This document shows, in pieces, positions 1 to 64,000 of a stretch of DNA of 64,000 nucleotides; position 1 is the first letter of the stretch, and every line of letters begins with the position of its first letter. Made by a program: the position numbers and the translations under genes. The DNA comes from Candidatus Thiodictyon syntrophicum (GTDB taxonomy: Bacteria > Pseudomonadota > Gammaproteobacteria > Chromatiales > Chromatiaceae), in the NCBI RefSeq assembly GCF_002813775.1, contig NZ_CP020370.1, positions 5,233,501-5,297,500 on the forward strand, given 5' to 3'. Under the pieces are notes generated by a model. It worked only from the letters and a program-made list of their open reading frames with translations. It ran no database searches and was not told the DNA's origin.

Positions 1-321
1 CTGCCGCGGCGCCACCGTCACTTTCCGATCGAGACCCGGGTCAGCTTCGCGGTCGACGAGGCCAACCGCCGCACCGTCATGCGGCTCAACACGCTCGACC
101 GGCCCGGGCTGCTCGCCGAGGTCGGCGAGGTCTTCCAGACCTGCAACATCCGGCTGCAGAACGCCAAGATCGCCACCGTCGGCGCCGAGGTGGACGACGT
201 CTTCTTCATTACCGCCGCGGACGAGTCACCCATCCTGTGCGAGACCGCCATCGCCTGCCTGAGCCGGGAGGTCTACGCCCGGCTCGATCCCGACAAGGGC
301 GCCGTCAAGGGTGCGGGTTGA
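1..321 (+). CDS. glnD: GlnD C-terminus (uridylyltransferase/uridylyl-removing enzyme), 5' end outside window
   Basis: The reading frame is open from base 1, so this is the last 106 residues of a longer protein. The visible part is an ACT domain with the phrase RTVMRLNTLDRPGLLAEVGE and a second conserved stretch IRLQNAKIATVGAEVDDVFF, which is the usual end of GlnD. In this family the C-terminal ACT repeats sense glutamine, while the missing N-terminal parts uridylylate and deuridylylate PII proteins to control nitrogen metabolism. The stop codon overlaps the next ATG by one base. The identification rests only on this terminal domain, but the phrasing is typical of GlnD rather than of other ACT proteins. 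Confidence 0.85.
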   Translation: MPRRHRHFPIETRVSFAVDEANRRTVMRLNTLDRPGLLAEVGEVFQTCNIRLQNAKIATVGAEVDDVFFITAADESPILCETAIACLSREVYARLDPDKGAVKGAG

Positions 322-896
322 TGGCGGATCTCGCGCGGGGCGCCCTTTTCGGGACTGATCAAGCGTCAATCATCCGCCGTGCGGACGCCGCTTTGCATCC
401 CGCCGTGGGACTTGCGTCGCGGCGGCACCGGGGTGCACCCGCACTCCTGGTGTCGGCACTCCTCGCCCTGACGCCGGCCGCCCGCGCCGACGAGGCCCCC
501 GCGGCCGACCCCCCGGCGCCGCCAACCGCCGCGCCGTCGGCGCCGCGGGACACCCCGCCCACCGACTCGGCGGCATCGGACACCCCCTGGCTGGCGGAGG
601 TGCGCGCCCAGCGCCAGGCGGCCGAGGCGCGCCATCAGGCCAACCGCGCCGCCTTCGCCGCCCGCCGCCGCGCCCTGGACCCCTGGGGTGCCGCCCAGCA
701 CGAGGCCCGGGAAGAGGCATTCGAGCGCCGCCGCGAGGCGCGCCGCGGACAACGCGAGCAGGCCCGCGGGCCGTTGCCCGCCCCCGGGACGCCCCCGGGA
801 ACGCCGGACACAAGCACGGCGCGCGCCAACCCAGACCCGGGCCGCGGCACCCCGCCCCAAGACTGGAACAACCTCTGGTATTTCCGCGGCTATTGA
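321..896 (+). CDS. Hypothetical secreted, Arg/Pro-rich protein
   Basis: The family is not recognised. An ATG at 321 overlaps the glnD stop by one base and gives 191 residues, but the hydrophobic run ALLVSALLALTPAARA then begins about 50 residues in. A GTG at 405 in the same frame would place that run as a normal signal peptide, with cleavage after ARA, so 405 is a credible real start. The mature part is a Pro/Ala/Asp-rich linker followed by an Arg/Glu/Gln-rich helical segment and a conserved-looking end, WNNLWYFRGY. It is probably exported. Function is unknown; tight linkage to glnD may only reflect cotranscription. Confidence 0.55.
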   Translation: MADLARGALFGTDQASIIRRADAALHPAVGLASRRHRGAPALLVSALLALTPAARADEAPAADPPAPPTAAPSAPRDTPPTDSAASDTPWLAEVRAQRQAAEARHQANRAAFAARRRALDPWGAAQHEAREEAFERRREARRGQREQARGPLPAPGTPPGTPDTSTARANPDPGRGTPPQDWNNLWYFRGY

Positions 897-1929
897 GCCT
901 CGCCGGTTCAAAGGCCAAAACGCTGTCACAAAATTACTATGTCGACAAGACGGACTTCGCCTGGCGGCTGATCGCGCAGGGCAGCCATTATTTTCTCTCC
1001 CGGCCGCGGCGCTTCGGCAAGTCGCTGTTCCTCGATACCCTGGGCGAACTCTTTGTCGGCAACGAGCCGCTGTTTCGAGGCCTCGCCATCCATAACCGCT
1101 GGGACTGGTCGCGGCGCGCCCCGGTCATCCGGCTGAGCTTCGGCGCTGGCTTCGCGCAGACCAGGGCCGAACTGGACCGGCGGATTCTGGCCCTGTTGCG
1201 CGTCAATGCCCGGGCCCTGGGGCAGACCTGCGTCGACCCCACCGACATCCCCGGCAGTTTCGCGGAACTGATTGCAGCGGCACACGCGGGCGCCGGCGAG
1301 CGCGTCGTGGTGCTGGTGGACGAATATGACAAACCCATCCTCGACAACATCACCGACCACCCGACCGCGCGCGCCATGCGCGACGGCTTGCGCAATCTCT
1401 ACTCGGTCATCAAGGACTCCGATGCCCATATCCGCTTCAGAGCCTCAACAGCACCTTGCTGCGTGCCTGGAGCCCGGACCCGCAGGCCGGGGTCCAGCAC
1501 CGCACGGCACTGTATCGCCTTATGCTTGCCAATGATTTCGCCGGTCTTGAGACCCTGTTCACCGCCTTCTTCGCAAGCATCCCGCCCGACTGGTATCGCA
1601 ACAACCCGATCGCCCGTTACGAGGGCTATTCAGCCTGCGTCTTCTACGCCTGGTTCGCCTCGCTGGGCCTCGACATCACCCCGGAAGACAGTTCCAACCA
1701 GGGGCGGCTCGACATGGCGGTACGGTTCAACGGCCAGGTCTATCTGTTCGAGTTCAAGGTGGTGGAATTGGAGCCGGAAGGGCGGGCCTTGCAACAGATC
1801 AAGGAACGCAGCTACGCCGACAAATACCGGGCCTGCGGTCAGCCGATCCACCTCATCGGGGTGGAGTTCAGCCGTAAACGACGCACCCTGGTGGGCTTCG
1901 AGGTCGAGACGCTCTATGGAATTGCTTAA
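893..1929 (+). pseudogene. AAA-ATPase-like / PD-(D/E)XK nuclease family protein, internally deleted
   Basis: Two frames hold the two ends of one protein family (AAA-ATPase_like plus a C-terminal PD-(D/E)XK_9 nuclease). The first, from a TTG at 893, carries YYVDKTDFAWRL, the P-loop-like FLSRPRRFGKSLFLDTL and the Walker B-like VVVLVDEYDKPIL, and is readable to about 1440. It then shifts into a second frame that starts SLNSTLLRAW and ends with the nuclease core GRLDMAVRFNGQVYLFEFKV. Intact members are usually about 500 residues; here the middle of the ATPase domain, roughly 150-200 residues, is gone and the ends are out of frame. A catalytically active product is unlikely. The N-terminus is also short. 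Confidence 0.75.
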
Positions 1930-1945
1930 CTGGGCGCCGGCACCC

Positions 1946-2557
1946 TCAGCGCCCCGCCGCGAGCTGCCCGAGCAACACCCGGGCGGCGTCCCGCTCGGGA
2001 AACTTCTGTGCCGACAGTCCCTCCAGCAGGGTGCGGGCCCGCTCGCGCGCCCCGGTGGCGGCCAGGTGGTAGGTGAGGCTCGGATTGGCGGTGTCGGTAT
2101 CCGGCGCCTGCGGTCGCAGCGGCAGTTCGACGCGCTCATAGAGTTGCGCCAATGGCACGGTGCAGCCAATGGACGGCAACACTAAAGCAGCCGCCAGCCC
2201 CGCCACTTCCGAGTACAGCCAAAATCCGCCGGGCCGACGCAGGAACAACCCGACCGTCGGGTAACGGGAGGACACCAGCACAAAGTCCTCCAGCGATTCC
2301 AAATGAGCTCGGTAACGCTGGAATTTTTCGCCCCGGTCGAACGACTCTGTTCCCGGCGACAGCACACGGCAGGACCGCCCGTGCAGTTGACCATGGAGTA
2401 TCCCGATCAGGTTCGCGCTGATCGTACTGTGCTCCAGACTCTCCCCCGCCATGGCGTAAATCAGGCCGTCCAAATACTCATGGCGCGTCTCGTCCGCCCG
2501 CTCGAAGGAGAGGTAGTCGCCGACGCTCAAAAGCGGCGTGCATTGCGGCAGGCCCAT
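1946..2557 (-). CDS. Uma2-family (DUF820) putative endonuclease, internally deleted
   Basis: The 203-residue product begins with the Uma2 signature (SVGDYLSFERADETRHEYLD, then YAMAGESLEHSTISANLIG) and ends with the usual PD-(D/E)XK-fold C-terminus. Compared with the intact Uma2 gene at 53037-53621, the segment between GRSCRV and LSPGTESFDRG is missing: about 45 residues holding the YPDVxV strand and the strand that carries the catalytic acidic residues. The deletion is in frame, so a protein could still be made, but it should lack nuclease activity. Start is an ATG preceded by a GAGG motif. Uma2 genes are frequent, mobile and of unknown role. Confidence 0.7.
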   Translation of the reverse strand: MGLPQCTPLLSVGDYLSFERADETRHEYLDGLIYAMAGESLEHSTISANLIGILHGQLHGRSCRVLSPGTESFDRGEKFQRYRAHLESLEDFVLVSSRYPTVGLFLRRPGGFWLYSEVAGLAAALVLPSIGCTVPLAQLYERVELPLRPQAPDTDTANPSLTYHLAATGARERARTLLEGLSAQKFPERDAARVLLGQLAAGR

Positions 2558-2641
2558 GTCATTTCGCCTCGTTGATCAGGTACCCGGGCGGCACGCTACG
2601 GCCATTATGTTGAGGCGCACTCGCCGACTGCGTCGCCTCCG

Positions 2642-2699
2642 CCTGGAGTCCAAGGCTTCAGCCTTGGCCCGCTCCAAGGCTGGAGCCTTGGACTCCAGG
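2642..2699. repeat. Dispersed palindrome, CTGGAGTCCAAGGC family, copy 1
   Basis: Arms of about 25 bases (CTGGAGTCCAAGGCTTCAGC and its complement) enclose a short loop. Further copies lie at 8773-8829 and 15482-15539. It sits between the convergent Uma2 and galU ends and could form a strong hairpin in RNA. Confidence 0.85.
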
Positions 2700-2762
2700 C
2701 GCTTGGGCTGTGGCGGTTGATTTGACGGCAGTGAGGCGGCACGCGGGGACGGGCACGAGGCC

Positions 2763-3635
2763 TCAGTCCCGAAAGGCCCGCAGGTAGGCGGAGAACCGCT
2801 CCCCCAACTCCGGATGGGCCAGGCCATACTCGACCGTCGCCTCCAGGTAGCCAAGCTTACTGCCGCAATCGTAGCGCTTGCCCTGGAAGGGGTAGGCGAT
2901 CACCGGCTCGTGCTCGAGCAGGGCGGCAATCCCGTCGGTCAGTTGGATCTCGCCCCCGGCCCCCTCACCGGTCTCCTCCAACATCTCGAAGACCTTGGGG
3001 GTGAGCAGATAGCGGCCCACCACCGCCAGGTTCGACGGGGCCTGGGCGGGCGCGGGTTTCTCCACGATCGAGACGACCCGCATCTCACCGTCGGGACCCG
3101 TCTCCACCTTGACGATGCCGTATTGCTTGGTGTCCTCGCGCGGGACCTCCTGGACGGCCAGCACGCTGCATCCGTAGCGGGCATAGACCTCCGCCATCTG
3201 CGCCACCACACTCTGGCCCGTGCCGCGGATCAGGTCATCGGCCAGGAGGACGAAGAAGGGCTCATCGCCCACCACCGGCTTGGCGCAGAGCACGGCGTGG
3301 CCCAGGCCGCGGGCCTCGGCCTGACGCAGATAAATGCAACTCGCCGTGGCGGGCAGGATCTTCTGGACGATCTTGAGCAGATCCTTCTTGCCCGCGCTCG
3401 CCAACTCGGCCTCCAGTTCGTAGGCCTTGTCGAAATGGTCCTCGATGGAGCGCTTGCTGCGCCCGGTGATGAAGATGAAGTGATCGACCCCGGCCGACTG
3501 CGCCTCCTCGGCTGCATACTGAATCAGCGGCTTGTCCACCACCGGCAGCATCTCCTTCGGGCTCGCCTTGGTGGCGGGCAGGAAGCGTGTGCCCAGGCCG
3601 GCGACGGGAAATACGGCCTTACGGATCTTGTTCAT
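2763..3635 (-). CDS. galU: UTP--glucose-1-phosphate uridylyltransferase
   Basis: Makes UDP-glucose from UTP and glucose 1-phosphate in the cytoplasm, feeding lipopolysaccharide and other surface glycans. The 290-residue length is normal. The N-terminus carries the nucleotide-binding signature [20 protein letters not shown] followed by [14 protein letters not shown], and the later motif [16 protein letters not shown] is also typical. The gene lies 50 bases downstream of pyrF in the same direction and may be the last member of a lapB-pyrF-galU transcription unit. hldE at 9440 also serves envelope carbohydrate synthesis. No defect is visible. Confidence 0.95.
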
Positions 3636-3685
3636 GGGTCATAAGTCTCCAACGGATGGGAACCTGATCACCGGCGGGGTGGCAA

Positions 3686-4405
3686 TCACGCCGGGGCCAC
3701 AGTCAATTCCTGCTCGATCGCGGCCAGGGCCGCCGCCGGATCGGGCGCGCCGGTGATCGGGCGCCCGATCACCAGATAATCGGCACCGGCCGCAATGGCC
3801 TGAGCCGGCGTCATGACCCGCTTCTGGTCGCCCACCGCGGCCCCCGCGGGCCTCACCCCCGGGGTCACCAGGAGGAATCCGGGGCCGAGCGCGCGACGCA
3901 CCAGTGCCGCCTCCTGGGGCGAGCAGACCACGCCATCGAGACCGGCGCGCCGGCCCAGCTCGGCGAGCCGCAGCACCCGCTCGCGCGGCTCGCCGGGGCA
4001 GCCGACGGCCGCCAGATCGTCCGCGTCCAGGCTGGTGAGCACGGTCACCCCAATCAGCCGGGGCACCGGCCGGCGCGCCCCGCCCACCTGGTCCAGGCGC
4101 GCGCGGGCGGCGGCGATCATGGCCGCACCGCCGGTACAGTGTACATTGAGCATCCACACGCCCAGGTCGGCCGCCGCCGCGCAGGCGGCCGCCACGGTGT
4201 TGGGGATATCGTGGAATTTGAGATCCAGGAAGACCTCGAAGCCGCGCTTGTGCAGGGTCCGCACGATGGACGGACCCAGCCGGGTGAAGAGTTCATTGCC
4301 GACCTTGAGCCGACAGCGGGTCGGGTCGAGCCGTTCTACCAGGGCCAGGGCGGGCGCCTTGGCCGCGACGTCCAGGGCGACGATAATGGGTTTGGGATCG
4401 GTCAT
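3686..4405 (-). CDS. pyrF: Orotidine 5'-phosphate decarboxylase
   Basis: Catalyses the last step of UMP synthesis, decarboxylation of OMP. The 239-residue product has the (beta/alpha)8 fold signatures of the short bacterial class: [10 protein letters not shown] at the N-terminus, [10 protein letters not shown], the catalytic [10 protein letters not shown] with its Lys and Asp, and a phosphate-binding end [16 protein letters not shown]. The start ATG overlaps the lapB stop by four bases, a translational-coupling arrangement. The lapB-pyrF pair is a common gammaproteobacterial neighbourhood. Confidence 0.95.
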
Positions 4406-5613
4406 GCCAGCCGCCGCTCGCGCAGGACTTCATCCCCTGGGATGCGCTCCGGCTGCACCGGCTGGACCGTACCCCAGCGCTTGCAACTCGGGCACTGCCA
4501 GTGCAGGGCCCGGGCAGAGAAGCCGCAATGATCGCACTGATAGACGGGCTGGCGCGTCAGCAGGTGCCGCACCACCCCATGCACCACCCCGGCGCGGTAG
4601 GCCGCCTCGGCGCCCAGGGCGGCGGCCGTGCCCGCCTGCAGGTCCAGCAGCCGCTCCAGTGCGGCCAGGTCCACGTTGCGGGCGAGATACCCGGTCAGGG
4701 TCGCCTTCGCCGCCGCCGCGCCGGATTCCTGCAACTGCGCCTCGCTCAAGGCCAGGATCACGGGCCCGGACGACTCGCGCGCCGCCAGACCCGCGAGCAC
4801 GGCGATGAGATCAGTGCGCCCCAGTTCCTCCAGGGCCTGCATCAGCCCGGGCAGGACCTCCGGCACATAGCGCGCACCCTGGTCCGCGACCCGCAGGAAC
4901 AGCGCCAGGGCCGCCTCCCGGTCGCCGTCCGCCAAGGCCATCTGGCCCTCGATGATGGTGGCGCGCACACACTGGGGGTCCACGTCCTGGGCGCGCGCCA
5001 GGGCGCGCCTGGCCGCGTCGGGATCGGCGCGGCGCCGCGCCTCCTCCGCCAACTCGCACTGATACTGGGCGATCTCGGCCGCCAGCGGTCGCTCGCTGAA
5101 GGGCTTGAGGCGCTCCGCCACCTCCAGGCACTGCCCCCAGTCGCGCTCCTGTTGATAGATGTCGAGCAGACCGCGCAGGGCGCGCTCGCGTTGCAGACCG
5201 ATCTCCGCCAACTCCTGGAACAGGATCTCCGCCCGGTCGAGCAGGCCGGCGCGCATATAGTCCTGTCCCAACTCGAACAGTGCATAGCCGCGCTGTTCGG
5301 CGCTCAGGTTGTCCCGCGCGATGAGATTCTGGTGGATCCGGATGGCCCGATCCGCCTCGCCCCGGCGCCGGAACAGGCTCCCGAGCGCCAGGTGCGTCTC
5401 CACCGTCTCCCCGTCGACCGCCGCGAGCTTCAGGAAGACATCGATCGCCTTGTCCGGCTGTTCATCCAGCAAATAATTGATCCCTCGGAAAAAGTCAGGG
5501 TCGGCCCCAGGTGCGGTCCGGGCCCTGGGGCCCGGGTCCCGCCGCGCGAGCCACCACCCGGAGGCAGCCGCCACCGGCAGCAGCAGAAACAGCAGCAACA
5601 GCGCGCCGCTCAC
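4402..5613 (-). CDS. lapB: Lipopolysaccharide assembly protein B
   Basis: LapB (YciM) is an inner-membrane TPR protein that tunes LpxC turnover by FtsH and so controls LPS synthesis. A GTG start at 5613 gives 403 residues beginning with a membrane anchor ([20 protein letters not shown]), close to the family length; the open frame extends to 5724 but that extension reads as Arg-rich noise. TPR repeats fill the middle. The C-terminal rubredoxin-type metal site is intact (CDHCGF and CPSCKRW). The usual upstream partner lapA is not seen; repeat DNA occupies that place. Confidence 0.92.
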
Positions 5614-6071
5614 GGCCGCCCCCCGCCCGCCCGCACGCACCCGCGACCCCTGCCCCCGAGGGGGACGGGCCGACCGCGACGGACGCTGGGTACAAAAGTA
5701 TTCACGCCCCCATGATACAGGCATCCCCGCGCCCCCGCATGGGCCGCAGTGCCCGGGAACGCCGTCCTGGTCGTTGTCGTTGTCGTTGCCGTTAGTCGTG
5801 GTCGTGGTCGTGGTCGTGGTCGGATTGTTCGATTACGACAACGACAACGACGCCCGGCCCATGAGAAGGTCCGGTTGCTGTAGGGTACGCGTTGCGTACT
5901 ACGGGATCGGCGTCAACACATTGGTTCTGATCGCACCCGGTGCCCGGAATACCGCGCCGCTTGATCCGCCGCCGCGACCCGGTGCAGGATGCGACCCGCG
6001 GGGACCCCTGAGGTCCACCCGTCCCCTGCCGCGTGACCATCCATAGACTATCCAGATAAGGAGCCAGCCCC
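5614..6071. other. Gene-free interval holding a GTTGTC type II element
   Basis: No coding sequence is supported between the divergent lapB and the 6072 gene. The low-complexity open frames here arise from the hexamer repeat. Apart from the repeat element at 5769-5905 and a ribosome binding site (AAGGAG, 6058-6063) for the next gene, I see nothing recognisable. Promoters for both directions presumably lie here, but none could be assigned. Confidence 0.6.
5769..5905. repeat. (GTTGTC)n hairpin element, type II, copy A
   Basis: A left arm of GTTGTC and GTCGTG units (5769-5820) faces a right arm of CGACAA units (5832-5851) around GGATTGTTCGATTA. It is followed by a conserved tail (GACGCCCGGCCCATGAGAAG, then GTCCGGTTGCTGTAGGG and a small GGGTACGC/GCGTAC palindrome). 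The same core and tail recur at 57912-58024, so this is a dispersed element and not a simple microsatellite. Confidence 0.8.
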
Positions 6072-6518
6072 ATGCCAGCCTGCAACGCCAGGACCCTCAG
6101 CGAAGGCGCGCGGCGGACCCGGCTGCTCCTCACCCTGCCCCTCCTGGGCGCGCTCGCCGCCGTACCCGCCGTCACCCCCGATCCGACCGCGGAGACCCGC
6201 GCGATCCTGGTCGACGCGGTCGAGGCCGCCGCCGCCCTGGACTTCTACAACGCGCGCTGCCGCAGCGACGACTCCGGGCGCCACAGCGACAACCTCAACA
6301 AACAATTGGTCAGCAAACTGCGCCTGACCATCGTCACGGTCCAGGACGAATGGTTCCCGGAGCGCGGCTATCGCGCCGTGCAGAAGCGCCTGGTCGAGCA
6401 GTCCGCCGAACTGCTGCGCCAGGCCGGCGGCTGCAAGGCGGCCAAGGAGGCGGGGCTGCCGGAGCGGCTCAATGAGCGCTACCGCAAGGGGGTGGCGGCG
6501 ATCGAGGCGCTGCCTTAG
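6072..6518 (+). CDS. Hypothetical secreted protein
   Basis: 148 residues with AAGGAG eight bases ahead of the ATG. A twin-Arg-like start (ARRTRLLLTLPLLGALAAVPA) suggests export by a signal peptide. The mature part is mainly helical, with two cysteines (in NARCRSDD and GGCKAAKEA) that could pair in the periplasm. The family is not recognised. It ends 17 bases before the TIR-domain gene, so the two may be cotranscribed, but nothing in the sequence links their functions. Confidence 0.6.
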   Translation: MPACNARTLSEGARRTRLLLTLPLLGALAAVPAVTPDPTAETRAILVDAVEAAAALDFYNARCRSDDSGRHSDNLNKQLVSKLRLTIVTVQDEWFPERGYRAVQKRLVEQSAELLRQAGGCKAAKEAGLPERLNERYRKGVAAIEALP

Positions 6519-6535
6519 GCGCGCGGGCCTGTACC

Positions 6536-8688
6536 ATGGACTACGACGCCTTCCTCTCCCACCACAGCGCCGACAAGCCGCTGATCCGGGAACTGCGCCG
6601 CCGCCTCCTGGCGCAGGACCTGCGCGTCTGGCTCGACGAGGAGGACCTGCGCCCCGGGCAGCGTTGGCAGGACGGGCTCGAGGCCGGCATCCGCGCCTCG
6701 GCCTCGGTGCTGGTCTGTATCGGCGGCTCAGGCATCGGCCCCTGGGAGGACGAGGAGATGCAGGCCGCCCTGGACCTGGCCGCCCATGAGAAAAGGCCCG
6801 TCATCCCGGTCCTGCTCCCCGGCGCCCCGGAGCGCCCCGCCATCTCCATCTTCCTCAAGAGCCGCACCTGGGTGGACCTGCGCGAGGGCATCGACACCGC
6901 GGGCATCGGCCGTCTGGTCTGGGGCATCACCGGCGAGCGCCCGGACGCGGGCGCCCGCGCCGCCCCCGACCGCCGCCGCCAACTCCCCGCGGACCTCTCC
7001 GACTTCACCGGCCGCACCGCGGAGCGCGACTGGCTGGAGGCGCATCTGACCGCTGGCCGCTCGGTCGCCATCTGCGCCCTGGCCGGTCAGGGCGGCCTGG
7101 GCAAGACCGCGCTTGCGGTGCATGTGGCGCATCGCATCGGGGAGCGCTTCCCGGACGGCCAGATCCTGATCCCGCTCGGCGGTGCCGGTGAAAAGCCGAT
7201 GTCCGCGCTGGACGCCATGGCCTGGGTGATCCGCGCCTTCGAGCCCGAATGGCGCCTGCCGGACGATGAGGCTCAGATTCAGGCGCTCTATCGCGGGGTC
7301 CTGAACGGCCGGCGGGTGCTGATCCTGGCCGACGACGCGGCCGGCACCGCGCAGGTCGCGCCGCTCACACCCAGTCCGCCGGCCGCACTGATCGTCACAT
7401 CCCGGCGGCGCATCGCGCTGGGGGAGCGGCGCGACCTGGACTTGCTGGAGCCCGCCGCGGCGCGCACCCTCCTGGCCGGCATCCTGGGTGAGGGCCGCGC
7501 CCTGCGCGATGCGGATCTGGACCGACTCGCCGCCGCCTGCGACCGGCTGCCGCTGGCCCTGCGGGTCGCGGGCGCGCACCTGGCGCTGCACCCCGAGGTG
7601 CCGCTGCCCGAGTATCTCGCCGCGATCGAGGACGAGGCGACGCGGCTCCAGGCGCTCGACAGCGAGGCGATCGAGGGCGGTCATGTCGGTGCCGTGCTGG
7701 CCTTTTCGGTCGAGCAGTTGCTCGTCGCGGACCCGGGGCTCGCCGTCAGTTGGCAGGCGCTCGCCTGTTTCCCGGCCCCCTTCGACCGGGCAGCGGCGGC
7801 GGCCGTCTGGGGTCTCGCCGTGGAGCGGGAGGCACAGCCGGGGCTCTCCAAGCTGATCGACCGCAGCCTGCTGCGCTGGGACGCCGGCACCGGGCGCTAT
7901 CGGCTGCATGACCTGCTCCGGCCCATCGCCGCGGCGCCCTGGCGCTGGTGTCGGACCCGGGTCCCGGACGGACCCAGTCCGGAGAACCTCGCGCTGGCGC
8001 GGGGGCGGCACAGTGCCCATTTCCTCGCGGTCCTGCGGGCGGCCAATGCGCGCTACCTGGAGGGTCACGACGGGGTCGGCGCCGGCCTCGCCGCCTATGA
8101 CGCCGAGGCCGCCCGATCGCCGCCGGTGAGATGTGGGCGGCGGCCGGGGCGGATGAGGACGCCGCCCGGTTGGCGATGGACTACCCGGACGCCGGTGCCT
8201 ATGTGCTGAGTCTCCGCCTGCACCCGCGCGAACGGGTCCGCTGGCTCGAGTCCGGGCTCGCCGCCGCCCGCCGGCTCGGCGAGCGGGGGGCGGAGGGCGC
8301 CCACCTCGGCAATCTCGGCCTCGCCTGTAAGGACCTCGGCGAGCCCCACAAGGCCATCGGCTTCTACGAGCAGGTCCTTGCCGTCTTCCGCGAAATCGGC
8401 GACCGCCGCGGCGAGGGCAACGCGCTCGGCAACCTCGGCAACGCCTGGAACGACCTCGGCGAGCCGCACAAGGCCATCGCCTTCTACGAGCAGCAGCTTG
8501 TCATCGTCCGCACGATCGGCGACCGCCGCGGCGAGGCGATCGCCTTATTCAACCTCGGCGAGGCATTGGAGTCGCTGGGCGACCCCGCGACCGCCCGCGG
8601 CCACATGCAGCAGGCCCTGGCACTCTTCGAGTCGCTGGAGAGCCCCCACGCCGAGACCGCCCGCGACTGGCTCGCCCGGCACCCCTGA
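6536..8688 (+). pseudogene. TIR - NB-ARC ATPase - TPR protein, split by one frameshift
   Basis: A STAND-type protein. Residues 1-130 form a TIR domain (YDAFLSHHSADKPLIRELRR, RVWLDEEDLRPGQRWQDGLE). An NB-ARC ATPase follows, with Walker A GQGGLGKT at 184-191 and Walker B-like VLILADDA at 261-268, then HDLLR at the end of the helical/winged region. The frame is lost near 8118, where one base appears missing in the expected text for AARIAAGEMWAA; the next frame continues with three TPR units to a stop at 8688. Bacterial TIR-STAND proteins are known antiphage NAD+-degrading systems. If the shift is real, the sensor TPR part is uncoupled; a sequencing error or programmed shift is the alternative. 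Confidence 0.75.
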
Positions 8689-9439
8689 GCACCCGGCACC
8701 GGCCGCGTTCAGCACCCCGGCCGGCGGGGCGGGCGCGGGATCGGCGGTCCGCACAGCGGACCCTACGCGCTCCTGGAGTCCAAGGCTTCAGCCTTGGAGG
8801 GGCGCCAAGGCTGAAGCCTTGGACTCCAGCCGCAGGATGGGCAGAGCGGGAACGATGCCCATCTTTCTCCCCCGTGGGAGCGGCTTCAGCCGCGACGAGG
8901 CCCGGGCCGCTTGCGTGATCGCCGGGCACCGATTGGTTCGCCCCGCGATGCTGGTACACCAGCGAGCGCGACGAGGGTAACCTCTGCTGCCAGGGCATTG
9001 GCGCGGAAGATTGGGCTGATGTTCCGCAGGCCGGAAATGTGAAAGGCGCGGACCATCCCGCGCCCTCCCCGACTGGCTCCTGTTCACACCGATGGCGGCT
9101 CGGCGACCAATCGTTACAAGGTGAAAGGTAAGGCATCGTCACCACGGATTCAACCTTGGGAGAGGGGCGGCAAGACGATATCCCGCGGGCCTTCCAGCAG
9201 GCGACCGCGGCGTTGCGTGCCGGCAAAATACGCGCATGGATCGATGTTCTCACGCAGAGACGCGCAGACGCAGAGAGTCCTTCCTTAGTCTTGCTCGCAC
9301 CCCTGACCGCCCCCGGGCGCGGGCCGGACCGCCGCACCGCCTTGAGCACCGCCGGTCGAGTGCGTAGCATGGGCGGCCATGCCTGGGCTTGGCGGCCATG
9401 CCCCCCAGGCCCCATCCGACTGACGACCAGGGCGCGCCC
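8689..9439. other. Gene-free interval with repeats
   Basis: No coding sequence is supported in about 750 bases. It holds the palindrome at 8773-8829, a GTGGGAGCGGCTTCAGCCGC motif at 8873-8900, a GGATGGGCAGAGC/GATGCCCATC inverted motif at 8835-8863, and a single CGCAGAGACGCGCAGACGCAGAG-type tract near 9252. The remainder, about 8950-9230, resembles degraded sequence with no family I recognise. The hldE promoter should lie near the right end. Confidence 0.55.
8773..8829. repeat. Dispersed palindrome, CTGGAGTCCAAGGC family, copy 2
   Basis: Near-identical to the arms at 2642-2699 and 15482-15539, with loop AGGGGCG. It is preceded by TCCGCACAGCGGACCCTACG (8749-8768), a second dispersed palindrome, so two families are stacked here. 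Confidence 0.85.
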
Positions 9440-10876
9440 ATGAGGACCACTATCCCCCCCTTCCACCAGGCCCGGGTGCTCGTGATCGGCGATGTCATGC
9501 TGGACCGTTACTGGACGGGGGCGGCCACCCGCATCTCCCCCGAGGCCCCGGTGCCGGTGGTGCATGTGACGGCGGTCGAGGAGCGGCCGGGCGGGGCGGC
9601 CAATGTCGCGCTCAATATCAAGACACTGGGCGGCCAGGTCGATCTGCTGGGCGTCGTGGGCCGGGACGAGGCGGGCGCGGCCCTGGAGGCCCTGCTGCGC
9701 GGGCGCGGCATCGACTGTCACCTCCAGCGCCACCCGAGCGCCTGCACCTCGACCAAGCTGCGCATCCTCTCCCGGCACCAGCAATTGCTGCGCGCCGACT
9801 TTGAAGGGGGCCTGTCGGGCCTGGACCCGGACGAACTGCGGGCCGAATACGCACAGCTGGCCCCGCGGGCCGCGGTCGTGGTCCTATCGGATTACGGCAA
9901 GGGCACCCTGGCGTCACCGCGCCCACTCATCGACCAGGCCCGGGCGCTCGGAAAGTGTGTGATCGTGGACCCCAAGGGCACCGACTTTTCCCGCTATCAG
10001 GACGCCACCCTCCTCACACCCAACCGCGCCGAGTTCGAGGCCGTGGCCGGGGCTTGCGAGAATGACGCCGAACTGGTGGAGCGGGGCGAGCGGATGCGCC
10101 TGGACCTGGGCTGGCAGGGGCTGCTCATCACCCGCGGTGAGCAGGGGATGACCCTGCTGTGGGCCGGACAGCCGCCGCTGCACCTGCCGACCCGCGCCCG
10201 GGAGGTCTACGACGTGACCGGCGCCGGTGACACCGTGGTGGCGACGCTCGCGCTGGCCCTGGCCGCGGGGGCGCCGCCGCAGCAGGCGGTGCGGCTGGCC
10301 AACGCGGCGGCCGGGATCGTGGTCGGCAAGCTCGGCACAGCCGCCGTCACGGTGGCGGAACTCGGCCGGGCGCTGCATGAACCGGCGGCCGGCGGCTTCG
10401 GTCTGGTCAGCGAGGACGAACTGGAGGCGGGGATGCGCCAGGCGCGCGCCCGCGGTGAGACCTTGGTCATGACCAACGGCTGCTTCGACCTGCTGCACGC
10501 CGGGCATGTCACCTATCTGGAGCAGGCCCGCGCCCTCGGTGACCGCCTCATCGTGGCGGTCAATGCGGACGCCTCGGTCGCCGCACTGAAGGGTCCCGGG
10601 CGGCCGGTGAACCGCCTGGAACACCGCATGCGCGTGCTGGCGGCCTTGAGGAGCGTCGATTGGGTGGTCCCCTTCAGCGAGGAGACGCCGGAGCGTCTCT
10701 ACTGCCGGCTGCTGCCCGATATCATCGTCAAGGGCGGCGACTATGCCCCCGCGGACATCGCCGGCGGCCCCTGCGTCACGGCCAACGGCGGGCGGGTGGT
10801 GGTGCTGGATTTCCTGGGCGGGGTCTCGACCACCGGTCTGATCGAGCGGATGCGCGAGGGCCGCGACGAGCCATGA
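9440..10876 (+). CDS. hldE: Bifunctional heptose 7-phosphate kinase / heptose 1-phosphate adenylyltransferase
   Basis: Two activities of ADP-heptose synthesis for the LPS inner core are fused in one 478-residue protein. Residues 1 to about 320 form a ribokinase-type kinase (VLVIGDVMLDRYW, GGAANVALN, and the catalytic GAGDT in YDVTGAGDTVVA). Residues from about 345 form a nucleotidyltransferase with MTNGCFDLLHAGHVTYLEQA, containing the HxGH site. The ATG at 9440 matches the family N-terminus; the longer upstream extension is not conserved. The stop overlaps the next start by four bases, so an MNT antitoxin is translationally coupled to this housekeeping gene. Confidence 0.96.
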   Translation: MRTTIPPFHQARVLVIGDVMLDRYWTGAATRISPEAPVPVVHVTAVEERPGGAANVALNIKTLGGQVDLLGVVGRDEAGAALEALLRGRGIDCHLQRHPSACTSTKLRILSRHQQLLRADFEGGLSGLDPDELRAEYAQLAPRAAVVVLSDYGKGTLASPRPLIDQARALGKCVIVDPKGTDFSRYQDATLLTPNRAEFEAVAGACENDAELVERGERMRLDLGWQGLLITRGEQGMTLLWAGQPPLHLPTRAREVYDVTGAGDTVVATLALALAAGAPPQQAVRLANAAAGIVVGKLGTAAVTVAELGRALHEPAAGGFGLVSEDELEAGMRQARARGETLVMTNGCFDLLHAGHVTYLEQARALGDRLIVAVNADASVAALKGPGRPVNRLEHRMRVLAALRSVDWVVPFSEETPERLYCRLLPDIIVKGGDYAPADIAGGPCVTANGGRVVVLDFLGGVSTTGLIERMREGRDEP

Positions 10877-11301
10877 CGGGCCGCCCACCCGTACCGGATC
10901 AGGTGCCGACCGGCAGTGCGCTGCTGGAGCCGCTGCGCCAGGCACTCGGGCGCGCCGACGGCGGGCTGGTCTGCGCCTATCTGTTCGGCAGCACTGCCCG
11001 GGGTGAGGCGCGCGTCGGGAGTGACCTCGACCTCGCCGTCCTGTTCGCGACCGACCCGCCGTCGACCCTGGCCGGGCTGCATCTGGACCTCGCCGATGAC
11101 CTGAGCGCCGCGACCGGGCGGCCGGTCGACCTGGTGGTGCTCAATCGGGCGCCGGTGGACCTGGTGCACCGGGTGTTGCGCGACGGGATCCTTATCCTGG
11201 ACCGGGACCCATCCGCGCGCATCCGCTTCGAGGTCCGCGCCCGCAATGAATATTTCGACCTGCTGCCGCATTTGCGGCGCTATCGGCGGATGCAGCCATA
11301 G
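10873..11301 (+). CDS. MNT-domain nucleotidyltransferase antitoxin (type VII-like)
   Basis: 142 residues with the minimal nucleotidyltransferase motif GS-x10-DxD (LFGSTARGEARVGSDLDLAV). In HEPN/MNT systems the MNT protein adenylylates and so inactivates the HEPN RNase. A HEPN gene follows at 11425, which supports this role. The start ATG lies inside the hldE stop (ATGA). A 17-base TCCGCACAGCGGA palindrome separates it from its partner, a wider gap than usual. The ending HLRRYRRMQP reads normally. Confidence 0.82.
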   Translation: MTGRPPVPDQVPTGSALLEPLRQALGRADGGLVCAYLFGSTARGEARVGSDLDLAVLFATDPPSTLAGLHLDLADDLSAATGRPVDLVVLNRAPVDLVHRVLRDGILILDRDPSARIRFEVRARNEYFDLLPHLRRYRRMQP

Positions 11302-11347
11302 GCATTGAGCATGTTCTGGCCATGCACGCGGTCTTTACGGAGGAATC

Positions 11348-11364
11348 GGTCCGCACAGCGGACC
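11348..11364. repeat. GGTCCGCACAGCGGACC palindrome
   Basis: A perfect short palindrome between the MNT and HEPN genes. Related copies lie at 8749, 12322, 26543, 28654, 29349, 46062 and 52898. Confidence 0.85.
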
Positions 11365-11424
11365 GACGCCCCCGCCGCGCACGAGATGACCGGGACTATG
11401 ATCGAGGCCAAACCGGAACACCCT

Positions 11425-11838
11425 ATGACCGACCTTGAACTGGCCGCAAAAAAACTCGCCTTCATCGAGACCTGCGTGCGGGAACTGAGGGACCTGGCCC
11501 GCCCGGAGTTGATCGCCACCGACCTGCGGGAGGAGCGCTTCGTGGTCCATACGCTCCAGATCGCCATCCAGGCCGCCCAGGACCTGGCCTCCCATATCGT
11601 CTCGGACGAGCGCCTGGGGGAGCCCGAGAACCACCGCCAGCTCTTCGAGTTGCTGGTCAGCAACGGCTGGGTGCCGGAGCGGCTGGCCGGCGGCCTGCGG
11701 GCGATGGCGGGCTTTCGCAACATCCTGGTCCACGGCTACCAGACGGTGAACAAGGCGCTGGTGCGCGAGGTGGTGGAGCATCGGCTCGATGACCTGCTGG
11801 ACTTTGTCGCCGCGCTTCGGAGTCGTCTGACGCCATGA
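11425..11838 (+). CDS. hepT: HEPN-domain toxin, HepT/DUF86 family
   Basis: 137 residues, all-helical, with the HepT active-site motif R-x4-H-x-Y intact in FRNILVHGYQ. HepT RNases of this family pair with MNT adenylyltransferases, and the MNT gene lies 124 bases upstream. The ATG at 11425 is chosen because the family begins near TDLELAAKKLAFIETCVREL; an upstream in-frame extension to 11305 runs through the palindrome. The stop overlaps the ureE start by four bases, so toxin and urease chaperone are translationally linked. Confidence 0.82.
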   Translation: MTDLELAAKKLAFIETCVRELRDLARPELIATDLREERFVVHTLQIAIQAAQDLASHIVSDERLGEPENHRQLFELLVSNGWVPERLAGGLRAMAGFRNILVHGYQTVNKALVREVVEHRLDDLLDFVAALRSRLTP

Positions 11839-12290
11839 TCGAACTCATTCGCAAGACCAGCACCCCGCCGCCGACGGATCTCAGTGTCACGCTGACCCTG
11901 GACCAGCGCCTGCGCAGCCGCCTCAAGGTCGTCCTGGACGACGGGCGTGAGGCCGGCATCCGGCTGCCCCGGGGCACGACCCTGCGCGACGGTGACGGGC
12001 TGCTGACCGAGGAGGGGCTGGCGGTGCTGGTGCGCGCCGGGCCCGAGCGACTGTCGCGGGTGACGGTGACGGACGCGGTGGGACTGGCGCGGGCCTGCTA
12101 CCACCTGGGCAATCGGCATGTGGCGGTGCAGATCGAGCCGCAGAGGCTTTCGTACCTGCACGACCCGGTGCTCGATGACCTGGTGCGGGGGCTGGGGCTT
12201 GCGGTGCTGGTGGAGACCGGCCCTTTCGAGCCGGAGGCGGGGGCCTATGGGGGTCACGGGCAGGATCATTCACACCAAGCCGAGCCCTGA
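11835..12290 (+). CDS. ureE: Urease accessory protein UreE (nickel metallochaperone)
   Basis: UreE delivers nickel to the urease active site through the UreG/UreF/UreD complex. The 151-residue product has the UreE core with GIRLPRGTTLRDGDGL, the conserved ACYHLGNRHVAVQIE segment containing metal-binding histidines, and a short His-rich tail (GGHGQDHSH). It starts inside the hepT stop codon. ureF follows after about 100 bases containing a palindrome. The urease structural genes are not in this window. Confidence 0.92.
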   Translation: MIELIRKTSTPPPTDLSVTLTLDQRLRSRLKVVLDDGREAGIRLPRGTTLRDGDGLLTEEGLAVLVRAGPERLSRVTVTDAVGLARACYHLGNRHVAVQIEPQRLSYLHDPVLDDLVRGLGLAVLVETGPFEPEAGAYGGHGQDHSHQAEP

Positions 12291-12321
12291 CATGGACGCG
12301 ATACGCACCGACGCTCCGCAA

Positions 12322-12344
12322 CGTAGGGTCCGCTGTGCGGACCG
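12322..12344. repeat. CGTAGGGTCCGCTGTGCGGACC palindrome between ureE and ureF
   Basis: A copy of the TCCGCACAGCGGA family in the gap between two urease accessory genes. Confidence 0.8.
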
Positions 12345-12396
12345 ATGACCGCGCAACGCACGCGATGGCAGACGTTATGATAAGACCCTCCCCCCC

Positions 12397-13071
12397 GTGA
12401 ACGCCGACCTGCCCCTGCTGCGCCTCCTGCAACTGGTAAGCCCGACACTGCCGGTCGGCGGCTTCACCTATTCCCAGGGGCTCGAATGGGCGGTGGAGGC
12501 GGGCTGGGTGCGCACGGCGGCGGACCTGGAGGCCTGGGTCGCCGATCAGCTCGGGCAGGGACTCACGCGGGTGGACGTGCCGCTCCTGGCGCGCCTGCAG
12601 GCGGCGGCGGGGGCGCGCGACACGCAGGCCTGCGCCGGCTGGGTCGACCAATTGCTGGCCGCCCGGGAGACGGCGGAACTGCGCCTGGAGGAGGCCAACC
12701 GCGGTCGCGCCCTGGCGGATCTGCTGATCGCCTGGGACCTCGCCGGGGCGCGCGACTGGCGCCCGGTGCTGGCCCGCGCCCAGTTGGCCGGTCTGGCCTT
12801 CGCCGCGGCGGCCTGGGGCCTAGCGCCGCGGCAGGCGGCGGCGGGCTATGCCTGGTCCTGGACCGAGAACCTGGTGCTGGCGGGGGTCAAGTGCGTCCCC
12901 CTGGGTCAGACCCAGGGCCAGCAGGTCCTGGCCCGGCTCGCGGCCCTGATCCCGCCCGCACTGGAGACGGCGTTGGCCCTGCCGGACGAGGAGATCGGTG
13001 CCTGCTGTGCCGCGCTCGCCATCGCCGGCAGCGCCCATGAGACCCAATACACGCGCCTCTTCCGATCCTGA
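12397..13071 (+). CDS. ureF: Urease accessory protein UreF
   Basis: UreF helps assemble the UreG-UreF-UreD complex that loads nickel into urease and acts on UreG GTPase fidelity. The GTG at 12397 gives 224 residues starting LLRLLQLVSPTLPVGGFTYS, the family signature (S-P-x-L-P-x-G-x-F-x-Y-S). The helical body and the ending SAHETQYTRLFRS match UreF. No clear Shine-Dalgarno precedes the GTG. UreG is normally adjacent but here lies a kilobase away, after an unrelated oxidoreductase gene and two repeat elements. Confidence 0.93.
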   Translation: MNADLPLLRLLQLVSPTLPVGGFTYSQGLEWAVEAGWVRTAADLEAWVADQLGQGLTRVDVPLLARLQAAAGARDTQACAGWVDQLLAARETAELRLEEANRGRALADLLIAWDLAGARDWRPVLARAQLAGLAFAAAAWGLAPRQAAAGYAWSWTENLVLAGVKCVPLGQTQGQQVLARLAALIPPALETALALPDEEIGACCAALAIAGSAHETQYTRLFRS

Positions 13072-13075
13072 AACC

Positions 13076-13179
13076 GGCCTCGATCATACCTCCGGCCACC
13101 TCGAGGGTGACACCCGGCGCGGCCCCCAGGCCGCGACGGGTTGCCGCAAGGGCGCGTGGCCGGAGTGACGATCGAGGCC
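13076..13179. repeat. Composite inverted repeat with GGCCTCGATCAT outer arms
   Basis: Left arm GGCCTCGATCATACCTCCGG and right arm GGCCGGAGTGACGATCGAGG bracket an inner GGCCCCCAGGCCGCGACGGG segment. The right half is nearly the same as 43355-43417. It separates ureF from the oxidoreductase gene. Confidence 0.75.
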
Positions 13180-13212
13180 CCGAACCCGATCCACGACCGG
13201 AGACTTCAACCA

Positions 13213-13881
13213 ATGAACTGCTTCATCGTTTACTGGCACCCGGAACCCCGGAGCTTCAACGGCGCCCTGCTCGCGACCACTCGCGACACCCTGACCCAGG
13301 CGGGGCACCAGGTCCGCGTCTCGGACCTGCACGCCATGGGCTTCGACCCGGTGTCGGGCCGCCACAACTTCACCACGGTCAAGGACCCGGACTTCTTCAA
13401 GCAGCAGTTTGAAGAACTGCACGCGAGCGAGCACGACGGCTTCGCCCCCGCGATCGAGACCGAATTAAAGAACCTGGAGTGGTGCGACCTCTTGATCCTC
13501 CAATTCCCCCTCTGGTGGTTCGGGCTGCCGGCCGTGATGAAGGGCTGGGTCGACCGGGTGTTTGCCATGGGCCGCACCTACGGCGGCGGGCACTTCTATG
13601 AGAACGGCGTCTTCCAGGGCAAGCGGGCCATGCTCTCACTCACCACCGGCGGCCCGCGCGAGGCCTATGAGCCCGGCGGCTTCAACGGCGACATGGCCGG
13701 TGTCCTGAGACCGATCAACCGCGGCATCCTGCGCTTCGTCGGCTTCGAGGTCCTGGCCCCCCAGATCTGCTACGGACCGGCCCACCTGAGCGAGGAAGAG
13801 CGCGCCCAGGCGCTCGCGGACCATGCACAGCGGCTGCGCGGGCTGCACCTGGAGTCCCCGATCGAGGTCGGCGTTTATTAA
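13213..13881 (+). CDS. NAD(P)H-dependent quinone oxidoreductase (flavodoxin-like fold)
   Basis: 222 residues of the NQO1/MdaB/KefF-type family, which use FMN or FAD to reduce quinones by two electrons. Seen are the N-terminal CFIVYWHPEPRSFNGAL (flavin phosphate loop region), DLLILQFPLWWFGLPAVMKG and the GRTYGGGHFYENGVF segment typical of the family. It interrupts the ureF-ureG spacing and is flanked by repeats on both sides, suggesting insertion into the urease accessory cluster. The exact substrate cannot be told. Confidence 0.85.
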   Translation: MNCFIVYWHPEPRSFNGALLATTRDTLTQAGHQVRVSDLHAMGFDPVSGRHNFTTVKDPDFFKQQFEELHASEHDGFAPAIETELKNLEWCDLLILQFPLWWFGLPAVMKGWVDRVFAMGRTYGGGHFYENGVFQGKRAMLSLTTGGPREAYEPGGFNGDMAGVLRPINRGILRFVGFEVLAPQICYGPAHLSEEERAQALADHAQRLRGLHLESPIEVGVY

Positions 13882-13885
13882 TTTC

Positions 13886-14103
<218 letters not shown>

Positions 14104-14125
14104 ACTTGGACAATAGGAGGCCTCA

Positions 14126-14743
14126 ATGACTGATTCATCCCCCCTGCGCGTCGGTGTCGGCGGCCCCGTGGGGTCCGGCAAGACGGCGCTCCTGGACGCG
14201 CTGTGCAAGCGCCTGCGCGACCGCTACCAGATCGCGGTGGTGACCAATGACATCTATACCCGGGAGGACGCCGAGTTCCTGATCCGCTCCCAGGCCCTGC
14301 CCACGGAGCGGATTATCGGGGTGGAGACCGGCGGCTGCCCCCACACCGCCATCCGCGAGGACGCCAGCATGAACCTGGCGGCGGTGGAGGACCTGCAGGC
14401 GCGCCTGCCGGGGCTCGACCTGATCTTCATCGAGAGCGGCGGGGACAACCTGGCCGCGACCTTCAGCCCGGAACTGGCGGACCTGACGCTCTATGTCATC
14501 GACGTGGCCGGAGGCGAGAAGATCCCGCGCAAGGGCGGACCCGGTATCACCCGCTCGGATCTCCTGGTGATCAACAAGATCGACCTGGCCCCCCATGTCG
14601 GCGCCTCACTGGCAGTCATGGAGCGCGACGCCCGGCGCATGCGCGGCGAGCGGCCCTTCGTCTTCAGCAACCTGCGTGAGGGCCTGGGGGTTGCGGAGAT
14701 CGCCGCGTTCATCTGCCGGGAGGGCATGCTGCAGCCCTGCTGA
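14126..14743 (+). CDS. ureG: Urease accessory GTPase UreG
   Basis: A SIMIBI-class GTPase that drives nickel insertion into urease. The 205-residue product carries the P-loop [16 protein letters not shown] (residues 12-27), the conserved [13 protein letters not shown], the metal-binding motif [17 protein letters not shown] with its Cys-Pro-His, and [14 protein letters not shown] for guanine recognition. A ribosome binding site AGGAGG lies ahead of the ATG. It is separated from ureF by 1 kb and must be transcribed through, or independently of, the repeat element just upstream. Confidence 0.96.
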
Positions 14744-14760
14744 TCCTAAGAAGAGTGTTT

Positions 14761-14892
14761 AGCCGCAAATGAACGCAAATAAGCGCAAATAAGAGCAGCT
14801 ACTCAGAGCAGCACTGCGCCACGCCCGCCGGGGAGCCGGGGAACAACTGGAACGACTTGATTATTTGCGTCCTTTTGCGTTCATTTGCGGCT
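14761..14892. repeat. GCAAATGAACGC-armed inverted repeat, copy 1
   Basis: Left end AGCCGCAAATGAACGCAAAT plus AAGCGCAAATAA; right end TTATTTGCGTCCTTTTGCGT then TCATTTGCGGCT. The core has a CCCGCCGGGGA-like stretch that resembles the cores at 29497 and 46842. It lies between the convergent ends of ureG and the DUF2939 gene. Confidence 0.85.
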
Positions 14893-14908
14893 CAATCCTC
14901 TTTGTCCC

Positions 14909-15391
14909 CTAGCGGATAATGTCCGTAATCTTCCACTCGGTCCCTTCCAGCGTGAGCCGCACATGGGTCGGATTGCGCCCCAGGTCGCCGATGCGGATCA
15001 GGAAGCGGTTGTAGGACTCGAAAAAGGCGAAGTCGATGCCGCTCAACAGGAAGGGCGGGCTCTGGTGGGTCGCCTCGGAGACCGCTTGGCGCAGAGTTTC
15101 ACGCACCCAGGGCAGGGTGATCGCCTGGTCGAGGGCCGAGTCACCCAGCCGCTCCAGGTTCTGGCGAATCCACCCCATGGTACTCTTGGGGTCGGCGACC
15201 GGCAGCAACTGGTCGGCACCGGCCGTGACGCGCGCCTTGAAGTGAGCGCGGATCGCGGGCAGATCGACCATGGTGGCGAGTTCGGTGGTGTCCTCCTTAC
15301 TCAGGGCGCCGTCCAGCCGGAAAATCGTGTAGTAAGGCCAGATGCCGAAGAGGAGCAGGACAAACAGGAGCAGGTAGAGGAGGTAGCGCAT
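14909..15391 (-). CDS. DUF2939-like membrane-anchored protein
   Basis: 160 residues starting MRYLLYLLLFVLLLFGIWPY, a single N-terminal membrane segment, followed by YYTIFRLDGALSKEDTTELA and VDLPAIRAHFK, typical of DUF2939. The remainder probably folds in the periplasm. The ATG at 15391 is chosen because it puts the hydrophobic segment at the N-terminus; the longer open frame to 15463 runs into repeat DNA. Function of the family is unknown. Confidence 0.72.
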   Translation of the reverse strand: MRYLLYLLLFVLLLFGIWPYYTIFRLDGALSKEDTTELATMVDLPAIRAHFKARVTAGADQLLPVADPKSTMGWIRQNLERLGDSALDQAITLPWVRETLRQAVSEATHQSPPFLLSGIDFAFFESYNRFLIRIGDLGRNPTHVRLTLEGTEWKITDIIR

Positions 15392-15451
15392 GACGGGGCC
15401 GCTTGAGTAGGGTTGGAAGGGGCTGCATTCTAACGCCCCAGCGCCGCGGGC

Positions 15452-15575
15452 GGCCTTGATCATCGTTCCGGCCGCTCCGGGCTGGAGTCCAAGGCTTCAG
15501 CCTTGGAGGTACAAGACCAAGGCTGAAGCCTTGGACTCCGGAAGGCGGCCGTCGGCTGGAACGATGATCAAAGCC
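15452..15575. repeat. Composite inverted repeat enclosing CTGGAGTCCAAGGC palindrome, copy 3
   Basis: Outer arms GGCCTTGATCATCGTTCCGG and CTGGAACGATGATCAAAGCC enclose the palindrome at 15482-15539. This is the clearest case of a common outer frame carrying an inner palindrome that also occurs alone at 2642 and 8773. Confidence 0.8.
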
Positions 15576-15685
15576 GAAACCCCGGCGGCCGGCGTCGGCG
15601 CGCCGACAAGAAGCAGCGGTGCGCAGCCCGCGGCCGGGCCTATAATCAAGCAACGATCCCCAATCCCAATCCGCACGAGGTCGCC

Positions 15686-16405
15686 ATGGATACCCTGACC
15701 CAAACCCTTGCCCTGACCCTCGGTGCCAGTTGGGCGAGCGGCATCAATCTCTACGCCGCCATGCTGGTGCTCGGCCTGGCCGGCGCCACGGGCTCCGTGG
15801 ACCTGCCCCCGGGCCTGGATATCCTGGCCGATCCCAGGGTGTTGCTCGCGGCCGGCGCCATGTTCGTCGTCGAGTTCTTCGCCGACAAGGTCCCCGGGTT
15901 CGACAGCATCTGGGACGGCCTGCACACCTTCATCCGCATCCCGGCCGGCGCCCTGATGGCCGTGGGTGCGGCGGGCGACGTGGGGCCTTTGGGGGATATG
16001 CTGGTCGGCCTCCTGGGCGGCGGTGTGGCGGCGGCCAGCCACGCCACCAAGGCCGGCACCAGGATCATGCTCAACACCTCCCCTGAGCCATTCACCAACT
16101 GGATCGCCTCGGTCACCGAGGACGTGGGCGTCATCGGCGGGCTCCTGCTGGCACTGACCCACCCCGGCATTTTCCTTATCTCGCTGGCGCTGTTCTTCCT
16201 GCTCCTGATCTGGCTGCTGCCGATGCTGTGGCACGGTATCAAGCGCGTGCTGGGGGCACTGCGTCGGCACTTCAGCGGCTTGCGCGGCGGCGCGGCGCCG
16301 CCGCCCCCGCCACCGGTGCAGGCTTTGGGCGGGCCCACGACGACCGGTCACCTCGGCAACGACGGGGTCCCGCTGCGGATCGACACCAAGGTCCCCCGGA
16401 GCTGA
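15686..16405 (+). CDS. DUF4126 family membrane protein
   Basis: 239 residues with several hydrophobic helices. The start LALTLGASWASGINLYAAML, the phrase VVEFFADKVPGFDSIWDGLH and a Gly/Ala-rich membrane stretch (VAAASHATKAGTR) match DUF4126. A hydrophobic run LISLALFFLLLIWLLPMLW near residue 165 is followed by a Pro-rich tail. It lies five bases ahead of cca and may be cotranscribed with it. No function is established for the family. Confidence 0.75.
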   Translation: MDTLTQTLALTLGASWASGINLYAAMLVLGLAGATGSVDLPPGLDILADPRVLLAAGAMFVVEFFADKVPGFDSIWDGLHTFIRIPAGALMAVGAAGDVGPLGDMLVGLLGGGVAAASHATKAGTRIMLNTSPEPFTNWIASVTEDVGVIGGLLLALTHPGIFLISLALFFLLLIWLLPMLWHGIKRVLGALRRHFSGLRGGAAPPPPPPVQALGGPTTTGHLGNDGVPLRIDTKVPRS

Positions 16406-16410
16406 CGCCG

Positions 16411-17697
16411 ATGTCCGCCCTCCCCCGCCCCCCGGTGGCGGACCCCGCCGCCGGTTTGCAGGTCTACCTGGTCGGCGGGGCCGTGCGCGACCCCTTGCTG
16501 GGCCGGGTCCCGGTCGAATGGGACTATGTGGTGGTCGGCGCCGATCCGGACACGCTGCTGCGCCGCGGCTTCACCCAGGTCGGCCGGGACTTCCCGGTCT
16601 TCCTGCACCCCCAGACCAAGGCCGAATACGCCCTGGCCCGGACCGAGCGCAAGACCGCCCCCGGGTACCGCGGCTTCGTCGTTCAGGCCGACCCCGCGGT
16701 GACACTGGAGGAGGACCTGCGGCGGCGCGATCTCACCATCAACGCCCTGGCGCAGGCCCCGGACGGCACCCTCATCGACCCCTTCGGCGGACTCGTGGAC
16801 CTGAAGGCGCGGGTCCTGCGCCACTGCTCCCCGGCCTTCAGCGAGGACCCGGTGCGCATCCTGCGGGTCGCCCGCTTCGCCGCCCGCTTCGCCCACCTGG
16901 GCTTCGCGGTCGCCCCCGAAACCCTGGACCTGATGCGCGCCATGGTCGCCGCCGGGGAGGTGGACGCACTGGTCCCGGAACGGGTCTGGCAGGAATTGGC
17001 CAAGGCCCTGGGGGAGGAGCACCCTTCGCGCTTCTTCGAGGTCCTGCGCGACTGCGGGGCCCTGGCCCGCCTGCTGCCGGAACTCGACCGCCTCTGGGGC
17101 GTACCCCAGCCCGCGAAGTGGCATCCGGAGATCGACACCGGCGTGCACGTCATGCTGGTGGTGGACATGGCCGCGCGCCTCTCCCCGGACCTTGAGGTCC
17201 GCTTCGCCGCCCTCTGTCACGACCTGGGCAAGGGCACCACCCCGGCGGAGATCCTGCCGCGCCACCACGGCCATGAAGAACGCAGCGTCGCGCTGCTGGA
17301 AGGCGTCTGCGACCGCTTTCGCGTCCCCAACCACTTCCGTGCCCTGGCCCGCATCACCGCCCGCGACCACGGACTGGTCCATACCGTCAACGAACTGCGC
17401 CACGCCACCATCCTGGATCTGCTGGAGCGCAGCGACGCCTTCCGCCGCCCCGCGCGCTTCCACCAGATGCTCACCGCCTGCGAGGCGGACTTCCGCGGGC
17501 GCACCGGCTCCGCCGAGCGCCCCTACCCCCAGGCCGCGACCCTGCGCCGACTGCGCGACGCCGCCGCCGCCGTCGATGTCCAGACCATCGCCGCCGCCGC
17601 GGGCGCCCCGCCGCTCATCCCCGCGGCCATCCGCAAGGCGCGCATCGCCGCCATCCGGTGGGCGCGGGCGGAACTACCCGAGCCGGGCGGCGCATGA
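16411..17697 (+). CDS. cca: Multifunctional CCA tRNA nucleotidyltransferase
   Basis: Adds or repairs the CCA end of tRNAs and carries an HD phosphohydrolase domain. In the 428-residue product the class II signature VYLVGGAVRDPLLGR and the catalytic aspartates in EWDYVVVGADP are present, followed by RRDLTINALA and DPVRILRVARFAARF. The HD motif is in FAALCHDLGKG. The ATG at 16411 is preferred over the longer upstream frame because the fold begins just after it. bla-like 17694 overlaps its stop by four bases. Confidence 0.95.
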   Translation: MSALPRPPVADPAAGLQVYLVGGAVRDPLLGRVPVEWDYVVVGADPDTLLRRGFTQVGRDFPVFLHPQTKAEYALARTERKTAPGYRGFVVQADPAVTLEEDLRRRDLTINALAQAPDGTLIDPFGGLVDLKARVLRHCSPAFSEDPVRILRVARFAARFAHLGFAVAPETLDLMRAMVAAGEVDALVPERVWQELAKALGEEHPSRFFEVLRDCGALARLLPELDRLWGVPQPAKWHPEIDTGVHVMLVVDMAARLSPDLEVRFAALCHDLGKGTTPAEILPRHHGHEERSVALLEGVCDRFRVPNHFRALARITARDHGLVHTVNELRHATILDLLERSDAFRRPARFHQMLTACEADFRGRTGSAERPYPQAATLRRLRDAAAAVDVQTIAAAAGAPPLIPAAIRKARIAAIRWARAELPEPGGA

Positions 17698-18494
17698 AGA
17701 CCCTGCGAGGGGCGCTGCTCGCCCTCCTTGCGATTGTTCTCACTCCGCCCACGGTCGCGGATGACCAGGCAATCGCCGGGCTCTTCGCCCGGGCTGGCCG
17801 CGACGGGACCATGGTGATTTCGCCGTTGGCCGAGGGACCGACCTTCATTTACAACGCCCCGCGCGCGCAGCACCGATTCTCGCCGGCATCCACCTTCAAG
17901 ATACTCAATTCCCTGATCGCACTCGAGGAACGGGCGATAGCCGGAAAGGATGAGGTGCTCAAGTGGGATGGGCACAGCTACGATTACCCGGACTGGAATC
18001 GCGATCAGACGCTGGCCAGCGCCTTTCGGGTGTCCTGCGTCTGGTGTTATCAGGAATTGGCACGCCGCATCGGCGCACCGCGGTATCGCGATTATCTCCA
18101 TCGCGCGGCCTATGGTGAGCTGCGCGAGCCCTTCAATGAAACCACCTTCTGGCTCGACGGCTCACTGACCGTCAACGCGCTGGAGCAAATTGAATTCCTC
18201 AAGCAGGTCTATCGGCGCAGCCTCCCCTTCAGCGCCGCATCCTACGACACCCTGCGCGACATCATGCTGGTCGAGACCACCCCGACCTACCGCATTCGGG
18301 CCAAGACCGGCTGGACCGGCAGGGCGCAGCCGTCAATCGGGTGGTATGTCGGCTATGTCGAAAGGGGCGATGCGGTATGGTTCTTCGCCACCAACCTGGA
18401 CCTCCCCGACAAGCAGGACCTGCCCCTGCGCCAGGGCCTGACGCGCGAGGCCTTGCGGCTCAAGGGAATCATCGACGGTGAGTCGCGTGAATAG
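17694..18494 (+). CDS. Class D (OXA-type) beta-lactamase family protein
   Basis: 266 residues with a signal peptide (TLRGALLALLAIVLTPPTVA) and the serine enzyme motifs: STFK at 66-69 with the acyl Ser and the Lys that is carboxylated in the family, SCV at 114-116, KTGW at 204-207, and FWLDGSL around 152-158. The usual YGN box reads YGE (140-142), which may alter activity. It would act in the periplasm on beta-lactams or be a penicillin-recognising relative. The gene overlaps cca by four bases and the next gene by 17. No integron or transposon is adjacent, so it looks chromosomal and intrinsic. Confidence 0.85.
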   Translation: MKTLRGALLALLAIVLTPPTVADDQAIAGLFARAGRDGTMVISPLAEGPTFIYNAPRAQHRFSPASTFKILNSLIALEERAIAGKDEVLKWDGHSYDYPDWNRDQTLASAFRVSCVWCYQELARRIGAPRYRDYLHRAAYGELREPFNETTFWLDGSLTVNALEQIEFLKQVYRRSLPFSAASYDTLRDIMLVETTPTYRIRAKTGWTGRAQPSIGWYVGYVERGDAVWFFATNLDLPDKQDLPLRQGLTREALRLKGIIDGESRE

Positions 18495-18807
18495 CCTCGG
18501 TTCCGAATTGCTCGACGAGGCCGTGCGCCGTATCGTCGCGGCGGTCCATCCGGAACAGATCCTGTTGTTCGGGTCCCAGGCTTGGGGCCAGCCGACCGAG
18601 GACAGCGATATCGATCTCCTGGTCATCGTCGGCGCCTCCGACCAGCCCGGCTATCGCCGTGCGCGGGAGGTCTATCGCAGTCTGCACGGGCTGCGGCTAC
18701 CGATTGAAGTCGTCGTGCGCACCCGCGCCGAGGTCACCCGGGCCGCGCAGGTCGCGGCCTCGCTGGAGCGGCAGGCGCTGGAGCGTGGGCGTGTCGTGCA
18801 TGGATAA
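18478..18807 (+). CDS. MNT-domain nucleotidyltransferase (orphan antitoxin)
   Basis: 109 residues from a GTG at 18478 (a second GTG lies at 18487), overlapping the end of the beta-lactamase gene. The motif GS-x10-DxD is intact in LLFGSQAWGQPTEDSDIDLL, and the basic end IEVVVRTRAEVTRAAQVAAS matches MNT proteins that accompany HEPN toxins. The expected HEPN partner is not intact: an ATG at 18799 opens MDKERARG, typical of a HEPN start, but after a few codons the DNA turns into palindromic repeat. This is therefore probably half of a broken module. Confidence 0.75.
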   Translation: MSRVNSLGSELLDEAVRRIVAAVHPEQILLFGSQAWGQPTEDSDIDLLVIVGASDQPGYRRAREVYRSLHGLRLPIEVVVRTRAEVTRAAQVAASLERQALERGRVVHG

Positions 18808-18840
18808 GGAAAGGGCACGCGGGACTTCGACGATCACTCC
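18799..18840 (+). pseudogene. Possible remnant of a HEPN gene start
   Basis: An ATG overlapping the end of the MNT gene is followed by codons for MDKERARG, which resembles the opening of HEPN proteins paired with MNT genes. The similarity stops where CGATCACTCCGG repeat sequence begins. The stretch is very short and the call is tentative. Confidence 0.3.
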
Positions 18841-19139
18841 GGCTACTGGGAGCGCCGCACCCCAGTGCGGCGCGTCCTATCTGCAGAACGCGGCGCCACA
18901 GGTGGGCGCGAGGCCGTGCCGCACTGGGGTGCGGCGCTCCCAGCGTCCAACCCGTGCTCCCAGGCCGGACGGGGCATTCGCCCCGTCCGAAACGTTTGAG
19001 ACGCCGAGGATAACTGAGCGGGCGGCATGGGCCGACGCGCCCGGATTAGTCGACACCGGCTTGCAAGCCCCATCCCATTTGACATAGTTTGCAAGTTTGC
19101 AACCATCCCAACCCCCGGACCCTCAAGCCAAGCCGCCGA
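18808..19139. other. Gene-free interval with two palindromes
   Basis: It contains the repeat at 18846-18943 and a CCGGACGGGGC/GCCCCGTCCG palindrome at 18965-18989, then about 150 bases with slightly lower GC (CATTTGACATAGTTTGCAAG around 19075-19094), a plausible promoter zone for the SEFIR gene. TTGACA-like TTTGACATAG is visible but no confident -10 could be set. Confidence 0.5.
18846..18943. repeat. CTGGGAGCGCCGCACCCCAG inverted repeat, copy 1
   Basis: Arms CTGGGAGCGCCGCACCCCAG...GCGGCGC and the complement enclose about 50 bases. Similar elements lie at 58793-58891 and 63043-63140 with different cores. Confidence 0.85.
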
Positions 19140-20318
19140 ATGCGCAACCAGGTCTTCATCAGCTACCGCCAGGAGGGCCCCGAGCACGCCCGGGAGGTAC
19201 GTCGGCTGGGCGAACTGCTGCGCCAGTCGGGGCTGCCGGTGATGCTTGATCAGTTCCTGGTCGAAGACCGGCCCGGCGGTCCGGACGAGGGCTGGCCCAA
19301 GTGGTGCGAGGACTGCGCCAACGAGTCGGACTGCGTGCTGGTCATCGGCTCCGCGGGGTGGTTCGCCGCCCACGACAAGAGTGCCCCGCGCGGGATGGGC
19401 CTGGGTGCGGCGGTGGAGGCGAGTCTGTTCCAGCAATACCTCTACGACGAGGCGAGCGACAACCCGCGCATCCGCCTGGCCTTGCTCGGCGAGGTCGCCC
19501 CGGACCTGATCCCGGTGCGGCTGCGCGCCTGGCACCGCTTCCGGCCCTTCGCGACGGACGCGGAACTGAATCAGCTTATCCAGTGGATTGCGCAACGCCT
19601 GGGCCTCACGGGCATCGAGCCGCCCACCGTCCGCTGGCCTGAACCCGTCGCCTTCGTCCCCGACCTCGCCGACCGCACCCTGCAGGAATGGCCCTCGCTC
19701 GTGGACCTGCTGGCCGGCCGCTCGCGCGAGCGCATCCTGCTCTACGAGGGCGGCTCCGGGCTCGGCAAGAGCCTGCTGGTCCGGCAGGCGGTCGCCTATG
19801 CCCGGCGGCTCGGCATCCCGGTGGTCCAGGTCGACTTCAAGGGCGGCGGACAGGACGTCGAGGCCGTACTCGGCCAGTTCCACCTGGACCTCGGCGACCA
19901 GCACCTGCCCACCTTTTGCCGTGCCGGTGCCTGCAAGACGCATCTGCTGCGCAAGGACCTGAGGGAACTGCGGCGCCCGGTCCTCGCCATCTTCGACACC
20001 TATGAACTGGCGGTCAACAACCAGCCGGTGGCGGACTGGCTGGGCCAGCAGTTGCTTCGCGAGGTGGAGACGGCCTTGGGGCTCGCCGTCATCGTCGCCG
20101 GGCAACAGGTCCCGAGCCGTACCGCCGCCCCCTGGCGCGACCTGGCCCAGCACATCCCTTTGCAGCCCATCACCGAGGTCGCGCACTGGGTGCCCTGGAT
20201 CGAGCGGCGCTACCCGAATCTGGCGCATGAAAAGCACCTCGACACCATATTGCTCTATACGGGCGGCAACCCGGCCGCGGTCTCCAGCTTCTGTGACACC
20301 ATCGCGGCCAAGTGCTGA
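19140..20318 (+). CDS. SEFIR-domain STAND NTPase, putative antiphage sensor
   Basis: 392 residues. Positions 3 to about 155 form a SEFIR domain (QVFISYRQEGPEHAREVRRL, then GWPKWCEDCANESDCVLVIG and VEASLFQQYLYDE). Positions about 190-390 form a P-loop NTPase with Walker A GGSGLGKS (204-211) and a Walker B-like VLAIFDTYEL (281-290). SEFIR is a TIR relative; bacterial SEFIR proteins are described as abortive-infection NAD+ hydrolases. The ATG at 19140 places the SEFIR domain at the N-terminus. A TPR gene begins six bases after the stop, suggesting effector/NTPase and sensor are two chains of one system here. Confidence 0.8.
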   Translation: MRNQVFISYRQEGPEHAREVRRLGELLRQSGLPVMLDQFLVEDRPGGPDEGWPKWCEDCANESDCVLVIGSAGWFAAHDKSAPRGMGLGAAVEASLFQQYLYDEASDNPRIRLALLGEVAPDLIPVRLRAWHRFRPFATDAELNQLIQWIAQRLGLTGIEPPTVRWPEPVAFVPDLADRTLQEWPSLVDLLAGRSRERILLYEGGSGLGKSLLVRQAVAYARRLGIPVVQVDFKGGGQDVEAVLGQFHLDLGDQHLPTFCRAGACKTHLLRKDLRELRRPVLAIFDTYELAVNNQPVADWLGQQLLREVETALGLAVIVAGQQVPSRTAAPWRDLAQHIPLQPITEVAHWVPWIERRYPNLAHEKHLDTILLYTGGNPAAVSSFCDTIAAKC

Positions 20319-20324
20319 GCGACC

Positions 20325-22115
20325 ATGGACATCGAAGACACACTCATCGAGCGGCTGACGGCGACACAGGGCGATGTGCAGGCCCAGGCGGCGATCATGG
20401 CCGAGTTCCGGCTCTCCGTTTACCCGGAGCCGGAGCGGCGCGCCTTGCGGGAGGCACTGGACGCCGCCGCCGTACTCCATTGGTTCGATGCCGGGCTCTT
20501 GGCGCAGGTGCTGGCGATCCCGGCGATCGAGGCCCGAGGCCGATTCGAGCGACCCCAGGGCTTAAGCTTCGTCGAGCATTACGGCCGTCCGGACCGGGGT
20601 CTATTCAATGTCCATGAGGCCACCCGCTTGGGCTGGCGCAGACGGCTGGCGGCGCAGGACCCGGGGCGCTTGCGCGAACTGTCCGACCGGGCGGCGGCCT
20701 GCTTTGCCGGGGACCAGACAACGGCCGGACGGATCGAGTGGGTCTATCACCTGCTCTGCGCCGATGCGGACGCCGGGGCCGGAGCCCTGGAGTCGATGAA
20801 CCGGGACTGGGTTGGCGGCGCCCGGCCGGAGGATTTCGCCGCGTTGGCCCGAGCGCTCCGTGAACTCGATAGCACCGGACTGGTCGCGGGACGGGCCAGG
20901 GCATGGACCCTGCTCATCGGCGCCTGGTCTCGTCATCTGCGTGGTGAGACCGCGCAACTTGCCGAGACTGCGGCGGAGGCTCTCCAACTTGCGAGAGACG
21001 CGGCGGACAGGCCGGCCGAGAGCGATGCCCAGTCGTTGCTCGGTTGCGTTTGGGAGCCCCGGGGCCAATTGACGGCGGCCCAGGCGGCGTTCGGGGAGTC
21101 TCTGGCAATCATCCGGCGCCTGGCCGAGCGGGACCCGAGCAACGCTGGCTGGCAGCGGGAGCTGGCGGTGGCGCACAGCAACGTCGGCGATGTCTTGCAG
21201 GCCCAGGGCCAGTTGGCAGCGGCCCAGGCGGCGTTCGGCGAGACTCTTGGGATCATCCGGCGCCGGGCCGAGCAGGACCCGGGCAACACCGGCTGGCAGC
21301 GGGACCTGGCGGTGGCGCACTGTCGCGTCGGCGGTGTCTTGCAGGCTCAGGGGGAATTGGCAGCGGCCCAGGCGGCGTTCGGCGAGTACCTGGCAATCAG
21401 CCGGCGCCTGGCCGAGCGGGACCCGGGCAACGCCGGCTGGCAGCGAGAACTGGCGGTGGCGCACAGTCGCGTCGGCGATGTCTTGCAGGCCCAGGGCCAG
21501 TCGGCAGCGGCCCAGGCGGCGTTTGGGGAGTATCTGGCGATCAGCCGGCGCCTGGCCGAGCAGGACCCGGGCAACGCCGGCTGGCAGCGGGACCTGGCGG
21601 TGGCGCATGGTCGCGTCGGCGATGTCTTGCAGGCCCAGGGCCAGTTGGCAGCGGCCCAGGCGGCATTCGGCGAGACCCTGGCGATCAGCCGACGCCTGGC
21701 CGAGCAGGACCCGGGCAATGCCGGCTGGCAGTTGGACCTGGCGGTGGCGCACAGTCGCGTCGGCGGTGTCTTGCAGGCCCAGGGCCAGTTGCCGGCGGCC
21801 CAGGCGGCGTTCGGGGAGTCTCTGGCGATCAGCCGGCGCCTGGCCGAGCAGGACCCGAGCAACGCCGACTGGCAGCGGGACTTGGCGGTGAGTTGCGTCG
21901 ACCTCGCACGCATCGAAGCGGCGATCGGGAAATCGAAGGAAGCCCTGCGGCTCTTTGAGGAGTCCGCGCGCATCTATGCCGCCGTGGTCAGAGACGCGCC
22001 TGACGTCCGGCAATGGGCAGACGAAAGGGCGGCAGCGCAGTCTGAATTTGCCTCCTATCGGTCCAAGCTTCGACGGCCTCGATCCAAGGACCGGCCGCGC
22101 AAGCGCCCCCGTTGA
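20325..22115 (+). CDS. TPR protein partnered with the SEFIR-NTPase
   Basis: 596 residues. The first 240 are helical with a plausible winged or helical adaptor (IEWVYHLLCADADAGAGALE) and no catalytic motif seen. From about residue 247 to 535 there are six nearly identical 48-residue TPR-like units, each with AAQAAFGE, SRRLAEQDPGN and GWQRDLAVAH. The 144-base repeat is almost exact at DNA level, pointing to recent expansion. A basic tail (PRSKDRPRKRPR) ends the protein. By context it is probably the ligand-sensing or scaffold subunit of the STAND system; function is inferred. Confidence 0.75.
   Translation: MDIEDTLIERLTATQGDVQAQAAIMAEFRLSVYPEPERRALREALDAAAVLHWFDAGLLAQVLAIPAIEARGRFERPQGLSFVEHYGRPDRGLFNVHEATRLGWRRRLAAQDPGRLRELSDRAAACFAGDQTTAGRIEWVYHLLCADADAGAGALESMNRDWVGGARPEDFAALARALRELDSTGLVAGRARAWTLLIGAWSRHLRGETAQLAETAAEALQLARDAADRPAESDAQSLLGCVWEPRGQLTAAQAAFGESLAIIRRLAERDPSNAGWQRELAVAHSNVGDVLQAQGQLAAAQAAFGETLGIIRRRAEQDPGNTGWQRDLAVAHCRVGGVLQAQGELAAAQAAFGEYLAISRRLAERDPGNAGWQRELAVAHSRVGDVLQAQGQSAAAQAAFGEYLAISRRLAEQDPGNAGWQRDLAVAHGRVGDVLQAQGQLAAAQAAFGETLAISRRLAEQDPGNAGWQLDLAVAHSRVGGVLQAQGQLPAAQAAFGESLAISRRLAEQDPSNADWQRDLAVSCVDLARIEAAIGKSKEALRLFEESARIYAAVVRDAPDVRQWADERAAAQSEFASYRSKLRRPRSKDRPRKRPR
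21064..21935 (+). repeat. Six-copy 144-bp tandem repeat inside the TPR gene
   Basis: The phrase GCGGCCCAGGCGGCGTTCGG recurs close to positions 21070, 21214, 21358, 21502, 21646 and 21790, i.e. every 144 bases, coding for 48 residues. Copies differ at only a few positions per unit. Such arrays change copy number by recombination. Confidence 0.9.
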
Positions 22116-22137
22116 TCCAATACCACCAGGCACGATC

Positions 22138-22380
22138 ATGCAACCTATCCGCCGCATCGTCGTCGAGAACGCCCCTGATTCGGTTCCCATTCCGGAAGAA
22201 CTGCGTCACCCGCGCAAGCCGATGATCTGCCCCCTTGACGAAGAGCCCCGAGAGTCACTGCCGGGGCGTCCGCGGTTCAACATCGCACGGGTCGATCACA
22301 TCGACGTACCCTCGCGGGAAGAACGCAATGCCCGATTGCGGCGATCAGATCCCGTGCCGCACGACCCGGATACACCATGA
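22138..22380 (+). CDS. Small hypothetical protein, possible antitoxin-type gene
   Basis: 80 residues: MQPIRRIVVENAPDSVPIPE, then LRHPRKPMICPLDEEP, acidic and Pro/Arg-rich, without a fold I can name. The short interface-like segment KPMICPLDE resembles small proteins found beside PIN or RelE toxins. The stop overlaps the next start by four bases. It follows the TPR gene by 22 bases and may be read from the same promoter. Confidence 0.5.
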   Translation: MQPIRRIVVENAPDSVPIPEELRHPRKPMICPLDEEPRESLPGRPRFNIARVDHIDVPSREERNARLRRSDPVPHDPDTP

Positions 22381-22619
22381 TGCCAACCCTTGCCGACCTG
22401 ATCTGCGAGGAAACCAAGACCCTCGCGGAGGCCCAAGCGCTGGAGGTCCAGGATTTCATCGGCCATTTGAAGCACAAGACCGGCGCGGCCAAGCCGTCCG
22501 ACGCTTCGGCGGAAACCGCCGAAGCGGACGGCGACTGGGCAGAGTTTGAAACGCTGGCCGGCACCTGGTCCGGGAAATTCACTCGGGACGCGTGTTATGA
22601 CCGCCCGATGCTTCCCTGA
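22377..22619 (+). CDS. DUF2281-like antitoxin-type protein
   Basis: 80 residues: ADLICEETKTLAEAQALEVQ leading to DFIGHLKHK is the helical pattern of DUF2281/VapB-like proteins (usually L-P-x-x-x-Q-x-E-V-L-D-F-I-x-F-L-K). The C-terminal half is acidic and low in complexity, which fits a toxin-neutralising tail. It overlaps the preceding small gene (ATGA). A toxin should follow, but only a short PIN-like start is found at 22597. Confidence 0.55.
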   Translation: MMPTLADLICEETKTLAEAQALEVQDFIGHLKHKTGAAKPSDASAETAEADGDWAEFETLAGTWSGKFTRDACYDRPMLP

Positions 22620-22670
22620 CACCGAGGGCCTATTGACCGAGCGAAACCCATTCGCAATGAGCGCGGCGAC
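22597..22670 (+). pseudogene. Possible vapC (PIN toxin) remnant
   Basis: An ATG inside the end of the antitoxin-like gene opens MTARCFPDTEGLLTER. Intact PIN toxins commonly begin with a hydrophobic strand followed by L-D-T-N; here the text is F-P-D-T-E, so the metal-binding Asp would be kept but the context is degraded. It soon enters palindromic DNA. Weak call based on a few residues and position. Confidence 0.3.
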
Positions 22671-22967
22671 CGGTTCCCTCGGTCAGCCGCTTCGACCCTG
22701 TGAAGGCTGTTCACGCCGCGCAAAGGGCGCTGGTGACACCGCTCAAGCGGTGTCACCCATGTGTTGGCCGCTGTGCGGCCTGGGCTGACCGGCGCCCGCC
22801 TCGGTCGCGGCCGGGCACTTCGACCTCGCGGCGCAGAGCGCCTGACACATGGGTGACACCGCTGGAGCGGTGTCACCAGCGACGCGGCGGGAGCGCTGCC
22901 GTCGGCACGGCAGCGGTGCCACGGGCGCGAGCGCGGCGTGAAGGCCCGCCTATCAAGGAATCCGACC
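22620..22967. other. Gene-free interval with a large GGTGACACCGCT inverted repeat
   Basis: Apart from the possible toxin remnant at its left edge and the inverted repeat at 22729-22880, nothing coding is supported. CCGACC ahead of the ATG of the HIT gene is not a good ribosome binding site; AAGGAA (22955-22960) is the likely one. Confidence 0.55.
22729..22880. repeat. GGTGACACCGCT inverted repeat with nested hairpins
   Basis: The left arm GCTGGTGACACCGCTCAAGC folds on itself with GCGGTGTCACC and also pairs with the right arm ending GGAGCGGTGTCACCAGC. A CATGTG/CACATG pair lies inside each arm. A half copy (GTGACACCGCTGGAG) lies at 53715. Confidence 0.8.
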
Positions 22968-23405
22968 ATGACCGAATTCACCATCCACCCCCAACTCCTG
23001 ACCGACTGCCACCGCCTGGGCCGCTTGCCCGCCACCCACTTGCTGCTGCACAGGAACGCCGCGGTGCCCTGGTTCATCCTGGTGCCGGAGACCACGCTTG
23101 CGAACCTGCTGGACCTGCCGACCGGGCAGCGCGAGGCGGTGCTGGCGGATTGCAAGCGGGTTTCGGACTTCCTGACCGGGACGCTCGCGTGCCCCAGGGT
23201 CAATGTGGCCTGGATCGGCAATCTGGTGCCGCAGTTGCATGTGCACGTGGTCGGGCGCGACCCGGGGGACGCCTGCTGGCCGCGGCCGGTGTGGGGGCAC
23301 CTGGAGAGGGTGCGGGACTATAGGCCGGGGGAGGTCACAGCGATCAGCGCGGGGGTGCTCGGTACGCCGGCCTGGCGCAGCCGGGCGGAGATGCCCGGGC
23401 CATGA
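22968..23405 (+). CDS. HIT family protein
   Basis: 145 residues. The segment VPQLHVHVVGRDPGDACWPR carries the H-x-H core of the histidine-triad superfamily; the third His is replaced by Arg (HVHVVGR), as in the diadenosine-polyphosphate-like branch often seen in proteobacteria. HIT enzymes are nucleotide hydrolases or transferases acting in the cytosol. The LLLHRNAAVPWFILVPE strand is also typical. Substrate unknown. Confidence 0.85.
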   Translation: MTEFTIHPQLLTDCHRLGRLPATHLLLHRNAAVPWFILVPETTLANLLDLPTGQREAVLADCKRVSDFLTGTLACPRVNVAWIGNLVPQLHVHVVGRDPGDACWPRPVWGHLERVRDYRPGEVTAISAGVLGTPAWRSRAEMPGP

Positions 23406-23418
23406 GCCGCACCGGACC

Positions 23419-23512
23419 CGTAGGGTGCGCCGCGCGCACCGCTGCGTTGACCAAGACTCACGCCATTTCGTTCATCCGCGGCCTCGGAAGGTGCGCGCGG
23501 CGCACCCTACGC
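23419..23512. repeat. CGTAGGGTGCGCCGCGCGCA inverted repeat, copy 1
   Basis: Arms at 23419-23440 and 23490-23511 are complements. A similar pair lies at 37895-38005. It is like the TCCGCACAGCGGA family in ending with GTAGGGT but has a different core. Confidence 0.8.
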
Positions 23513-23791
23513 CAAGGGTCCGAGCAGTTGCGCCTGGTGGCGGACCTGGCGGGGGCTTTGCGGCGGCGGGACCTGGATTGCGCTGCGCTCCACCCAGGCG
23601 ACGACCTGCGCGCCATCCAGGCGACGACGGCGCGCGATGCGCGACACCGCACAGAGCTTGGGCGGGTATTTCCGTAGGATTTATAGCGGAGCCAGCGCCG
23701 TCTGAGGGGCCGCTCGCGGCGGGACGCCGCTCCCACGGGGTCCGCGGGTTGGCTCGGGGCCTCCGCCAATGGCACGCCCTTAATATTGATC

Positions 23792-23822
23792 TTATTTGCG
23801 TTCATTTGCGTTCATTTGCGGA
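23792..23822. repeat. GCAAATGAACGC element, solitary right arm
   Basis: TTATTTGCGTTCATTTGCGT followed by TCATTTGCGGAC, with no matching left arm upstream, so it looks like a truncated copy. Confidence 0.7.
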
Positions 23823-23976
23823 CAATCCTCTTCTGCAAGGTCCCGACCGCCCCGCCGCGCCCTGGCGGTCGAGCGACCCTTGCCGGTTGCCAAATCCACC
23901 ACTTCAGGCAAACTTGCGCCAGACCCGTGCCCCCGGGGCGCGGCGACCGATTCACCCGCCAGACGGAGACCCCCAG

Positions 23977-24534
23977 ATGACCGATCCGGACACCAAGCAC
24001 CCAGGCGAGACGCCAGTCGATAAGATGGTGGAGGCCTACGAGGAACTGCTCAAACGCACCCGCGATACCCTGGAGGGCGCCTCGCAGGAGACGGTGCCCC
24101 ACGTCCGGGAGTTGCTGGACAGGGCGCGCGACAATATGGTGGAACTGGGCGAACTGACCCGGGAGGAGGCCAACAAGGTCACGGACTATCTGCGCCGGGA
24201 CGTGGAGGACGCGGCGACCTATATCGCCGAGACCGGCCAGGACATCCGCGACTGGTGGCGCTTCGACCTGGAGCTGATCGAGCAGCGGATGATGGATATG
24301 TTCACCCAGGTGGCCGACCAGACCAGCCTGCAGCTCGCCCAGTGGGCGGAGACCGCCCGCCAACTGACCCTCTATCAGGCGGGCGAGGTGACGGGGCCGG
24401 GCACGCTCGTGTGCGACCGCTGCGGGGCCAAGACCCACTTCGTCAAGGCCGGGCGCATCCCGCTGTGCGCCGACTGCGCCGGTCACACCTTCAAGCGGCA
24501 GGACAGCGCCGCGGAGAACGACAAATGCGCTTGA
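23977..24534 (+). CDS. Zinc-ribbon protein, DUF1451-like
   Basis: 185 residues. A long helical N-terminal part (VDKMVEAYEELLKRTRDTLE, then LTREEANKVTDYLRRDVEDA) is followed by a C-terminal zinc ribbon with CDRCGAK and CADCAGH as the two Cys pairs. This layout matches the DUF1451 family of gammaproteobacteria. It is cytoplasmic by lack of signal. The stop overlaps the next start by ten bases. Biochemical role is unknown. Confidence 0.8.
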   Translation: MTDPDTKHPGETPVDKMVEAYEELLKRTRDTLEGASQETVPHVRELLDRARDNMVELGELTREEANKVTDYLRRDVEDAATYIAETGQDIRDWWRFDLELIEQRMMDMFTQVADQTSLQLAQWAETARQLTLYQAGEVTGPGTLVCDRCGAKTHFVKAGRIPLCADCAGHTFKRQDSAAENDKCA

Positions 24535-25028
24535 CGACCTTCCTTACCGCGGGCGCCCTCGCGGCGCTGCTCGCAGGCCCGGTCGCGGGCGCCGGGGATG
24601 AATTCGCCCTGCTGCACTCGGAACGCATCGGCGACCTGCGTGACGGTCTGCCGGAGTCCGCGCTCAAGGGCAAGATCGACTGCCAGCCGACCCGCGGACC
24701 CGAGGAACTCTGGGGCGCGGACGGGGCCTGGCACCAGGACTGGGTTTACAAGGATTGCGGGATCGTGCTCGGGATGGCGTCCGAAAAGAAGGGCGGGCGC
24801 AAGTCGATCGAATCGATTTCGGTGTCCGCGCCGAGCACGCTGAGCACGAAACAGGGGATCAAGATCGGCAGCACCGAGGCCGAGGTCAGAAAAGCCTACC
24901 AACGCGATTGGAACAAGGACGAAAGCGGGGCGGACGACTTCGTGGCCGGCTCGCTTTACGGCGGTTTGATCTTCAAGTTCGAGGGGGGCAAGGTCACCTC
25001 GATCTTCCTGGGCGCGTCAGCCGAGTGA
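24525..25028 (+). CDS. Hypothetical secreted protein
   Basis: 167 residues with a clear signal peptide (LTTFLTAGALAALLAGPVAG). The mature part has CQPTRGPEELWG and KDCGIVLGMASEK, two cysteines likely to pair, and the segment TKQGIKIGSTEAEVRKAYQR, which is the pattern of small periplasmic or lipoprotein-like domains that begin I-x-I-G-x-x-x-x-x-V. Start overlaps the zinc-ribbon gene, so both are likely one transcription unit. No function assigned. Confidence 0.65.
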   Translation: MRLTTFLTAGALAALLAGPVAGAGDEFALLHSERIGDLRDGLPESALKGKIDCQPTRGPEELWGADGAWHQDWVYKDCGIVLGMASEKKGGRKSIESISVSAPSTLSTKQGIKIGSTEAEVRKAYQRDWNKDESGADDFVAGSLYGGLIFKFEGGKVTSIFLGASAE

Positions 25029-25101
25029 GTCACGAGGGTCCGGACGCGCCGGTTGGCCCGGTTGGCGGGCCGGCGAGCGGGACCGCCGCCGCGCCCCGGG
25101 C

Positions 25102-25130
25102 TGGAAATCCCGCCCGGGCGCCCGTATAGT
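25102..25130 (+). promoter_or_regulatory. Candidate sigma-70 promoter of the glycine cleavage operon
   Basis: TGGAAA (25102-25107) and TATAGT (25125-25130) are 17 bases apart, and the riboswitch begins about 15 bases downstream, which fits a transcription start near 25137. Confidence 0.5.
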
Positions 25131-25137
25131 CGCCCTT

Positions 25138-25348
25138 CGTGTCATGCCCCCTGGGAGAGACCGGCCGTTGCGCCGGCGCCGAAGGCGCAACACCGCCCGG
25201 AATCGCTCAGGCACACCGGACCACGGGGCTTAAGACCGACTCTGGAGAGCGGTTGCCGTCTGTTGGCTCAGACCGCAACCCACCGACGGGGCAGCCGGCC
25301 GGGCCGCAAGCGCCTGGCCCGCAAACTCTCAGGTCCAGGACAGAGGGG
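25138..25348 (+). promoter_or_regulatory. Tandem glycine riboswitch
   Basis: Two aptamers in series precede gcvT. The first has CTGGGAGAGACC, CGCCGAAGGCGCAAC and GCTCAGGCAC; the second has ACTCTGGAGAGCGG, CACCGACGGGGCAG, GCCGCAAGCGCC, AAACTCTCAGGTCC and the closing GGACAGAGGGG. These are the hallmark paired internal loops of glycine riboswitches, which bind glycine and usually switch gcv expression on. About 100 bases lie between the second aptamer and the gcvT ATG, space for the expression platform. The context (gcvT-gcvH-gcvPA-gcvPB) confirms the ligand. Confidence 0.93.
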
Positions 25349-25445
25349 CGATGCCGGGGGCTCGATAGCAAGATCGGGCGCCGCGGCCGTACCCTATTGT
25401 TCAGACCACTGCCGGCACTGCCCCGGCCGGAGCGAGGAGAGTCGA

Positions 25446-26537
25446 ATGGGATTGCGTACCCCCCTGTTTGCCGAGCACGAGCGCCTGGGCGCCCGCATCG
25501 TCCCCTTCGGCGGTTGGGACATGCCGCTGCACTATGGTTCCCAGTTGGAGGAGCACCACGCGGTGCGCCGCCACGCCGGGGTCTTCGATGTCTCTCACAT
25601 GCAGCCCGTGGACCTCGCAGGCCCCGGCGCCCGCGACTTCCTGCGTTACCTGCTCGCCAACGACGTGGCCAAGCTCAAGGTCCCGGGCAAGGCGCTCTAC
25701 TCCTGTATGTGCAACGACCAGGGCGGGGTGGTGGACGACCTGATCGTCTACTACCGCGGCCCTGAGCGCTATCGGCTGGTGGTCAATGCCGGGACCGCGG
25801 ACAAGGATCTGGACTGGATGCAGGCACACGCCGCGGGCTTCGACCTCGCGATCGACCGCCGCCGCGATTTGGCCATGATCGCCGTCCAGGGGCCCGAGGC
25901 CCGGGCCCTGACCGCCCCCCTGCTGCCCGCCGACTGTCGTGAGGCGGCACTCGCACTCAAGCCCTTTTTCGCCGCCGACGGTGAGCACTGGTTCGTGGGC
26001 TGCACCGGCTACACGGGCGAGGACGGTTTCGAGGTCATGCTCCCCGCCGCCGACGCCCCCGGACTCTGGCGCGGGCTGATCAGTGCCGGGGTTCAACCCT
26101 GCGGCCTGGGCGCCCGCGACACCCTGCGGCTGGAGGCCGGCATGAACCTCTATGGCCAGGACATGGACGAGACGGTCGGCCCGCTGGAGGCCGGTCTCGG
26201 CTGGACCATCGCCTGGGAGCCCACGGAGCGCGACTTCGTCGGCCGGGCGGCGCTGACCGCCGTGCGCGACGACCCCGCTCACCGGGTCTTCGTCGGCCTG
26301 CTCCTGACCGGTCGCGGGGTGCTGCGCGGACACCAGAAAGTCTTCAGCGACGGGCGCGAGGTGGGTGAGATCAGCTCCGGCGGCTTCTCCCCGACCCTGG
26401 AGCGTTCCATCGCCTTCGCGCGGATAGTGCCCGGCATCGGTGCCGACTGCACCGTGGACATCCGCGGCAAGCAGGTCCCGGCGCGCGTGGTCAAGACCAC
26501 CTTTGTACGCAACGGCAGCGCGGTCCAGGCACTCTGA
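25446..26537 (+). CDS. gcvT: Glycine cleavage system T-protein (aminomethyltransferase)
   Basis: Transfers the one-carbon unit from the lipoyl arm of H-protein to tetrahydrofolate, releasing ammonia. 363 residues, normal length. Seen are RTPLFAEHERLGARIVPFGG at the start, the conserved GVFDVSHM, the folate-site Asp region YSCMCNDQGGVVDDL, GCTGYTGEDGFEV and the C-terminal barrel with GEISSGGFSPTL. The ribosome binding site is AGGAGAG before the ATG at 25446. Expression is presumably controlled by the upstream riboswitch. Confidence 0.97.
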   Translation: MGLRTPLFAEHERLGARIVPFGGWDMPLHYGSQLEEHHAVRRHAGVFDVSHMQPVDLAGPGARDFLRYLLANDVAKLKVPGKALYSCMCNDQGGVVDDLIVYYRGPERYRLVVNAGTADKDLDWMQAHAAGFDLAIDRRRDLAMIAVQGPEARALTAPLLPADCREAALALKPFFAADGEHWFVGCTGYTGEDGFEVMLPAADAPGLWRGLISAGVQPCGLGARDTLRLEAGMNLYGQDMDETVGPLEAGLGWTIAWEPTERDFVGRAALTAVRDDPAHRVFVGLLLTGRGVLRGHQKVFSDGREVGEISSGGFSPTLERSIAFARIVPGIGADCTVDIRGKQVPARVVKTTFVRNGSAVQAL

Positions 26538-26542
26538 GCATT

Positions 26543-26560
26543 GGTCCGCACAGCGGACCC
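26543..26560. repeat. GGTCCGCACAGCGGACCC palindrome after gcvT
   Basis: Another copy of the short palindrome family, six bases after the gcvT stop codon. Confidence 0.85.
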
Positions 26561-26573
26561 TCCGGCCCTAACG

Positions 26574-26728
<155 letters not shown>

Positions 26729-26868
26729 AACGACGCCGCAATTCGCGCAATGCCCGCAACCACGATCACGACCGACCAATACGAAATCCACCGGCGCCGT
26801 CCGCACAGGCGATGCCACTGCAACTTCACAGCGATCGGCCGGCCCGCCGGCCCCACCGGGAGAGAACC

Positions 26869-27261
26869 ATGAGCCTAGTCCCTGCTGACCTGCGTTACAC
26901 CAAGAGCCACGAGTGGGTGAAGGACAACGGCGACGGTACCGTCACCGTCGGCATCACCGACCATGCCCAGGAGGCCCTGGGCGACATCGTCTTCGTCGAG
27001 ACCCCCGAGGTCGGCACCGAGGTGGAGGCCGGGCAGGCCTGCGCCGTGGTCGAGTCGGTCAAGGCCGCCTCCGACATCTACGCCCCCTTGAGCGGGGAGG
27101 TGCTGGAGGCCAATACGGCCCTGGCCGACACCCCGGAGGCGATCAATCAGGGCGCCTATGATGCGGGCTGGATCTTTACCCTGCGGCTCGCCACGCCGGG
27201 CGCCTTCGGCGGCCTGCTGGACGCCGCCGGCTACCAGGCGGTGGTCGACGCGGAGGCCTGA
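26869..27261 (+). CDS. gcvH: Glycine cleavage system H-protein
   Basis: The lipoyl carrier that shuttles aminomethyl groups between P-, T- and L-proteins. 130 residues with [20 protein letters not shown] at the N-terminus and the lipoylation site Lys65 in [17 protein letters not shown]. The ending [13 protein letters not shown] is typical. GGGAGAGA precedes the ATG. gcvPA follows after six bases. Confidence 0.97.
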
Positions 27262-27267
27262 CCTGAC

Positions 27268-28647
27268 ATGCCCTTCGTACCCCATACCGACGCGGACATC
27301 GCCGCCATGCTCGGCACCATCGGCGTCGGCGCCATCGACGACCTGTTCGACGAGATTCCGGCGGAGCTTCGCATCGGCGAACTCGCCGCCATCCCTACCG
27401 GGCTCGCGGAGATGGACATCGCCCGCCTGATGCAAGGTCGCGCCCGTGCCGATGGCGAGGCCGCGTGCTTCATCGGCGCCGGGGCCTATGACCACCACAT
27501 CCCGGCGGCGGTGTGGCAGATCGCCGCCCGTGGCGAGTTTTACAGCGCCTACACCCCCTACCAGGCGGAGGCGAGCCAGGGCACCCTGCAACTGCTCTAC
27601 GAGTTCCAGTCCATGATGACGGCCCTGACCGCCATGGAGGTCTCCAACGCCTCGCTCTACGACGGGGCCTCGGCCCTGGCGGAGGCGGTGCTGATGGCAG
27701 TGCGCGCCAACCGCAAGGCCAAGTCCAGCCGGGTGCTGGTGCCGCGCGCCCTGCACCCGGCCTATCGGCGGGCACTGCGTGGTATCGTGGAACCGCAGGG
27801 GATCGAGCTCGTCGAGGCCCCCTTCGACCGGCGCGGCGGGCACACCCCGGCGGCGACGCTCGACGGTCTGGTCGGGAATGCGGGCTTCGCGGCCGTGGTG
27901 ATCAACCAGCCCAACTTCTTCGGGATCATCGAGGATGCCGATGACCTTACCGACTGGGCCCAGGCCCATGGCGCGCTGGTCATCGGCGTGGTCAACCCCA
28001 CCGCGCTGGCACTCCTCAAGCCGCCGGGCGAGTGGGGCGGCACCGGCGCGGACATTGCCTGCGGGGAGGTCCAGCCCTTGGGGATACCCCTGTCCTCCGG
28101 CGGACCCTACGCGGGTTTCCTGTGCTGCAAGAAGGACCTGGTACGCCAGATGCCCGGCCGCATCATCGGGCGCACCCTGGATCTCGACGGCAAGCCCGGC
28201 TTCACCCTCACCCTGCAAGCGCGCGAGCAGCACATCCGCCGCGGCAAGGCGACCTCCAACATCTGCACCAACCAAGGCCTGCTGGTCACCGCCGCCACCA
28301 TCCATCTGGCGATCCTGGGCGCGGCGGGGCTGGAGCGGGTGGCCGCCGCCTGTCACGCCAATACCAGGCAGCTCGCGGCGCTGCTCTGTGCCGTCCCGGG
28401 GATCGAACCGCTGTTCGACCGCCCGGTGTTCCACGAACAGGCCCTGCGCCTGCCGGCCCCGGCCGCGGATGTGCTAAGGTCGCTTGCCGCCGAAGACATC
28501 CTGGGCGGCTTCGACCTGGGCCAGGACTACCCGGAACTGGGGTCGGCGCTGCTGGTCTGTGCCACCGAGGTGCGCACCGCGCAGGAGATGGAGCGGTACG
28601 CGGCCCGGTTGGCGCAGATCGTTGCCGCGGGGGCCCGGCCGTCATAG
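27268..28647 (+). CDS. gcvPA: Glycine dehydrogenase (decarboxylating) subunit 1
   Basis: The N-terminal half of P-protein in bacteria with split glycine decarboxylase; it forms a heterotetramer with GcvPB. 459 residues, normal length. Signatures: [56 protein letters not shown] and a Gly-rich stretch [18 protein letters not shown]. The partner subunit lies 1 kb downstream with a peroxiredoxin gene and repeats between them. Confidence 0.96.
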
Positions 28648-28653
28648 TGCCGG

Positions 28654-28676
28654 CGGTCCGCGCAGCGGACCCTACG
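28654..28676. repeat. CGGTCCGCGCAGCGGACCCT palindrome after gcvPA
   Basis: Short palindrome of the TCCGCACAGCGGA family, variant core GCGCAGC, just downstream of the gcvPA stop. Confidence 0.8.
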
Positions 28677-28788
28677 CGGACCAGCGACCTCGCGGTACGC
28701 CGGGTGACCGCGACCCTGACCGAACGCCCAAGCACGCACCGACCCGCAGCAAACGACGATTGACCAACACCACTGGAGACCCAAGACA

Positions 28789-29289
28789 ATGGCCAAGACC
28801 GCCCTGCAAGGTAACCCCGTCAGCCTGTCCGGCGACCTGCCCGCCGTCGGCAGCCCGGCACCGGCTTTCACGCTGGTCGCCAAGGATCTCAGCGACAAGT
28901 CGCTCGCCGACTTCGCCGGCAAGAAGAAGCTCCTGAACATAGTCCCGAGTCTGGACACCGGCGTCTGCGCCGCCTCCACCAAGCGCTTCAATGAGGCCAT
29001 GGCCGGCAAGGCCGACGCGGTCGCCCTGATCGTCTCCGCCGACCTGCCCTTCGCCATGGACCGCTTTTGCAGCGCCGAGGGGCTGACCAATGTGGTCAGC
29101 CTGTCCATGATGCGCTCGCGCAACTTCGCCAAGGACTACGGCGTGCTGATCACTGACGGACCGCTCGCCGGCATCACCGCCCGCGCCGTGATCGTGCTGG
29201 ATGCGCACGACCGGGTGGTCTATACGCAGTTGGTTCCGGAGATCACGCAGGAGCCGGATTATGACGCGGCGCTGGCGGCGTTAGGCTGA
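28789..29289 (+). CDS. tpx: Thiol peroxidase (Tpx)
   Basis: An atypical 2-Cys peroxiredoxin that reduces hydroperoxides with thioredoxin, in the cytosol or periplasm (no signal peptide here, so cytosol is likely). 166 residues with the start [20 protein letters not shown], the peroxidatic Cys60 in [11 protein letters not shown] and the resolving Cys94 in DRFCSAEGL, as in the family. GGAGACC precedes the ATG. Its place between the two glycine decarboxylase subunit genes is unusual and has no obvious functional reason. Confidence 0.95.
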
Positions 29290-29318
29290 TCCCCGCGCGC
29301 CGGGCACGGCAGATGATT

Positions 29319-29440
29319 CCTTGATCATCGCTCCGGCCGACGTCGTTGGTCCGCACAGCGGACCCTCTGCCGTAGGGTCCGCTGCGCGGACCGATGACGC
29401 CGCCGCAGTTCGCGGAATGGCCGTGACAGTGATCAAGGCC
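29319..29440. repeat. Composite inverted repeat enclosing two TCCGCACAGCGGA palindromes
   Basis: Outer arms CCTTGATCATCGCTCCGGCC and GACAGTGATCAAGGCC bracket GGTCCGCACAGCGGACC and CGTAGGGTCCGCTGCGCGGA. Confidence 0.78.
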
Positions 29441-29496
29441 GCCGGGATGAACTGATCCCTTTCGTCGCGCGATCAGTCATCCCAAAAAGAGTATTT

Positions 29497-29618
29497 GGCC
29501 GCAAATGAACGCAAATAAGCGCAAACAAATCTGCTGGTTAGCATCGTCGCGGGCATCACCCGGGCGGGGAACATGCAGTAAAGTCTAAGTCTCTGATTAT
29601 TAGAGTTAATTTGCGGCT
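29497..29618. repeat. GCAAATGAACGC-armed inverted repeat, copy 2
   Basis: Left end GGCCGCAAATGAACGCAAAT plus AAGCGCAAACAA; the right end is worn (TTAGAGTTAATTTGCGGCT). The core CACCCGGGCGGGGAACATG resembles that of the other copies. Confidence 0.8.
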
Positions 29619-29678
29619 AAACTGCTTTTTCTGGGCTCACCGGCCTTCGTTACACTGCATCCAAGACGCTCAAACCCC

Positions 29679-31139
29679 ATGCTGATCCACGAACAATCCC
29701 AACCCGGCCGCCGCGCCACCGCCCAGGCCCCACTCCAACTGGCGGACTGCGCCGACCTTCCCGCCGCCCAGCGCCGCGCCTCCCGGCCGCTGTTGCCGGA
29801 GGTCTCGGAACTCCAGGCGGTGCGTCACTACACCCGGCTGTCGCAGAAGAACTTCTCCATCGACACCCATTTCTATCCGCTGGGCTCCTGTACCATGAAG
29901 TACAACCCGCGCGCCTGTCATACGCTCGCCTCGCTGCCGGGCTTCCTCGGCCGGCACCCGGCGGCCCCGGAAAGCCACGGCCAGGGGGTGCTCGCCTGTC
30001 TCTTCGAGCTTCAGGAGATGCTCAAAGAGGTCACCGGGATGCACGCGGTGTCGCTGGCGCCCTCCGCGGGTGCCCAGGGCGAATTCGCCGGCGTGGCGAT
30101 GATCCGCGCCTATCACCTGGCCCGCAATGACGCGGCCCGCACCGAGATCCTGGTGCCGGACGCCGCCCACGGGACCAATCCGGCCTCCGCCGTCATGTGC
30201 GGCTTCGTGGCACGCGAGGTTCCGACCGGTCCGGACGGGGACGTGGACATCGCCGCGCTGCGGGCGGCGGTGGGTCCCCAGACCGCCGGTATCATGCTGA
30301 CCAACCCGAGCACTGTCGGGGTCTTCGACCGCAATATCCAGGAGATCGCCGGCATCGTGCACGCGGCCGGCGGACTCCTGTATTACGACGGCGCCAATCT
30401 CAATGCCATCCTGGGCAAGGTCCGCCCCGGTGACATGGGCTTCGACGTCATCCACATGAACCTGCACAAGACCTTCTCCACCCCCCACGGCGGCGGCGGT
30501 CCCGGGGCCGGTCCGGTGGGCGTATCCAAGCGGCTGGAGCCCTTCCTCCCGGTGCCGCTGGTGGCCCGGGACGCCGACGGCTATCGCTGGCTCGTCGAGC
30601 ACGACCGGCCCCAGTCCATCGGGCGGCTCACCGCCTTCGGCGGCAATATGGGCATCCTGCTGCGCGCCTATGTCTATGCGCGGATGCTCGGGCGCGAGGG
30701 CATGAAGCGGGTCTCCGAATTCTCCACCCTGAACGCCAATTACCTCATGGCCAGACTCAGGGAGGCCGGCTTCGAGGCCGCCTATCCGCGGCGGCGGGCG
30801 AGCCATGAGTTCATCATCACCGTCAAACGCGAGGCCAAGGAATTCGGCGTCAATGCCATGGACTTCGCCAAGCGCCTGCTCGATTACGGCTACCACGCCC
30901 CCACCACCTATTTCCCCTTGCTGGTGCCCGAATGCCTGCTGATCGAGCCCACCGAGACCGAGAGTAAAGAGGAATTGGACGGTTTCGTCGCCGCGCTGGT
31001 CGCCATCCGCGAGGAGGCGCGGACCAACCCGGAACTGGTGAAGGGCGCCCCGCACACCATGCCGGTACGCCGCCTCGACGACGTGCGCGCGGCACGCCAG
31101 TTGGACCTGGCCTGGCGGCCTGCGTCGACCTCGGCATAG
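29679..31139 (+). CDS. gcvPB: Glycine dehydrogenase (decarboxylating) subunit 2
   Basis: The PLP-carrying half of split P-protein; releases CO2 from glycine and loads the lipoyl arm of GcvH. 486 residues. The PLP lysine is Lys264 in [40 protein letters not shown] and [14 protein letters not shown] are also diagnostic. The gene is followed three bases later by dgkA. It lies 1 kb from gcvPA, separated by tpx and repeats. Confidence 0.97.
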
Positions 31140-31142
31140 CCC

Positions 31143-31514
31143 ATGGCCAATCACAATGAACGGGGCTGGAAGCGGGTCATCTACGCCTTCGGCTTTTCCA
31201 TGCAGGGATTCAAGGCGTGCTTTCAGGCGGAGGAGGCCTTTCGCCAGGAACTGTTCCTGCTCCTGTTTCTCGTGCCCCTGGGACTCTGGCTGGGGGCGAC
31301 CCCGGTGGAGCGGGCGCTACTGATCGGCTGCCTGCTGATGGTCCTGGTCGTGGAGTTGTTGAACTCCGCCATTGAGGCCAATGTCGATCGCGTCGGCCTG
31401 GAGCGTCACGACCTGTCCGCCCGCGCCAAGGACATCGCCTCCGCCGCGGTCTTCATGAGCATGACCCTCACCGTGGTCACCTGGGGGCTGATCCTGATTC
31501 CCAAGTGGCTCTGA
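31143..31514 (+). CDS. dgkA: Diacylglycerol kinase
   Basis: A small integral membrane enzyme that phosphorylates diacylglycerol produced during envelope glycan synthesis. 123 residues with three hydrophobic helices. The active-site helix is present: EEAFRQELFLLLFLVPLGLW and VVELLNSAIEANVDRVG with the conserved Glu and Asn. The start ATG lies three bases after gcvPB, so it is probably cotranscribed. Confidence 0.95.
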   Translation: MANHNERGWKRVIYAFGFSMQGFKACFQAEEAFRQELFLLLFLVPLGLWLGATPVERALLIGCLLMVLVVELLNSAIEANVDRVGLERHDLSARAKDIASAAVFMSMTLTVVTWGLILIPKWL

Positions 31515-31550
31515 CGTCAGCCTACCGCAAATGAAGAAATACGGAATTTT

Positions 31551-31722
31551 GCCGCAAATGAACGCAAATGAACGCAAATTGATTCAATGCGGACATTGCC
31601 TGCGGCGCGTTGCATCGCCGCGTTTCCGCTCAGGCGCCGTTGGGATGATCGGGGCACCGCGCGCAGCATGCGAACCGGCTCGGTTCTTTCTTTTTTGCGT
31701 TCATTAGCGTTCATTTGCGGCT
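31551..31722. repeat. GCAAATGAACGC-armed inverted repeat, copy 3
   Basis: Left end GCCGCAAATGAACGCAAATG plus AACGCAAATT; right end TTTGCGTTCATTAGCGTTCA plus TTTGCGGCT. An extra partial left arm (ACCGCAAATGAAG) lies at 31524. The core is longer than in the other copies and differs in sequence. Confidence 0.82.
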
Positions 31723-31754
31723 AAATTCTTCCTCCAAACCGACGCGAGGCATTG

Positions 31755-32285
31755 ATGAGCACTCACTTCACCGACCAAGGCTTCGTGCCGCTTGCCGTCG
31801 CCGTCCTGACGGTCTCCGACACCCGCACCGCGGCCGAGGACAGCTCCGGGGACCTGCTCCAGGCCAAGGCGCAGGAGGCCGGACACCGGGTGGTCGCCCG
31901 CGAGCTTGTGCGCGACGATGTCTACCAGTTGCGAGCGGTCTTTTCGCGCTGGATTGCCGACCCCCAGGTCCAGGTGGTTTTGAGCACCGGCGGCACCGGA
32001 CTGACCGGCCGCGACAGCACCCCGGAGGCGGTGGCACCCCTGCTCGACAAACAGATCGAGGGCTTCGGGGAGCTGTTCCGGGCCCTGTCGTTCGTCGAGA
32101 TCGGGGCCTCCACGGTCCAGTCCCGGGCCTTGGCGGGGCTCGCCAACGGCACCTTCATCTTCTGCCTGCCGGGCTCCACCGGGGCCTGCCGGACCGCCTG
32201 GGAGCAGATCCTCCTGGCCCAACTCGATGTCCGTACCCCCCCATGCAACTTCGCCCAATTGATCCCGCGGCTGCGCGAGCGCTGA
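31755..32285 (+). CDS. moaB: Molybdenum cofactor biosynthesis protein B
   Basis: MoaB/Mog-fold protein; the family adenylylates molybdopterin before molybdate insertion. 176 residues with [40 protein letters not shown] (the phosphate-binding GGTG) and the [16 protein letters not shown] helix. The ATG at 31755 has GAGG upstream. moeA and moaD follow on the same strand, giving a small Moco cluster broken by a repeat element after this gene. Confidence 0.93.
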
Positions 32286-32301
32286 AACTGGTAAAGAGTA
32301 G

Positions 32302-32449
32302 TTATCCACAGATGGACACAGATGAACACAGATTATTCATTGACTTACGCTTGGCCGGGGCTCACCTTGCCCGTGATTGTGACATCAGCGATAAACGTAT
32401 GACAATTTTAAGAAAATCTGTGCCCATCTGTGTTCATCTGTGGATTTTA
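32302..32449 (+). repeat. ATCCACAGATG-armed element, copy 1
   Basis: Left end GTTATCCACAGATGGACACA plus GATGAACACAGAT; right end AATCTGTGCCCATCTGTGTT plus CATCTGTGGATTTTA. Internal blocks TTATTCATTGACTTACG and ATCAGCGATAAACGTATGAC match the inverted copy at 35050-35196. Confidence 0.9.
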
Positions 32450-32468
32450 GGCTGAGCGGGCCCGCGCG

Positions 32469-33737
32469 ATGACCACGAACCAGCACCCCCACCGGGACGG
32501 CTGCCCGGACCCCGCCGGGCGGCCCCTGCTGACCAAGCAGGAGGCCCTGGACCTGCTGCTCGCGCACGCAACGGCGCCCGCCGCGCAGGAGTGCGTCCCC
32601 ACCGACCAGGCGCTGGGCCGGGTCCTCGCCCGACCGCTCGTCAGCGCCATCGACATGCCGGGCTGGGACAACAGCGCCATGGACGGTTATGCACTGTGCT
32701 GCGCCGATCTTCAGGCGGCGGAACCCACCCGGCTGCGGGTCGCCCAGCGCATCCCGGCCGGCGCGCCCGGTCGCCCCCTGGAACCCGGCACCGCGGCGCG
32801 GATCTTTACCGGTGCGCCCGTCCCCCCGGGGGCGGATACAGTGGTGATCCAGGAGCGCTGCACGCGCGACGGGGACTGGGTCGAGGTCCCGGCGGGTCTC
32901 ACCCCCGACGCCAACATCCGGCGCGCCGGCGAGGACATCCGCGCGGGCACCGCGGTGCTGGCGGCGGGGACGCGGCTGCGACCCCAGCACCTGGGGCTCG
33001 CCGCCGGCGTGGGCGCGACTGAGCTGGCGGTCTACCGCCGGCTGCGGGTGGCCATGTTCGTCACCGGCGATGAACTGGTGAGGCCCGGCGAGACCCTGGG
33101 GCCGGGGCAAATCTACAACTCCAACCGCTTTACCATGAAGGGCTTGCTGGAGGGCCTGGGCTGCGAGGTCAGCGATCTGGGGCTGGTCCCGGACACCCTG
33201 GAGGCGACCATGGACACCCTGAACCGGGGGGCGGACAGCGCGGACCTGATCCTGGCCAGCGGCGGGGTCTCGGTGGGGGAGGAAGACCATGTGAAGCCGG
33301 CCATCGAACGGCTCGGCACCCTGGACCTGTGGCAGATTGCGGTACGCCCGGGCAAGCCACTGGCCTTCGGTCATATCCGCGGCACCCCCTTCCTCGGCAG
33401 CCCGGGTAACCCGGTTTCGCTGTTCGTCAGCCTGCTGCTGTTCGCCCGGCCGCTGCTGCTGCGGATGCAGGGAGTCACCGGGGACCTGGAGCCGCCCGGC
33501 ATCAAGGTACCCGCCGGCTTCGACTGGCCCCGCCCGGACCGTCGGCGGGAGTTCGTCCAGGCGCGACTGATCCGCGGCGCGGCCGGCGACTGGGAGGCCG
33601 TCACGCACCAGTCCCGTTCGGCCGCCGCGCTGTCCGCCGCCGCCTGGGCCGAGGGCCTGGTCGAGATCGCGCCGCAGCAGACCATCGCCCGCGGCGACCC
33701 CGTGGTCTACCTCCCCTTCGCGGGGCTCCTGTCCTGA
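32469..33737 (+). CDS. moeA: Molybdopterin molybdenumtransferase
   Basis: MoeA inserts molybdate into adenylylated molybdopterin. 422 residues. Seen are LGRVLARPLVSAIDMPGWDN with the conserved DNSAMDGYAL, RIFTGAPVPPGADTVVIQE, and the GD-containing VFTVTGDEL-like FVTGDELVRPGE. The DLILASGGVSVGEEDHVKP and FGHIRGTPFLGSPGNPVSLF motifs are also intact. No good ribosome binding site is seen ahead of the ATG at 32469, which lies 20 bases after the repeat element. Confidence 0.96.
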   Translation: MTTNQHPHRDGCPDPAGRPLLTKQEALDLLLAHATAPAAQECVPTDQALGRVLARPLVSAIDMPGWDNSAMDGYALCCADLQAAEPTRLRVAQRIPAGAPGRPLEPGTAARIFTGAPVPPGADTVVIQERCTRDGDWVEVPAGLTPDANIRRAGEDIRAGTAVLAAGTRLRPQHLGLAAGVGATELAVYRRLRVAMFVTGDELVRPGETLGPGQIYNSNRFTMKGLLEGLGCEVSDLGLVPDTLEATMDTLNRGADSADLILASGGVSVGEEDHVKPAIERLGTLDLWQIAVRPGKPLAFGHIRGTPFLGSPGNPVSLFVSLLLFARPLLLRMQGVTGDLEPPGIKVPAGFDWPRPDRRREFVQARLIRGAAGDWEAVTHQSRSAAALSAAAWAEGLVEIAPQQTIARGDPVVYLPFAGLLS

Positions 33738-33903
33738 GTCGGCCCGACATTGCCTATTGGCTCGTGATGCGTGTTCATGCGCTTTTTTCGCGCACCATCG
33801 CGCGTTCCGCGATGGCGGCGCTTGCGGTCTTGCCCCGCCGGTCTTAGTCTGGACCCGCTTGGTCGCATCCCCCCTGCAATCTGCCCGAAGGCCGCCCACA
33901 TCA

Positions 33904-34158
33904 ATGATCCGGATACGCTACTTTGCCCACCTGCGCGAGACCCTGGGCACCGCTGACGAGCAACTCGCCCCGGTGCCCGAGATCGCCACCGTGGCGGACC
34001 TGGTCGCCTACCTGCGCGCGCGCGGCGGCGTCTGGGCCCAGGCCCTGGTCCCGGGTGAACGGCTGATGGTCGCCGTCAATCAGGAGTTGGCGCGCCCCGA
34101 GACCAGGGTCCGGGATACCGACGAGGTGGCCCTGTTCCCGCCGGTAACCGGCGGTTGA
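33904..34158 (+). CDS. moaD: Molybdopterin synthase small subunit
   Basis: Ubiquitin-like sulfur carrier that supplies the dithiolene sulfurs of molybdopterin. 84 residues: start IRIRYFAHLRETLGTADEQL and the required C-terminal diglycine in LFPPVTGG. ATG at 33904. The large subunit moaE would be expected next but a membrane protein gene follows, so moaE lies elsewhere or outside the window. 166 bases separate it from moeA with no recognised feature. Confidence 0.94.
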   Translation: MIRIRYFAHLRETLGTADEQLAPVPEIATVADLVAYLRARGGVWAQALVPGERLMVAVNQELARPETRVRDTDEVALFPPVTGG

Positions 34159-34237
34159 GGCCCATTGCCCCTTTCCACGGCGCCGGCGGCCAGCGCGGGA
34201 TAGCATCCGTCGGCGACCGCGACCGGAGGTGCTTCCC

Positions 34238-35044
34238 GTGACCTATGCCGATCTCCCACGTCTGTTGACCATGACCCTCGTCTGGCTGCTGCTGTTGACC
34301 TGGCAGCTCAACGCCTATCGCAGCAACTGTGTGGCGACCCTCGCCCTGGTGATCCTGGTCACCCTGCTCCTGTTCGTCTCGGGCGCCGAGCTGGCACTGT
34401 ACCGGCGACGCGTCTTCCTCAACGAGTGCATGGAGCACAAGAGCTCATTGTTTCGGTGGCTACGGCGCCGCTACGTCCTGCTCGGCCTCGAACTCCTGAA
34501 GTCCGCCGGACTGGCCGTCTTGCTCCTGGTCAGCGTGCTCAGCTTCTCCCCCCGCCATTGGTCGCTGCTGTTTGCGGACGTCCTGCTGGTCGGTCTGCTG
34601 TTGCCGCGCTTCTACGGGGCGCTGAAGGGCCAACTGCGTGAGGAGTACCGCTTCACCACCGCCCGCCGCTCGGCCATGTGGGTCAGCACCCTGTTCTTGT
34701 GGCTGGAATCCATGCTGGTGCTGGTGTTCACGGTGGCACAGGATTACGACGGGCTGCGGTGGCAGGAGGTCATCACCTACGGCGCCACCGACCCCGACGT
34801 CCTGTGCCGCCCCCTCGCGTCACTCGCCGCGCTCGCCGCCGCCGTGGACGCACTGGGACAATGGTCGATCCAGAATCTGGCGCGCAGCCTGACAGACCTG
34901 CCCCAGGCCTTGATGGCGTCCATCAGCCTCCTGGTCGGCGTCGGCCTGTCGCTGCTGCTCTCCTACGCCTACAGCCGCGCCCTGATCGGCGCGGTCGCCC
35001 GCCCCTGGACCATGTGGCGACTGAACTCACGCACGGATGACTGA
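34238..35044 (+). CDS. Hypothetical multi-pass membrane protein
   Basis: 268 residues with about six hydrophobic helices (MTLVWLLLLTWQLNAY, VATLALVILVTLLLFVSGAE, LELLKSAGLAVLLLVSVLSF, LLFADVLLVGLLLPRFYGAL, VSTLFLWLESMLVLVFTVAQ, LMASISLLVGVGLSLLLSYA). The GTG at 34238 is preferred over one at 34229, since the latter lies inside the GGAGG ribosome binding site. The family is not recognised and the neighbourhood gives no clue, since the next gene lies beyond a repeat element. Confidence 0.65.
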   Translation: MTYADLPRLLTMTLVWLLLLTWQLNAYRSNCVATLALVILVTLLLFVSGAELALYRRRVFLNECMEHKSSLFRWLRRRYVLLGLELLKSAGLAVLLLVSVLSFSPRHWSLLFADVLLVGLLLPRFYGALKGQLREEYRFTTARRSAMWVSTLFLWLESMLVLVFTVAQDYDGLRWQEVITYGATDPDVLCRPLASLAALAAAVDALGQWSIQNLARSLTDLPQALMASISLLVGVGLSLLLSYAYSRALIGAVARPWTMWRLNSRTDD

Positions 35045-35049
35045 ATTTT

Positions 35050-35196
35050 AAATCCACAGATGAACCCAGATGAACACAGATTTTCTGCGAATTGTCATAC
35101 GCTTATCGCTGATATCACAAGCGTCGGGAAGCTGACTCCCCGGCCGCACGTAAGTCAATGAATAATCTGTGATAATCTGTGTTCATCTGTGGATAA
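35050..35196 (-). repeat. ATCCACAGATG-armed element, copy 2 (inverted relative to copy 1)
   Basis: Read on the minus strand it repeats the order of copy 1: GTTATCCACAGATGAACACA, ATTATTCATTGACTTACG, ATATCAGCGATAAGCGTATG, then AATCTGTGTTCATC and CATCTGTGGATTT. About 2.7 kb separates the two copies. Confidence 0.9.
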
Positions 35197-35238
35197 CTGC
35201 TCTTTCCAGGTTGCACCAGATCGACCGGCGGCGCGCAC

Positions 35239-36723
35239 ATGACCGAACCACTCGACCTGAGGGACCCCGCGACCGGCACCGGCGATGCCGAGGGGCTGCG
35301 CACGACGCTCGAGCAGATGCGGCGGCAGACCGAGCACGAGATCGCCCGCCTGAATCGCAAGCTCGCGGAACGCGAGTACGCCATGGAGCAGACCGTGTCC
35401 TCCGCGACCGAGCGGCAGGCCATGCAGCAGGAGCTCGGCACACTGCGCCATTCACTGGGCGATCGGGAAAAGACCCTCGACCGGATCACCCAGGAGTGCC
35501 GCCGACTGGAAAACGACCTGGAGGACCGTCATGTCCAAGTCGACAACCTCCAGCAGGAGGTCCAGCGCAAGGAGGTGTCACTGAAGGCGGCGCAGGATCA
35601 GGTCGCCCGACTGAAACGCCAACTGGCCGAGATCCAGGAGCAGTCGGTCGAGATCTCCGCCATGATCGACCCGCTGGAGTCGCCCAACCGGCTGCCGCTG
35701 CCGCCGGTGCAGCCGGATATACCGGCCGGCCCGGCGCCCCAGGTGATCAGCTTCTCCGCCGGGCTGGTCTCGGGCCTGGCCGTGATCGCCGTCGCCGTGG
35801 TGGTCTTCTGGGGCCGGATCGAACTGCCCCAACTGTGGAGTCCCTCCCCGAGCGTGCCGAGCGCACCGACCACCCCGCCCGAGGAGCCGGACGCCGTGAC
35901 CGCGGTCCCGGCCACGGCACCGACCGACACCCCCGCGGACGCCCCAGTCGTTCCGCTGCCGCCGACCGCGCCCCCCGCCGCGCCCCCCGCCGCGCCCCCG
36001 CCAACCCTGCGTGACCGGCTGCGCGACGGCAGTCTGGGACCGACCATGGTGGTACTGGCCGGCGGCAGCTTCCGGATGGGTCAGAACAGCATGGGGGGCA
36101 GCGACAGCGGACCCGAACACGAGGTGCTGTTGGCGCCCTTCCTGATCGGGGCCTACGAGGTGACCTTTCAACAGTACGACCGCTTCGTGCGCGCCACCGG
36201 CCGCCGCTTCCCCGATGACTTCGGCTGGGGACGCGGCGAGCGCCCGGTGGTCGGCGTCTCCTGGTCCGATGCCCAGAGCTATGCGGACTGGCTGACCCGC
36301 CAGAGCGGCAAGCGTTACCGTCTGCCGAGCGAAGCGGAGTGGGAGTTCGCGGCGCAGGCCGGGATGCGCAGCGCCTATCCCTGGGGTTTCGGCATGGAAC
36401 CCGGGCGCGCCCTGTGCTTCGACTGCGGCAGTCAGTGGGACAATCGCTCCACCGCCCCGGTCGGCAGCTTCGCACCCAACGCCTTCGGGCTCTACGACAC
36501 GGCCGGCAACGCCCTGGAGTGGGTGGCGGATTGCTACGTGAGCGGCTACGACGGCGCCCCGACCGATGGCCGCCCGCGCGGCGACGGGAACTGCGCCAAC
36601 CGCGTCGCCCGGGGCGGCGCCTACAACAAACCGGCACCCTCACTCAAGACGATTGCGCGGGCCAAGTTCGTACCCGAGACCCGATTGAACAGCCTGGGGT
36701 TCCGGGTGGCGCGCGAGCCTTGA
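35239..36723 (+). CDS. Membrane-anchored FGE-sulfatase (SUMF1) domain protein with cytoplasmic coiled coil
   Basis: 494 residues. Residues about 20-145 are a heptad-rich coiled coil (EMRRQTEHEIARLNRKL-type text), 167-191 a membrane segment (ISFSAGLVSGLAVIAVAVVV), 195-260 a Pro/Thr/Ala linker, and 265-494 a formylglycine-generating-enzyme-like domain (VVLAGGSFRMGQNSMGG, YEVTFQQYDRFV, YRLPSEAEWEFAAQAG, GNALEWVADCYVSGYD, LGFRVAREP). True FGEs oxidise a sulfatase Cys; many bacterial relatives are binding or sensor modules. With no signal peptide, the coil is probably cytoplasmic and the FGE domain periplasmic. No sulfatase gene is near. Confidence 0.8.
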   Translation: MTEPLDLRDPATGTGDAEGLRTTLEQMRRQTEHEIARLNRKLAEREYAMEQTVSSATERQAMQQELGTLRHSLGDREKTLDRITQECRRLENDLEDRHVQVDNLQQEVQRKEVSLKAAQDQVARLKRQLAEIQEQSVEISAMIDPLESPNRLPLPPVQPDIPAGPAPQVISFSAGLVSGLAVIAVAVVVFWGRIELPQLWSPSPSVPSAPTTPPEEPDAVTAVPATAPTDTPADAPVVPLPPTAPPAAPPAAPPPTLRDRLRDGSLGPTMVVLAGGSFRMGQNSMGGSDSGPEHEVLLAPFLIGAYEVTFQQYDRFVRATGRRFPDDFGWGRGERPVVGVSWSDAQSYADWLTRQSGKRYRLPSEAEWEFAAQAGMRSAYPWGFGMEPGRALCFDCGSQWDNRSTAPVGSFAPNAFGLYDTAGNALEWVADCYVSGYDGAPTDGRPRGDGNCANRVARGGAYNKPAPSLKTIARAKFVPETRLNSLGFRVAREP

Positions 36724-36737
36724 GCCGGGGCAGACCT

Positions 36738-36898
<161 letters not shown>

Positions 36899-36938
36899 AG
36901 TGGCGCTCCGGCCAGTCCCTGAACGCGCGACCTGGGGC

Positions 36939-37898
36939 ATGAAATTGAACCAATTACCTCCGATTGAGCCAGCCCCCAGCCCCGGGAATGAAACCCGGCG
37001 CCGCATCCTGGGTGTCGGCGTCGCCACCCTCGACCTGATCAATACAGTCGACGCCTACCCGGCCGAGGACGCCGAAGTCCGCGCCACCGGGCAGCGGCAG
37101 GCGCGCGGCGGCAACTGCGCCAACACCCTGACCCTGCTCGCCGACCTGGGCCACGCCTGCACCTGGGCCGGCACCCTGGCCGAGGACCCGGGCGCCGACC
37201 TCATCCACGCGGATCTCAGCGCCCACGGCATCGACTGCACCCACGCCGTCCGCGGCCCCGGCGGCACCAGCCCCAGTTCCTACATCACCCTGAGCCAGGC
37301 CACCGGCAGCCGCACCATCGTCCACTACCGCAACCTGCCGGATCTGAGCGCCGCCGCCTTCGCGCGCATCCCGCTCCGGCGCTTCGACTGGGTCCACTTC
37401 GAGGGCCGCAACCCCGACGAGACCCGCCGGATGCTGGAGCGCTGCCGCCGCGAGGCCCCAAAGCTCCCGATCTCACTGGAACTCGAGAAGCCCCGCCCCG
37501 GGATCGAGGCCCTGTTGCGCGGGCCCGACCTGCTCCTGATCGCCCGCGCCTTCGCCCCGGCCGATGGCGGACCGGGCACCGCCGCCGACCCCGGGGCCTG
37601 GCTCACCGCCCTACTCCCACGCACCGATGCCCGGGTCCTGGTGCTCGGCTGGGGCGCACAAGGCGCCTGGCTGCTGGAGCGCGGCGGCGTCCCGCGGTTG
37701 GTGCCGGCGCAACCGCCTGACCGGGTGGTCGACACCCTGGGCGCCGGGGACACCCTCAATGCCGGGATGATCGATGGGCTGGTGCGCGGACTCAAGGCCG
37801 CGGATGCCTTGGCGCAAGCCGTCGCCTTGGCGGGGCTCAAGTGCGGACGGACGGGTTTCGACGGATTAGCGGCAGCGGCACGGGCGCGGGGCCTGTAG
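36939..37898 (+). CDS. PfkB-family sugar kinase, ketohexokinase-like
   Basis: 319 residues of the ribokinase superfamily. Seen are LGVGVATLDLINTVDAYPAE, the Gly-Gly substrate motif ARGGNCANTLTLLADLG and the catalytic DTLGAGDTLNAGMIDGLV near the end. The phrase WVHFEGRNPDETRRMLE is typical of the ketohexokinase branch, which phosphorylates fructose or a related ketose at C1. The ATG at 36939 is preferred over upstream starts that lie in the repeat. No other sugar gene is adjacent. Substrate is inferred. Confidence 0.85.
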   Translation: MKLNQLPPIEPAPSPGNETRRRILGVGVATLDLINTVDAYPAEDAEVRATGQRQARGGNCANTLTLLADLGHACTWAGTLAEDPGADLIHADLSAHGIDCTHAVRGPGGTSPSSYITLSQATGSRTIVHYRNLPDLSAAAFARIPLRRFDWVHFEGRNPDETRRMLERCRREAPKLPISLELEKPRPGIEALLRGPDLLLIARAFAPADGGPGTAADPGAWLTALLPRTDARVLVLGWGAQGAWLLERGGVPRLVPAQPPDRVVDTLGAGDTLNAGMIDGLVRGLKAADALAQAVALAGLKCGRTGFDGLAAAARARGL

Positions 37899-38005
37899 GG
37901 TGCGCCGCGCGCACCCGGGCCGCATCGAGGCCCCGTCTCCAGGCGCGGTGCGCATCCGCGACCCGGTCGGCCGCCCGGGCGTCGGGTGCGCACGGCGCAC
38001 CCTAC
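37895..38005. repeat. GTAGGGTGCGCCGCGCGCAC inverted repeat, copy 2
   Basis: Arms at 37895-37915 and 37984-38005 pair as in 23419-23512. It separates the convergent ends of the PfkB gene and the large ATPase gene and could serve as a bidirectional terminator. Confidence 0.8.
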
Positions 38006-38012
38006 GTCGGCC

Positions 38013-41000
38013 TCACCGCTTTGAACGCCCGCCCCGGTCCGCGCGCCCTTCCGGTTCCGCCGGAGCCCAGATGCGGCGAATCGCAATCGCCAGGTCGGGG
38101 TCGCAGCGTTGCAGGAAGGCGGCCTTGTCCGGCGCGGCGTGGTAGGCGGCGAAGGTGCGCAGGCGCGCGGCCTCCTCCGCGCTTTCCGGGCCGAAGACCG
38201 CGGGAATCAGGTCGGCGATGTCACCGAGGAGGCCCGGGTCGTCGCAGGCCCCAACCAGGCCGTCGAACAGATCGTGCCCGCGGATGGCTCCAGGATCGGA
38301 TCCTGCTTCAAACCATAGCGACGGGATCGCCGCCATGACCTGTGCAATCGTCGGCAGGTCCCGGGCGACGGCGGCGAAGGCCGCGGCGCGGCCCTGTGCC
38401 TTGGCTTGCACAGCCCAGACTGGCCCGACTTGACCGAAGGCCCGCCAGACCCGGGCGTTCTTGAACTGTTCACGATGAGTTTCGATCAGCACCGCCAACT
38501 CGGGCCAGAGACGGGCCTGGGTCGTTGCGGCCATGATGTCACTTACGTGGGGGGACAACCACCGTGGGTCCCCCGCTGAGAGCGTCAGTGCCGCTGCCAG
38601 GTGTTTCACGAGGTCCGGGGCCGGGGTCTCGGCAGCGATCTTAAAGAAGACTCGACGCGACCGCTGTTGCTGGGTCGTATCCGCACTCTCGTCTGCCGTG
38701 CGGATTGCGGCGCGGGCACATTCGAGGGCGTCAGTATAGCGGGCCAGCTTCCACGTAGACCAAGCGTTGAGACAGAGGATCTCCGCTTGTCTACTGATAT
38801 TGCCGGCCTGCTCGGCCAACGGAGCAGCCCGATTCAGGGTGGCAATGGCTTCCTCATGACGGCCAAGCAAGCCAAGGCTCCAGCCCGTCTGCATTTGTAT
38901 AAGGGCCTGAACGTTAATATCGCCAGCCTGTTCGGCTAGCTTGGCTGCCTGTTCAAGTGTAGAAAGTGCTTCTTGATGTTGCCCTAGCCTCCCAAGTATC
39001 CAGCCCTTCAGACGTAGGGTCTCCCCCTGCCTCCGGACGTCACCGGATTCTTCAGCAAGCTGGAACGCCTGATCAAGGCCGAGAATAGCATCTTGGGGAC
39101 GGCCAAGCTCCCGTAAGGCGTATGCCTTATAGTTCAGAATCCCGGCTTGTGCTGGTAAGTCATCATCCTGTTGGGCGAGCTTGTACGCTTGATCAAGGAC
39201 GTCCAGGGCCTCGTCTTGGCGGTCCAACCGGCCGAGATATAACCCTTTATATCTCAATGCGGTCGCTTGTTCTGTCACACGGCCGATGGCCCCCGCCTCG
39301 CATGATGCCTCGTCGGCGAAGGCGATTGCGTCCGCGTGATGCCCGCTATTCCCAGCGGCCCAGGCACGGCACAAGAGCCCCCGTATCTTCACAAGCCGAT
39401 ACCTAGCGGTACTGGCCAGTCCGCCGGCCTGCTCCGCGAGCGCAACCGCCAGACGCCGGTCGTGCCGACGCCATTCAGCAAAGAAATATCGTTGGTGTAA
39501 CAACAGAATTCCGGCATCTGGGTCAACGTCAACTGCGGTTCTGGATTGCGCCTCCTGCAATAGTCTGTCGGCTTCGGCATCGTGATCGCAGCGCGAGGCA
39601 GCGAGTGCATGGAGACCGGCCGCCGCGGCACGCGCGAGGGGCTCCTGGGCCTTAACCCTGGACCAATAGACATAGGCGTCCTCCGGACGATCGCGAAGCT
39701 GTTCGCGCAGCACCTCCATCTCAGCGGCAGCGACATTGGCACACATGAACAGAAGGCAGGGTTCGTGTCTCCGGTCCTGGTCCCGGTAGCCGCAGTGGCC
39801 CGGGGACTCGCCCGTTTGCTTGTGCCACAGGTCGATATAGAGTCGTGCCTCCCTGGGTTCGCCAGCGCGCAGGTGTCGCAGAGCCAGATCCGCCTTTTCA
39901 TCGGCGGTGAAAAAGGTCTCCAGCAGTTCGGCAATCCGCGCCAGCGCATTGGCCTGTGAGCCGTCGCCATAGCGGCGCCGGTAGAAGTGGACGAAGAGCC
40001 GGTCACGGACCCGGTAGAGTTGGCTCGCGCCGCCCTTCTCGCGCTCCGCGAGCAGCAATCGCCCTTCGTTGAGATAGCCGAAGGCGTCGGCGATCTGGTT
40101 CTGGCGCTGGTTGACCCGCGCGGCCAGTTCGCTCTGGGAGCATGGCTCACCCTGGCGGATCAGTGCGTCCAGCAGCCCGGTCGCGGCTGGCGGCAGGTCG
40201 TCCAGACGGCGGCGATAATAGTCGGCCAATTGGTCGCTCAGCGCATCCAGGGTCTCAGCGATGGTGCGTGCGTCCGGGGAGACCAGGACCTCCCCGAGCA
40301 ATTGGGTGAGTCTCGGATTGCCGCCGATGAAGGCGGCGATGGCGCGGGCACGGGCGGTTTCGGCGGCGGTCAGGGGTGGGGCCTGCTCCAACTCGCGGCG
40401 GCGGTTGAAATAGTCGATGCAGGTATCGCTGGTCCAGGGGGTGAGTTCAATGGTCTTAAAGGCCTGGAACAGGGGGCGCTCGTAGTCCATGTCGACGGTC
40501 CCGGTGGCCGTCACCAGCAACATGAGGCGGGACTGGGGCCTGCTCATTAATTGGCGCAGGCGCTCCTCGGCACAGCGCTGCTCGGCGGCGATCCGGGTCT
40601 TGCCGTCCTTGCCGGCGCCGAACAGGGTCTTGGACAGGCCGTCGAAGTTCTCGATAGCGGCGACCAGCAGGCCGCGACCTGGGCCGAAGCGGCGGTCCAG
40701 CGCCGCGTTCAGTGTCTCAAGTGCCTCCTCCCAGGCGACTTGGGGGGCACGCGGGTCGTAGGCGTAGGAGAAGGTGCTTCCCAGACCCTCGAGGCTCGCG
40801 GCCAGCGCCTCGATGAGCCTGGCCTCGGAGCGGATGTTGTATTGCTCCTCCGGCAACAGGGCGACTACGACCGGGGCGCCTGCGGCCGCGGCAAGTGACT
40901 CCGCCTCCAACTGCACGAGCCGCATGAGGAATGACTTGCCGGACCCGCGCTCGCCGTAGACCACCAGGTGCTGCGGGCTGACACCGGGGTTGCCCAGGGC

Positions 41001-41120
41001 CTGGCGGATGGCGGCCGTGATGTCGGCCAGTTCCCGCTCGCGCCCGGTGGCGAGCGCCCGTACCACCTCGGGACGCATCCGGTGGGTGTTGAAGGTCTCG
41101 ACGATGGGCCGCCCGGCCAT
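38013..41120 (-). CDS. Large AAA/STAND ATPase with TPR domain, putative defence or signalling protein
   Basis: 1035 residues from the ATG at 41120. An Orc1/Cdc6-like AAA module has Walker A GERGSGKS (56-63) and, in place of a canonical DE, IENFD (156-160). A winged-helix-like part follows (SELAARVNQRQNQIADAFGY, then LFVHFYRRRYG). Residues about 600-810 are 40-residue TPR units (ALDVLDQAYKLAQQ, AILGLDQAFQLAEE, ALSTLEQAAKLAEQ). Base composition in the TPR part is lower in GC than around it, hinting at transfer. Its start lies two bases past the stop of a second AAA gene, so they form an operon. Function is unknown; the layout resembles NTPase-TPR immune sensors. Confidence 0.75.
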   Translation of the reverse strand: MAGRPIVETFNTHRMRPEVVRALATGRERELADITAAIRQALGNPGVSPQHLVVYGERGSGKSFLMRLVQLEAESLAAAAGAPVVVALLPEEQYNIRSEARLIEALAASLEGLGSTFSYAYDPRAPQVAWEEALETLNAALDRRFGPGRGLLVAAIENFDGLSKTLFGAGKDGKTRIAAEQRCAEERLRQLMSRPQSRLMLLVTATGTVDMDYERPLFQAFKTIELTPWTSDTCIDYFNRRRELEQAPPLTAAETARARAIAAFIGGNPRLTQLLGEVLVSPDARTIAETLDALSDQLADYYRRRLDDLPPAATGLLDALIRQGEPCSQSELAARVNQRQNQIADAFGYLNEGRLLLAEREKGGASQLYRVRDRLFVHFYRRRYGDGSQANALARIAELLETFFTADEKADLALRHLRAGEPREARLYIDLWHKQTGESPGHCGYRDQDRRHEPCLLFMCANVAAAEMEVLREQLRDRPEDAYVYWSRVKAQEPLARAAAAGLHALAASRCDHDAEADRLLQEAQSRTAVDVDPDAGILLLHQRYFFAEWRRHDRRLAVALAEQAGGLASTARYRLVKIRGLLCRAWAAGNSGHHADAIAFADEASCEAGAIGRVTEQATALRYKGLYLGRLDRQDEALDVLDQAYKLAQQDDDLPAQAGILNYKAYALRELGRPQDAILGLDQAFQLAEESGDVRRQGETLRLKGWILGRLGQHQEALSTLEQAAKLAEQAGDINVQALIQMQTGWSLGLLGRHEEAIATLNRAAPLAEQAGNISRQAEILCLNAWSTWKLARYTDALECARAAIRTADESADTTQQQRSRRVFFKIAAETPAPDLVKHLAAALTLSAGDPRWLSPHVSDIMAATTQARLWPELAVLIETHREQFKNARVWRAFGQVGPVWAVQAKAQGRAAAFAAVARDLPTIAQVMAAIPSLWFEAGSDPGAIRGHDLFDGLVGACDDPGLLGDIADLIPAVFGPESAEEAARLRTFAAYHAAPDKAAFLQRCDPDLAIAIRRIWAPAEPEGRADRGGRSKR

Positions 41121-41122
41121 GG

Positions 41123-42412
41123 TCAGCGGCCCCCACGGCGGCGGATGCGCCAAGCCCTGACCAGGGGCGAGGCGGCTCGCCAGAGCTGACTGCCGTCACG
41201 CGCCACCCGCACATCGATGAAGCCGTCCTCGCGGAGCATTTCCAGCGCATCGCCGAGGTCTGCCTCGTCGAGTGGGGGATTTTCCGCGGTCGGTTCGTCC
41301 AAGGACGGCGGCAGGTCCGCACCGATGTGCCGACGGATCTCGTCGCGGGAGATCGGTGCGGCAGCGGCCAGCACGACCTCGCAGATCAGCGGAATCGTCT
41401 TGGCCAAGGGCTCGCCGATGGCCCGGTAGAGCTTGATGCGCCGGTCGAACTGCTCAAAGAAGGTCTTGTCCAGTTCGGGACGGACCTTGTCGGCGAAGAG
41501 GTCCGCGATGCGCTCGAGGGCCGCCGCCGCGCCGCCGATGGTCAGGACTTGGAACGCCTTCTGGAGCATGGCCGGATAATAGGCGGCACTCTCGTCCAAC
41601 ACCGCCTGGGTATGGACCGGACTCCAGCCACGGGTCTGACCGCCGGCGGCCAGGGCGTTGACGAAGGCGGCGGCCTCGTCCGCAGTGCCAAGCGGCGGGA
41701 CCGACAGTGTAGTCAGGTCATTGAGATGGTTCATGTCGAGCCGGTATTCGCGCCCCAGGCCGACCAAGCCGATGGAGCCGATGAGCAACATGCCCATGCC
41801 GGAATCGCGCCAGCGCCGTAACGCGGCGAACAGTTGGTCGATCCGCTGGCGCCCCTTGGCCTCGTCCCCTTCCAGGATGCGGCGACACAACCAGGGCAAC
41901 TCATCGACGAACAAGAGGATGCGGCCCTGCGCTGCGTTGTCGGCGGCGGCCGGGCCCGCGGCGAGCGCCCGCTCGATGGCAACAGCGATGGTGTTGAAAT
42001 AGGCATTGACATCGCCGAGACCCTCGCGGTTTTGCTGCCGAAGGGCCTCCCGGGCGACCGCCGCGATGTTGCCGTCCCCTCCGATCGCCTGCAGGACCCG
42101 GTCGCCCCAACCCTTGGCGGGTAAACTGGCGAACAGGCGCATCAACAGATCCGCCTCGGAAACCAGGCCCTGGGTGTCGATCTCGACGACGGTGAGCCCC
42201 TGCGTCCGCAAGCGCTCGGCACAGGCCACCGCCTCCGTCGACTTGCCCATACGGCGCAGGCCGAACAGCTTGGCCCCGTTGCCGCCCAGCAGCACAGAGT
42301 CGAACTCGGCCCCGATCTCCGGGCGGGAGAAGCGCTGACGGCCGCGTACGGTGGAACCGTAGTGGGGCTCAACGGCGGCGGGATGGTCGTCTTTGGGGAT
42401 CGGATGGGTCAC
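41123..42412 (-). CDS. AAA ATPase with C-terminal winged helix, first gene of the ATPase pair
   Basis: 429 residues. Walker A is GLRRMGKST (51-59) and Walker B is ILLFVDE (165-171), in the archaeal-type/COG1672-like ATPase style, followed by a sensor region (MGMLLIGSIGLVGLGREYRL) and a C-terminal winged-helix-like part ending LVRAWRIRRRGGR. No effector domain is seen. An AT-rich stretch just upstream (42425-42500) probably holds the promoter. Together with the TPR-ATPase downstream it would give two different NTPases acting in one complex. No family name recognised for the pair. Confidence 0.72.
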   Translation of the reverse strand: MTHPIPKDDHPAAVEPHYGSTVRGRQRFSRPEIGAEFDSVLLGGNGAKLFGLRRMGKSTEAVACAERLRTQGLTVVEIDTQGLVSEADLLMRLFASLPAKGWGDRVLQAIGGDGNIAAVAREALRQQNREGLGDVNAYFNTIAVAIERALAAGPAAADNAAQGRILLFVDELPWLCRRILEGDEAKGRQRIDQLFAALRRWRDSGMGMLLIGSIGLVGLGREYRLDMNHLNDLTTLSVPPLGTADEAAAFVNALAAGGQTRGWSPVHTQAVLDESAAYYPAMLQKAFQVLTIGGAAAALERIADLFADKVRPELDKTFFEQFDRRIKLYRAIGEPLAKTIPLICEVVLAAAAPISRDEIRRHIGADLPPSLDEPTAENPPLDEADLGDALEMLREDGFIDVRVARDGSQLWRAASPLVRAWRIRRRGGR

Positions 42413-42490
42413 GGCGGCCTCGCTATATCGGAACTACCAGATATCGTAATTTCACTATAACCTTCGTCCCGCTATCACGCAAGGTAGATA

Positions 42491-42632
42491 TCATGATTTT
42501 CCTATATGTACGAAGAGCAGGCGGGGTGTGTCGCGGCCATTTTCCGAGAGGGCAATGGGGTGGATCGCCTGACCGGTCTCGAGAATCAGGTCGTAGGCGG
42601 CGTCCGCCAGTTTGCTTGTGTCCGCGCAGGTC
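42491..42632 (-). pseudogene. Possible remnant of an MNT nucleotidyltransferase (C-terminal part)
   Basis: Minus-strand codons read SKLADAAYDLILETGQAIHP followed by IALSEN and a stop at 42491. This resembles the C-terminal third of MNT-type nucleotidyltransferases (leu-ala-asp-x-ala-tyr-asp ... leu-glu-thr-gly ... pro-ile). The catalytic GSx10DxD part is absent; upstream sequence is repeat DNA. Tentative. Confidence 0.35.
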
Positions 42633-42708
42633 GCTTGCAGTTCTGTTCGGCAGCGCGTGCCGACGCGCTGGTCAGGCTTGCGAGGTCCACGGCAACTCGC
42701 GAGGTCGC

Positions 42709-42732
42709 GTCGCGGCTGAAGCCGCTCCCACC
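42709..42732. repeat. GTCGCGGCTGAAGCCGCTCC palindrome
   Basis: Same palindrome as 44087-44109 and, inverted, 8873-8900. Confidence 0.75.
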
Positions 42733-42798
42733 GGGTGCCGGCCGCGCCGCGGGGATTGGCCGACACCGCACATGCCCGGTCGAGAGGCCGGCCGGCGA

Positions 42799-43320
42799 TC
42801 ACTCCTTGCGCCTGATGAGGGTTCCGTCGATGCGCTGCCGGGTTCGTCCCGCGACGTCCGTGCGCTGCAGTGTCCACTCCAATCGATCGGGGGAGACCCA
42901 ACGATCCTCGATGACAAACGCGCTGTCCGCCGTCTTGCCCTGCCAGCGCAGGATCGCGCCCCGCGGGTCCCAGTGCCCCTGCGCCTCGTGACGGTAGCCC
43001 TCGGAGTCGAACAGCCATTGCCGGTAGACACCGGCCTCGACATCATAGGTCATGACCTGAAGATCGGACCGACCCGCGGGAATGGAGTGAGTACGGAATT
43101 CGACATAGCGGCCGTCCAGCGTTGGCTGACCAATCCCCTCACCCCGAGTGAGAACCTCTTGAGCAGGCGCACCCTCCTTACGGATGCGGGTCTGTGTTTC
43201 CCAACTGCCCGCAAAGCGCTGCAGGACCGCTGATGCCGCGGACGCTGTATCCTGCGCCACGGCAATTACCGGAAGCATGGCAAGCCACATCAGCATCGCG
43301 CGTAGCAGATAGGGTGACAT
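42799..43320 (-). CDS. DUF1579-like secreted protein
   Basis: 173 residues with a signal peptide (YLLRAMLMWLAMLPVIAVAQ). The mature part has LQRFAGSWETQTRIR, a lipocalin-like first strand, then YVEFRTHSIPAGRSDLQVMT, WLFDSEGYRHEAQGHWDP and the ending LEWTLQRTDVAGRTRQRIDG, consistent with DUF1579-type beta-barrel proteins. The chosen ATG at 43320 lies only two bases from a perfect long hairpin, so the ribosome binding site has been replaced; an internal ATG (43296 or 43290) could be used instead, though this would shorten the signal. Confidence 0.65.
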   Translation of the reverse strand: MSPYLLRAMLMWLAMLPVIAVAQDTASAASAVLQRFAGSWETQTRIRKEGAPAQEVLTRGEGIGQPTLDGRYVEFRTHSIPAGRSDLQVMTYDVEAGVYRQWLFDSEGYRHEAQGHWDPRGAILRWQGKTADSAFVIEDRWVSPDRLEWTLQRTDVAGRTRQRIDGTLIRRKE

Positions 43321-43322
43321 GC

Positions 43323-43417
43323 GTCGCGGCCTGGGGGCCGCTCCTACGGCGTAGGAGCGGCCCCCAGGCCGCGACGGGTTGCCGCAAGGGCGTGTGGCCG
43401 GAGTGAGGATCAAGGCC
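43323..43417. repeat. Perfect 25-base-arm hairpin plus GGCCGGAGTGAGGATCAAGG tail
   Basis: GTCGCGGCCTGGGGGCCGCT plus CCTAC, loop GGC, and the exact complement (43323-43375). The tail to 43417 matches the right part of the composite repeat at 13120-13179. Confidence 0.88.
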
Positions 43418-43425
43418 GCCGACTG

Positions 43426-44004
43426 CTATTTCGCTGCCGCCGGCGGCACCGTTTTCTCAATATCACCCAGGTGCCCAGTCCATCCGTCCAGGCAGGCCTC
43501 CCAGGCGCCCCGCCGGCATGATGACTGGTGTTCCCGCCGCAGCGCAAAGACGTGTTGCTTCGGGATCCCGGCCGCGGCATAGGCGGTAAAGTCGGTGGAC
43601 GAGTCCCCATAGGCATACTCTGGCTGCCAGCCCTGTGCACGCAACTGCTGCAGCATGCGCGTCTTGAACCGATCGTGATGCCGGGCATCCGCCCTGGTCT
43701 CTTCGACCAGGACCAAACCTTGGGGGAACTGATGATCCTTCAGCCAGTGACGGGTCGCGGAGTCAAAGTGACGATTACGGGCACTGAGATAAATGATCTT
43801 ATAGCCCTTGTCAGCGAACAACCGGACGGCGCGGGCGGCGTCCGGGCGCGCCTCCAGGAACTCCAGCGGGCGGGGCGTGAGGGTCCCGTCGATATCGAAT
43901 ACGACGGCAGGTGTCGGCGCCGTGCCGACATCCGGGGTCACCGCCGGTGCCGGCGCACAAACGCCGCACAGCATGAGCACCAATACAACTCGGGAAATTC
44001 GCAT
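43426..44004 (-). CDS. Secreted HAD phosphatase, LNS2/lipin-like
   Basis: 192 residues with a signal peptide (VVLVLMLCGVCAPAPAV). The HAD motif I is VVFDIDGTLTPRP (two Asp), motif II-like IIYLSARNRHF, a Lys in HHDRFKTRMLQQL and the acidic motif in YAYGDSSTDFTAYAAAGIP. The order matches the LNS2 (lipin/Smp2) domain of secreted or periplasmic phosphatases, possibly acting on phosphatidate. Cysteines in SSCRRGAWEACLDG may pair. Substrate is inferred from fold only. Confidence 0.78.
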   Translation of the reverse strand: MRISRVVLVLMLCGVCAPAPAVTPDVGTAPTPAVVFDIDGTLTPRPLEFLEARPDAARAVRLFADKGYKIIYLSARNRHFDSATRHWLKDHQFPQGLVLVEETRADARHHDRFKTRMLQQLRAQGWQPEYAYGDSSTDFTAYAAAGIPKQHVFALRREHQSSCRRGAWEACLDGWTGHLGDIEKTVPPAAAK

Positions 44005-44322
44005 TCTGTATCTCCTGTTCTGGTCGCTGCAGGGCGCGCGTGGAGCGGCCTGCGCCGCGGCGGGGCCAGGGCCGCTTGCGCGGCCCGTCGCGGCTGAAGC
44101 CGCTCCCACAGCCTCGCTGCGCGACTTTCGCGAGCCGGACGGGCGCGCCGCGGGCGCGCGGGGAATTCTGCACAGTTTCGTCCTACCGCCACGCGGATCG
44201 CGGCCCCTCACCGCAAGCGCAAGAGGGGAGCAACGGGTTACGATGGGCACCATCGTACAGTCGCGAACGGCAGTGCCGCGAAAAGGTGACCGGGGCTGCC
44301 GCTTAACACGGGGATCGAGGTC
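44005..44322. other. Gene-free divergent interval
   Basis: Between the divergent HAD and DjlA-like genes I see only the palindrome at 44087-44109, a GCGCCGCGGGCGCGC stretch near 44149 and a small GATGGGCACCATC palindrome at 44241. No promoter could be set with confidence. Confidence 0.5.
44087..44109. repeat. GTCGCGGCTGAAGCCGCTCC palindrome, second copy
   Basis: Nearly the same 23 bases as 42709-42732. Confidence 0.75.
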
Positions 44323-45180
44323 ATGGGCTGGTGGGGCAAGGCGGTCGGCGGGACCCTGGGTCTCTTGGTGGGCGGGCCCCTGGGGGCCGTGGTCGGGGCC
44401 GCGATGGGTCACGGGGTGGACCGGGGGGCGGCGCATGTGGCGGACCTCTTCGAGCCGGCGCGGGCGGCCGAGCGCGCGCGGCTGCAGGGGATCTTTCTGG
44501 AAACCACCTTCAGCGTGCTGGGGCATCTGGCCAAAGCCGACGGGCGGGTGAGCGAAACCGAGATCGCCTTTGCCGAGTCGGTCATGACCCGCATGGGGCT
44601 CGACCGCTCGCTGCGGCGCACCGCCATGCAGTTCTTCTACCAGGGCAAGGCGCCGGGCTTCAACCTGGCCGCCGCCCTGGCGGCGTTCCGGCAGGCGAGC
44701 CCGGGTCAGGCGCAGTTGCACCAACTGTTTCTGGAGATCCAACTGGCGGCGGCCTACCGGGGCGGTCAGCCCGGGCCCGCGCAGCGGCTGGTCCTGGAGC
44801 AGTGCCGCCACGGCCTCCAGATTCCCCTGGCGAGCTTTCGGCGCCTGGAGCGGCTGATCGAAATCCAGTACCAGTTCCTGGGCGGCAACGCCGGGTGGCG
44901 CACCGGGGGCCCAGGGGCCGGGCGCCCGGGGCCGGGAGCGCCGTCGACCCGGACCGCCCTGGCCGGGGCCTATGCGACTCTCGGCATCACGGCCCAGGCG
45001 AGTGACGAGGAGGTCAAACGCGCCTATCGCAAGCTGATGAACCGCCACCACCCGGACAAGCTCACCTCCCGCGGGGCGCCCGCGGAGGCGATCAAGCTGG
45101 CCTCCCAGCAGACCCACGAGATCCGCCGCGCCTACGAGACCATCACGGCGGCGCGTCCGCCGGCCGCAGGCCCCAAGTGA
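44323..45180 (+). CDS. djlA: DjlA-like co-chaperone (TerB-like plus J domain)
   Basis: 285 residues. A Gly-rich N-terminal membrane segment (GWWGKAVGGTLGLLVGGPLG) is followed by a TerB-like helical domain (TFSVLGHLAKADGRVSETEI, then AMQFFYQGKAPGFNLAAALA) and a C-terminal J domain with the HPD motif in YRKLMNRHHPDKLTSRGAP. J proteins stimulate DnaK ATPase; DjlA is membrane-anchored with the J domain in the cytoplasm. The layout and length match DjlA. It stands alone, with rpe 98 bases downstream. Confidence 0.9.
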   Translation: MGWWGKAVGGTLGLLVGGPLGAVVGAAMGHGVDRGAAHVADLFEPARAAERARLQGIFLETTFSVLGHLAKADGRVSETEIAFAESVMTRMGLDRSLRRTAMQFFYQGKAPGFNLAAALAAFRQASPGQAQLHQLFLEIQLAAAYRGGQPGPAQRLVLEQCRHGLQIPLASFRRLERLIEIQYQFLGGNAGWRTGGPGAGRPGPGAPSTRTALAGAYATLGITAQASDEEVKRAYRKLMNRHHPDKLTSRGAPAEAIKLASQQTHEIRRAYETITAARPPAAGPK

Positions 45181-45277
45181 AATCCGGCGGCGCTTCGGTT
45201 AGAGTTTGCGGCTTTCCATCAACAGACCCTGGCCGCTGCCCCTTGGGCAAGGTCGGGGACACTTCCGGGGGACCCCC

Positions 45278-45970
45278 ATGGCGCTTGACCTGATCGCACC
45301 GTCCATCCTCTCTGCCAACTTCGCCAAACTCGGGGAGGAGGTCGACAACGTGCTCGCCGCGGGGGCGGACATCGTCCACTTCGACGTGATGGACAACCAC
45401 TATGTCCCCAACCTGACCATCGGTCCGCTGATCTGCGAGGCCCTGCGCAAGCATGGGGTCACCGCACCCATCGATGTGCACCTGATGGTCAAGCCGGTCG
45501 ACCGTATCATTCCGGACTTCGCCGCCGCCGGGGCGACCTATATCACCTTCCACCCGGAGGCGAGCGAGCACATCGACCGCACCCTGCAGCTCATCCATGG
45601 CGAGGGGTGCAAGGCCGGCCTGGTGTTCAACCCGGCGACTCCCTTGTCCTATCTCGACTATGTGCTGGACAAGATCGACATGATCCTGCTGATGTCGGTC
45701 AATCCGGGCTTCGGCGGCCAGAGCTTCATCCCCTCGGCGCTCGACAAGCTGCGCGAGGTACGCGAGATCATCGACGACTCGGGGCTCGACATCCGGCTCG
45801 AGGTCGACGGCGGGGTCAAGACGGACAATATCGCCGCGATCAAAGCCGCGGGGGCGGACACCTTCGTCTCCGGCTCCGGGATCTTCGGCCAGCCCCGCGA
45901 CGGCGACCCCCACCGCTACGACAGCGTCATCCGCCGGATGCGTGAGGCGATGGCGGCGGTGGGCCGCTGA
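45278..45970 (+). CDS. rpe: Ribulose-phosphate 3-epimerase
   Basis: Interconverts ribulose 5-phosphate and xylulose 5-phosphate in the pentose phosphate and Calvin cycles. 230 residues, a TIM barrel with [17 protein letters not shown], the metal-binding [17 protein letters not shown] and [19 protein letters not shown] and DGGVKTDN. The ATG at 45278 follows a GGGGGA stretch. gph follows after a 175-base gap, a common gammaproteobacterial order (rpe-gph-trpE). Confidence 0.96.
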
Positions 45971-46017
45971 GCACAATGGCGGGTGGCTGGCGGGAGATAA
46001 CCGCTACTTCCGTGCAG

Positions 46018-46083
46018 GCCTCGATCATAACTCCGGCCATCCTGCTGGACGCGAGATCGCTGGTCCGCACAGCGGACCCTACG
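46018..46083. repeat. Half composite repeat: GGCCTCGATCATAACTCCGG plus TCCGCACAGCGGA palindrome
   Basis: The left outer arm is present, then CGCTGGTCCGCACAGCGGAC. The right outer arm is missing, so this is a truncated copy. It lies between rpe and gph. Confidence 0.7.
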
Positions 46084-46145
46084 GGCTCCCGCGCTACCCG
46101 CCACTAGTCACTATCCCCTATCCCCTAATTTACTGGTCACTCGCC

Positions 46146-46823
46146 ATGCTGTGCCCCAAGATGATCCTGATCGACCTCGACGGGACCCTGATCGATAGCG
46201 TCCCGGACCTGACCTACAGCGTGGACGCCATGCTGGCGCGCCTCGGGCGCCCGCCCCGCGGTGAGGCGGCGGTGCGCAACTGGGTCGGCAACGGGGTGGA
46301 GCGCCTGGTGCAGCGCGCGCTGCTGGGAACCCTCGACGGCGAGGCCCCGGCGGCGGATTTTGCACTGGCCCTGCCGATCTTCATGGAGATCTATGCCGAG
46401 AACACCTCGGGCCGCTCGCTGGCCTATCCCGGGGTGCGCGAGGGTCTCGATTACCTGAGCGGCGCCGGCTACCCCTTGGGCTGCGTCACCAACAAGGCGG
46501 CCCAGTTCACCCTGCCGCTCCTGCGTGACCTTGGATTGCTGGACTATTTCGGCCTCGTGGTGAGTGGTGACACCCTGCCGGAGAAGAAGCCCCACCCCGC
46601 GCCGCTGCTGCACGCCGCGGCCCATTTCGGGGTGGCGCCGGCAGACGCCCTGATGATCGGCGACTCGGTGAGCGACGTCGCGGCGGCGCGGGCGGCGGGC
46701 TTTCGCATCATCTGCACCAGCTACGGCTACAACCACGGCCGGGACATCCGCACGGCCAACCCGGACGCCGTGATCGACAGCTTCACGCAGTTGCGCACCC
46801 TCATCGCCCCGGCGGCCGAGTAA
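46146..46823 (+). CDS. gph: Phosphoglycolate phosphatase
   Basis: Removes phosphate from 2-phosphoglycolate, a by-product of RuBisCO oxygenation or DNA repair. 225 residues of the HAD family with motif I MILIDLDGTLIDSVPDL, TNKAAQFTLPLL, SGDTLPEKKPHPAPLL and ALMIGDSVSDVAAARAAG. Length and motifs fit Gph. It lies between rpe and trpE in a conserved order. The ATG at 46146 is preferred over upstream starts that run through repeats. Confidence 0.93.
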   Translation: MLCPKMILIDLDGTLIDSVPDLTYSVDAMLARLGRPPRGEAAVRNWVGNGVERLVQRALLGTLDGEAPAADFALALPIFMEIYAENTSGRSLAYPGVREGLDYLSGAGYPLGCVTNKAAQFTLPLLRDLGLLDYFGLVVSGDTLPEKKPHPAPLLHAAAHFGVAPADALMIGDSVSDVAAARAAGFRIICTSYGYNHGRDIRTANPDAVIDSFTQLRTLIAPAAE

Positions 46824-46841
46824 CCCGGAGGAGAAGAATTG

Positions 46842-46974
46842 AGCCGCAAATGAACGCAAATGAACGCAAATAATGCCAGCAACACGATCGCGGTCTGCGT
46901 GGTCACCCGGCGGGCGAGACTGAAGCTTGCTGACTATTGGAATTATTCGCGTTTATTTGCGTTCATTTGCGGCT
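46842..46974. repeat. GCAAATGAACGC-armed inverted repeat, copy 4
   Basis: Left end AGCCGCAAATGAACGCAAAT plus GAACGCAAATAA; right end TTATTTGCGTTCATTTGCGG. Core contains CACCCGGCGGGCGAGACTGA, like copies 1 and 2. It lies between gph and trpE. Confidence 0.88.
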
Positions 46975-47119
46975 AAATTAATCTTCTTGCGATGACAGGA
47001 TAAGATAGAGGTTCGAGGTGATCGGCATGGGACTGAGAACGGCGCTGCCCGGCAGGCGATGGCGAGGCTCGCATTGAATCGCGCACTGCCCCTTTGATGC
47101 CTATTACCCGGAGCCTCCC

Positions 47120-48610
47120 ATGACACCCGAAACATTCGCCGCCCTGACCGCCCAGGGCCATAACCGTATCCCGCTGGTCTGCGAGGTCCTCGCGGACCTG
47201 GACACCCCCTTGAGCGTCTATCTCAAGCTCGCCGAGGGTCCCTATTCCTATCTCTTCGAGTCGGTCCAGGGCGGCGAAAAGTGGGGCCGCTACTCCATCA
47301 TCGGGCTGCCCTGCCGCAGCGTGCTGAAGGTCACCGGGAACGCGATCCAGGTAGAACGCGACGGCCAGGTCATCGAGACGGCGCAGAGCGCCGATCCGCT
47401 CGCCTGGATCAGCGCCTTCCAGGCCCGCTTCCAGGTGGCCGTGCACCCCGGGCTGCCGCGCTTCACCGGCGGGCTGGTGGGCTATTTCGGCTATGACAGC
47501 ATCCGTTACATCGAGCCACGACTCGCCCACTGTCCCAACCCGGACCAACAGGGTACCCCGGATATCCTCCTCATGGTCTCCGACGAGGTGGTCGTCTTCG
47601 ACAATCTGAGCGGGCGGATGTACATCATCCTGCACTTAGACCCCACCGCCGGCGACACCCTGGAGTCCGGCCGGGCGCGGATGGCCGACCTGATCGGGCG
47701 GATGCAGCGCGGCGCCCCGCGGCGCCCCGCGGGGGCCGAGCGCCGGGTCCATGAGGGCGACTTCGTCTCCGGCTTCACCCAGGAGGGCTTCGAGTCGGCG
47801 GTGGACCGGATCAAGGGCTACATCCTGGAGGGGGACTGTATGCAGGTGGTCCTGTCGCAGCGCCTCTCCATCCCCTTCCAGGCGCGGCCGCTGGACCTCT
47901 ATCGGGCGCTGCGCGGGCTCAATCCATCCCCTTACATGTATTTCCTGGATCTCGGCCAATTCCAGATCGTCGGCTCCTCCCCCGAGATCCTGACCCGCCT
48001 GGAGGACGGCGTGGTCACGGTGCGCCCCATCGCCGGCACGCGGCGCCGTGGCGCCACCGAAGCCGAGGACCAGGCGCTGGAGTTGGAGTTGCTGGCCGAC
48101 CCCAAGGAACTGGCCGAGCACCTGATGCTGATCGATCTGGGCCGCAACGACGCCGGGCGCGTGGCCCGCACCGGCTCGGTGCGGGTCACCGACCGCATGA
48201 TTGTGGAGCGCTATTCGCACGTCATGCACATTGTCTCCAACGTGGTCGGGGAGTTGCAGGAAGGGCTCACCGCCATCGACGTCCTGCGCGCCACCTTCCC
48301 CGCCGGCACCGTCTCCGGCGCCCCCAAGATCCGCGCCATGGAGATCATCGACGAACTGGAGCCAGTGAAGCGCGGGGTCTATTCGGGCGCGGTGGGTTAT
48401 CTCGGCTGGAACGGCAACATGGACACGGCGATCGCGATTCGCACCGCCGTCATCAAGGACGGCAGCCTGCACATCCAGGCCGGGGCCGGGATCGTCGCCG
48501 ACTCGGTGCCGCGCATGGAATGGGAGGAGACCATGAACAAGGGCCGCGCCATCTTCCGTGCCGTGGCCCTGGCCGAAGCGGGGCTCGACCGCGGCGGGGT
48601 GGATTGCTGA
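47120..48610 (+). CDS. trpE: Anthranilate synthase component I
   Basis: Converts chorismate plus ammonia (from TrpG) to anthranilate, first step of tryptophan synthesis. 496 residues, usual length. Seen are the feedback region near [94 protein letters not shown] and the catalytic [24 protein letters not shown] precedes the ATG. trpG is not next, since an unrelated PEP-CTERM gene follows after 206 bases. No attenuator leader was recognised. Confidence 0.95.
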
Positions 48611-48816
48611 GGGCCGAATGATGGGCATCGCTGAGCTCTGCCCATCCTACCCGCTGGGACGCGGCGCTGACCGTCCTTCGGCTCAGCCCGGGGAGCGGCC
48701 TGGGCGGCGGTGGCCGCCAGAATTTTTCCGTTGCAATGCCTTGCCGCCTGATTTTATATTATCCAAGAGACTGGTTGAATCAGGTCCAATGCGTGTAAAG
48801 ACGAGATGGGGGAGCC

Positions 48817-49536
48817 ATGATGAATGTAACGAGTCGGCTGGCCGGGGTCCTCTCATTGGCGGCAATGGGTATAGGTTTCCCGCACCAGGCGGCGGCATCG
48901 ATCATCTACAACCTCTCTGCCGATTGGAGCACCACCCAAAACCCCAACGGGGCCTGGTCCTACCGGCAAGGCGCCGCGGCGCTGACGTACCCCGTCAGTA
49001 ATTGGAGCTCAGTCGCTGATGGCTGGGCGGCGTCGTCGGCGGTTTACCCGCCGTTTTGGCTTAAATTCAATACGACGTTTGTGAACGCCGCTGCCGGGGA
49101 TGTCGCGGTCCACTCATCGAATTTCGCCGACCCGCTGGGCAACCTCACCTGGACCAGCCCCGTGAGCGGCCTGATCGACATCGCGGGGCAGGCCTGGGAC
49201 GTGCAGCATTATCCCAACCGCGATGACTCCTGGTCGTTATTCCTGAACAGCACCCTGATCGCCTCTCGCAGCAGCATCTATGGCATCCTCAAGAACAGCG
49301 ACAACGCCAATTTTGCCAACAACCTGAGCGCCGGCCAGTCGCTCACCGGACTGGCCGTGAGCGTCAACGACGTTGTTACCTTCCAGGTACAGAGAGACCC
49401 GAAGTATGAGTCGGGGCATTTCACCGGTGTGGCCCTGACCCTCACGACCTATGCGGCCCCGGAACCCGGCAGCCTTGCCCTGATGGGCCTGGGGCTCGCG
49501 GGCGCGATGTTCAGCAGGCGTCGCATCTCAGGCTGA
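48817..49536 (+). CDS. PEP-CTERM sorted surface protein
   Basis: 239 residues with an N-terminal signal (LAGVLSLAAMGIGFPHQAAA) and a C-terminal sorting signal: APEPGSLALMGLGLAGAM then a basic FSRRR. In this system an EpsH/exosortase cleaves near the PEP and hands the protein to the cell surface or exopolysaccharide. The mature part is beta-rich with many Asn/Ser/Trp. Two adjacent ATGs exist; 48820 is better spaced from GGGGGAG. Function of the mature domain unknown; links to prsT at 59050. Confidence 0.85.
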   Translation: MMNVTSRLAGVLSLAAMGIGFPHQAAASIIYNLSADWSTTQNPNGAWSYRQGAAALTYPVSNWSSVADGWAASSAVYPPFWLKFNTTFVNAAAGDVAVHSSNFADPLGNLTWTSPVSGLIDIAGQAWDVQHYPNRDDSWSLFLNSTLIASRSSIYGILKNSDNANFANNLSAGQSLTGLAVSVNDVVTFQVQRDPKYESGHFTGVALTLTTYAAPEPGSLALMGLGLAGAMFSRRRISG

Positions 49537-49740
49537 TCAATGGCCTTGATACAACTCCGGCCGCGTCGATAACGCGGTCGCGTAGGCAAGCGCAGCGCAG
49601 TCCACCCGGTGCCGAGTAATGGGCATCGCTGCCCTCTTTCCATCCTACCCACTTGGTCGCGGCGATGGTCCGTACCCCAGGCCCGCGGGTGTCGGGCGGA
49701 TGCCCGCGGGGCGCTCCGCCATGGCACCGACGCCGCGACC

Positions 49741-50550
49741 TCAGTCCACCTGATCCGTCCAAACTCTGAACCCGCTCAGCGTATTGGGTCCGAAGGTGCT
49801 GCTCAGTGCCACATCGGCGGCATCCCGGCCGCGCGCGATCAGCACCCGGCCGATGCGCGGGACATTGTTGCGGGCGTCGAAGGTATGCCATTGACCGCCG
49901 AGAAAGACATCGAACCAGGCGGAGAAATCCATCGGGCTCGCGGCCGGCGGCACGCCGATATCGCCCAGATAGCCGGTGCAGTAGCGCGCCGGGATATTCA
50001 TACAGCGGCAGAAGGCGACGGCCAGGTGGGCATAATCGCGGCAGACGCCCTTCCTTTCGGCGAAGACCTCACAGGCGGTGCGGGTGGCACGGGCGTGCTC
50101 GTAGCCGAAGGTGATGTGGTGATGCACGAAGTCGCAGATCGCCTGGACCCGCCCCCAACCGGTCGGCCCCTTGCCGAACAGGTCCCAGGCGATCTGGGAC
50201 AGCCGGTCGGTCTCGCAATAACGGCTGCCCAAGAGGAACACCAGAGTCTCCTCCGGCAGGTCCTGCACCGCGTGCTGAATGGCCGTAGGGACTATGACAT
50301 CGGGCGCCCCCGTGTCGTTCACGACCGCGTCGGTCGAGAGGCGGAACTGGCCCCGGGGCGCCACGATCCGGCTGCACCAGTTGCCGAAGCCGTCACGATA
50401 GGCCGTGAAGGGGACCGAGGGGTTGGTGACCAGGTGGTCGGGGACGACGAGATCGGAGACGCGCGAATAATGCACGTGCAGCGTCAGTATCATCGGCGTC
50501 GGTTGGGGACAGTCGTAGACCAGTTCGTAGCCGACTCGGATATGCATCAT
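49741..50550 (-). CDS. Transglutaminase-like protein
   Basis: 269 residues. The N-terminal part ([20 protein letters not shown]) and the transglutaminase core with [20 protein letters not shown] (catalytic Cys) and [14 protein letters not shown] are clear. The usual catalytic His before AWFE is Ser here ([11 protein letters not shown]), followed by [15 protein letters not shown] with the Asp; members of this branch commonly carry the same replacement, so it may use another residue or act as a protease-like or binding protein. Cytoplasmic by lack of a signal. Role unknown. Confidence 0.85.
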
Positions 50551-50846
50551 TGGGCCTCGGTGGCGGATGGGGCCGGGGGCCCCGGGTTATTCCGGCGCTG
50601 TCGGCAGAGCCTGGACGACTGCCCAGGGCCCGGCCCCCGGGCGGTCGGGGTGGGACAGACCGCCCGGGTTCTGATGATACTCGCAGGGGCCGGCGGGTGC
50701 AGACCTGCCCGCGAGTGCTAGAATGTGCGGCTTTTCCAGCCGCGGCAAGACTCGCGGCATCCCCGCCCCCGCGGTGCGATGCGCAGCCGTCACGGCATGA
50801 CCGCCCGGTCCCGTCCGGGCACACCAGCGTTAAGGGGATTTCACCG

Positions 50847-51596
50847 ATGGCCGGGCACAGCAAATGGGCCAACATCAAGCACCGCAAGACCGCCCAGGAC
50901 AAGACCCGCGGCAAGGTCTGGACCAAGCTGATCCGCGAGGTCACGGTGGCCTCGCGCACCGGCGGGGGAGACCCCGGCTGCAACCCGCGCCTGCGTCTCG
51001 CCATCGACAAGGCCTTCGGGGCCAACATGCCGCGCGACACCGTGGAGCGCGCGGTGAAGCGCGGCAGCGGCAGCACCGAGGGCGAGGACTACGAGGAAAT
51101 CCGCTACGAAGGCTATGGCCCGGGCGGGGTGGCGGTGATGGTCGACTGCATGACCGACAACCGCAACCGCACCGCCGGTGAGGTGCGCCACGCCTTCACC
51201 AAGCACGGCGGCAACCTGGGCACGGACGGCTCGGTCGGCTATCTGTTCACCAAGCAGGGGGTCATCAGCTTCCAGCCCGGCACCGACGAGGATCGGGTGA
51301 TGGAGGCCGCCCTGGACGCCGGCGCCCTGGACGTCATCGTTAACGAGGACGGCTCCATCGATGTCATCACCGACCCCGACGAATTCACCGTCGTGAAGGA
51401 CTCACTCACGGTGGCCGGGCTCGACACTGACGTCGGCGAGGTGACCTTCAACTGCTCCACCAGCGCGGAACTGGACCGGGACACCGCCGAACGCCTGCTC
51501 AAGATGGTGGAGGTCCTGGAGGACTGCGACGACGTCCAGGCCGTTTATCACAACGCCGATATCTCCGACGAGATCATGGCGGCGATCGATGGCTGA
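50847..51596 (+). CDS. yebC: YebC/PmpR-family regulatory or ribosome-associated protein
   Basis: 249 residues starting [20 protein letters not shown], the invariant YebC opening, followed by [10 protein letters not shown]-like [20 protein letters not shown] and [20 protein letters not shown]. The family was described as transcription factors and more recently as relieving ribosome stalling. It heads the conserved order yebC-ruvC-ruvA linked to recombination genes. Upstream 296 bases hold no recognised feature. Confidence 0.96.
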
Positions 51597-51600
51597 AAGA

Positions 51601-51741
51601 AGTACGGTAGTACGTGAGTACGTTAGTACGGGGGCTCCGTGCTGGCTGAAAGAAGTACGGGAGTACGTTAGTACGGAAGTACGGTGGCTCCGCGCTGGGC
51701 GCGGCGCCGAACGTACTAACGTACTAACGTACTAACGTACT
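51601..51741. repeat. GTACGTTA-type array and inverted repeat
   Basis: AGTACGGTAGTACGTGAGTA and similar units (AGTACG plus TTA, TGA, GGA or GTA) occur twice in direct orientation around GGCTCCGYGCTGG, and then as four CGTACTAA units in reverse orientation ending one base before the ruvC ATG. It could form a large hairpin in the yebC-ruvC spacer. Confidence 0.88.
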
Positions 51742-52266
51742 ATGGTTTTAAGGCATCGCATCCTCGGCATCGACCCCGGCTCCCGCACCACCGGCTTCGC
51801 CGTCATCGATACCGATGGGCACCGCAGCCTGCGGGTGGTGAGCGGCGCTATCCGCGTCGGCGATCAGCCCTGGCCGGCGCGCCTGGGGCTGATCTTCGAC
51901 CGGGTGGCGGAACTGGTGGCCGAGTATCGACCCCACGAGATGGCCGTGGAGCAACTGATCTTCGCCCGCGACCCCACGGCGGCGCTCAAGCTCGGCCAGG
52001 CGCGCGGCGCCGTCCTGTGCGCCGGGCTCAAGGGCGGCGTGACGGTGCATGAATACAGCCCCAAGACCGTCAAGCTCGCCGTGGTCGGGACCGGCGGGGC
52101 GGAAAAGGCGCAGGTCCAGCACATGGTCCGCGTCCTGCTGGCGCTGCCCGATGAACCGGGCGAGGACGAAGCCGATGCCCTGGCCATTGCGCTGTGTCAC
52201 GCCCATTCCATGGGCATCCCGGCACGCAAAAGGGCCGCCGCCTCCTGGCGGGACTGGCGGCCGTGA
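51742..52266 (+). CDS. ruvC: Crossover junction endodeoxyribonuclease RuvC
   Basis: Resolves Holliday junctions with RuvAB. 174 residues with ILGIDPGSRTTGFAVID (first catalytic Asp), the acidic VEQLIFARDPTAALKLGQAR, VHEYSPKTVKLAVVG and the Asp-rich DEADALAIALCHAH. The start ATG is formed by the last base of the repeat array plus TGG; no ribosome binding site is visible because the array fills that position. The stop overlaps the ruvA start (GTGA). Confidence 0.95.
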   Translation: MVLRHRILGIDPGSRTTGFAVIDTDGHRSLRVVSGAIRVGDQPWPARLGLIFDRVAELVAEYRPHEMAVEQLIFARDPTAALKLGQARGAVLCAGLKGGVTVHEYSPKTVKLAVVGTGGAEKAQVQHMVRVLLALPDEPGEDEADALAIALCHAHSMGIPARKRAAASWRDWRP

Positions 52267-52892
52267 TCGGACGACTCCGGGGGCAGATCCTCCGCAAGCA
52301 GCCGCCCCACCTGCTGCTGGACGTGAACGGCGTCGGTTACGAGTTGGAGGCGCCCATGTCCACCTTCTACGAACTGCCCCCGGTGGGCGACACCGTCACC
52401 CTGATCACCCACCTGACGGTCCGCGAGGACGCCCACAACCTCTACGGCTTCGCCCGCGAGCGCGACCGCGACCTCTTCCGCGCCCTGCTGAAGGTCAGCG
52501 GGATCGGGGCGCGGATCGGACTCGCCATCCTCTCCGGCATGGACACCGCGCGCTTCATCGCCTGCGTGGAGCAGGAGGACATCAGCGCCCTGACGCGGGT
52601 CCCCGGCATCGGCACCAAGACCGCCCAGCGTCTGGTGGTGGAACTGCGTGACCGCCTGGACGGCATCGGCGCGGGCTTCGCCACCGCGACCACACTGGGC
52701 ACCGCCGGCCCCGGCGCGGTCGCGGGCGTACCCGGCAGCCCCCCCGGCGCCCTGCCCGACGCCGTCAGCGCCCTGATCGCCCTGGGCTATAAACCGGCCG
52801 ACGCGAACCGCATGGCCCGCGCCGCCGACGACGGCGCCAAGACCTCGGAGGAGATCATCCGCGGGGCACTGCGGGCCGTGAATATGCCCTAG
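52263..52892 (+). CDS. ruvA: Holliday junction branch migration protein RuvA
   Basis: RuvA binds Holliday junctions and loads the RuvB motor. The GTG at 52263 overlaps the ruvC stop and gives 209 residues starting VIGRLRGQILRKQPPHLLLD. Two helix-hairpin-helix motifs are seen (LLKVSGIGARIGLAILSGM, LTRVPGIGTKTAQRLVVELR), and a Gly/Pro linker leads to the C-terminal RuvB-binding helix domain (AVSALIALGYKPADANRMAR). ruvB, usually next, is absent here; repeats and a Uma2 gene follow. Confidence 0.96.
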   Translation: MIGRLRGQILRKQPPHLLLDVNGVGYELEAPMSTFYELPPVGDTVTLITHLTVREDAHNLYGFARERDRDLFRALLKVSGIGARIGLAILSGMDTARFIACVEQEDISALTRVPGIGTKTAQRLVVELRDRLDGIGAGFATATTLGTAGPGAVAGVPGSPPGALPDAVSALIALGYKPADANRMARAADDGAKTSEEIIRGALRAVNMP

Positions 52893-52897
52893 GCCGC

Positions 52898-52958
52898 CGG
52901 TCCGCACAGCGGACCCTACGGCTAAGCGCGGCGCCCGTAGGGTCCGCTGTGCGGACCG
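52898..52958. repeat. Paired TCCGCACAGCGGA palindromes after ruvA
   Basis: CGGTCCGCACAGCGGACCCT and its complement CGTAGGGTCCGCTGTGCGGA flank GCTAAGCGCGGCGCC. Such a pair can form one long hairpin or two short ones. It may act as terminator for yebC-ruvCA. Confidence 0.85.
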
Positions 52959-53036
52959 ATCGCCGCCGGGCGCAATCATGCAAGGCGGGAGGGCCGGACA
53001 CCAACCCGGCGCGATTGCGGGTCCAAATACCAGGCA

Positions 53037-53621
53037 TCAGCCTTGTGCCCCCGCCGCCGGTGCGAAGCGCACGTCCTCATAGATCGCGTCCAGAGTGCAA
53101 TCGAACTCCAGGGGCGCGAGGTTAAGCCGCCCGTCGTCGGGTACCGGGTGCAGCATCCAACCCTCCGGATGGCGCCGGAAGACCTCGACGCAGCGGCTTC
53201 GCGAATCTATCAGCACATATTCCTCCAGCGTCGGGAGTTCCCGGTAACTGGCGAACTTGGCGCCCCGGTCATAAGCCTCGGTGGACTCGGAGAGGACCTC
53301 GACGACGACCCGGGCGCGCGCTTTGACAGTCGGCTCGGCCGCGTCCGCCGCCTCGCAGGTGACGAACACGTCCGGATAGAAAAAGGCCCGCGCCCGCTCG
53401 ACGCGCAGTTTCATGTCGGCGATGTAGACCCGACAGGGACCGCCGCGGACATGGGCGCGCAGCAGCGCGAAGACATTGCCCGCGATGGTGACGTGCTCCT
53501 CGCTCGCCCCGGCCATGGCGAAGACCTCGCCCGCGACATATTCGTGTTTGATCGGCGAGCGCGCCTCGCCGGCGAGATAGTCGTCGGCCGTGATGAAGGG
53601 GACTTCGGCGAGATTGGACAT
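53037..53621 (-). CDS. Uma2-family (DUF820) putative endonuclease, intact
   Basis: 194 residues with the full family pattern: FITADDYLAGEARSPIKHEY, VFAMAGASEEHVTIAGNVFA, PCRVYIADMKLRVE, FFYPDVFVTCEAADA, VVVEVLSESTEAYDRGAKFA and LEEYVLIDSRSRCVEVFRR. Acidic residues in YPDV and VVVEVLS are the expected PD-(D/E)XK metal ligands. It lies where ruvB might be expected. These genes are numerous in Chromatiaceae and cyanobacteria; the biological role is unproven. It serves as a reference for the deleted copy at 1946-2557. Confidence 0.85.
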   Translation of the reverse strand: MSNLAEVPFITADDYLAGEARSPIKHEYVAGEVFAMAGASEEHVTIAGNVFALLRAHVRGGPCRVYIADMKLRVERARAFFYPDVFVTCEAADAAEPTVKARARVVVEVLSESTEAYDRGAKFASYRELPTLEEYVLIDSRSRCVEVFRRHPEGWMLHPVPDDGRLNLAPLEFDCTLDAIYEDVRFAPAAGAQG

Positions 53622-53750
53622 CGTGGTGTTCCGAGTGGGTGGACCCCGCTCAGATTAGCGCATTGCGCGGGGGCGCTGCCACCGGCCCCAGGGCGCTGCG
53701 TACCCGGGACCTGCGTGACACCGCTGGAGAGACTTGGCAGGTGTCCCCGG

Positions 53751-53827
53751 ATGGGTAGAGCGCAGCGAAACCCATCGTTTGCGTGACCGAGGGCGCTGAT
53801 TGCTGGGTTTCGCTTCGCTCTACCCAG
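53751..53827. repeat. GGGTAGAGCGCAGCGAAACC inverted repeat
   Basis: ATGGGTAGAGCGCAGCGAAA plus CCCAT pairs with TGGGTTTCGCTTCGCTCTAC plus CCA. A half GTGACACCGCTGGAGAGAC element lies just left at 53715. Confidence 0.8.
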
Positions 53828-53878
53828 CCTACAGATCGCGCGTGGAGCGGGTTGCGGGCGGATACTTGCCCGTGGCGG

Positions 53879-55366
53879 TCAGAACCCGCCGCCGGTGCGG
53901 AAACCACCCCCACCGCCGCCTCCGCTGCTGCTGCCGCCTCCCCCACCGCCACCGCCCCAACCCCCCCGCCCTCCCCCGCCCATCCGCCCGACGATGTCGC
54001 CCAGGTCGCGCAGGTCGGCACCGCCGCCGCCCCAGACGGTGCCGCGGCCGAAGCCGCCGGAGCCGAAGCCGGGGTCGGCCTGTTCCGGGCGGTAGCGCTG
54101 CTGCTCCTGGAGCACACGCCACAGTTGCCGACGATCGAGCATGCCGTTGACGAACTGGCCCAGCAACATGGCGATCATGGCCTCGTCGCCGAAGCTGGAG
54201 CCGGCGCGGTCATAGCGGTTGGTCTTGAAGTCCGCGCGCAGGGCCTCGGCCTCGCCCAGGCGCTGCTGCTGCGCCGCGAGCGTCTCGCGCAGGCCCTGGA
54301 TGGAGGCCGCAAGGCGGCGGCCTTCGTCGTCGCGCTGCATCAGGCGGGCGACGATCAGGTCGTCGTCCGGGGTGGGCGAGGCCAGGGCCGCCCGGCGCAG
54401 TTCCATCAGGTCGTCGCGCTGGAGTTCGCCGGTCAGGAGTGCGACCGCGGCCTTGGAATGCTCGTCCTCGCCGACCGCGTAGAGCGCCTTGCGGACCTGG
54501 AGCGCCTGGCGCTCGGACGCCGCCTGGGCGATCCGCTGATCGATGGCGTCGAGCTTGGCCTGCTCCGCGGCCAGCCGCTCCGCGGGCGTCGCGATGCCGT
54601 CCGCCGCCCGGGCAGCCTCGTCCAGGGATTGCAGCACCGCGAATTCGCTCTCGGCCTGGGCCTTGAGTCCGTCCGCATGTTCGCGCAGACGCTCGGGGAT
54701 CTCGCTTAAGCGGTCATAGTTGGCGCGGGCATCGAGAAAGCCGATGAGCCGCGCGACCTTGCCGTCCAACCACCGGGTGAGCCCCCAGGCGCGATACCCG
54801 GGCTGGCCGAACTTGCGCTCCCACAGGTACATGAAGAGCGGGTCGGCACGGTAGGAGGCCCCCTTCTGCTCCAGCTCCGCGGCGCTACGGGTCGCCTTCT
54901 CGGCGGACTGCCCGGCCCGGCGCTCGGTTTCGCGGGCGCGCTCGCGCTGGGCCTGGTAGGCGGGGTCGGCCTCCAGGCGCGCCTGCGTCCGGGCCTCGGC
55001 CGTGTCGAGCGCACCCGCGGCATCGTCCACCGCGGCGGCCTGGGCGGCGCGCTCCGCGGCCAGGGTGCGCTCCGTGGCCTCGGCCGTCTGGAGTTGGCCC
55101 TGGAGTTGGGTCAGGGCCGTCTCGCGCTGGGCCAGGAGGGCCTTCACCTGCTGCTGCGTCTCATCCAGGCGCTGGACCATGGCGGCGTCCGCGAGCAGGC
55201 CCAGGCGGACCTGCGCCAAGGCCTGGTAGTCCGCGGTCTGGGCCTGGTGCTGCTCGGCCAGTTGCCGATTGACCGCCTCGATCTGCGCCTCGACCGTGGC
55301 CGCCTGGGCCTGCGCCTGTGTCACCGCCTGGTCGATGGTGGCCAGGGTTTGTCTGCCGGAAACCAT
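53879..55366 (-). CDS. Coiled-coil protein with Gly-rich tail, third gene of a three-gene module
   Basis: 495 residues. Residues 1 to about 330 are almost entirely Ala/Gln/Glu-rich heptads (VTQAQAQAATVEAQIEAVNR and on), a long coiled coil; a middle segment PLFMYLWERKFGQPGYRAWG is the least repetitive part; the C-terminal 60 residues are Gly/Arg/Ser-rich (SSSGGGGGGGFRTGGGF). There is no signal peptide or membrane helix. It is preceded, on the same strand, by a DUF6384-like gene with the GTTGTC element E in between. No family is recognised. Confidence 0.7.
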   Translation of the reverse strand: MVSGRQTLATIDQAVTQAQAQAATVEAQIEAVNRQLAEQHQAQTADYQALAQVRLGLLADAAMVQRLDETQQQVKALLAQRETALTQLQGQLQTAEATERTLAAERAAQAAAVDDAAGALDTAEARTQARLEADPAYQAQRERARETERRAGQSAEKATRSAAELEQKGASYRADPLFMYLWERKFGQPGYRAWGLTRWLDGKVARLIGFLDARANYDRLSEIPERLREHADGLKAQAESEFAVLQSLDEAARAADGIATPAERLAAEQAKLDAIDQRIAQAASERQALQVRKALYAVGEDEHSKAAVALLTGELQRDDLMELRRAALASPTPDDDLIVARLMQRDDEGRRLAASIQGLRETLAAQQQRLGEAEALRADFKTNRYDRAGSSFGDEAMIAMLLGQFVNGMLDRRQLWRVLQEQQRYRPEQADPGFGSGGFGRGTVWGGGGADLRDLGDIVGRMGGGGRGGWGGGGGGGGSSSGGGGGGGFRTGGGF

Positions 55367-55385
55367 ATCTATCTCCCTGGGATTA

Positions 55386-55542
55386 GGAACGGTTCACTAA
55401 TAAGTAAGACAAGTCCGTCAGAGAGTGCCTCGTTGTCGTCGTTGTCGTTGTCGTAATCGAGGTTATCGGAGTGCCCCGGATTCTTTCGCACCCGAATTGC
55501 ATCGCTTCTCCGAATACGATTACGATTACGACAACGACAACG
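55386..55542. repeat. (GTTGTC)n hairpin element, type I, copy E
   Basis: Left flank GGAACGGTTCACTAATAAGT (shared with copy B), left arm CGTTGTCGTCGTTGTCGTTG, loop with GTTATCGGAGTGCCCCGGAT and GCATCGCTTCTCCGAATACG, right arm ATTACGACAACGACAACG. It lies between two genes of the same module. Confidence 0.87.
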
Positions 55543-55559
55543 CCGGAGCTACTGACCAC

Positions 55560-56483
55560 TTACCACTTCGTTATCGCCCCGCCGGTAGTCTTCATCTCAT
55601 ACCGTGGCACCAGTTCGCCGCGGGGTTTGTAGCCGAAGCGGTCCTGCTCGATGATGCCGTCGTCCTGCTTGTCGCGCTTGACCGCCTCAAAGGTGCGTTG
55701 GTCCGCCCGCAGGGCCCAGCGGTCGACGGCCTCGGTCGTGCGCGTCTCCTCGTTGGCGATCGGCACCTTGAGCACCCGCCCGGACGGGTCCACCGCCTCG
55801 ACCACGACATAGTAGTTGCGCGCCCCGGTGTTGATATCGGGGATACGAAAGACCCCGGACTGCACCCCCTGACGGTTGACGATCCGCACCAGGTATTCCT
55901 GCCCCAGGGTGACGCGCGCGGACTCAAGCTCCGCGAGCGCCGCCTTGGCCCGCGCCTTATCCCCGTTGCGCAGCGCCGCCTGACCGGCGTTGAAATAACG
56001 CTCGATCGTCGCGCGCGCCTGGTCCGTTTTGGCGAGCCCGAGCGCCTCGGTGTGGACCCGCGCCAGGTCCTGCGGGATGGCCGCGGCGGGCGCCGCGATG
56101 AAGACATGATGCAGCCCGAACAACAGCACGCCGACCAGGGCGAGCCCGCCCAGCCACTTGCCCGCGGCACCGCGCCGGACATAGAGCCGCGCCAGCCGGG
56201 TGCCGAGGGTATGCGGCGGCGGCTGGTAGGTGAAGCGCCCCTCCTTGAGCGCCGCCACCGCCTGCTCGATCACGCGGTCCGGGACCTCCAGGCCCTGGTC
56301 AGCATAAATCTTGCGCAGCCGCTCCTTCAGGTCCTCCTCGCGACCCTGGTCGTCGAGCTCGTTGTTGGCGATACGCTCGCGCCGCCGCAGCGTATCCACC
56401 ACGTCCATGGCGAGCATCATGTCGTCGAGCGGCGGCTTGGTCCCGGCCGCCCCCCCGGTCTGAATGGCCGCCGTGTCGCTCAT
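55560..56483 (-). CDS. DUF6384-like single-pass membrane protein, second gene of the module
   Basis: 307 residues. An N-terminal cytoplasmic part (PLDDMMLAMDVVDTLRRRER, then ELDDQGREEDLKERLRKIYA) precedes a membrane helix near residues 108-128 (WLGGLALVGVLLFGLHHVFI). The remainder is a helical hairpin and a beta-rich domain (YLVRIVNRQGVQSGVFRIPD, NYYVVVEAVDPSGRVLKVPI). It overlaps the upstream gene by four bases. Similar proteins called DUF6384 occur beside TelA-like genes; the family name is from memory and the role unknown. Confidence 0.6.
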   Translation of the reverse strand: MSDTAAIQTGGAAGTKPPLDDMMLAMDVVDTLRRRERIANNELDDQGREEDLKERLRKIYADQGLEVPDRVIEQAVAALKEGRFTYQPPPHTLGTRLARLYVRRGAAGKWLGGLALVGVLLFGLHHVFIAAPAAAIPQDLARVHTEALGLAKTDQARATIERYFNAGQAALRNGDKARAKAALAELESARVTLGQEYLVRIVNRQGVQSGVFRIPDINTGARNYYVVVEAVDPSGRVLKVPIANEETRTTEAVDRWALRADQRTFEAVKRDKQDDGIIEQDRFGYKPRGELVPRYEMKTTGGAITKW

Positions 56484-57733
56484 GACTTGATCGCCACCTC
56501 GAGGCCCTTGCCCTCCTGGGCCAGGCGCGCGAGCTTGCGCTTGCCGTCCTCCACCGCGTCGCGGATCTCGTTGGCGTTGCGGGTGCTTTCCTTGCGCATC
56601 TCCTCGATGATCTCAAAGGACTTGCTCTGCCAGGAGACCACGGACTCCACGAGCTTCTTGACCGAATCGGCGCGGATGGTCGGACCATAGCCGGCGCGCA
56701 CCGCCGCCTCCTGGACCTTGCCGCCCATGTCCGCCAGGACCTCCAGCGACTTGCTGACCCCGTCCTTCATGGCCTCGACCGTCTGGGTCGCCTCGTGCAG
56801 CCCGAACAGACCGGTGAAGGAGGCCGTGAGCGCGGTCAGCACCACCTCGTTGGTGCTGAAGAAGCTGACCGCCTGCGAATAGACCCGCTCCTTGGCGTTG
56901 GTGGTCTGCACCAGGCGCGCCATCACGACCTCGGAGGTGTTGTAGGAGACCGTCAGGTTGTCCGACAGGTCCTTGGCGATCTGGTAGCGCTTCTCCTCCA
57001 GTTGCAGGGCGCGCACCTGTTCGTCCCGGGCCAGTTCCAGGCGGGCGCGCTCCGCCGGCTCCTGCGGGACCCCTTGGGCACCGGCCGCCTCCAGCACCTT
57101 CATCGCCTCCTGGACCGCGACCTTGCAGGCGTCAAGCCGCACCTGCGCGGTCTTGAGCACCTCCAGCCCCAGGACCTCGGACTGCTTGAGCGCACCGCGG
57201 AAGTCCTGATAGGCCTCAAGGATCCGCTGCTCCCGCCCGATCTGGTCGGCGGTCGCGGCCGTGACCTCCTGATAGGTGCCCTTGATCTTGTCGAAACGGC
57301 TGGCGATGTCACCGCGGGTGACCTTCATCCAGACATTGCCCATGCGCTCGAACGTGTCCAGCTTACCATCCGCGATCTGGTCCACCATGGTCTTGGCATC
57401 GTCACGGATGCTGTTGAAGGCATTGGTGATGTCCTCGTAGCGGCTGCCGATGCTCATGGCCGCCACCTGCTTGCGGACCACCTCGTTGAAGAGCGAGGCC
57501 TGGTCCAGGGTGCGGGCGATGGCGGTCACCCGCGCCTCGTCGAGGTCGGAGATCTGGTTCAGTAGGGCGATGATCGGGTCCACCCGCTTGTCGGCGTCCG
57601 TAGGCACCAGGCCCAGGTCGTGCAGGCCGTTCATGGCCTTTTCCAGGTACCTCATGGGGGTCGCCCGGGCAATGGCGGTCGCGTTGGCCGTCGCGGCGGC
57701 AGCGGCGGTGGTGGCGGTCTCGTTCGTGCTCAT
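56480..57733 (-). CDS. TelA-like helical protein, first gene of the module
   Basis: 417 residues, nearly all helical, starting with an Ala/Thr-rich leader (TATTAAAAATANATAIARAT). Stretches such as QLEEKRYQIAKDLSDNLTVS, NTSEVVMARLVQTTNAKERV and WQSKSFEIIEEMRKESTRNA resemble the spacing of the toxic-anion-resistance/TelA family, but the match is loose. No enzyme motif or signal. The stop overlaps the next start (ATGA), so the three genes form a unit. It may be a membrane-stress or cytoskeletal-type complex; inference only. Confidence 0.6.
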   Translation of the reverse strand: MSTNETATTAAAAATANATAIARATPMRYLEKAMNGLHDLGLVPTDADKRVDPIIALLNQISDLDEARVTAIARTLDQASLFNEVVRKQVAAMSIGSRYEDITNAFNSIRDDAKTMVDQIADGKLDTFERMGNVWMKVTRGDIASRFDKIKGTYQEVTAATADQIGREQRILEAYQDFRGALKQSEVLGLEVLKTAQVRLDACKVAVQEAMKVLEAAGAQGVPQEPAERARLELARDEQVRALQLEEKRYQIAKDLSDNLTVSYNTSEVVMARLVQTTNAKERVYSQAVSFFSTNEVVLTALTASFTGLFGLHEATQTVEAMKDGVSKSLEVLADMGGKVQEAAVRAGYGPTIRADSVKKLVESVVSWQSKSFEIIEEMRKESTRNANEIRDAVEDGKRKLARLAQEGKGLEVAIKS

Positions 57734-57911
57734 GGTTACTCCGGATCGGGTCGTGTTTGGACTGGCCTGCGGTTGGCCGGGGCGGTGCCGTTCAGGGTCC
57801 GCCGCCCCGGCGCCGGAGTGTATCGCCTAACGGCCGTTGCGTGGTATGTCTGGATCACGTCGGGTGCGATCAGAGCTGCTGTGGCGACCGAGATCCCGGG
57901 TACGCTGCCCT

Positions 57912-58024
57912 GGTCGTTGTCGTTGTCGTTGTCGTTGTCGTGATCGGATTGTTCGATGACGACAACGACAACGACGCCCGGTCCGTGAGAAGGTCCGGTC
58001 GCTGTAGGGTACGCATCGCGTACG
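57912..58024. repeat. (GTTGTC)n hairpin element, type II, copy F
   Basis: Five GTTGTC units, GTGATCGGATTGTTCGATGA, right arm CGACAACGACAACGACGCCC and the tail GGTCCGTGAGAAGGTCCGGT then GCTGTAGGGTACGCATCGCG. The tail agrees with copy A almost base for base. A GGGTGCGATCAGA stretch upstream (57860) also occurs, inverted, downstream of copy A. Confidence 0.88.
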
Positions 58025-58054
58025 CGGCCCCGGAACTGCCCTGCGGCCTCCGCG

Positions 58055-58130
58055 CCGGACGGGGCATGCGCCCCGTCCGGAAGGTTCCGGAGCCCCCGCC
58101 AACCCTGACGAAGGCCCGCCCGCAAGGTCC
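58055..58130. repeat. CGGACGGGGC palindrome plus CCGCCAACCCT tail, copy 1
   Basis: GGACGGGGCATGCGCCCCGT then CCGGAAGGTTCCGGAGCC, CCGCCAACCCTGACGAAGGC. The same order recurs at 62891-62972 with a few changes. Confidence 0.75.
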
Positions 58131-58242
58131 GAAACCCGCGGGACCCGCGCGATTCTGCCCTGCGGCCTTGACCCGCATGTCTGAGAGAACTATCTTGCGA
58201 AGACCGCAACGAATAAACCTTGACTGAACCGAGGATCTACGC

Positions 58243-58464
58243 ATGGTCAATGCAGCGCTGATTTCTCAAGTCCGGAAACTGGACGTGGCGGATCGGATCG
58301 AACTGATCCGCACCGTTTGGGAGACCTTCGATGAACCGGACCTGGCCATTACGGAAGCAGAAAAAGTCCTCTTAGACGCGCGCTTGGCCGACGCAGAAAA
58401 CAACCCCATGGACCAGAGCCCGTGGTCGGAGGTTCAGTCCCGGCTGTTGCGGCAGCTTCCGTGA
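58243..58464 (+). CDS. Addiction-module antitoxin, RelB/TIGR02574-like
   Basis: 73 residues: SQVRKLDVADRIELIRTVWE leading to TFDEP and later DARLADAENNPMDQSPWSEV. This is the usual pattern of short antitoxins beside ParE/RelE toxins (L-x-x-x-E-R-x-E-L-I-x-x-L-W, then R-x-x-x-x-x-x-N-P). The stop overlaps the toxin start (GTGA). AAACCTTGACTGAACCGAGG precedes the ATG, with GAGG as ribosome binding site. The antitoxin would bind the toxin and its own operator. Confidence 0.85.
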   Translation: MVNAALISQVRKLDVADRIELIRTVWETFDEPDLAITEAEKVLLDARLADAENNPMDQSPWSEVQSRLLRQLP

Positions 58465-58766
58465 GCTATCGCGTTGTCGTGCGGCGCAATGCAGAGCTTG
58501 ACATTGCCGGCGCTATCCATTGGTATCAAGAGCGGCGCAGGGGCTTGGGGTCCGAATTCCACGCGCAGTTCAGCCGCACCATTGAACGGCTGGCGGACAA
58601 TCCGCTGATCTACCCGGTGGTGTATCGCGGGGTGCGCAGAGCGGTCTTACACCGATTCCCATACTTGGTCTGGTACCGGGTTCAAGACTCGGTGGTCACG
58701 GTCCTTGCCTGCACCCATGCCAAACGCCACCCGGACATGGCGCGCACACGTCTCGCCGATCAGTAA
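58461..58766 (+). CDS. RelE/ParE-family toxin
   Basis: 101 residues from a GTG at 58461. YRVVVRRNAELDIAGAIHWY, RTIERLADNPLIYPVVYRGV, VRRAVLHRFPYLVWYRVQDS and VTVLACTHAKRHPDMARTR are the ordered strands of the ParE-like plasmid-stabilisation family. ParE members poison gyrase, RelE members cleave mRNA on the ribosome; the basic C-terminus (HAKRHP) fits either. Start overlaps the antitoxin stop. Complete and probably active as a pair. Confidence 0.88.
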   Translation: MSYRVVVRRNAELDIAGAIHWYQERRRGLGSEFHAQFSRTIERLADNPLIYPVVYRGVRRAVLHRFPYLVWYRVQDSVVTVLACTHAKRHPDMARTRLADQ

Positions 58767-58792
58767 GCCAAAAGGCCAAAGCCGCAACTGCT

Positions 58793-58891
58793 ACTGGGAG
58801 CGCCGCACCCCAGTGCGGCGCGGCCTCTGCTCAACCCGCACCGCCGGGGTTATCCGCGAGCGCGCGCCGCACTGGGGTGCGGCGCCCCCAG
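58793..58891. repeat. CTGGGAGCGCCGCACCCCAG inverted repeat, copy 2
   Basis: Arms as at 18846-18943 and 63043-63140, core CTCTGCTCAACCCGCACCGC. It follows the toxin gene. Confidence 0.82.
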
Positions 58892-58944
58892 GCCGCGCCG
58901 GCGTCCCGCCCGGGAGCGCGGCGTCACCCGCGCCCAAACCGCGC

Positions 58945-58972
58945 TTGGACTGCCCCGCCTATTCCGTATACT
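58945..58972 (+). promoter_or_regulatory. Candidate sigma-70 promoter for prsT
   Basis: TTGGAC (58945-58950) and TATACT (58967-58972) are 16 bases apart, about 75 bases ahead of the prsT ATG. Spacing is one base short of ideal. Confidence 0.5.
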
Positions 58973-59049
58973 GATGCACCTGTCTCCCCCGGGGCCGATC
59001 CTGCCGATTCGCCCCCGCGCTCGCCCCTTCCGGATCAAGAGGAATCGCC

Positions 59050-61656
59050 GTGTCCAAGAACCGTCCCGCGCTCCTGACCCTCGTGCTGCTTGGGGCGATC
59101 GGCCCCGGCGCCGCCTGGTCGACCCCGGACACCGCCGCCGGGGAACCGGCGGCGGCCAAGGCCCAGACGCCCGCTGACCTGCGCGCCCGGCTCATCGAGC
59201 TGCGCAACCGCCAGCAGGCCGCGCCGAAGGACCCCGAATTGAGCTACCAACTCGGCGCCCTCTATCTGGACGCGGGTGACCCCAAGGCCGCGGAGGAGCA
59301 GCTCGAACGCGCCATCGAAGAGGGAACGACGGCCGCGGATGCCTGGGTCCTGCTCGGCCAGGCCTGGCTGCTCCAGGACAAGTTCGTGGAGATCCAAGCC
59401 CAGATCCCGACCGACGAGATCCCGGACCCGGCGGTCAAGGCGGGGGTCGTGGTCCTCCAGGGCCTGGCCTGGCTGGCCAAGGACCGCCCGAACGACGCCC
59501 GCGCCAGTTTCCAGGAGGCCCTGACCCTGGAGCCCGACCTCTCCTCCGCCTACCTGGGGTTCGCGCGCGTGAGCATGGCCGAGGGCAATGGGGCCGCGGC
59601 GGCCGAGGCCCTGACCAGCGCGGCGGGCGGGGTGCGGCCGGACCAGGCCGAGATCGAGACCCTGCGCGGTGAGTTGGCCCAGGCCAACAAGGACCTGCCG
59701 GCCGCGGAGCGGGCCTTTCAGGCGGCCCTGGACGCCAAGCCCTATCAATACTGGCGCCGCCGCCAATTGGCCCACACCCAGGTCGCCCAGAACAAGCTGG
59801 ACGCCGCCGACGCCAATCTCACCGCCATCCTGGCCGCGCGCCCGGGTGACCTGGCCGCCACCTATCTGAGTGCCTTCAGTGCCTATCTGCGCGGTGACTA
59901 CCAGCGCGCCTACGACAGCATCTCGCCGCTGCTGAAGGGTCAGGTCGAGGAGCCCGGGGCCCTCTTCGTCGCCGGCGCCGCGGCCTACCAGCTCGGCAAC
60001 TACAACCAGGCGCGCGAGCTGCTGACGCTCTATCTGCCGCGTCAACCCGCGGACGCGAACGCGCGGGCGATACTCGCGGCCGCGCTGCTGCGGCTGGGGG
60101 AACCGCAGGAGGCGCTCGCGACCCTGAAACCGCTCCTGGGCGCAAACCCGGACGCCGGGGTACTCGCGCTGGCCGGTCAGGCCGCCACCCTGGGCGGGGA
60201 GCCCAAGGAGGCCGTAACCTACCTGGAGCGCGCGCTGGCCTTGAGCCCGCAGGATGCGGGCTTCGCCGGCCTGCTGGGTGCCGCCCGGATCGCCGCGGGC
60301 GACCGCAAGGCCGGCATCGCGGAACTCGAAAAGCTGGTCGCGGCCGGCGGGAACGGACTGCAAAGCACGGAACTGGCCCTGTTGCGGGAACGCCTCAAGG
60401 CCGGGGACCTGCCGGGACTGGTGACGGCCGCCGAACGCTTCACCAAACGCTATCCCAAGAGCCCCGATGGCCCGCTCCTGCGGGGCATCGCGCAGGCCCG
60501 CACCGGGGCTCTCCCCGCGGCCAAGGCGTCCTTCGAGCAGGTGCTCAAGCTCAGCCCGAACAACCTGGACGCGCTGATCGGACTGGCGGATGTCAGCCTG
60601 CGTCAGGGCGACCTCGCGGGTGCCGAGACCGCCATGGGGCGCGCCCTGGAACAGAAAAAGGGCGATCCCCTGCTGCTGCGCAATTTCGCGAACATCGCGC
60701 TCGCCGCCGGCAAGCCCGACCAGGCGGTGGCCCGCCTGGAGCAGGCGCGGCAGTCGAACCCCGACAACCAGGCCCTGGTCACGCTCCTGGCGGCGGTCTA
60801 TACCAGTGCCGGACGGCCACTGGACGCCCTGCAGATCCTCGCCGACAAGGGTGACCCCAAGGACCCGGCCGTCCTCACCGAACGCAGCCGGGCCGAGTTG
60901 CGGGCCGGGCGCGTCGCGGCGGCGGTCGCCGACGCCCGTGCCGTCATAGAGCTCCAGCCGGAGTCCGCGGACGCCTACCTGAACCTGGGCCGCGCGCTCG
61001 AACAGGAGCCGGACCTCGTGAAGGCGCAGGCCGCCTACGAGAAGGCCCGCACATTGCGGCCGGATGACACGGCGGCGGCGGCCATCGGCATCGCGCGCAC
61101 CAAGATGCTTGGTCTCGGGTCCGCGACCTCGGAGCAGACCGCAACACAGGTCGCGGACCTGGTCGCGCGGACGCTCGAGGCAAACCCGGCCGGGGCGGAG
61201 GCGACCCGCCTGCGGGCCTTGGTGTCAGTGGCGGCGGCCAAGCCCGGGCAGGCGATCCAATTACTGAAACCGCTCCACGCTGTCGACCCGGACGCGGGCA
61301 CCGTCTACCAACTGGCCATGAGCTATGTCCAAGCCAAGGACCCGCGGGGTGGTATCGCCATTCTTAAACAGCATGTTGAACGTTATCCCAAGGACCTCGC
61401 CGTGCGCCTCGCGTTGGCCCGCCACTTGATGGCGGACAAGCAATACGCTTCCGCGGTCGCCGAACTCAACAAGCTCCTGGAGCAGGATTGGGGTCACACC
61501 GATGCACAGATAGACCTCGCCGCCGCCCTGATCCAGGCGGGCCGTCCCCAAGAGGCCAAGACCCACCTGGCGGAGGCGACCAAGGCGCGGCCAAAGGACA
61601 TGCGGATCAAGCTGCTGCAACAGGCGGCCGAGCAGAAGTCCGGTCCGGGCAAGTAG
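59050..61656 (+). CDS. prsT: PEP-CTERM system TPR-repeat protein PrsT
   Basis: 868 residues. A signal peptide (RPALLTLVLLGAIGPGAAWS) is followed by about twenty TPR units (YLDAGDPKAAEEQLERAIEE, AAKASFEQVLKLSPNNLDAL, GGIAILKQHVERYPKDLAVR). The length and continuous TPR make-up match PrsT, a periplasmic or outer-membrane-associated protein found with exosortase/PEP-CTERM and exopolysaccharide genes. A PEP-CTERM gene follows and another lies at 48817, supporting the assignment. The exosortase itself is not in the window. There is no Cys lipobox, so a cleaved rather than lipidated form is likely. Confidence 0.85.
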   Translation: MSKNRPALLTLVLLGAIGPGAAWSTPDTAAGEPAAAKAQTPADLRARLIELRNRQQAAPKDPELSYQLGALYLDAGDPKAAEEQLERAIEEGTTAADAWVLLGQAWLLQDKFVEIQAQIPTDEIPDPAVKAGVVVLQGLAWLAKDRPNDARASFQEALTLEPDLSSAYLGFARVSMAEGNGAAAAEALTSAAGGVRPDQAEIETLRGELAQANKDLPAAERAFQAALDAKPYQYWRRRQLAHTQVAQNKLDAADANLTAILAARPGDLAATYLSAFSAYLRGDYQRAYDSISPLLKGQVEEPGALFVAGAAAYQLGNYNQARELLTLYLPRQPADANARAILAAALLRLGEPQEALATLKPLLGANPDAGVLALAGQAATLGGEPKEAVTYLERALALSPQDAGFAGLLGAARIAAGDRKAGIAELEKLVAAGGNGLQSTELALLRERLKAGDLPGLVTAAERFTKRYPKSPDGPLLRGIAQARTGALPAAKASFEQVLKLSPNNLDALIGLADVSLRQGDLAGAETAMGRALEQKKGDPLLLRNFANIALAAGKPDQAVARLEQARQSNPDNQALVTLLAAVYTSAGRPLDALQILADKGDPKDPAVLTERSRAELRAGRVAAAVADARAVIELQPESADAYLNLGRALEQEPDLVKAQAAYEKARTLRPDDTAAAAIGIARTKMLGLGSATSEQTATQVADLVARTLEANPAGAEATRLRALVSVAAAKPGQAIQLLKPLHAVDPDAGTVYQLAMSYVQAKDPRGGIAILKQHVERYPKDLAVRLALARHLMADKQYASAVAELNKLLEQDWGHTDAQIDLAAALIQAGRPQEAKTHLAEATKARPKDMRIKLLQQAAEQKSGPGK

Positions 61657-61992
61657 CACCGGCTGGACGCGGCGGCGGCGCGGACCTCACCAGAGCGCGA
61701 CCGTCGCTGCGGTCAGGCCGTATGGTCGGCCAAGGAGTGGCCCGACCTCGGCGGCGCCGGGTGTCAGTTTTTTTTACAGTCTCCGGTATCCAGCGTCAGA
61801 CCATTTATGTTAACACACTGATAATAAAAATATTTTCATTTCTGGCATGATTTCTGCTAAATAATCCGCAAGGGGCACCAAAGGGTTTCCCTCCAGGCGA
61901 GGCGGTTAAGGGTGGACCAAGGTCTATCGTTCCGCCCAAACAGTGTCAGTGCCGCGGCATCTCGTTCTACATCAAGCTGGAGTTTCCTAATC
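61657..61992. other. Regulatory interval ahead of a PEP-CTERM gene
   Basis: It contains a GC stem (CGGCGGCGCCG) followed by eight T near 61768-61776, possibly the prsT terminator, an AT-rich stretch (61797-61865) and a sigma-54-like promoter at 61843-61857. The 135-base leader downstream has no recognised structure. Confidence 0.6.
61843..61857 (+). promoter_or_regulatory. Sigma-54-like (-24/-12) promoter
   Basis: TGGCATGATTTCTGC agrees with the consensus TGGCAC-GNNNN-TTGC at both invariant GG/GC elements with correct spacing. PEP-CTERM genes in several proteobacteria are controlled by RpoN with the PrsK/PrsR pair, which makes this match more credible. The upstream AT-rich tract could bind IHF or an activator. 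Confidence 0.6.
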
Positions 61993-62685
61993 ATGCATCA
62001 CTATTTCAAGACTGCTGCAGCGGGCGCCCTGCTCGCCGCCGCCCTCGTCAGCAACTCCGCCCTCGGCCAATATGCGGACACCCTCGTGAATTTTTCCGCG
62101 TCGGGCGGTGTGACGCAGGGTATCTATACCTATACCTATGTCGGCAGCGACCTCCCCACGAATGCGTTCATCTTCATCACCAACACCACCAGCTTTGGAT
62201 TTGAGAAGTCCAACTTCCAGGTGGCAAATCTCGCTCAACTGACCAACACCGCCGTTGCGACCTATAACCTGTCCTATTACGTCGAACTCTACGCCGCCGC
62301 GCCGGACTCCAACGACACCATCCGCTTCCAGCAGATCGGTCTGGGCGCGGACGTGAACTCCGGCCAGAACAACATCGGGACCCAGAAGGATATCGTCGGT
62401 CAGGCGACCGTGGTCGTTCCCGTCCCGGACTTCGACGCGACGCTCAATACCACGCCGACCTCGCTCGCCGCGACCGTCAACTGCGGCGTCTGCCGTAAGT
62501 TCCTGGTGACCGACACCATCACCATGCAGTACGGCGCGGGGATCCGCGGTATCGTCAACAGCGTCAGCAACTCCTACGACACCAAGCCGCTGGACGTGCC
62601 GGAACCGGCCACCCTGGCCCTCTTCGGTCTGGGCTTGGCTGGCTTGGGCGCCCGCAACCTGCGCCGCAAGAACAAGGCCGGCTGA
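61993..62685 (+). CDS. PEP-CTERM sorted surface protein
   Basis: 230 residues. N-terminal signal TAAAGALLAAALVSNSALGQ; the C-terminus has VPEPATLALFGLGLAGLGAR and a basic tail (NLRRKNKAG), the tripartite PEP-CTERM signal. The mature part is Thr/Asn-rich and beta-strand-like (YTYTYVGSDLPTNAFIFITN); NCGVCRKFL holds the only two cysteines. The ATG at 61993 gives a normal signal peptide. Behind a sigma-54-like promoter and ended by a clear terminator, so probably a single-gene unit with its own control. Confidence 0.88.
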   Translation: MHHYFKTAAAGALLAAALVSNSALGQYADTLVNFSASGGVTQGIYTYTYVGSDLPTNAFIFITNTTSFGFEKSNFQVANLAQLTNTAVATYNLSYYVELYAAAPDSNDTIRFQQIGLGADVNSGQNNIGTQKDIVGQATVVVPVPDFDATLNTTPTSLAATVNCGVCRKFLVTDTITMQYGAGIRGIVNSVSNSYDTKPLDVPEPATLALFGLGLAGLGARNLRRKNKAG

Positions 62686-62738
62686 CACGGCAGCCTTCAA
62701 GTCAGCAAGCGCCGCAGGATCGCGGCGCACGCGCAAGG

Positions 62739-62763
62739 CGGCCCCAAGCGGGGCCGTTTTTTT
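62739..62763 (+). terminator. Rho-independent terminator after the PEP-CTERM gene
   Basis: Stem CGGCCCC / GGGGCCG with loop AAGC is followed by seven T. It lies 54 bases after the stop. Confidence 0.85.
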
Positions 62764-62841
62764 GCCCGCAGGAAAGACCCGGTCGTTGCCCCGTGCAGGA
62801 TGGGCGTGAGATTGCGTAGGTATTCGGTACGTGTTGGAGCC

Positions 62842-63040
62842 GTAGCCTGGATGGAGCGCAGCGCAATCCAGGTCTTCGCTGCAAGTGCCCCGCGCCAGAC
62901 GCGGCATCCGCCCCGTCCGGAACCTTCCGCAGCCGCCGCCAACCCTCACGACGGCCGATCCGCAAGCCTTAATAGGTACCGACGAGATTAGGTACCGACG
63001 AGGCCGCCCCGGATTCCGCTGCGCTCCATCCGGGCTACGG
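62842..63040. repeat. Distant inverted pair of CTGGATGGAGCGCAGCGCAA motifs
   Basis: GTAGCCTGGATGGAGCGCAG at 62842 is complementary to GCTGCGCTCCATCCGGGCTA at 63019-63038. The 150 bases between them contain another repeat. A similar motif is at 23573. Confidence 0.65.
62891..62972. repeat. CCGTCCGGAA plus CCGCCAACCCT repeat, copy 2
   Basis: GCGGCATCCGCCCCGTCCGG then AACCTTCCGCAGCCGCCGCC and AACCCTCACGACGGCC, matching 58055-58130 in order. Confidence 0.7.
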
Positions 63041-63042
63041 GA

Positions 63043-63140
63043 CTGGGAGCGCCGCACCCCAGTGCGGCGCGATCTCGCAGATAGCCCCGCCGGTTTGGGT
63101 TGAGCAGAGTCTGCGCCGCACTGGGGTGCGGCGCTCCCAG
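63043..63140. repeat. CTGGGAGCGCCGCACCCCAG inverted repeat, copy 3
   Basis: Same arms as at 18846 and 58793; core TCGCAGATAGCCCCGCCGGT. Confidence 0.85.
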
Positions 63141-63152
63141 TAGCCGTCTCTC

Positions 63153-63176
63153 GTTCCCACGCTCCAGCGTGGGAAT
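63153..63176. repeat. GTTCCCACGCTCCAGCGTGG palindrome
   Basis: A perfect short palindrome flanking the right side of copy 3 above. Confidence 0.75.
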
Positions 63177-63196
63177 GCCGCGCGGGCGCTCCGCGT

Positions 63197-63271
63197 CCAG
63201 TCTTGGCGCTGGACACTGATCGCCTGCCAGACCAGCATCCGGTCGAACGGGTCTTGGTGCAGGGGCGGGAG
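63197..63271 (-). pseudogene. Fragment of a PIN-domain (VapC-type) toxin
   Basis: Minus-strand codons read LPPLHQDPFDRMLVWQAISV followed by QRQDW. This is the conserved C-terminal part of VapC-like PIN proteins (leu-pro-x-leu-his-x-asp-pro-phe-asp-arg-met-leu) with the metal-binding Asp. Nothing on either side continues the domain; repeats abut both ends. A dead remnant. Confidence 0.7.
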
Positions 63272-63286
63272 GCGGCCCAACCCGGG

Positions 63287-63394
63287 CCGGACGGGGCATT
63301 CGCCCCGTCCGCAACGTTTTGTCCGGCCTCGCGAACCAGCATTACGCTTCGGCGTAAGGAACAAACCTTCGGGACGGGGCGAATGCCCCGTCCC
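63287..63394. repeat. CGGACGGGGCATTCGCCCCG paired palindromes
   Basis: Two palindromes, CCGGACGGGGCATTCGCCCC (63287-63311) and CGGGACGGGGCGAATGCCCC (63370-63394), are also complementary to each other. A single copy is at 18965-18989. Confidence 0.8.
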
Positions 63395-63469
63395 GCCCGA
63401 GGGTTGCAAGACCCGTCCGGCTCGGGTGTCGCGCCATGCTTCAAACCCTCTCCCGAACACAGAACGGCA

Positions 63470-63820
63470 TCAAATCGGCAAGTAGGCGATGCGATTGACC
63501 CATTCGCTGGGCGTCGTCACCGTGGCGATCAGGATCAGGTCCGCGGCAGCAGCCGCGACGGACATGGATTGAGGCACGATCAGCAGCCCCGGACTCGGAC
63601 GGAAGACGATGAATTGCGCGAAGTGGCGGGGCATGGTCCGCTGGTCATGTGATACCAGGATGCGACCTTGCTCGGCGGCAAGTCGCAGGACATCGGGGTC
63701 GGCCAGTCCGCGCACCCCAGCGGCAGTGGCGGGCTGGAAATCGATTGACGGGAACCGACGCAAGGTCGCTAGGACGATATTCTGGTTGAGGTCGGCGTCG
63801 GCCTGGAAAAGGACCTGCAT
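63470..63820 (-). CDS. DUF5615 PIN-like toxin
   Basis: 116 residues: MQVLFQADADLNQNIVLATL, then VRGLADPDVLRLAAEQGRIL, VSHDQRTMPRHFAQFI and the hydrophobic end. The order D-A-D-L-N, G-x-x-D-x-x-V-L and S-H-D matches DUF5615 (Mut7-C/PIN-like) proteins, usually RNase-type toxins. The start ATG lies 13 bases after the stop of a DUF433-like gene, the usual antitoxin partner. Typical intact members begin with L-x-D-E-x-L; here the first acidic residues are A-D-A-D, a slight departure. Confidence 0.8.
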   Translation of the reverse strand: MQVLFQADADLNQNIVLATLRRFPSIDFQPATAAGVRGLADPDVLRLAAEQGRILVSHDQRTMPRHFAQFIVFRPSPGLLIVPQSMSVAAAAADLILIATVTTPSEWVNRIAYLPI

Positions 63821-63833
63821 GAGGTCACGCCGT

Positions 63834-64000
63834 TTACGCCGCCGAACGCCGGGCGTCGCGAAGCGCGCGATACCACAGCGGATCTTGCTCGTGGGCGGCC
63901 TGGCGCAGTGCGCCCAAGGCGGCTTCGCCTTGGGCCAGATAGGCATCAACCTGCGCGCGATGGGCCAGATAATAGGTCAGCGCCGCATCGACCTGCTGCA
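63834..64000 (-). CDS. DUF433-like antitoxin, C-terminal part, truncated by window edge
   Basis: The frame is open to the last base and ends with TAA at 63834-63836, giving about 55 residues: LQQVDAALTYYLAHRAQVDA, then LAQGEAALGALRQAAHEQDP and LWYRALRDARRSAA. The motif x-x-A-L-x-Y-Y-x-x-H-x-x-x-x-D-x is the end of DUF433 proteins, which pair with DUF5615 toxins. The N-terminal part lies outside the window. Confidence 0.7.
   Translation of the reverse strand, partial: QQVDAALTYYLAHRAQVDAYLAQGEAALGALRQAAHEQDPLWYRALRDARRSAA

Follow-up and report, generated by a model that had tools for sequence, protein, structure and literature searches.

Copies A and F, two short repeats in the window (the whole 64,000-nucleotide stretch analysed here, positions 5233501-5297500 of the chromosome of Thiodictyon syntrophicum Cad16), belong, as worn copies, to one family of small non-coding transposons that is dispersed in this genome. 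The explanation that best combines the observations, and in which we place high confidence, is that this family (hereafter type II) is an ISKra4-type MITE whose inverted hexamer arms, (GTTGTC)n and (GACAAC)n, would serve as recombination joints. Its identity as a MITE with 9-bp target duplications and the exchange of material between its arms and those of a second repeat family (type I) were both absent from the first-pass annotation of this DNA. Cad16 is a purple sulfur bacterium with a genome of 7,738,984 bases, including a chromosome of 6,837,296 bases and one plasmid of 484,824 bases (PMC5944118).

That annotation had described arms, a loop and a tail common to A and F, and direct reading of both stretches bears this out: inverted GTTGTC/GACAAC arms enclose the loop GGATTGTTCGAT and are followed by a tail ending in GTAGGGTACGC. 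BLAST within the window aligns A with F over 105 bp at 90.5% identity (E 1.4e-32), and the tail alone over 53 bp at 90.6%. The arm pattern GTTGTCN{3,30}CGACAA has four overlapping matches in the window, all in F, as compared to 0.16 expected from shuffling. In F, (GTTGTC)4 at 57916-57939 is followed by GTGATC, the loop GGATTGTTC, GATGAC, (GACAAC)2 and then GACGCCCGGTCCGTGAGAAGGTCCGGTCGCTGTAGGGTACGC; A has the same layout and the same loop, but its left arm is more worn, with two GTTGTC followed by degenerate and GTGGTC units, and its tail reads GACGCCCGGCCCATGAGAAGG...GTAGGGTACGC. The parts of the two copies are as follows, in window coordinates:

57862..58030, + strand: copy F, type II MITE; left end retained, right end lost or diverged (terminal repeat at 57862-57881; homologous to other copies up to 58030)
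57862..57881, + strand: left terminal inverted repeat of F, GGGTGCGATCAGAGCTGCTG, with 2 mismatches to the common form
57916..57945, + strand: left hexamer arm of F, (GTTGTC)4 GTGATC
57946..57954, + strand: loop GGATTGTTC of F
57955..57972, + strand: right hexamer arm of F, GATGAC (GACAAC)2
57973..58003, + strand: conserved tail of F
58004..58025, + strand: REP-like palindrome GTAGGGTACGCATCGCGTACGC of F
5757..5938, + strand: copy A, type II MITE; left terminal repeat gone, right one retained
5748..5756, + strand: left target duplication of A, AGTGCCCGG (empty site G006:C741)
5939..5947, + strand: right target duplication of A, GGTGCCCGG (empty site G006:C741)
5919..5938, - strand: right terminal inverted repeat of A, which reads CATTGGTTCTGATCGCACCC on the + strand
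5773..5821, + strand: left hexamer arm of A, worn (two GTTGTC, degenerate units, GTGGTC units)
5831..5848, + strand: right hexamer arm of A, GATTAC (GACAAC)2
5849..5899, + strand: tail of A, with a REP-like palindrome at 5880-5899

The tail is thus conserved, as first described, but it is only half of a larger element, whose terminal repeat in F begins 50 bp before the start originally given. Likewise, A and F are real copies, but the family is not limited to them. A search of the genome with the F stretch returned 365 first-look candidates, 40 of which were scored, and 99 match rows, and the terminal repeat has 155 hits when up to 2 mismatches are allowed. A sample of twenty 20-kb stretches, evenly spaced, yielded type II cores at 4 places and type I cores at 12, to which the window adds 2 and 4, respectively; scaled by hand, this sample puts the number of type II copies in Cad16 at about 80, which is compatible with the 155 terminal-repeat hits. 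The hairpin pattern has 205 forward and 247 reverse matches in the genome, one hairpin being able to give several, and a reversed control has none; the type I core has 153 hits (up to 3 mismatches). These searches bear on the outcome that the first-pass annotation had named as its refutation, namely a tail unique to the two sites through recent local duplication of one onto the other. The likeness of A and F across 105 bp would fit such an event, to which we nonetheless give practically no chance: many further copies exist, ten of them scoring higher against F than A does, and A is absent from G006, a relative in which the left end of F is present, so that the two copies have different histories. 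Descent from a single element distinct from type I is instead supported, type II ends, tail and core being common genome-wide.

Reading beyond the tail revealed common ends, GGGTGCGATCAGAACTGATG, in 30 copies. The two-ended copies of Cad16 measure 175-279 bp, too short for a transposase gene, and have GGGTGCGATCAGAACTGATG as inverted repeats at their ends with 9-bp duplications on either side. The duplications were assessed on 43 two-ended copies, 34 from Cad16 and 9 from relatives (3 of these 9 being devoid of hexamers): the flanking 9-mers are alike at 6.12 of 9 bases, compared to 3.04 for shuffled partners (sd 0.22; largest of 2000 shuffles, 3.84), and flank identity is 0.68 at length 9 and between 0.27 and 0.38 at every other length in the range 4 to 14. 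Eight of the 43 pairs are perfect. A later set of 48 two-ended copies includes 9 in which none of the offsets tried gives more than 5 matching bases out of 9, and we read these as recombinants or as the result of decay. Common ends, 9-bp duplications and small size lead us to call type II a MITE, and terminal inverted repeats, a target duplication of fixed length, short size, many copies and an IS with matching ends (see below) are all found together here; that it is a selfish MITE is nearly certain. Like Correia/NEMIS, RUP, ERIC and Nezha elements, type II is short, non-coding and present in high copy number, with terminal inverted repeats and target duplications; unlike them, it has expandable inverted hexamer arrays that are common to a second repeat family.

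The sites of A and F in G006 illustrate the two histories. The orthologous site of A (contig C741, flanks 95-96% alike) is empty and contains a single GGTGCCCGC, whereas in Cad16 the element is flanked by AGTGCCCGG and GGTGCCCGG. A deletion between the CCCGG of the target copy and a CCCGG within the element would explain the missing left end of A. For F, the left flank, the terminal repeat and the first hexamers are found at the same place on G006 contig C385 (locus L262; 95% over 2.16 kb), but homology ends inside the left arm, in the middle of the contig, and other, GTC-rich sequence follows; the tail of F was not found in C385. The right flank of F (58145-58664) matches a different contig, C565, in a stretch with no hexamers, no terminal repeat and only a poor match to the tail. 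The F locus therefore differs between Cad16 and G006, with a breakpoint in the arm. The GTC-rich sequence that follows the broken arm in C385 could be a repeat-coding gene with which the arm has recombined.

A quite different possibility is that A and F are conserved regulatory or structural RNAs, or DNA signals for the host such as a terminator, an attenuator or a protein-binding site. F as single-stranded DNA is predicted to form a strong hairpin (z -4.64), and A lies between divergent open reading frames, both of which are in keeping with such a role. However, neither A nor F has an Rfam match, A is absent at its orthologous site in G006, and arms and ends vary freely, so that we consider a host signal very improbable; most likely, type II is selfish DNA with no host role. 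In terms of known structured RNAs, none reaches the Rfam gathering threshold at A or F, and the only match in the window is a glycine riboswitch aptamer at 25142-25233 (RF00504). As for neighbouring genes, lapB had been proposed beside A and is supported (PF18073), but the TelA-like gene proposed beside F is not: at E 0.001, no Pfam family matches the 417-aa open reading frame to the left of F. The next one to the right of F, at 58422-58766, encodes a ParE-like toxin. Near A, an open reading frame at 6536-8209 encodes TIR and NB-ARC domains, possibly those of a defence or signalling protein.

The probable parent of the ends was found in a relative. G002 carries an IS of 1426 bp (C189:1577-3002, locus L131) whose ends, GGGTGCGATC(C/G)AAACTGATG, match those of the MITE at 19-20 of 22 positions; by eye, 6 of 9 bases are alike in the duplication around this IS. 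Around a KK codon pair, its transposase is split into two overlapping open reading frames in -1 register. The second one (318 aa) matches the NCBIfam ISKra4 profile NF033572 (E 6e-58) with 196.9 bits, just under the cut-off of 205, and Pfam UPF0236 with 27.3 bits (cut-off 24.3), while the first (101 aa) has no match among the NCBIfam and Pfam profiles. Members of the IS superfamily of ISKra4 are described as having ends of 18-39 bp and duplications of 8 or 9 bp, and its ISMich2 group as using a -1 frameshift (PMC3942029); the MITE itself has a 9-bp duplication and ends of at least 20 bp, as expected for ISKra4 type. The ends of the G002 copy, the 8- or 9-bp duplications and the two frames in -1 register resemble the ISMich2 group (p-MULT 4) of the ISKra4 family, in which L131 can be provisionally placed, on the basis of its split frames and not of a tree. 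Type II differs from this group in that it has no transposase and an interior unlike that of the IS. Fragments carrying an L131-type end are also present in G006 and G007.

This points to an ISKra4-family transposase as the enzyme that mobilises type II in trans. A search of Cad16 for the parental transposase gave no close copy, only 13 distant matches (33% identity), and a past or passing helper must therefore be assumed. The ISKra4 copies of Cad16 itself were considered as movers and set aside, since their ends are GGGTGCGGCCTCCGAATAATG and their duplications look like 8 bp (two copies), and they are thus not cognate. The thirteen ISKra4-like transposase matches (loci L155, L158, L162, L163 and L165) correspond to 438-aa open frames, and the copies read have ends GGGTGCGGCCTCC... 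MITEs with ISKra4-type ends, a different inner palindrome (GTAGGATGGGCAGAGCGAGAGCGATGCCCATCC) and no hexamers were observed in G005 (L109) and G002 (L114 and L126).

At the end of fuller type II copies stand GTAGGGTACGC...GCGTACCC and the inverted counterpart of this palindrome. This organisation, GTAG followed by a short palindrome that forms an inverted pair in fuller copies, resembles that of GTAG-tagged REPs and REPINs (PMC3733652), with the difference that the type II palindrome sits inside a MITE. RAYT-type genes (PF01797) are present in 7 of 8 genomes, with 83 matches, but none of the 20 loci examined among these bears the GTAGGGTACGC palindrome, and a REPIN-RAYT link for the type II palindrome is thus not supported. 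One of the 20 loci, L238, bears a sister palindrome, GTAGGGTCCGC, which is found apart from type II at many places of the sample. The free occurrence of this palindrome and the existence of hexamer-free MITEs in G002 and G005 indicate that ends, palindromes and hexamer hairpin are separable. Free-standing GTAGGGTCCGC/GCGGACCCTAC palindromes are also frequent in the window, from 8755 to 52936, and in the sampled stretches.

Type I, the second family with hexamer arms, is represented four times in the window:

13953..14068, no strand assigned: type I element, same arms
26575..26694, no strand assigned: type I element, same arms
36738..36897, no strand assigned: type I element, same arms
55432..55542, no strand assigned: type I element, same arms

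As the first-pass annotation had recognised, type I is distinct: only the arms are shared with type II, often with GTAATC/GATTAC beside the core, while the core is another, longer one and the flanks are different. No 9-bp duplication was seen in the 4 type I copies, of 45, for which both ends could be called. Since the arms of both families are built of one hexamer, read towards the core in a single sense, pairing could occur between any two arms. For 76 cores of type II, all from loci in Cad16, GTTGTC accounts for 207 of 344 units upstream and GACAAC for 207 of 277 downstream, counts that are sums over the eight commonest kinds of unit. Relative to the tail, 45 of these cores point one way and 22 the other (no tail was recognised for 9), a ratio that is biased by 30 loci having been chosen for their likeness to F; good duplications accompany both orientations.

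Comparison of orthologues shows that the arms change length. Between L139 and L022, the left arm differs by -12 and the right arm by +12 bases, and between L143 and L064 by +6 and -6, respectively; between L230 and L097, the left arm differs by -18 bases and the right arm is equal. The idea of a conserved summed length of both arms, which holds in the first two pairs, fails in the third and was dropped. No in-place flip of the core was seen in these three two-armed pairs.

Other copies combine parts of different elements. L189 is a type II half fused to the core and flank of a type I element; in L085, the core also belongs to type II and the flank to type I. L137 shares its left flank with L081 but has tails on both sides, and is one of 3 double-tailed copies among 48 two-ended ones. 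In L137 as in the two hybrids, the arms form the junction. A larger-scale case, again with the arms as the junction, is L216 in G006. There, the left flank of L003 (Cad16 3.2577 Mb, + strand) meets the right flank of L026 (6.3096 Mb, - strand), with 96-97% identity over 1.25 and 1.41 kb, at sites that are 3.05 Mb apart in Cad16. The junction, an element of about 84 bp between unique flanks, lies inside a 35-kb contig; single reads could span it, and a mis-join is unlikely. A simple two-site inversion between L003 and L026 is nonetheless no more than a candidate, as the reciprocal junction was not found in G006, and the right flank of L003 adjoins a third flank in C499. The other flank of L026 runs to the end of the C323 stretch, inside the element.

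These observations suggest that the hexamer arms probably act as recombination joints within an otherwise ordinary MITE. They could instead be a slippage-prone decoration of such a MITE, the hybrids and odd junctions then being due to recombination over longer homology or to assembly errors. A change in unit number alone suffices for L230/L097, in which one arm is altered and the other not, MITEs in general are described as recombination sites (PMC10969869), and G006 is a draft of 910 contigs in which 24 of the 40 stretches fetched ended at contig ends. We find this account fairly unlikely, given that the two families share only the hexamer arms and that L189 and L085 are joined there, and given that the L216 element is short enough for one read.

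With the arms as joints, the account would run as follows. An older MITE would have captured a hexamer hairpin. The element contains a GTAG-tagged REP-like palindrome, which stands alone or forms an inverted pair, together with the hairpin (GTTGTC)n-core-(GACAAC)n; type I would be a separate family with the same kind of hairpin around another core. An ISKra4-family transposase acting in trans would recognise the GGGTGCGATCAGAACTGATG ends and generate the 9-bp target duplications. Slippage would alter the number of hexamer units, and recombination between arms would invert the core, join halves of different copies, or join type I to type II, while the same process between arms of distant copies would rearrange the chromosome. 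This recombination route is deduced from the junctions described above. A broader proposal, that the arms are a general recombination joint through which unrelated repeat families of the lineage trade ends, cores and chromosomal neighbourhoods, so that chimeric elements keep arising, is speculative and in our view quite unlikely.

The distribution of the parts gives some indication of their relative age. Of 55 genomes in the relatives search (that of the window included), 9 have the hairpin pattern, and only Cad16 and G006 have it in numbers. Among the matches listed, those from other members of the genus mostly have cores that are type I-like or different again, G007 having one type II core, and in two other genera of the family the hairpins surround different cores. 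Of 9 relatives searched, 6 have terminal-repeat hits. The MITE and the hexamer hairpins are thus likely to be older, their union having then multiplied in the Cad16/G006 lineage. The same data raise the possibility that the hexamer hairpin is an independent mobile or self-expanding element, inserted into both the ISKra4-type MITE and type I, as MITEs with the same ends lack hexamers in G002 and G005 and hairpins surround other cores in the two other genera. This is conceivable but doubtful: we found no site that has the type II sequence and lacks just the hexamers, nor was a duplication identified around the hairpin. In a plasmid collection, two records only were recovered, each with a 34-bp hexamer match, from Rhodococcus.

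MITEs with IS ends are of a known kind and Correia elements have been reported to invert (PMC10969869; PMC3733652). In the literature searched, we recognised neither this element nor inverted hexamer arrays that are shared and exchanged between two repeat families. Type II would represent a MITE assembled from palindromic modules that can be separated, and one that exchanges halves with another repeat family; it could provide a test case for the gain of new ends by non-autonomous elements and for large chromosome rearrangements driven by short inverted arrays. Hexamer counts could also serve as markers of Thiodictyon strains. Finally, one type I copy of Cad16 (L186, near 931165) is interrupted by another small palindromic element, beginning with GGCCTTGATCATAACTCCGGCC.
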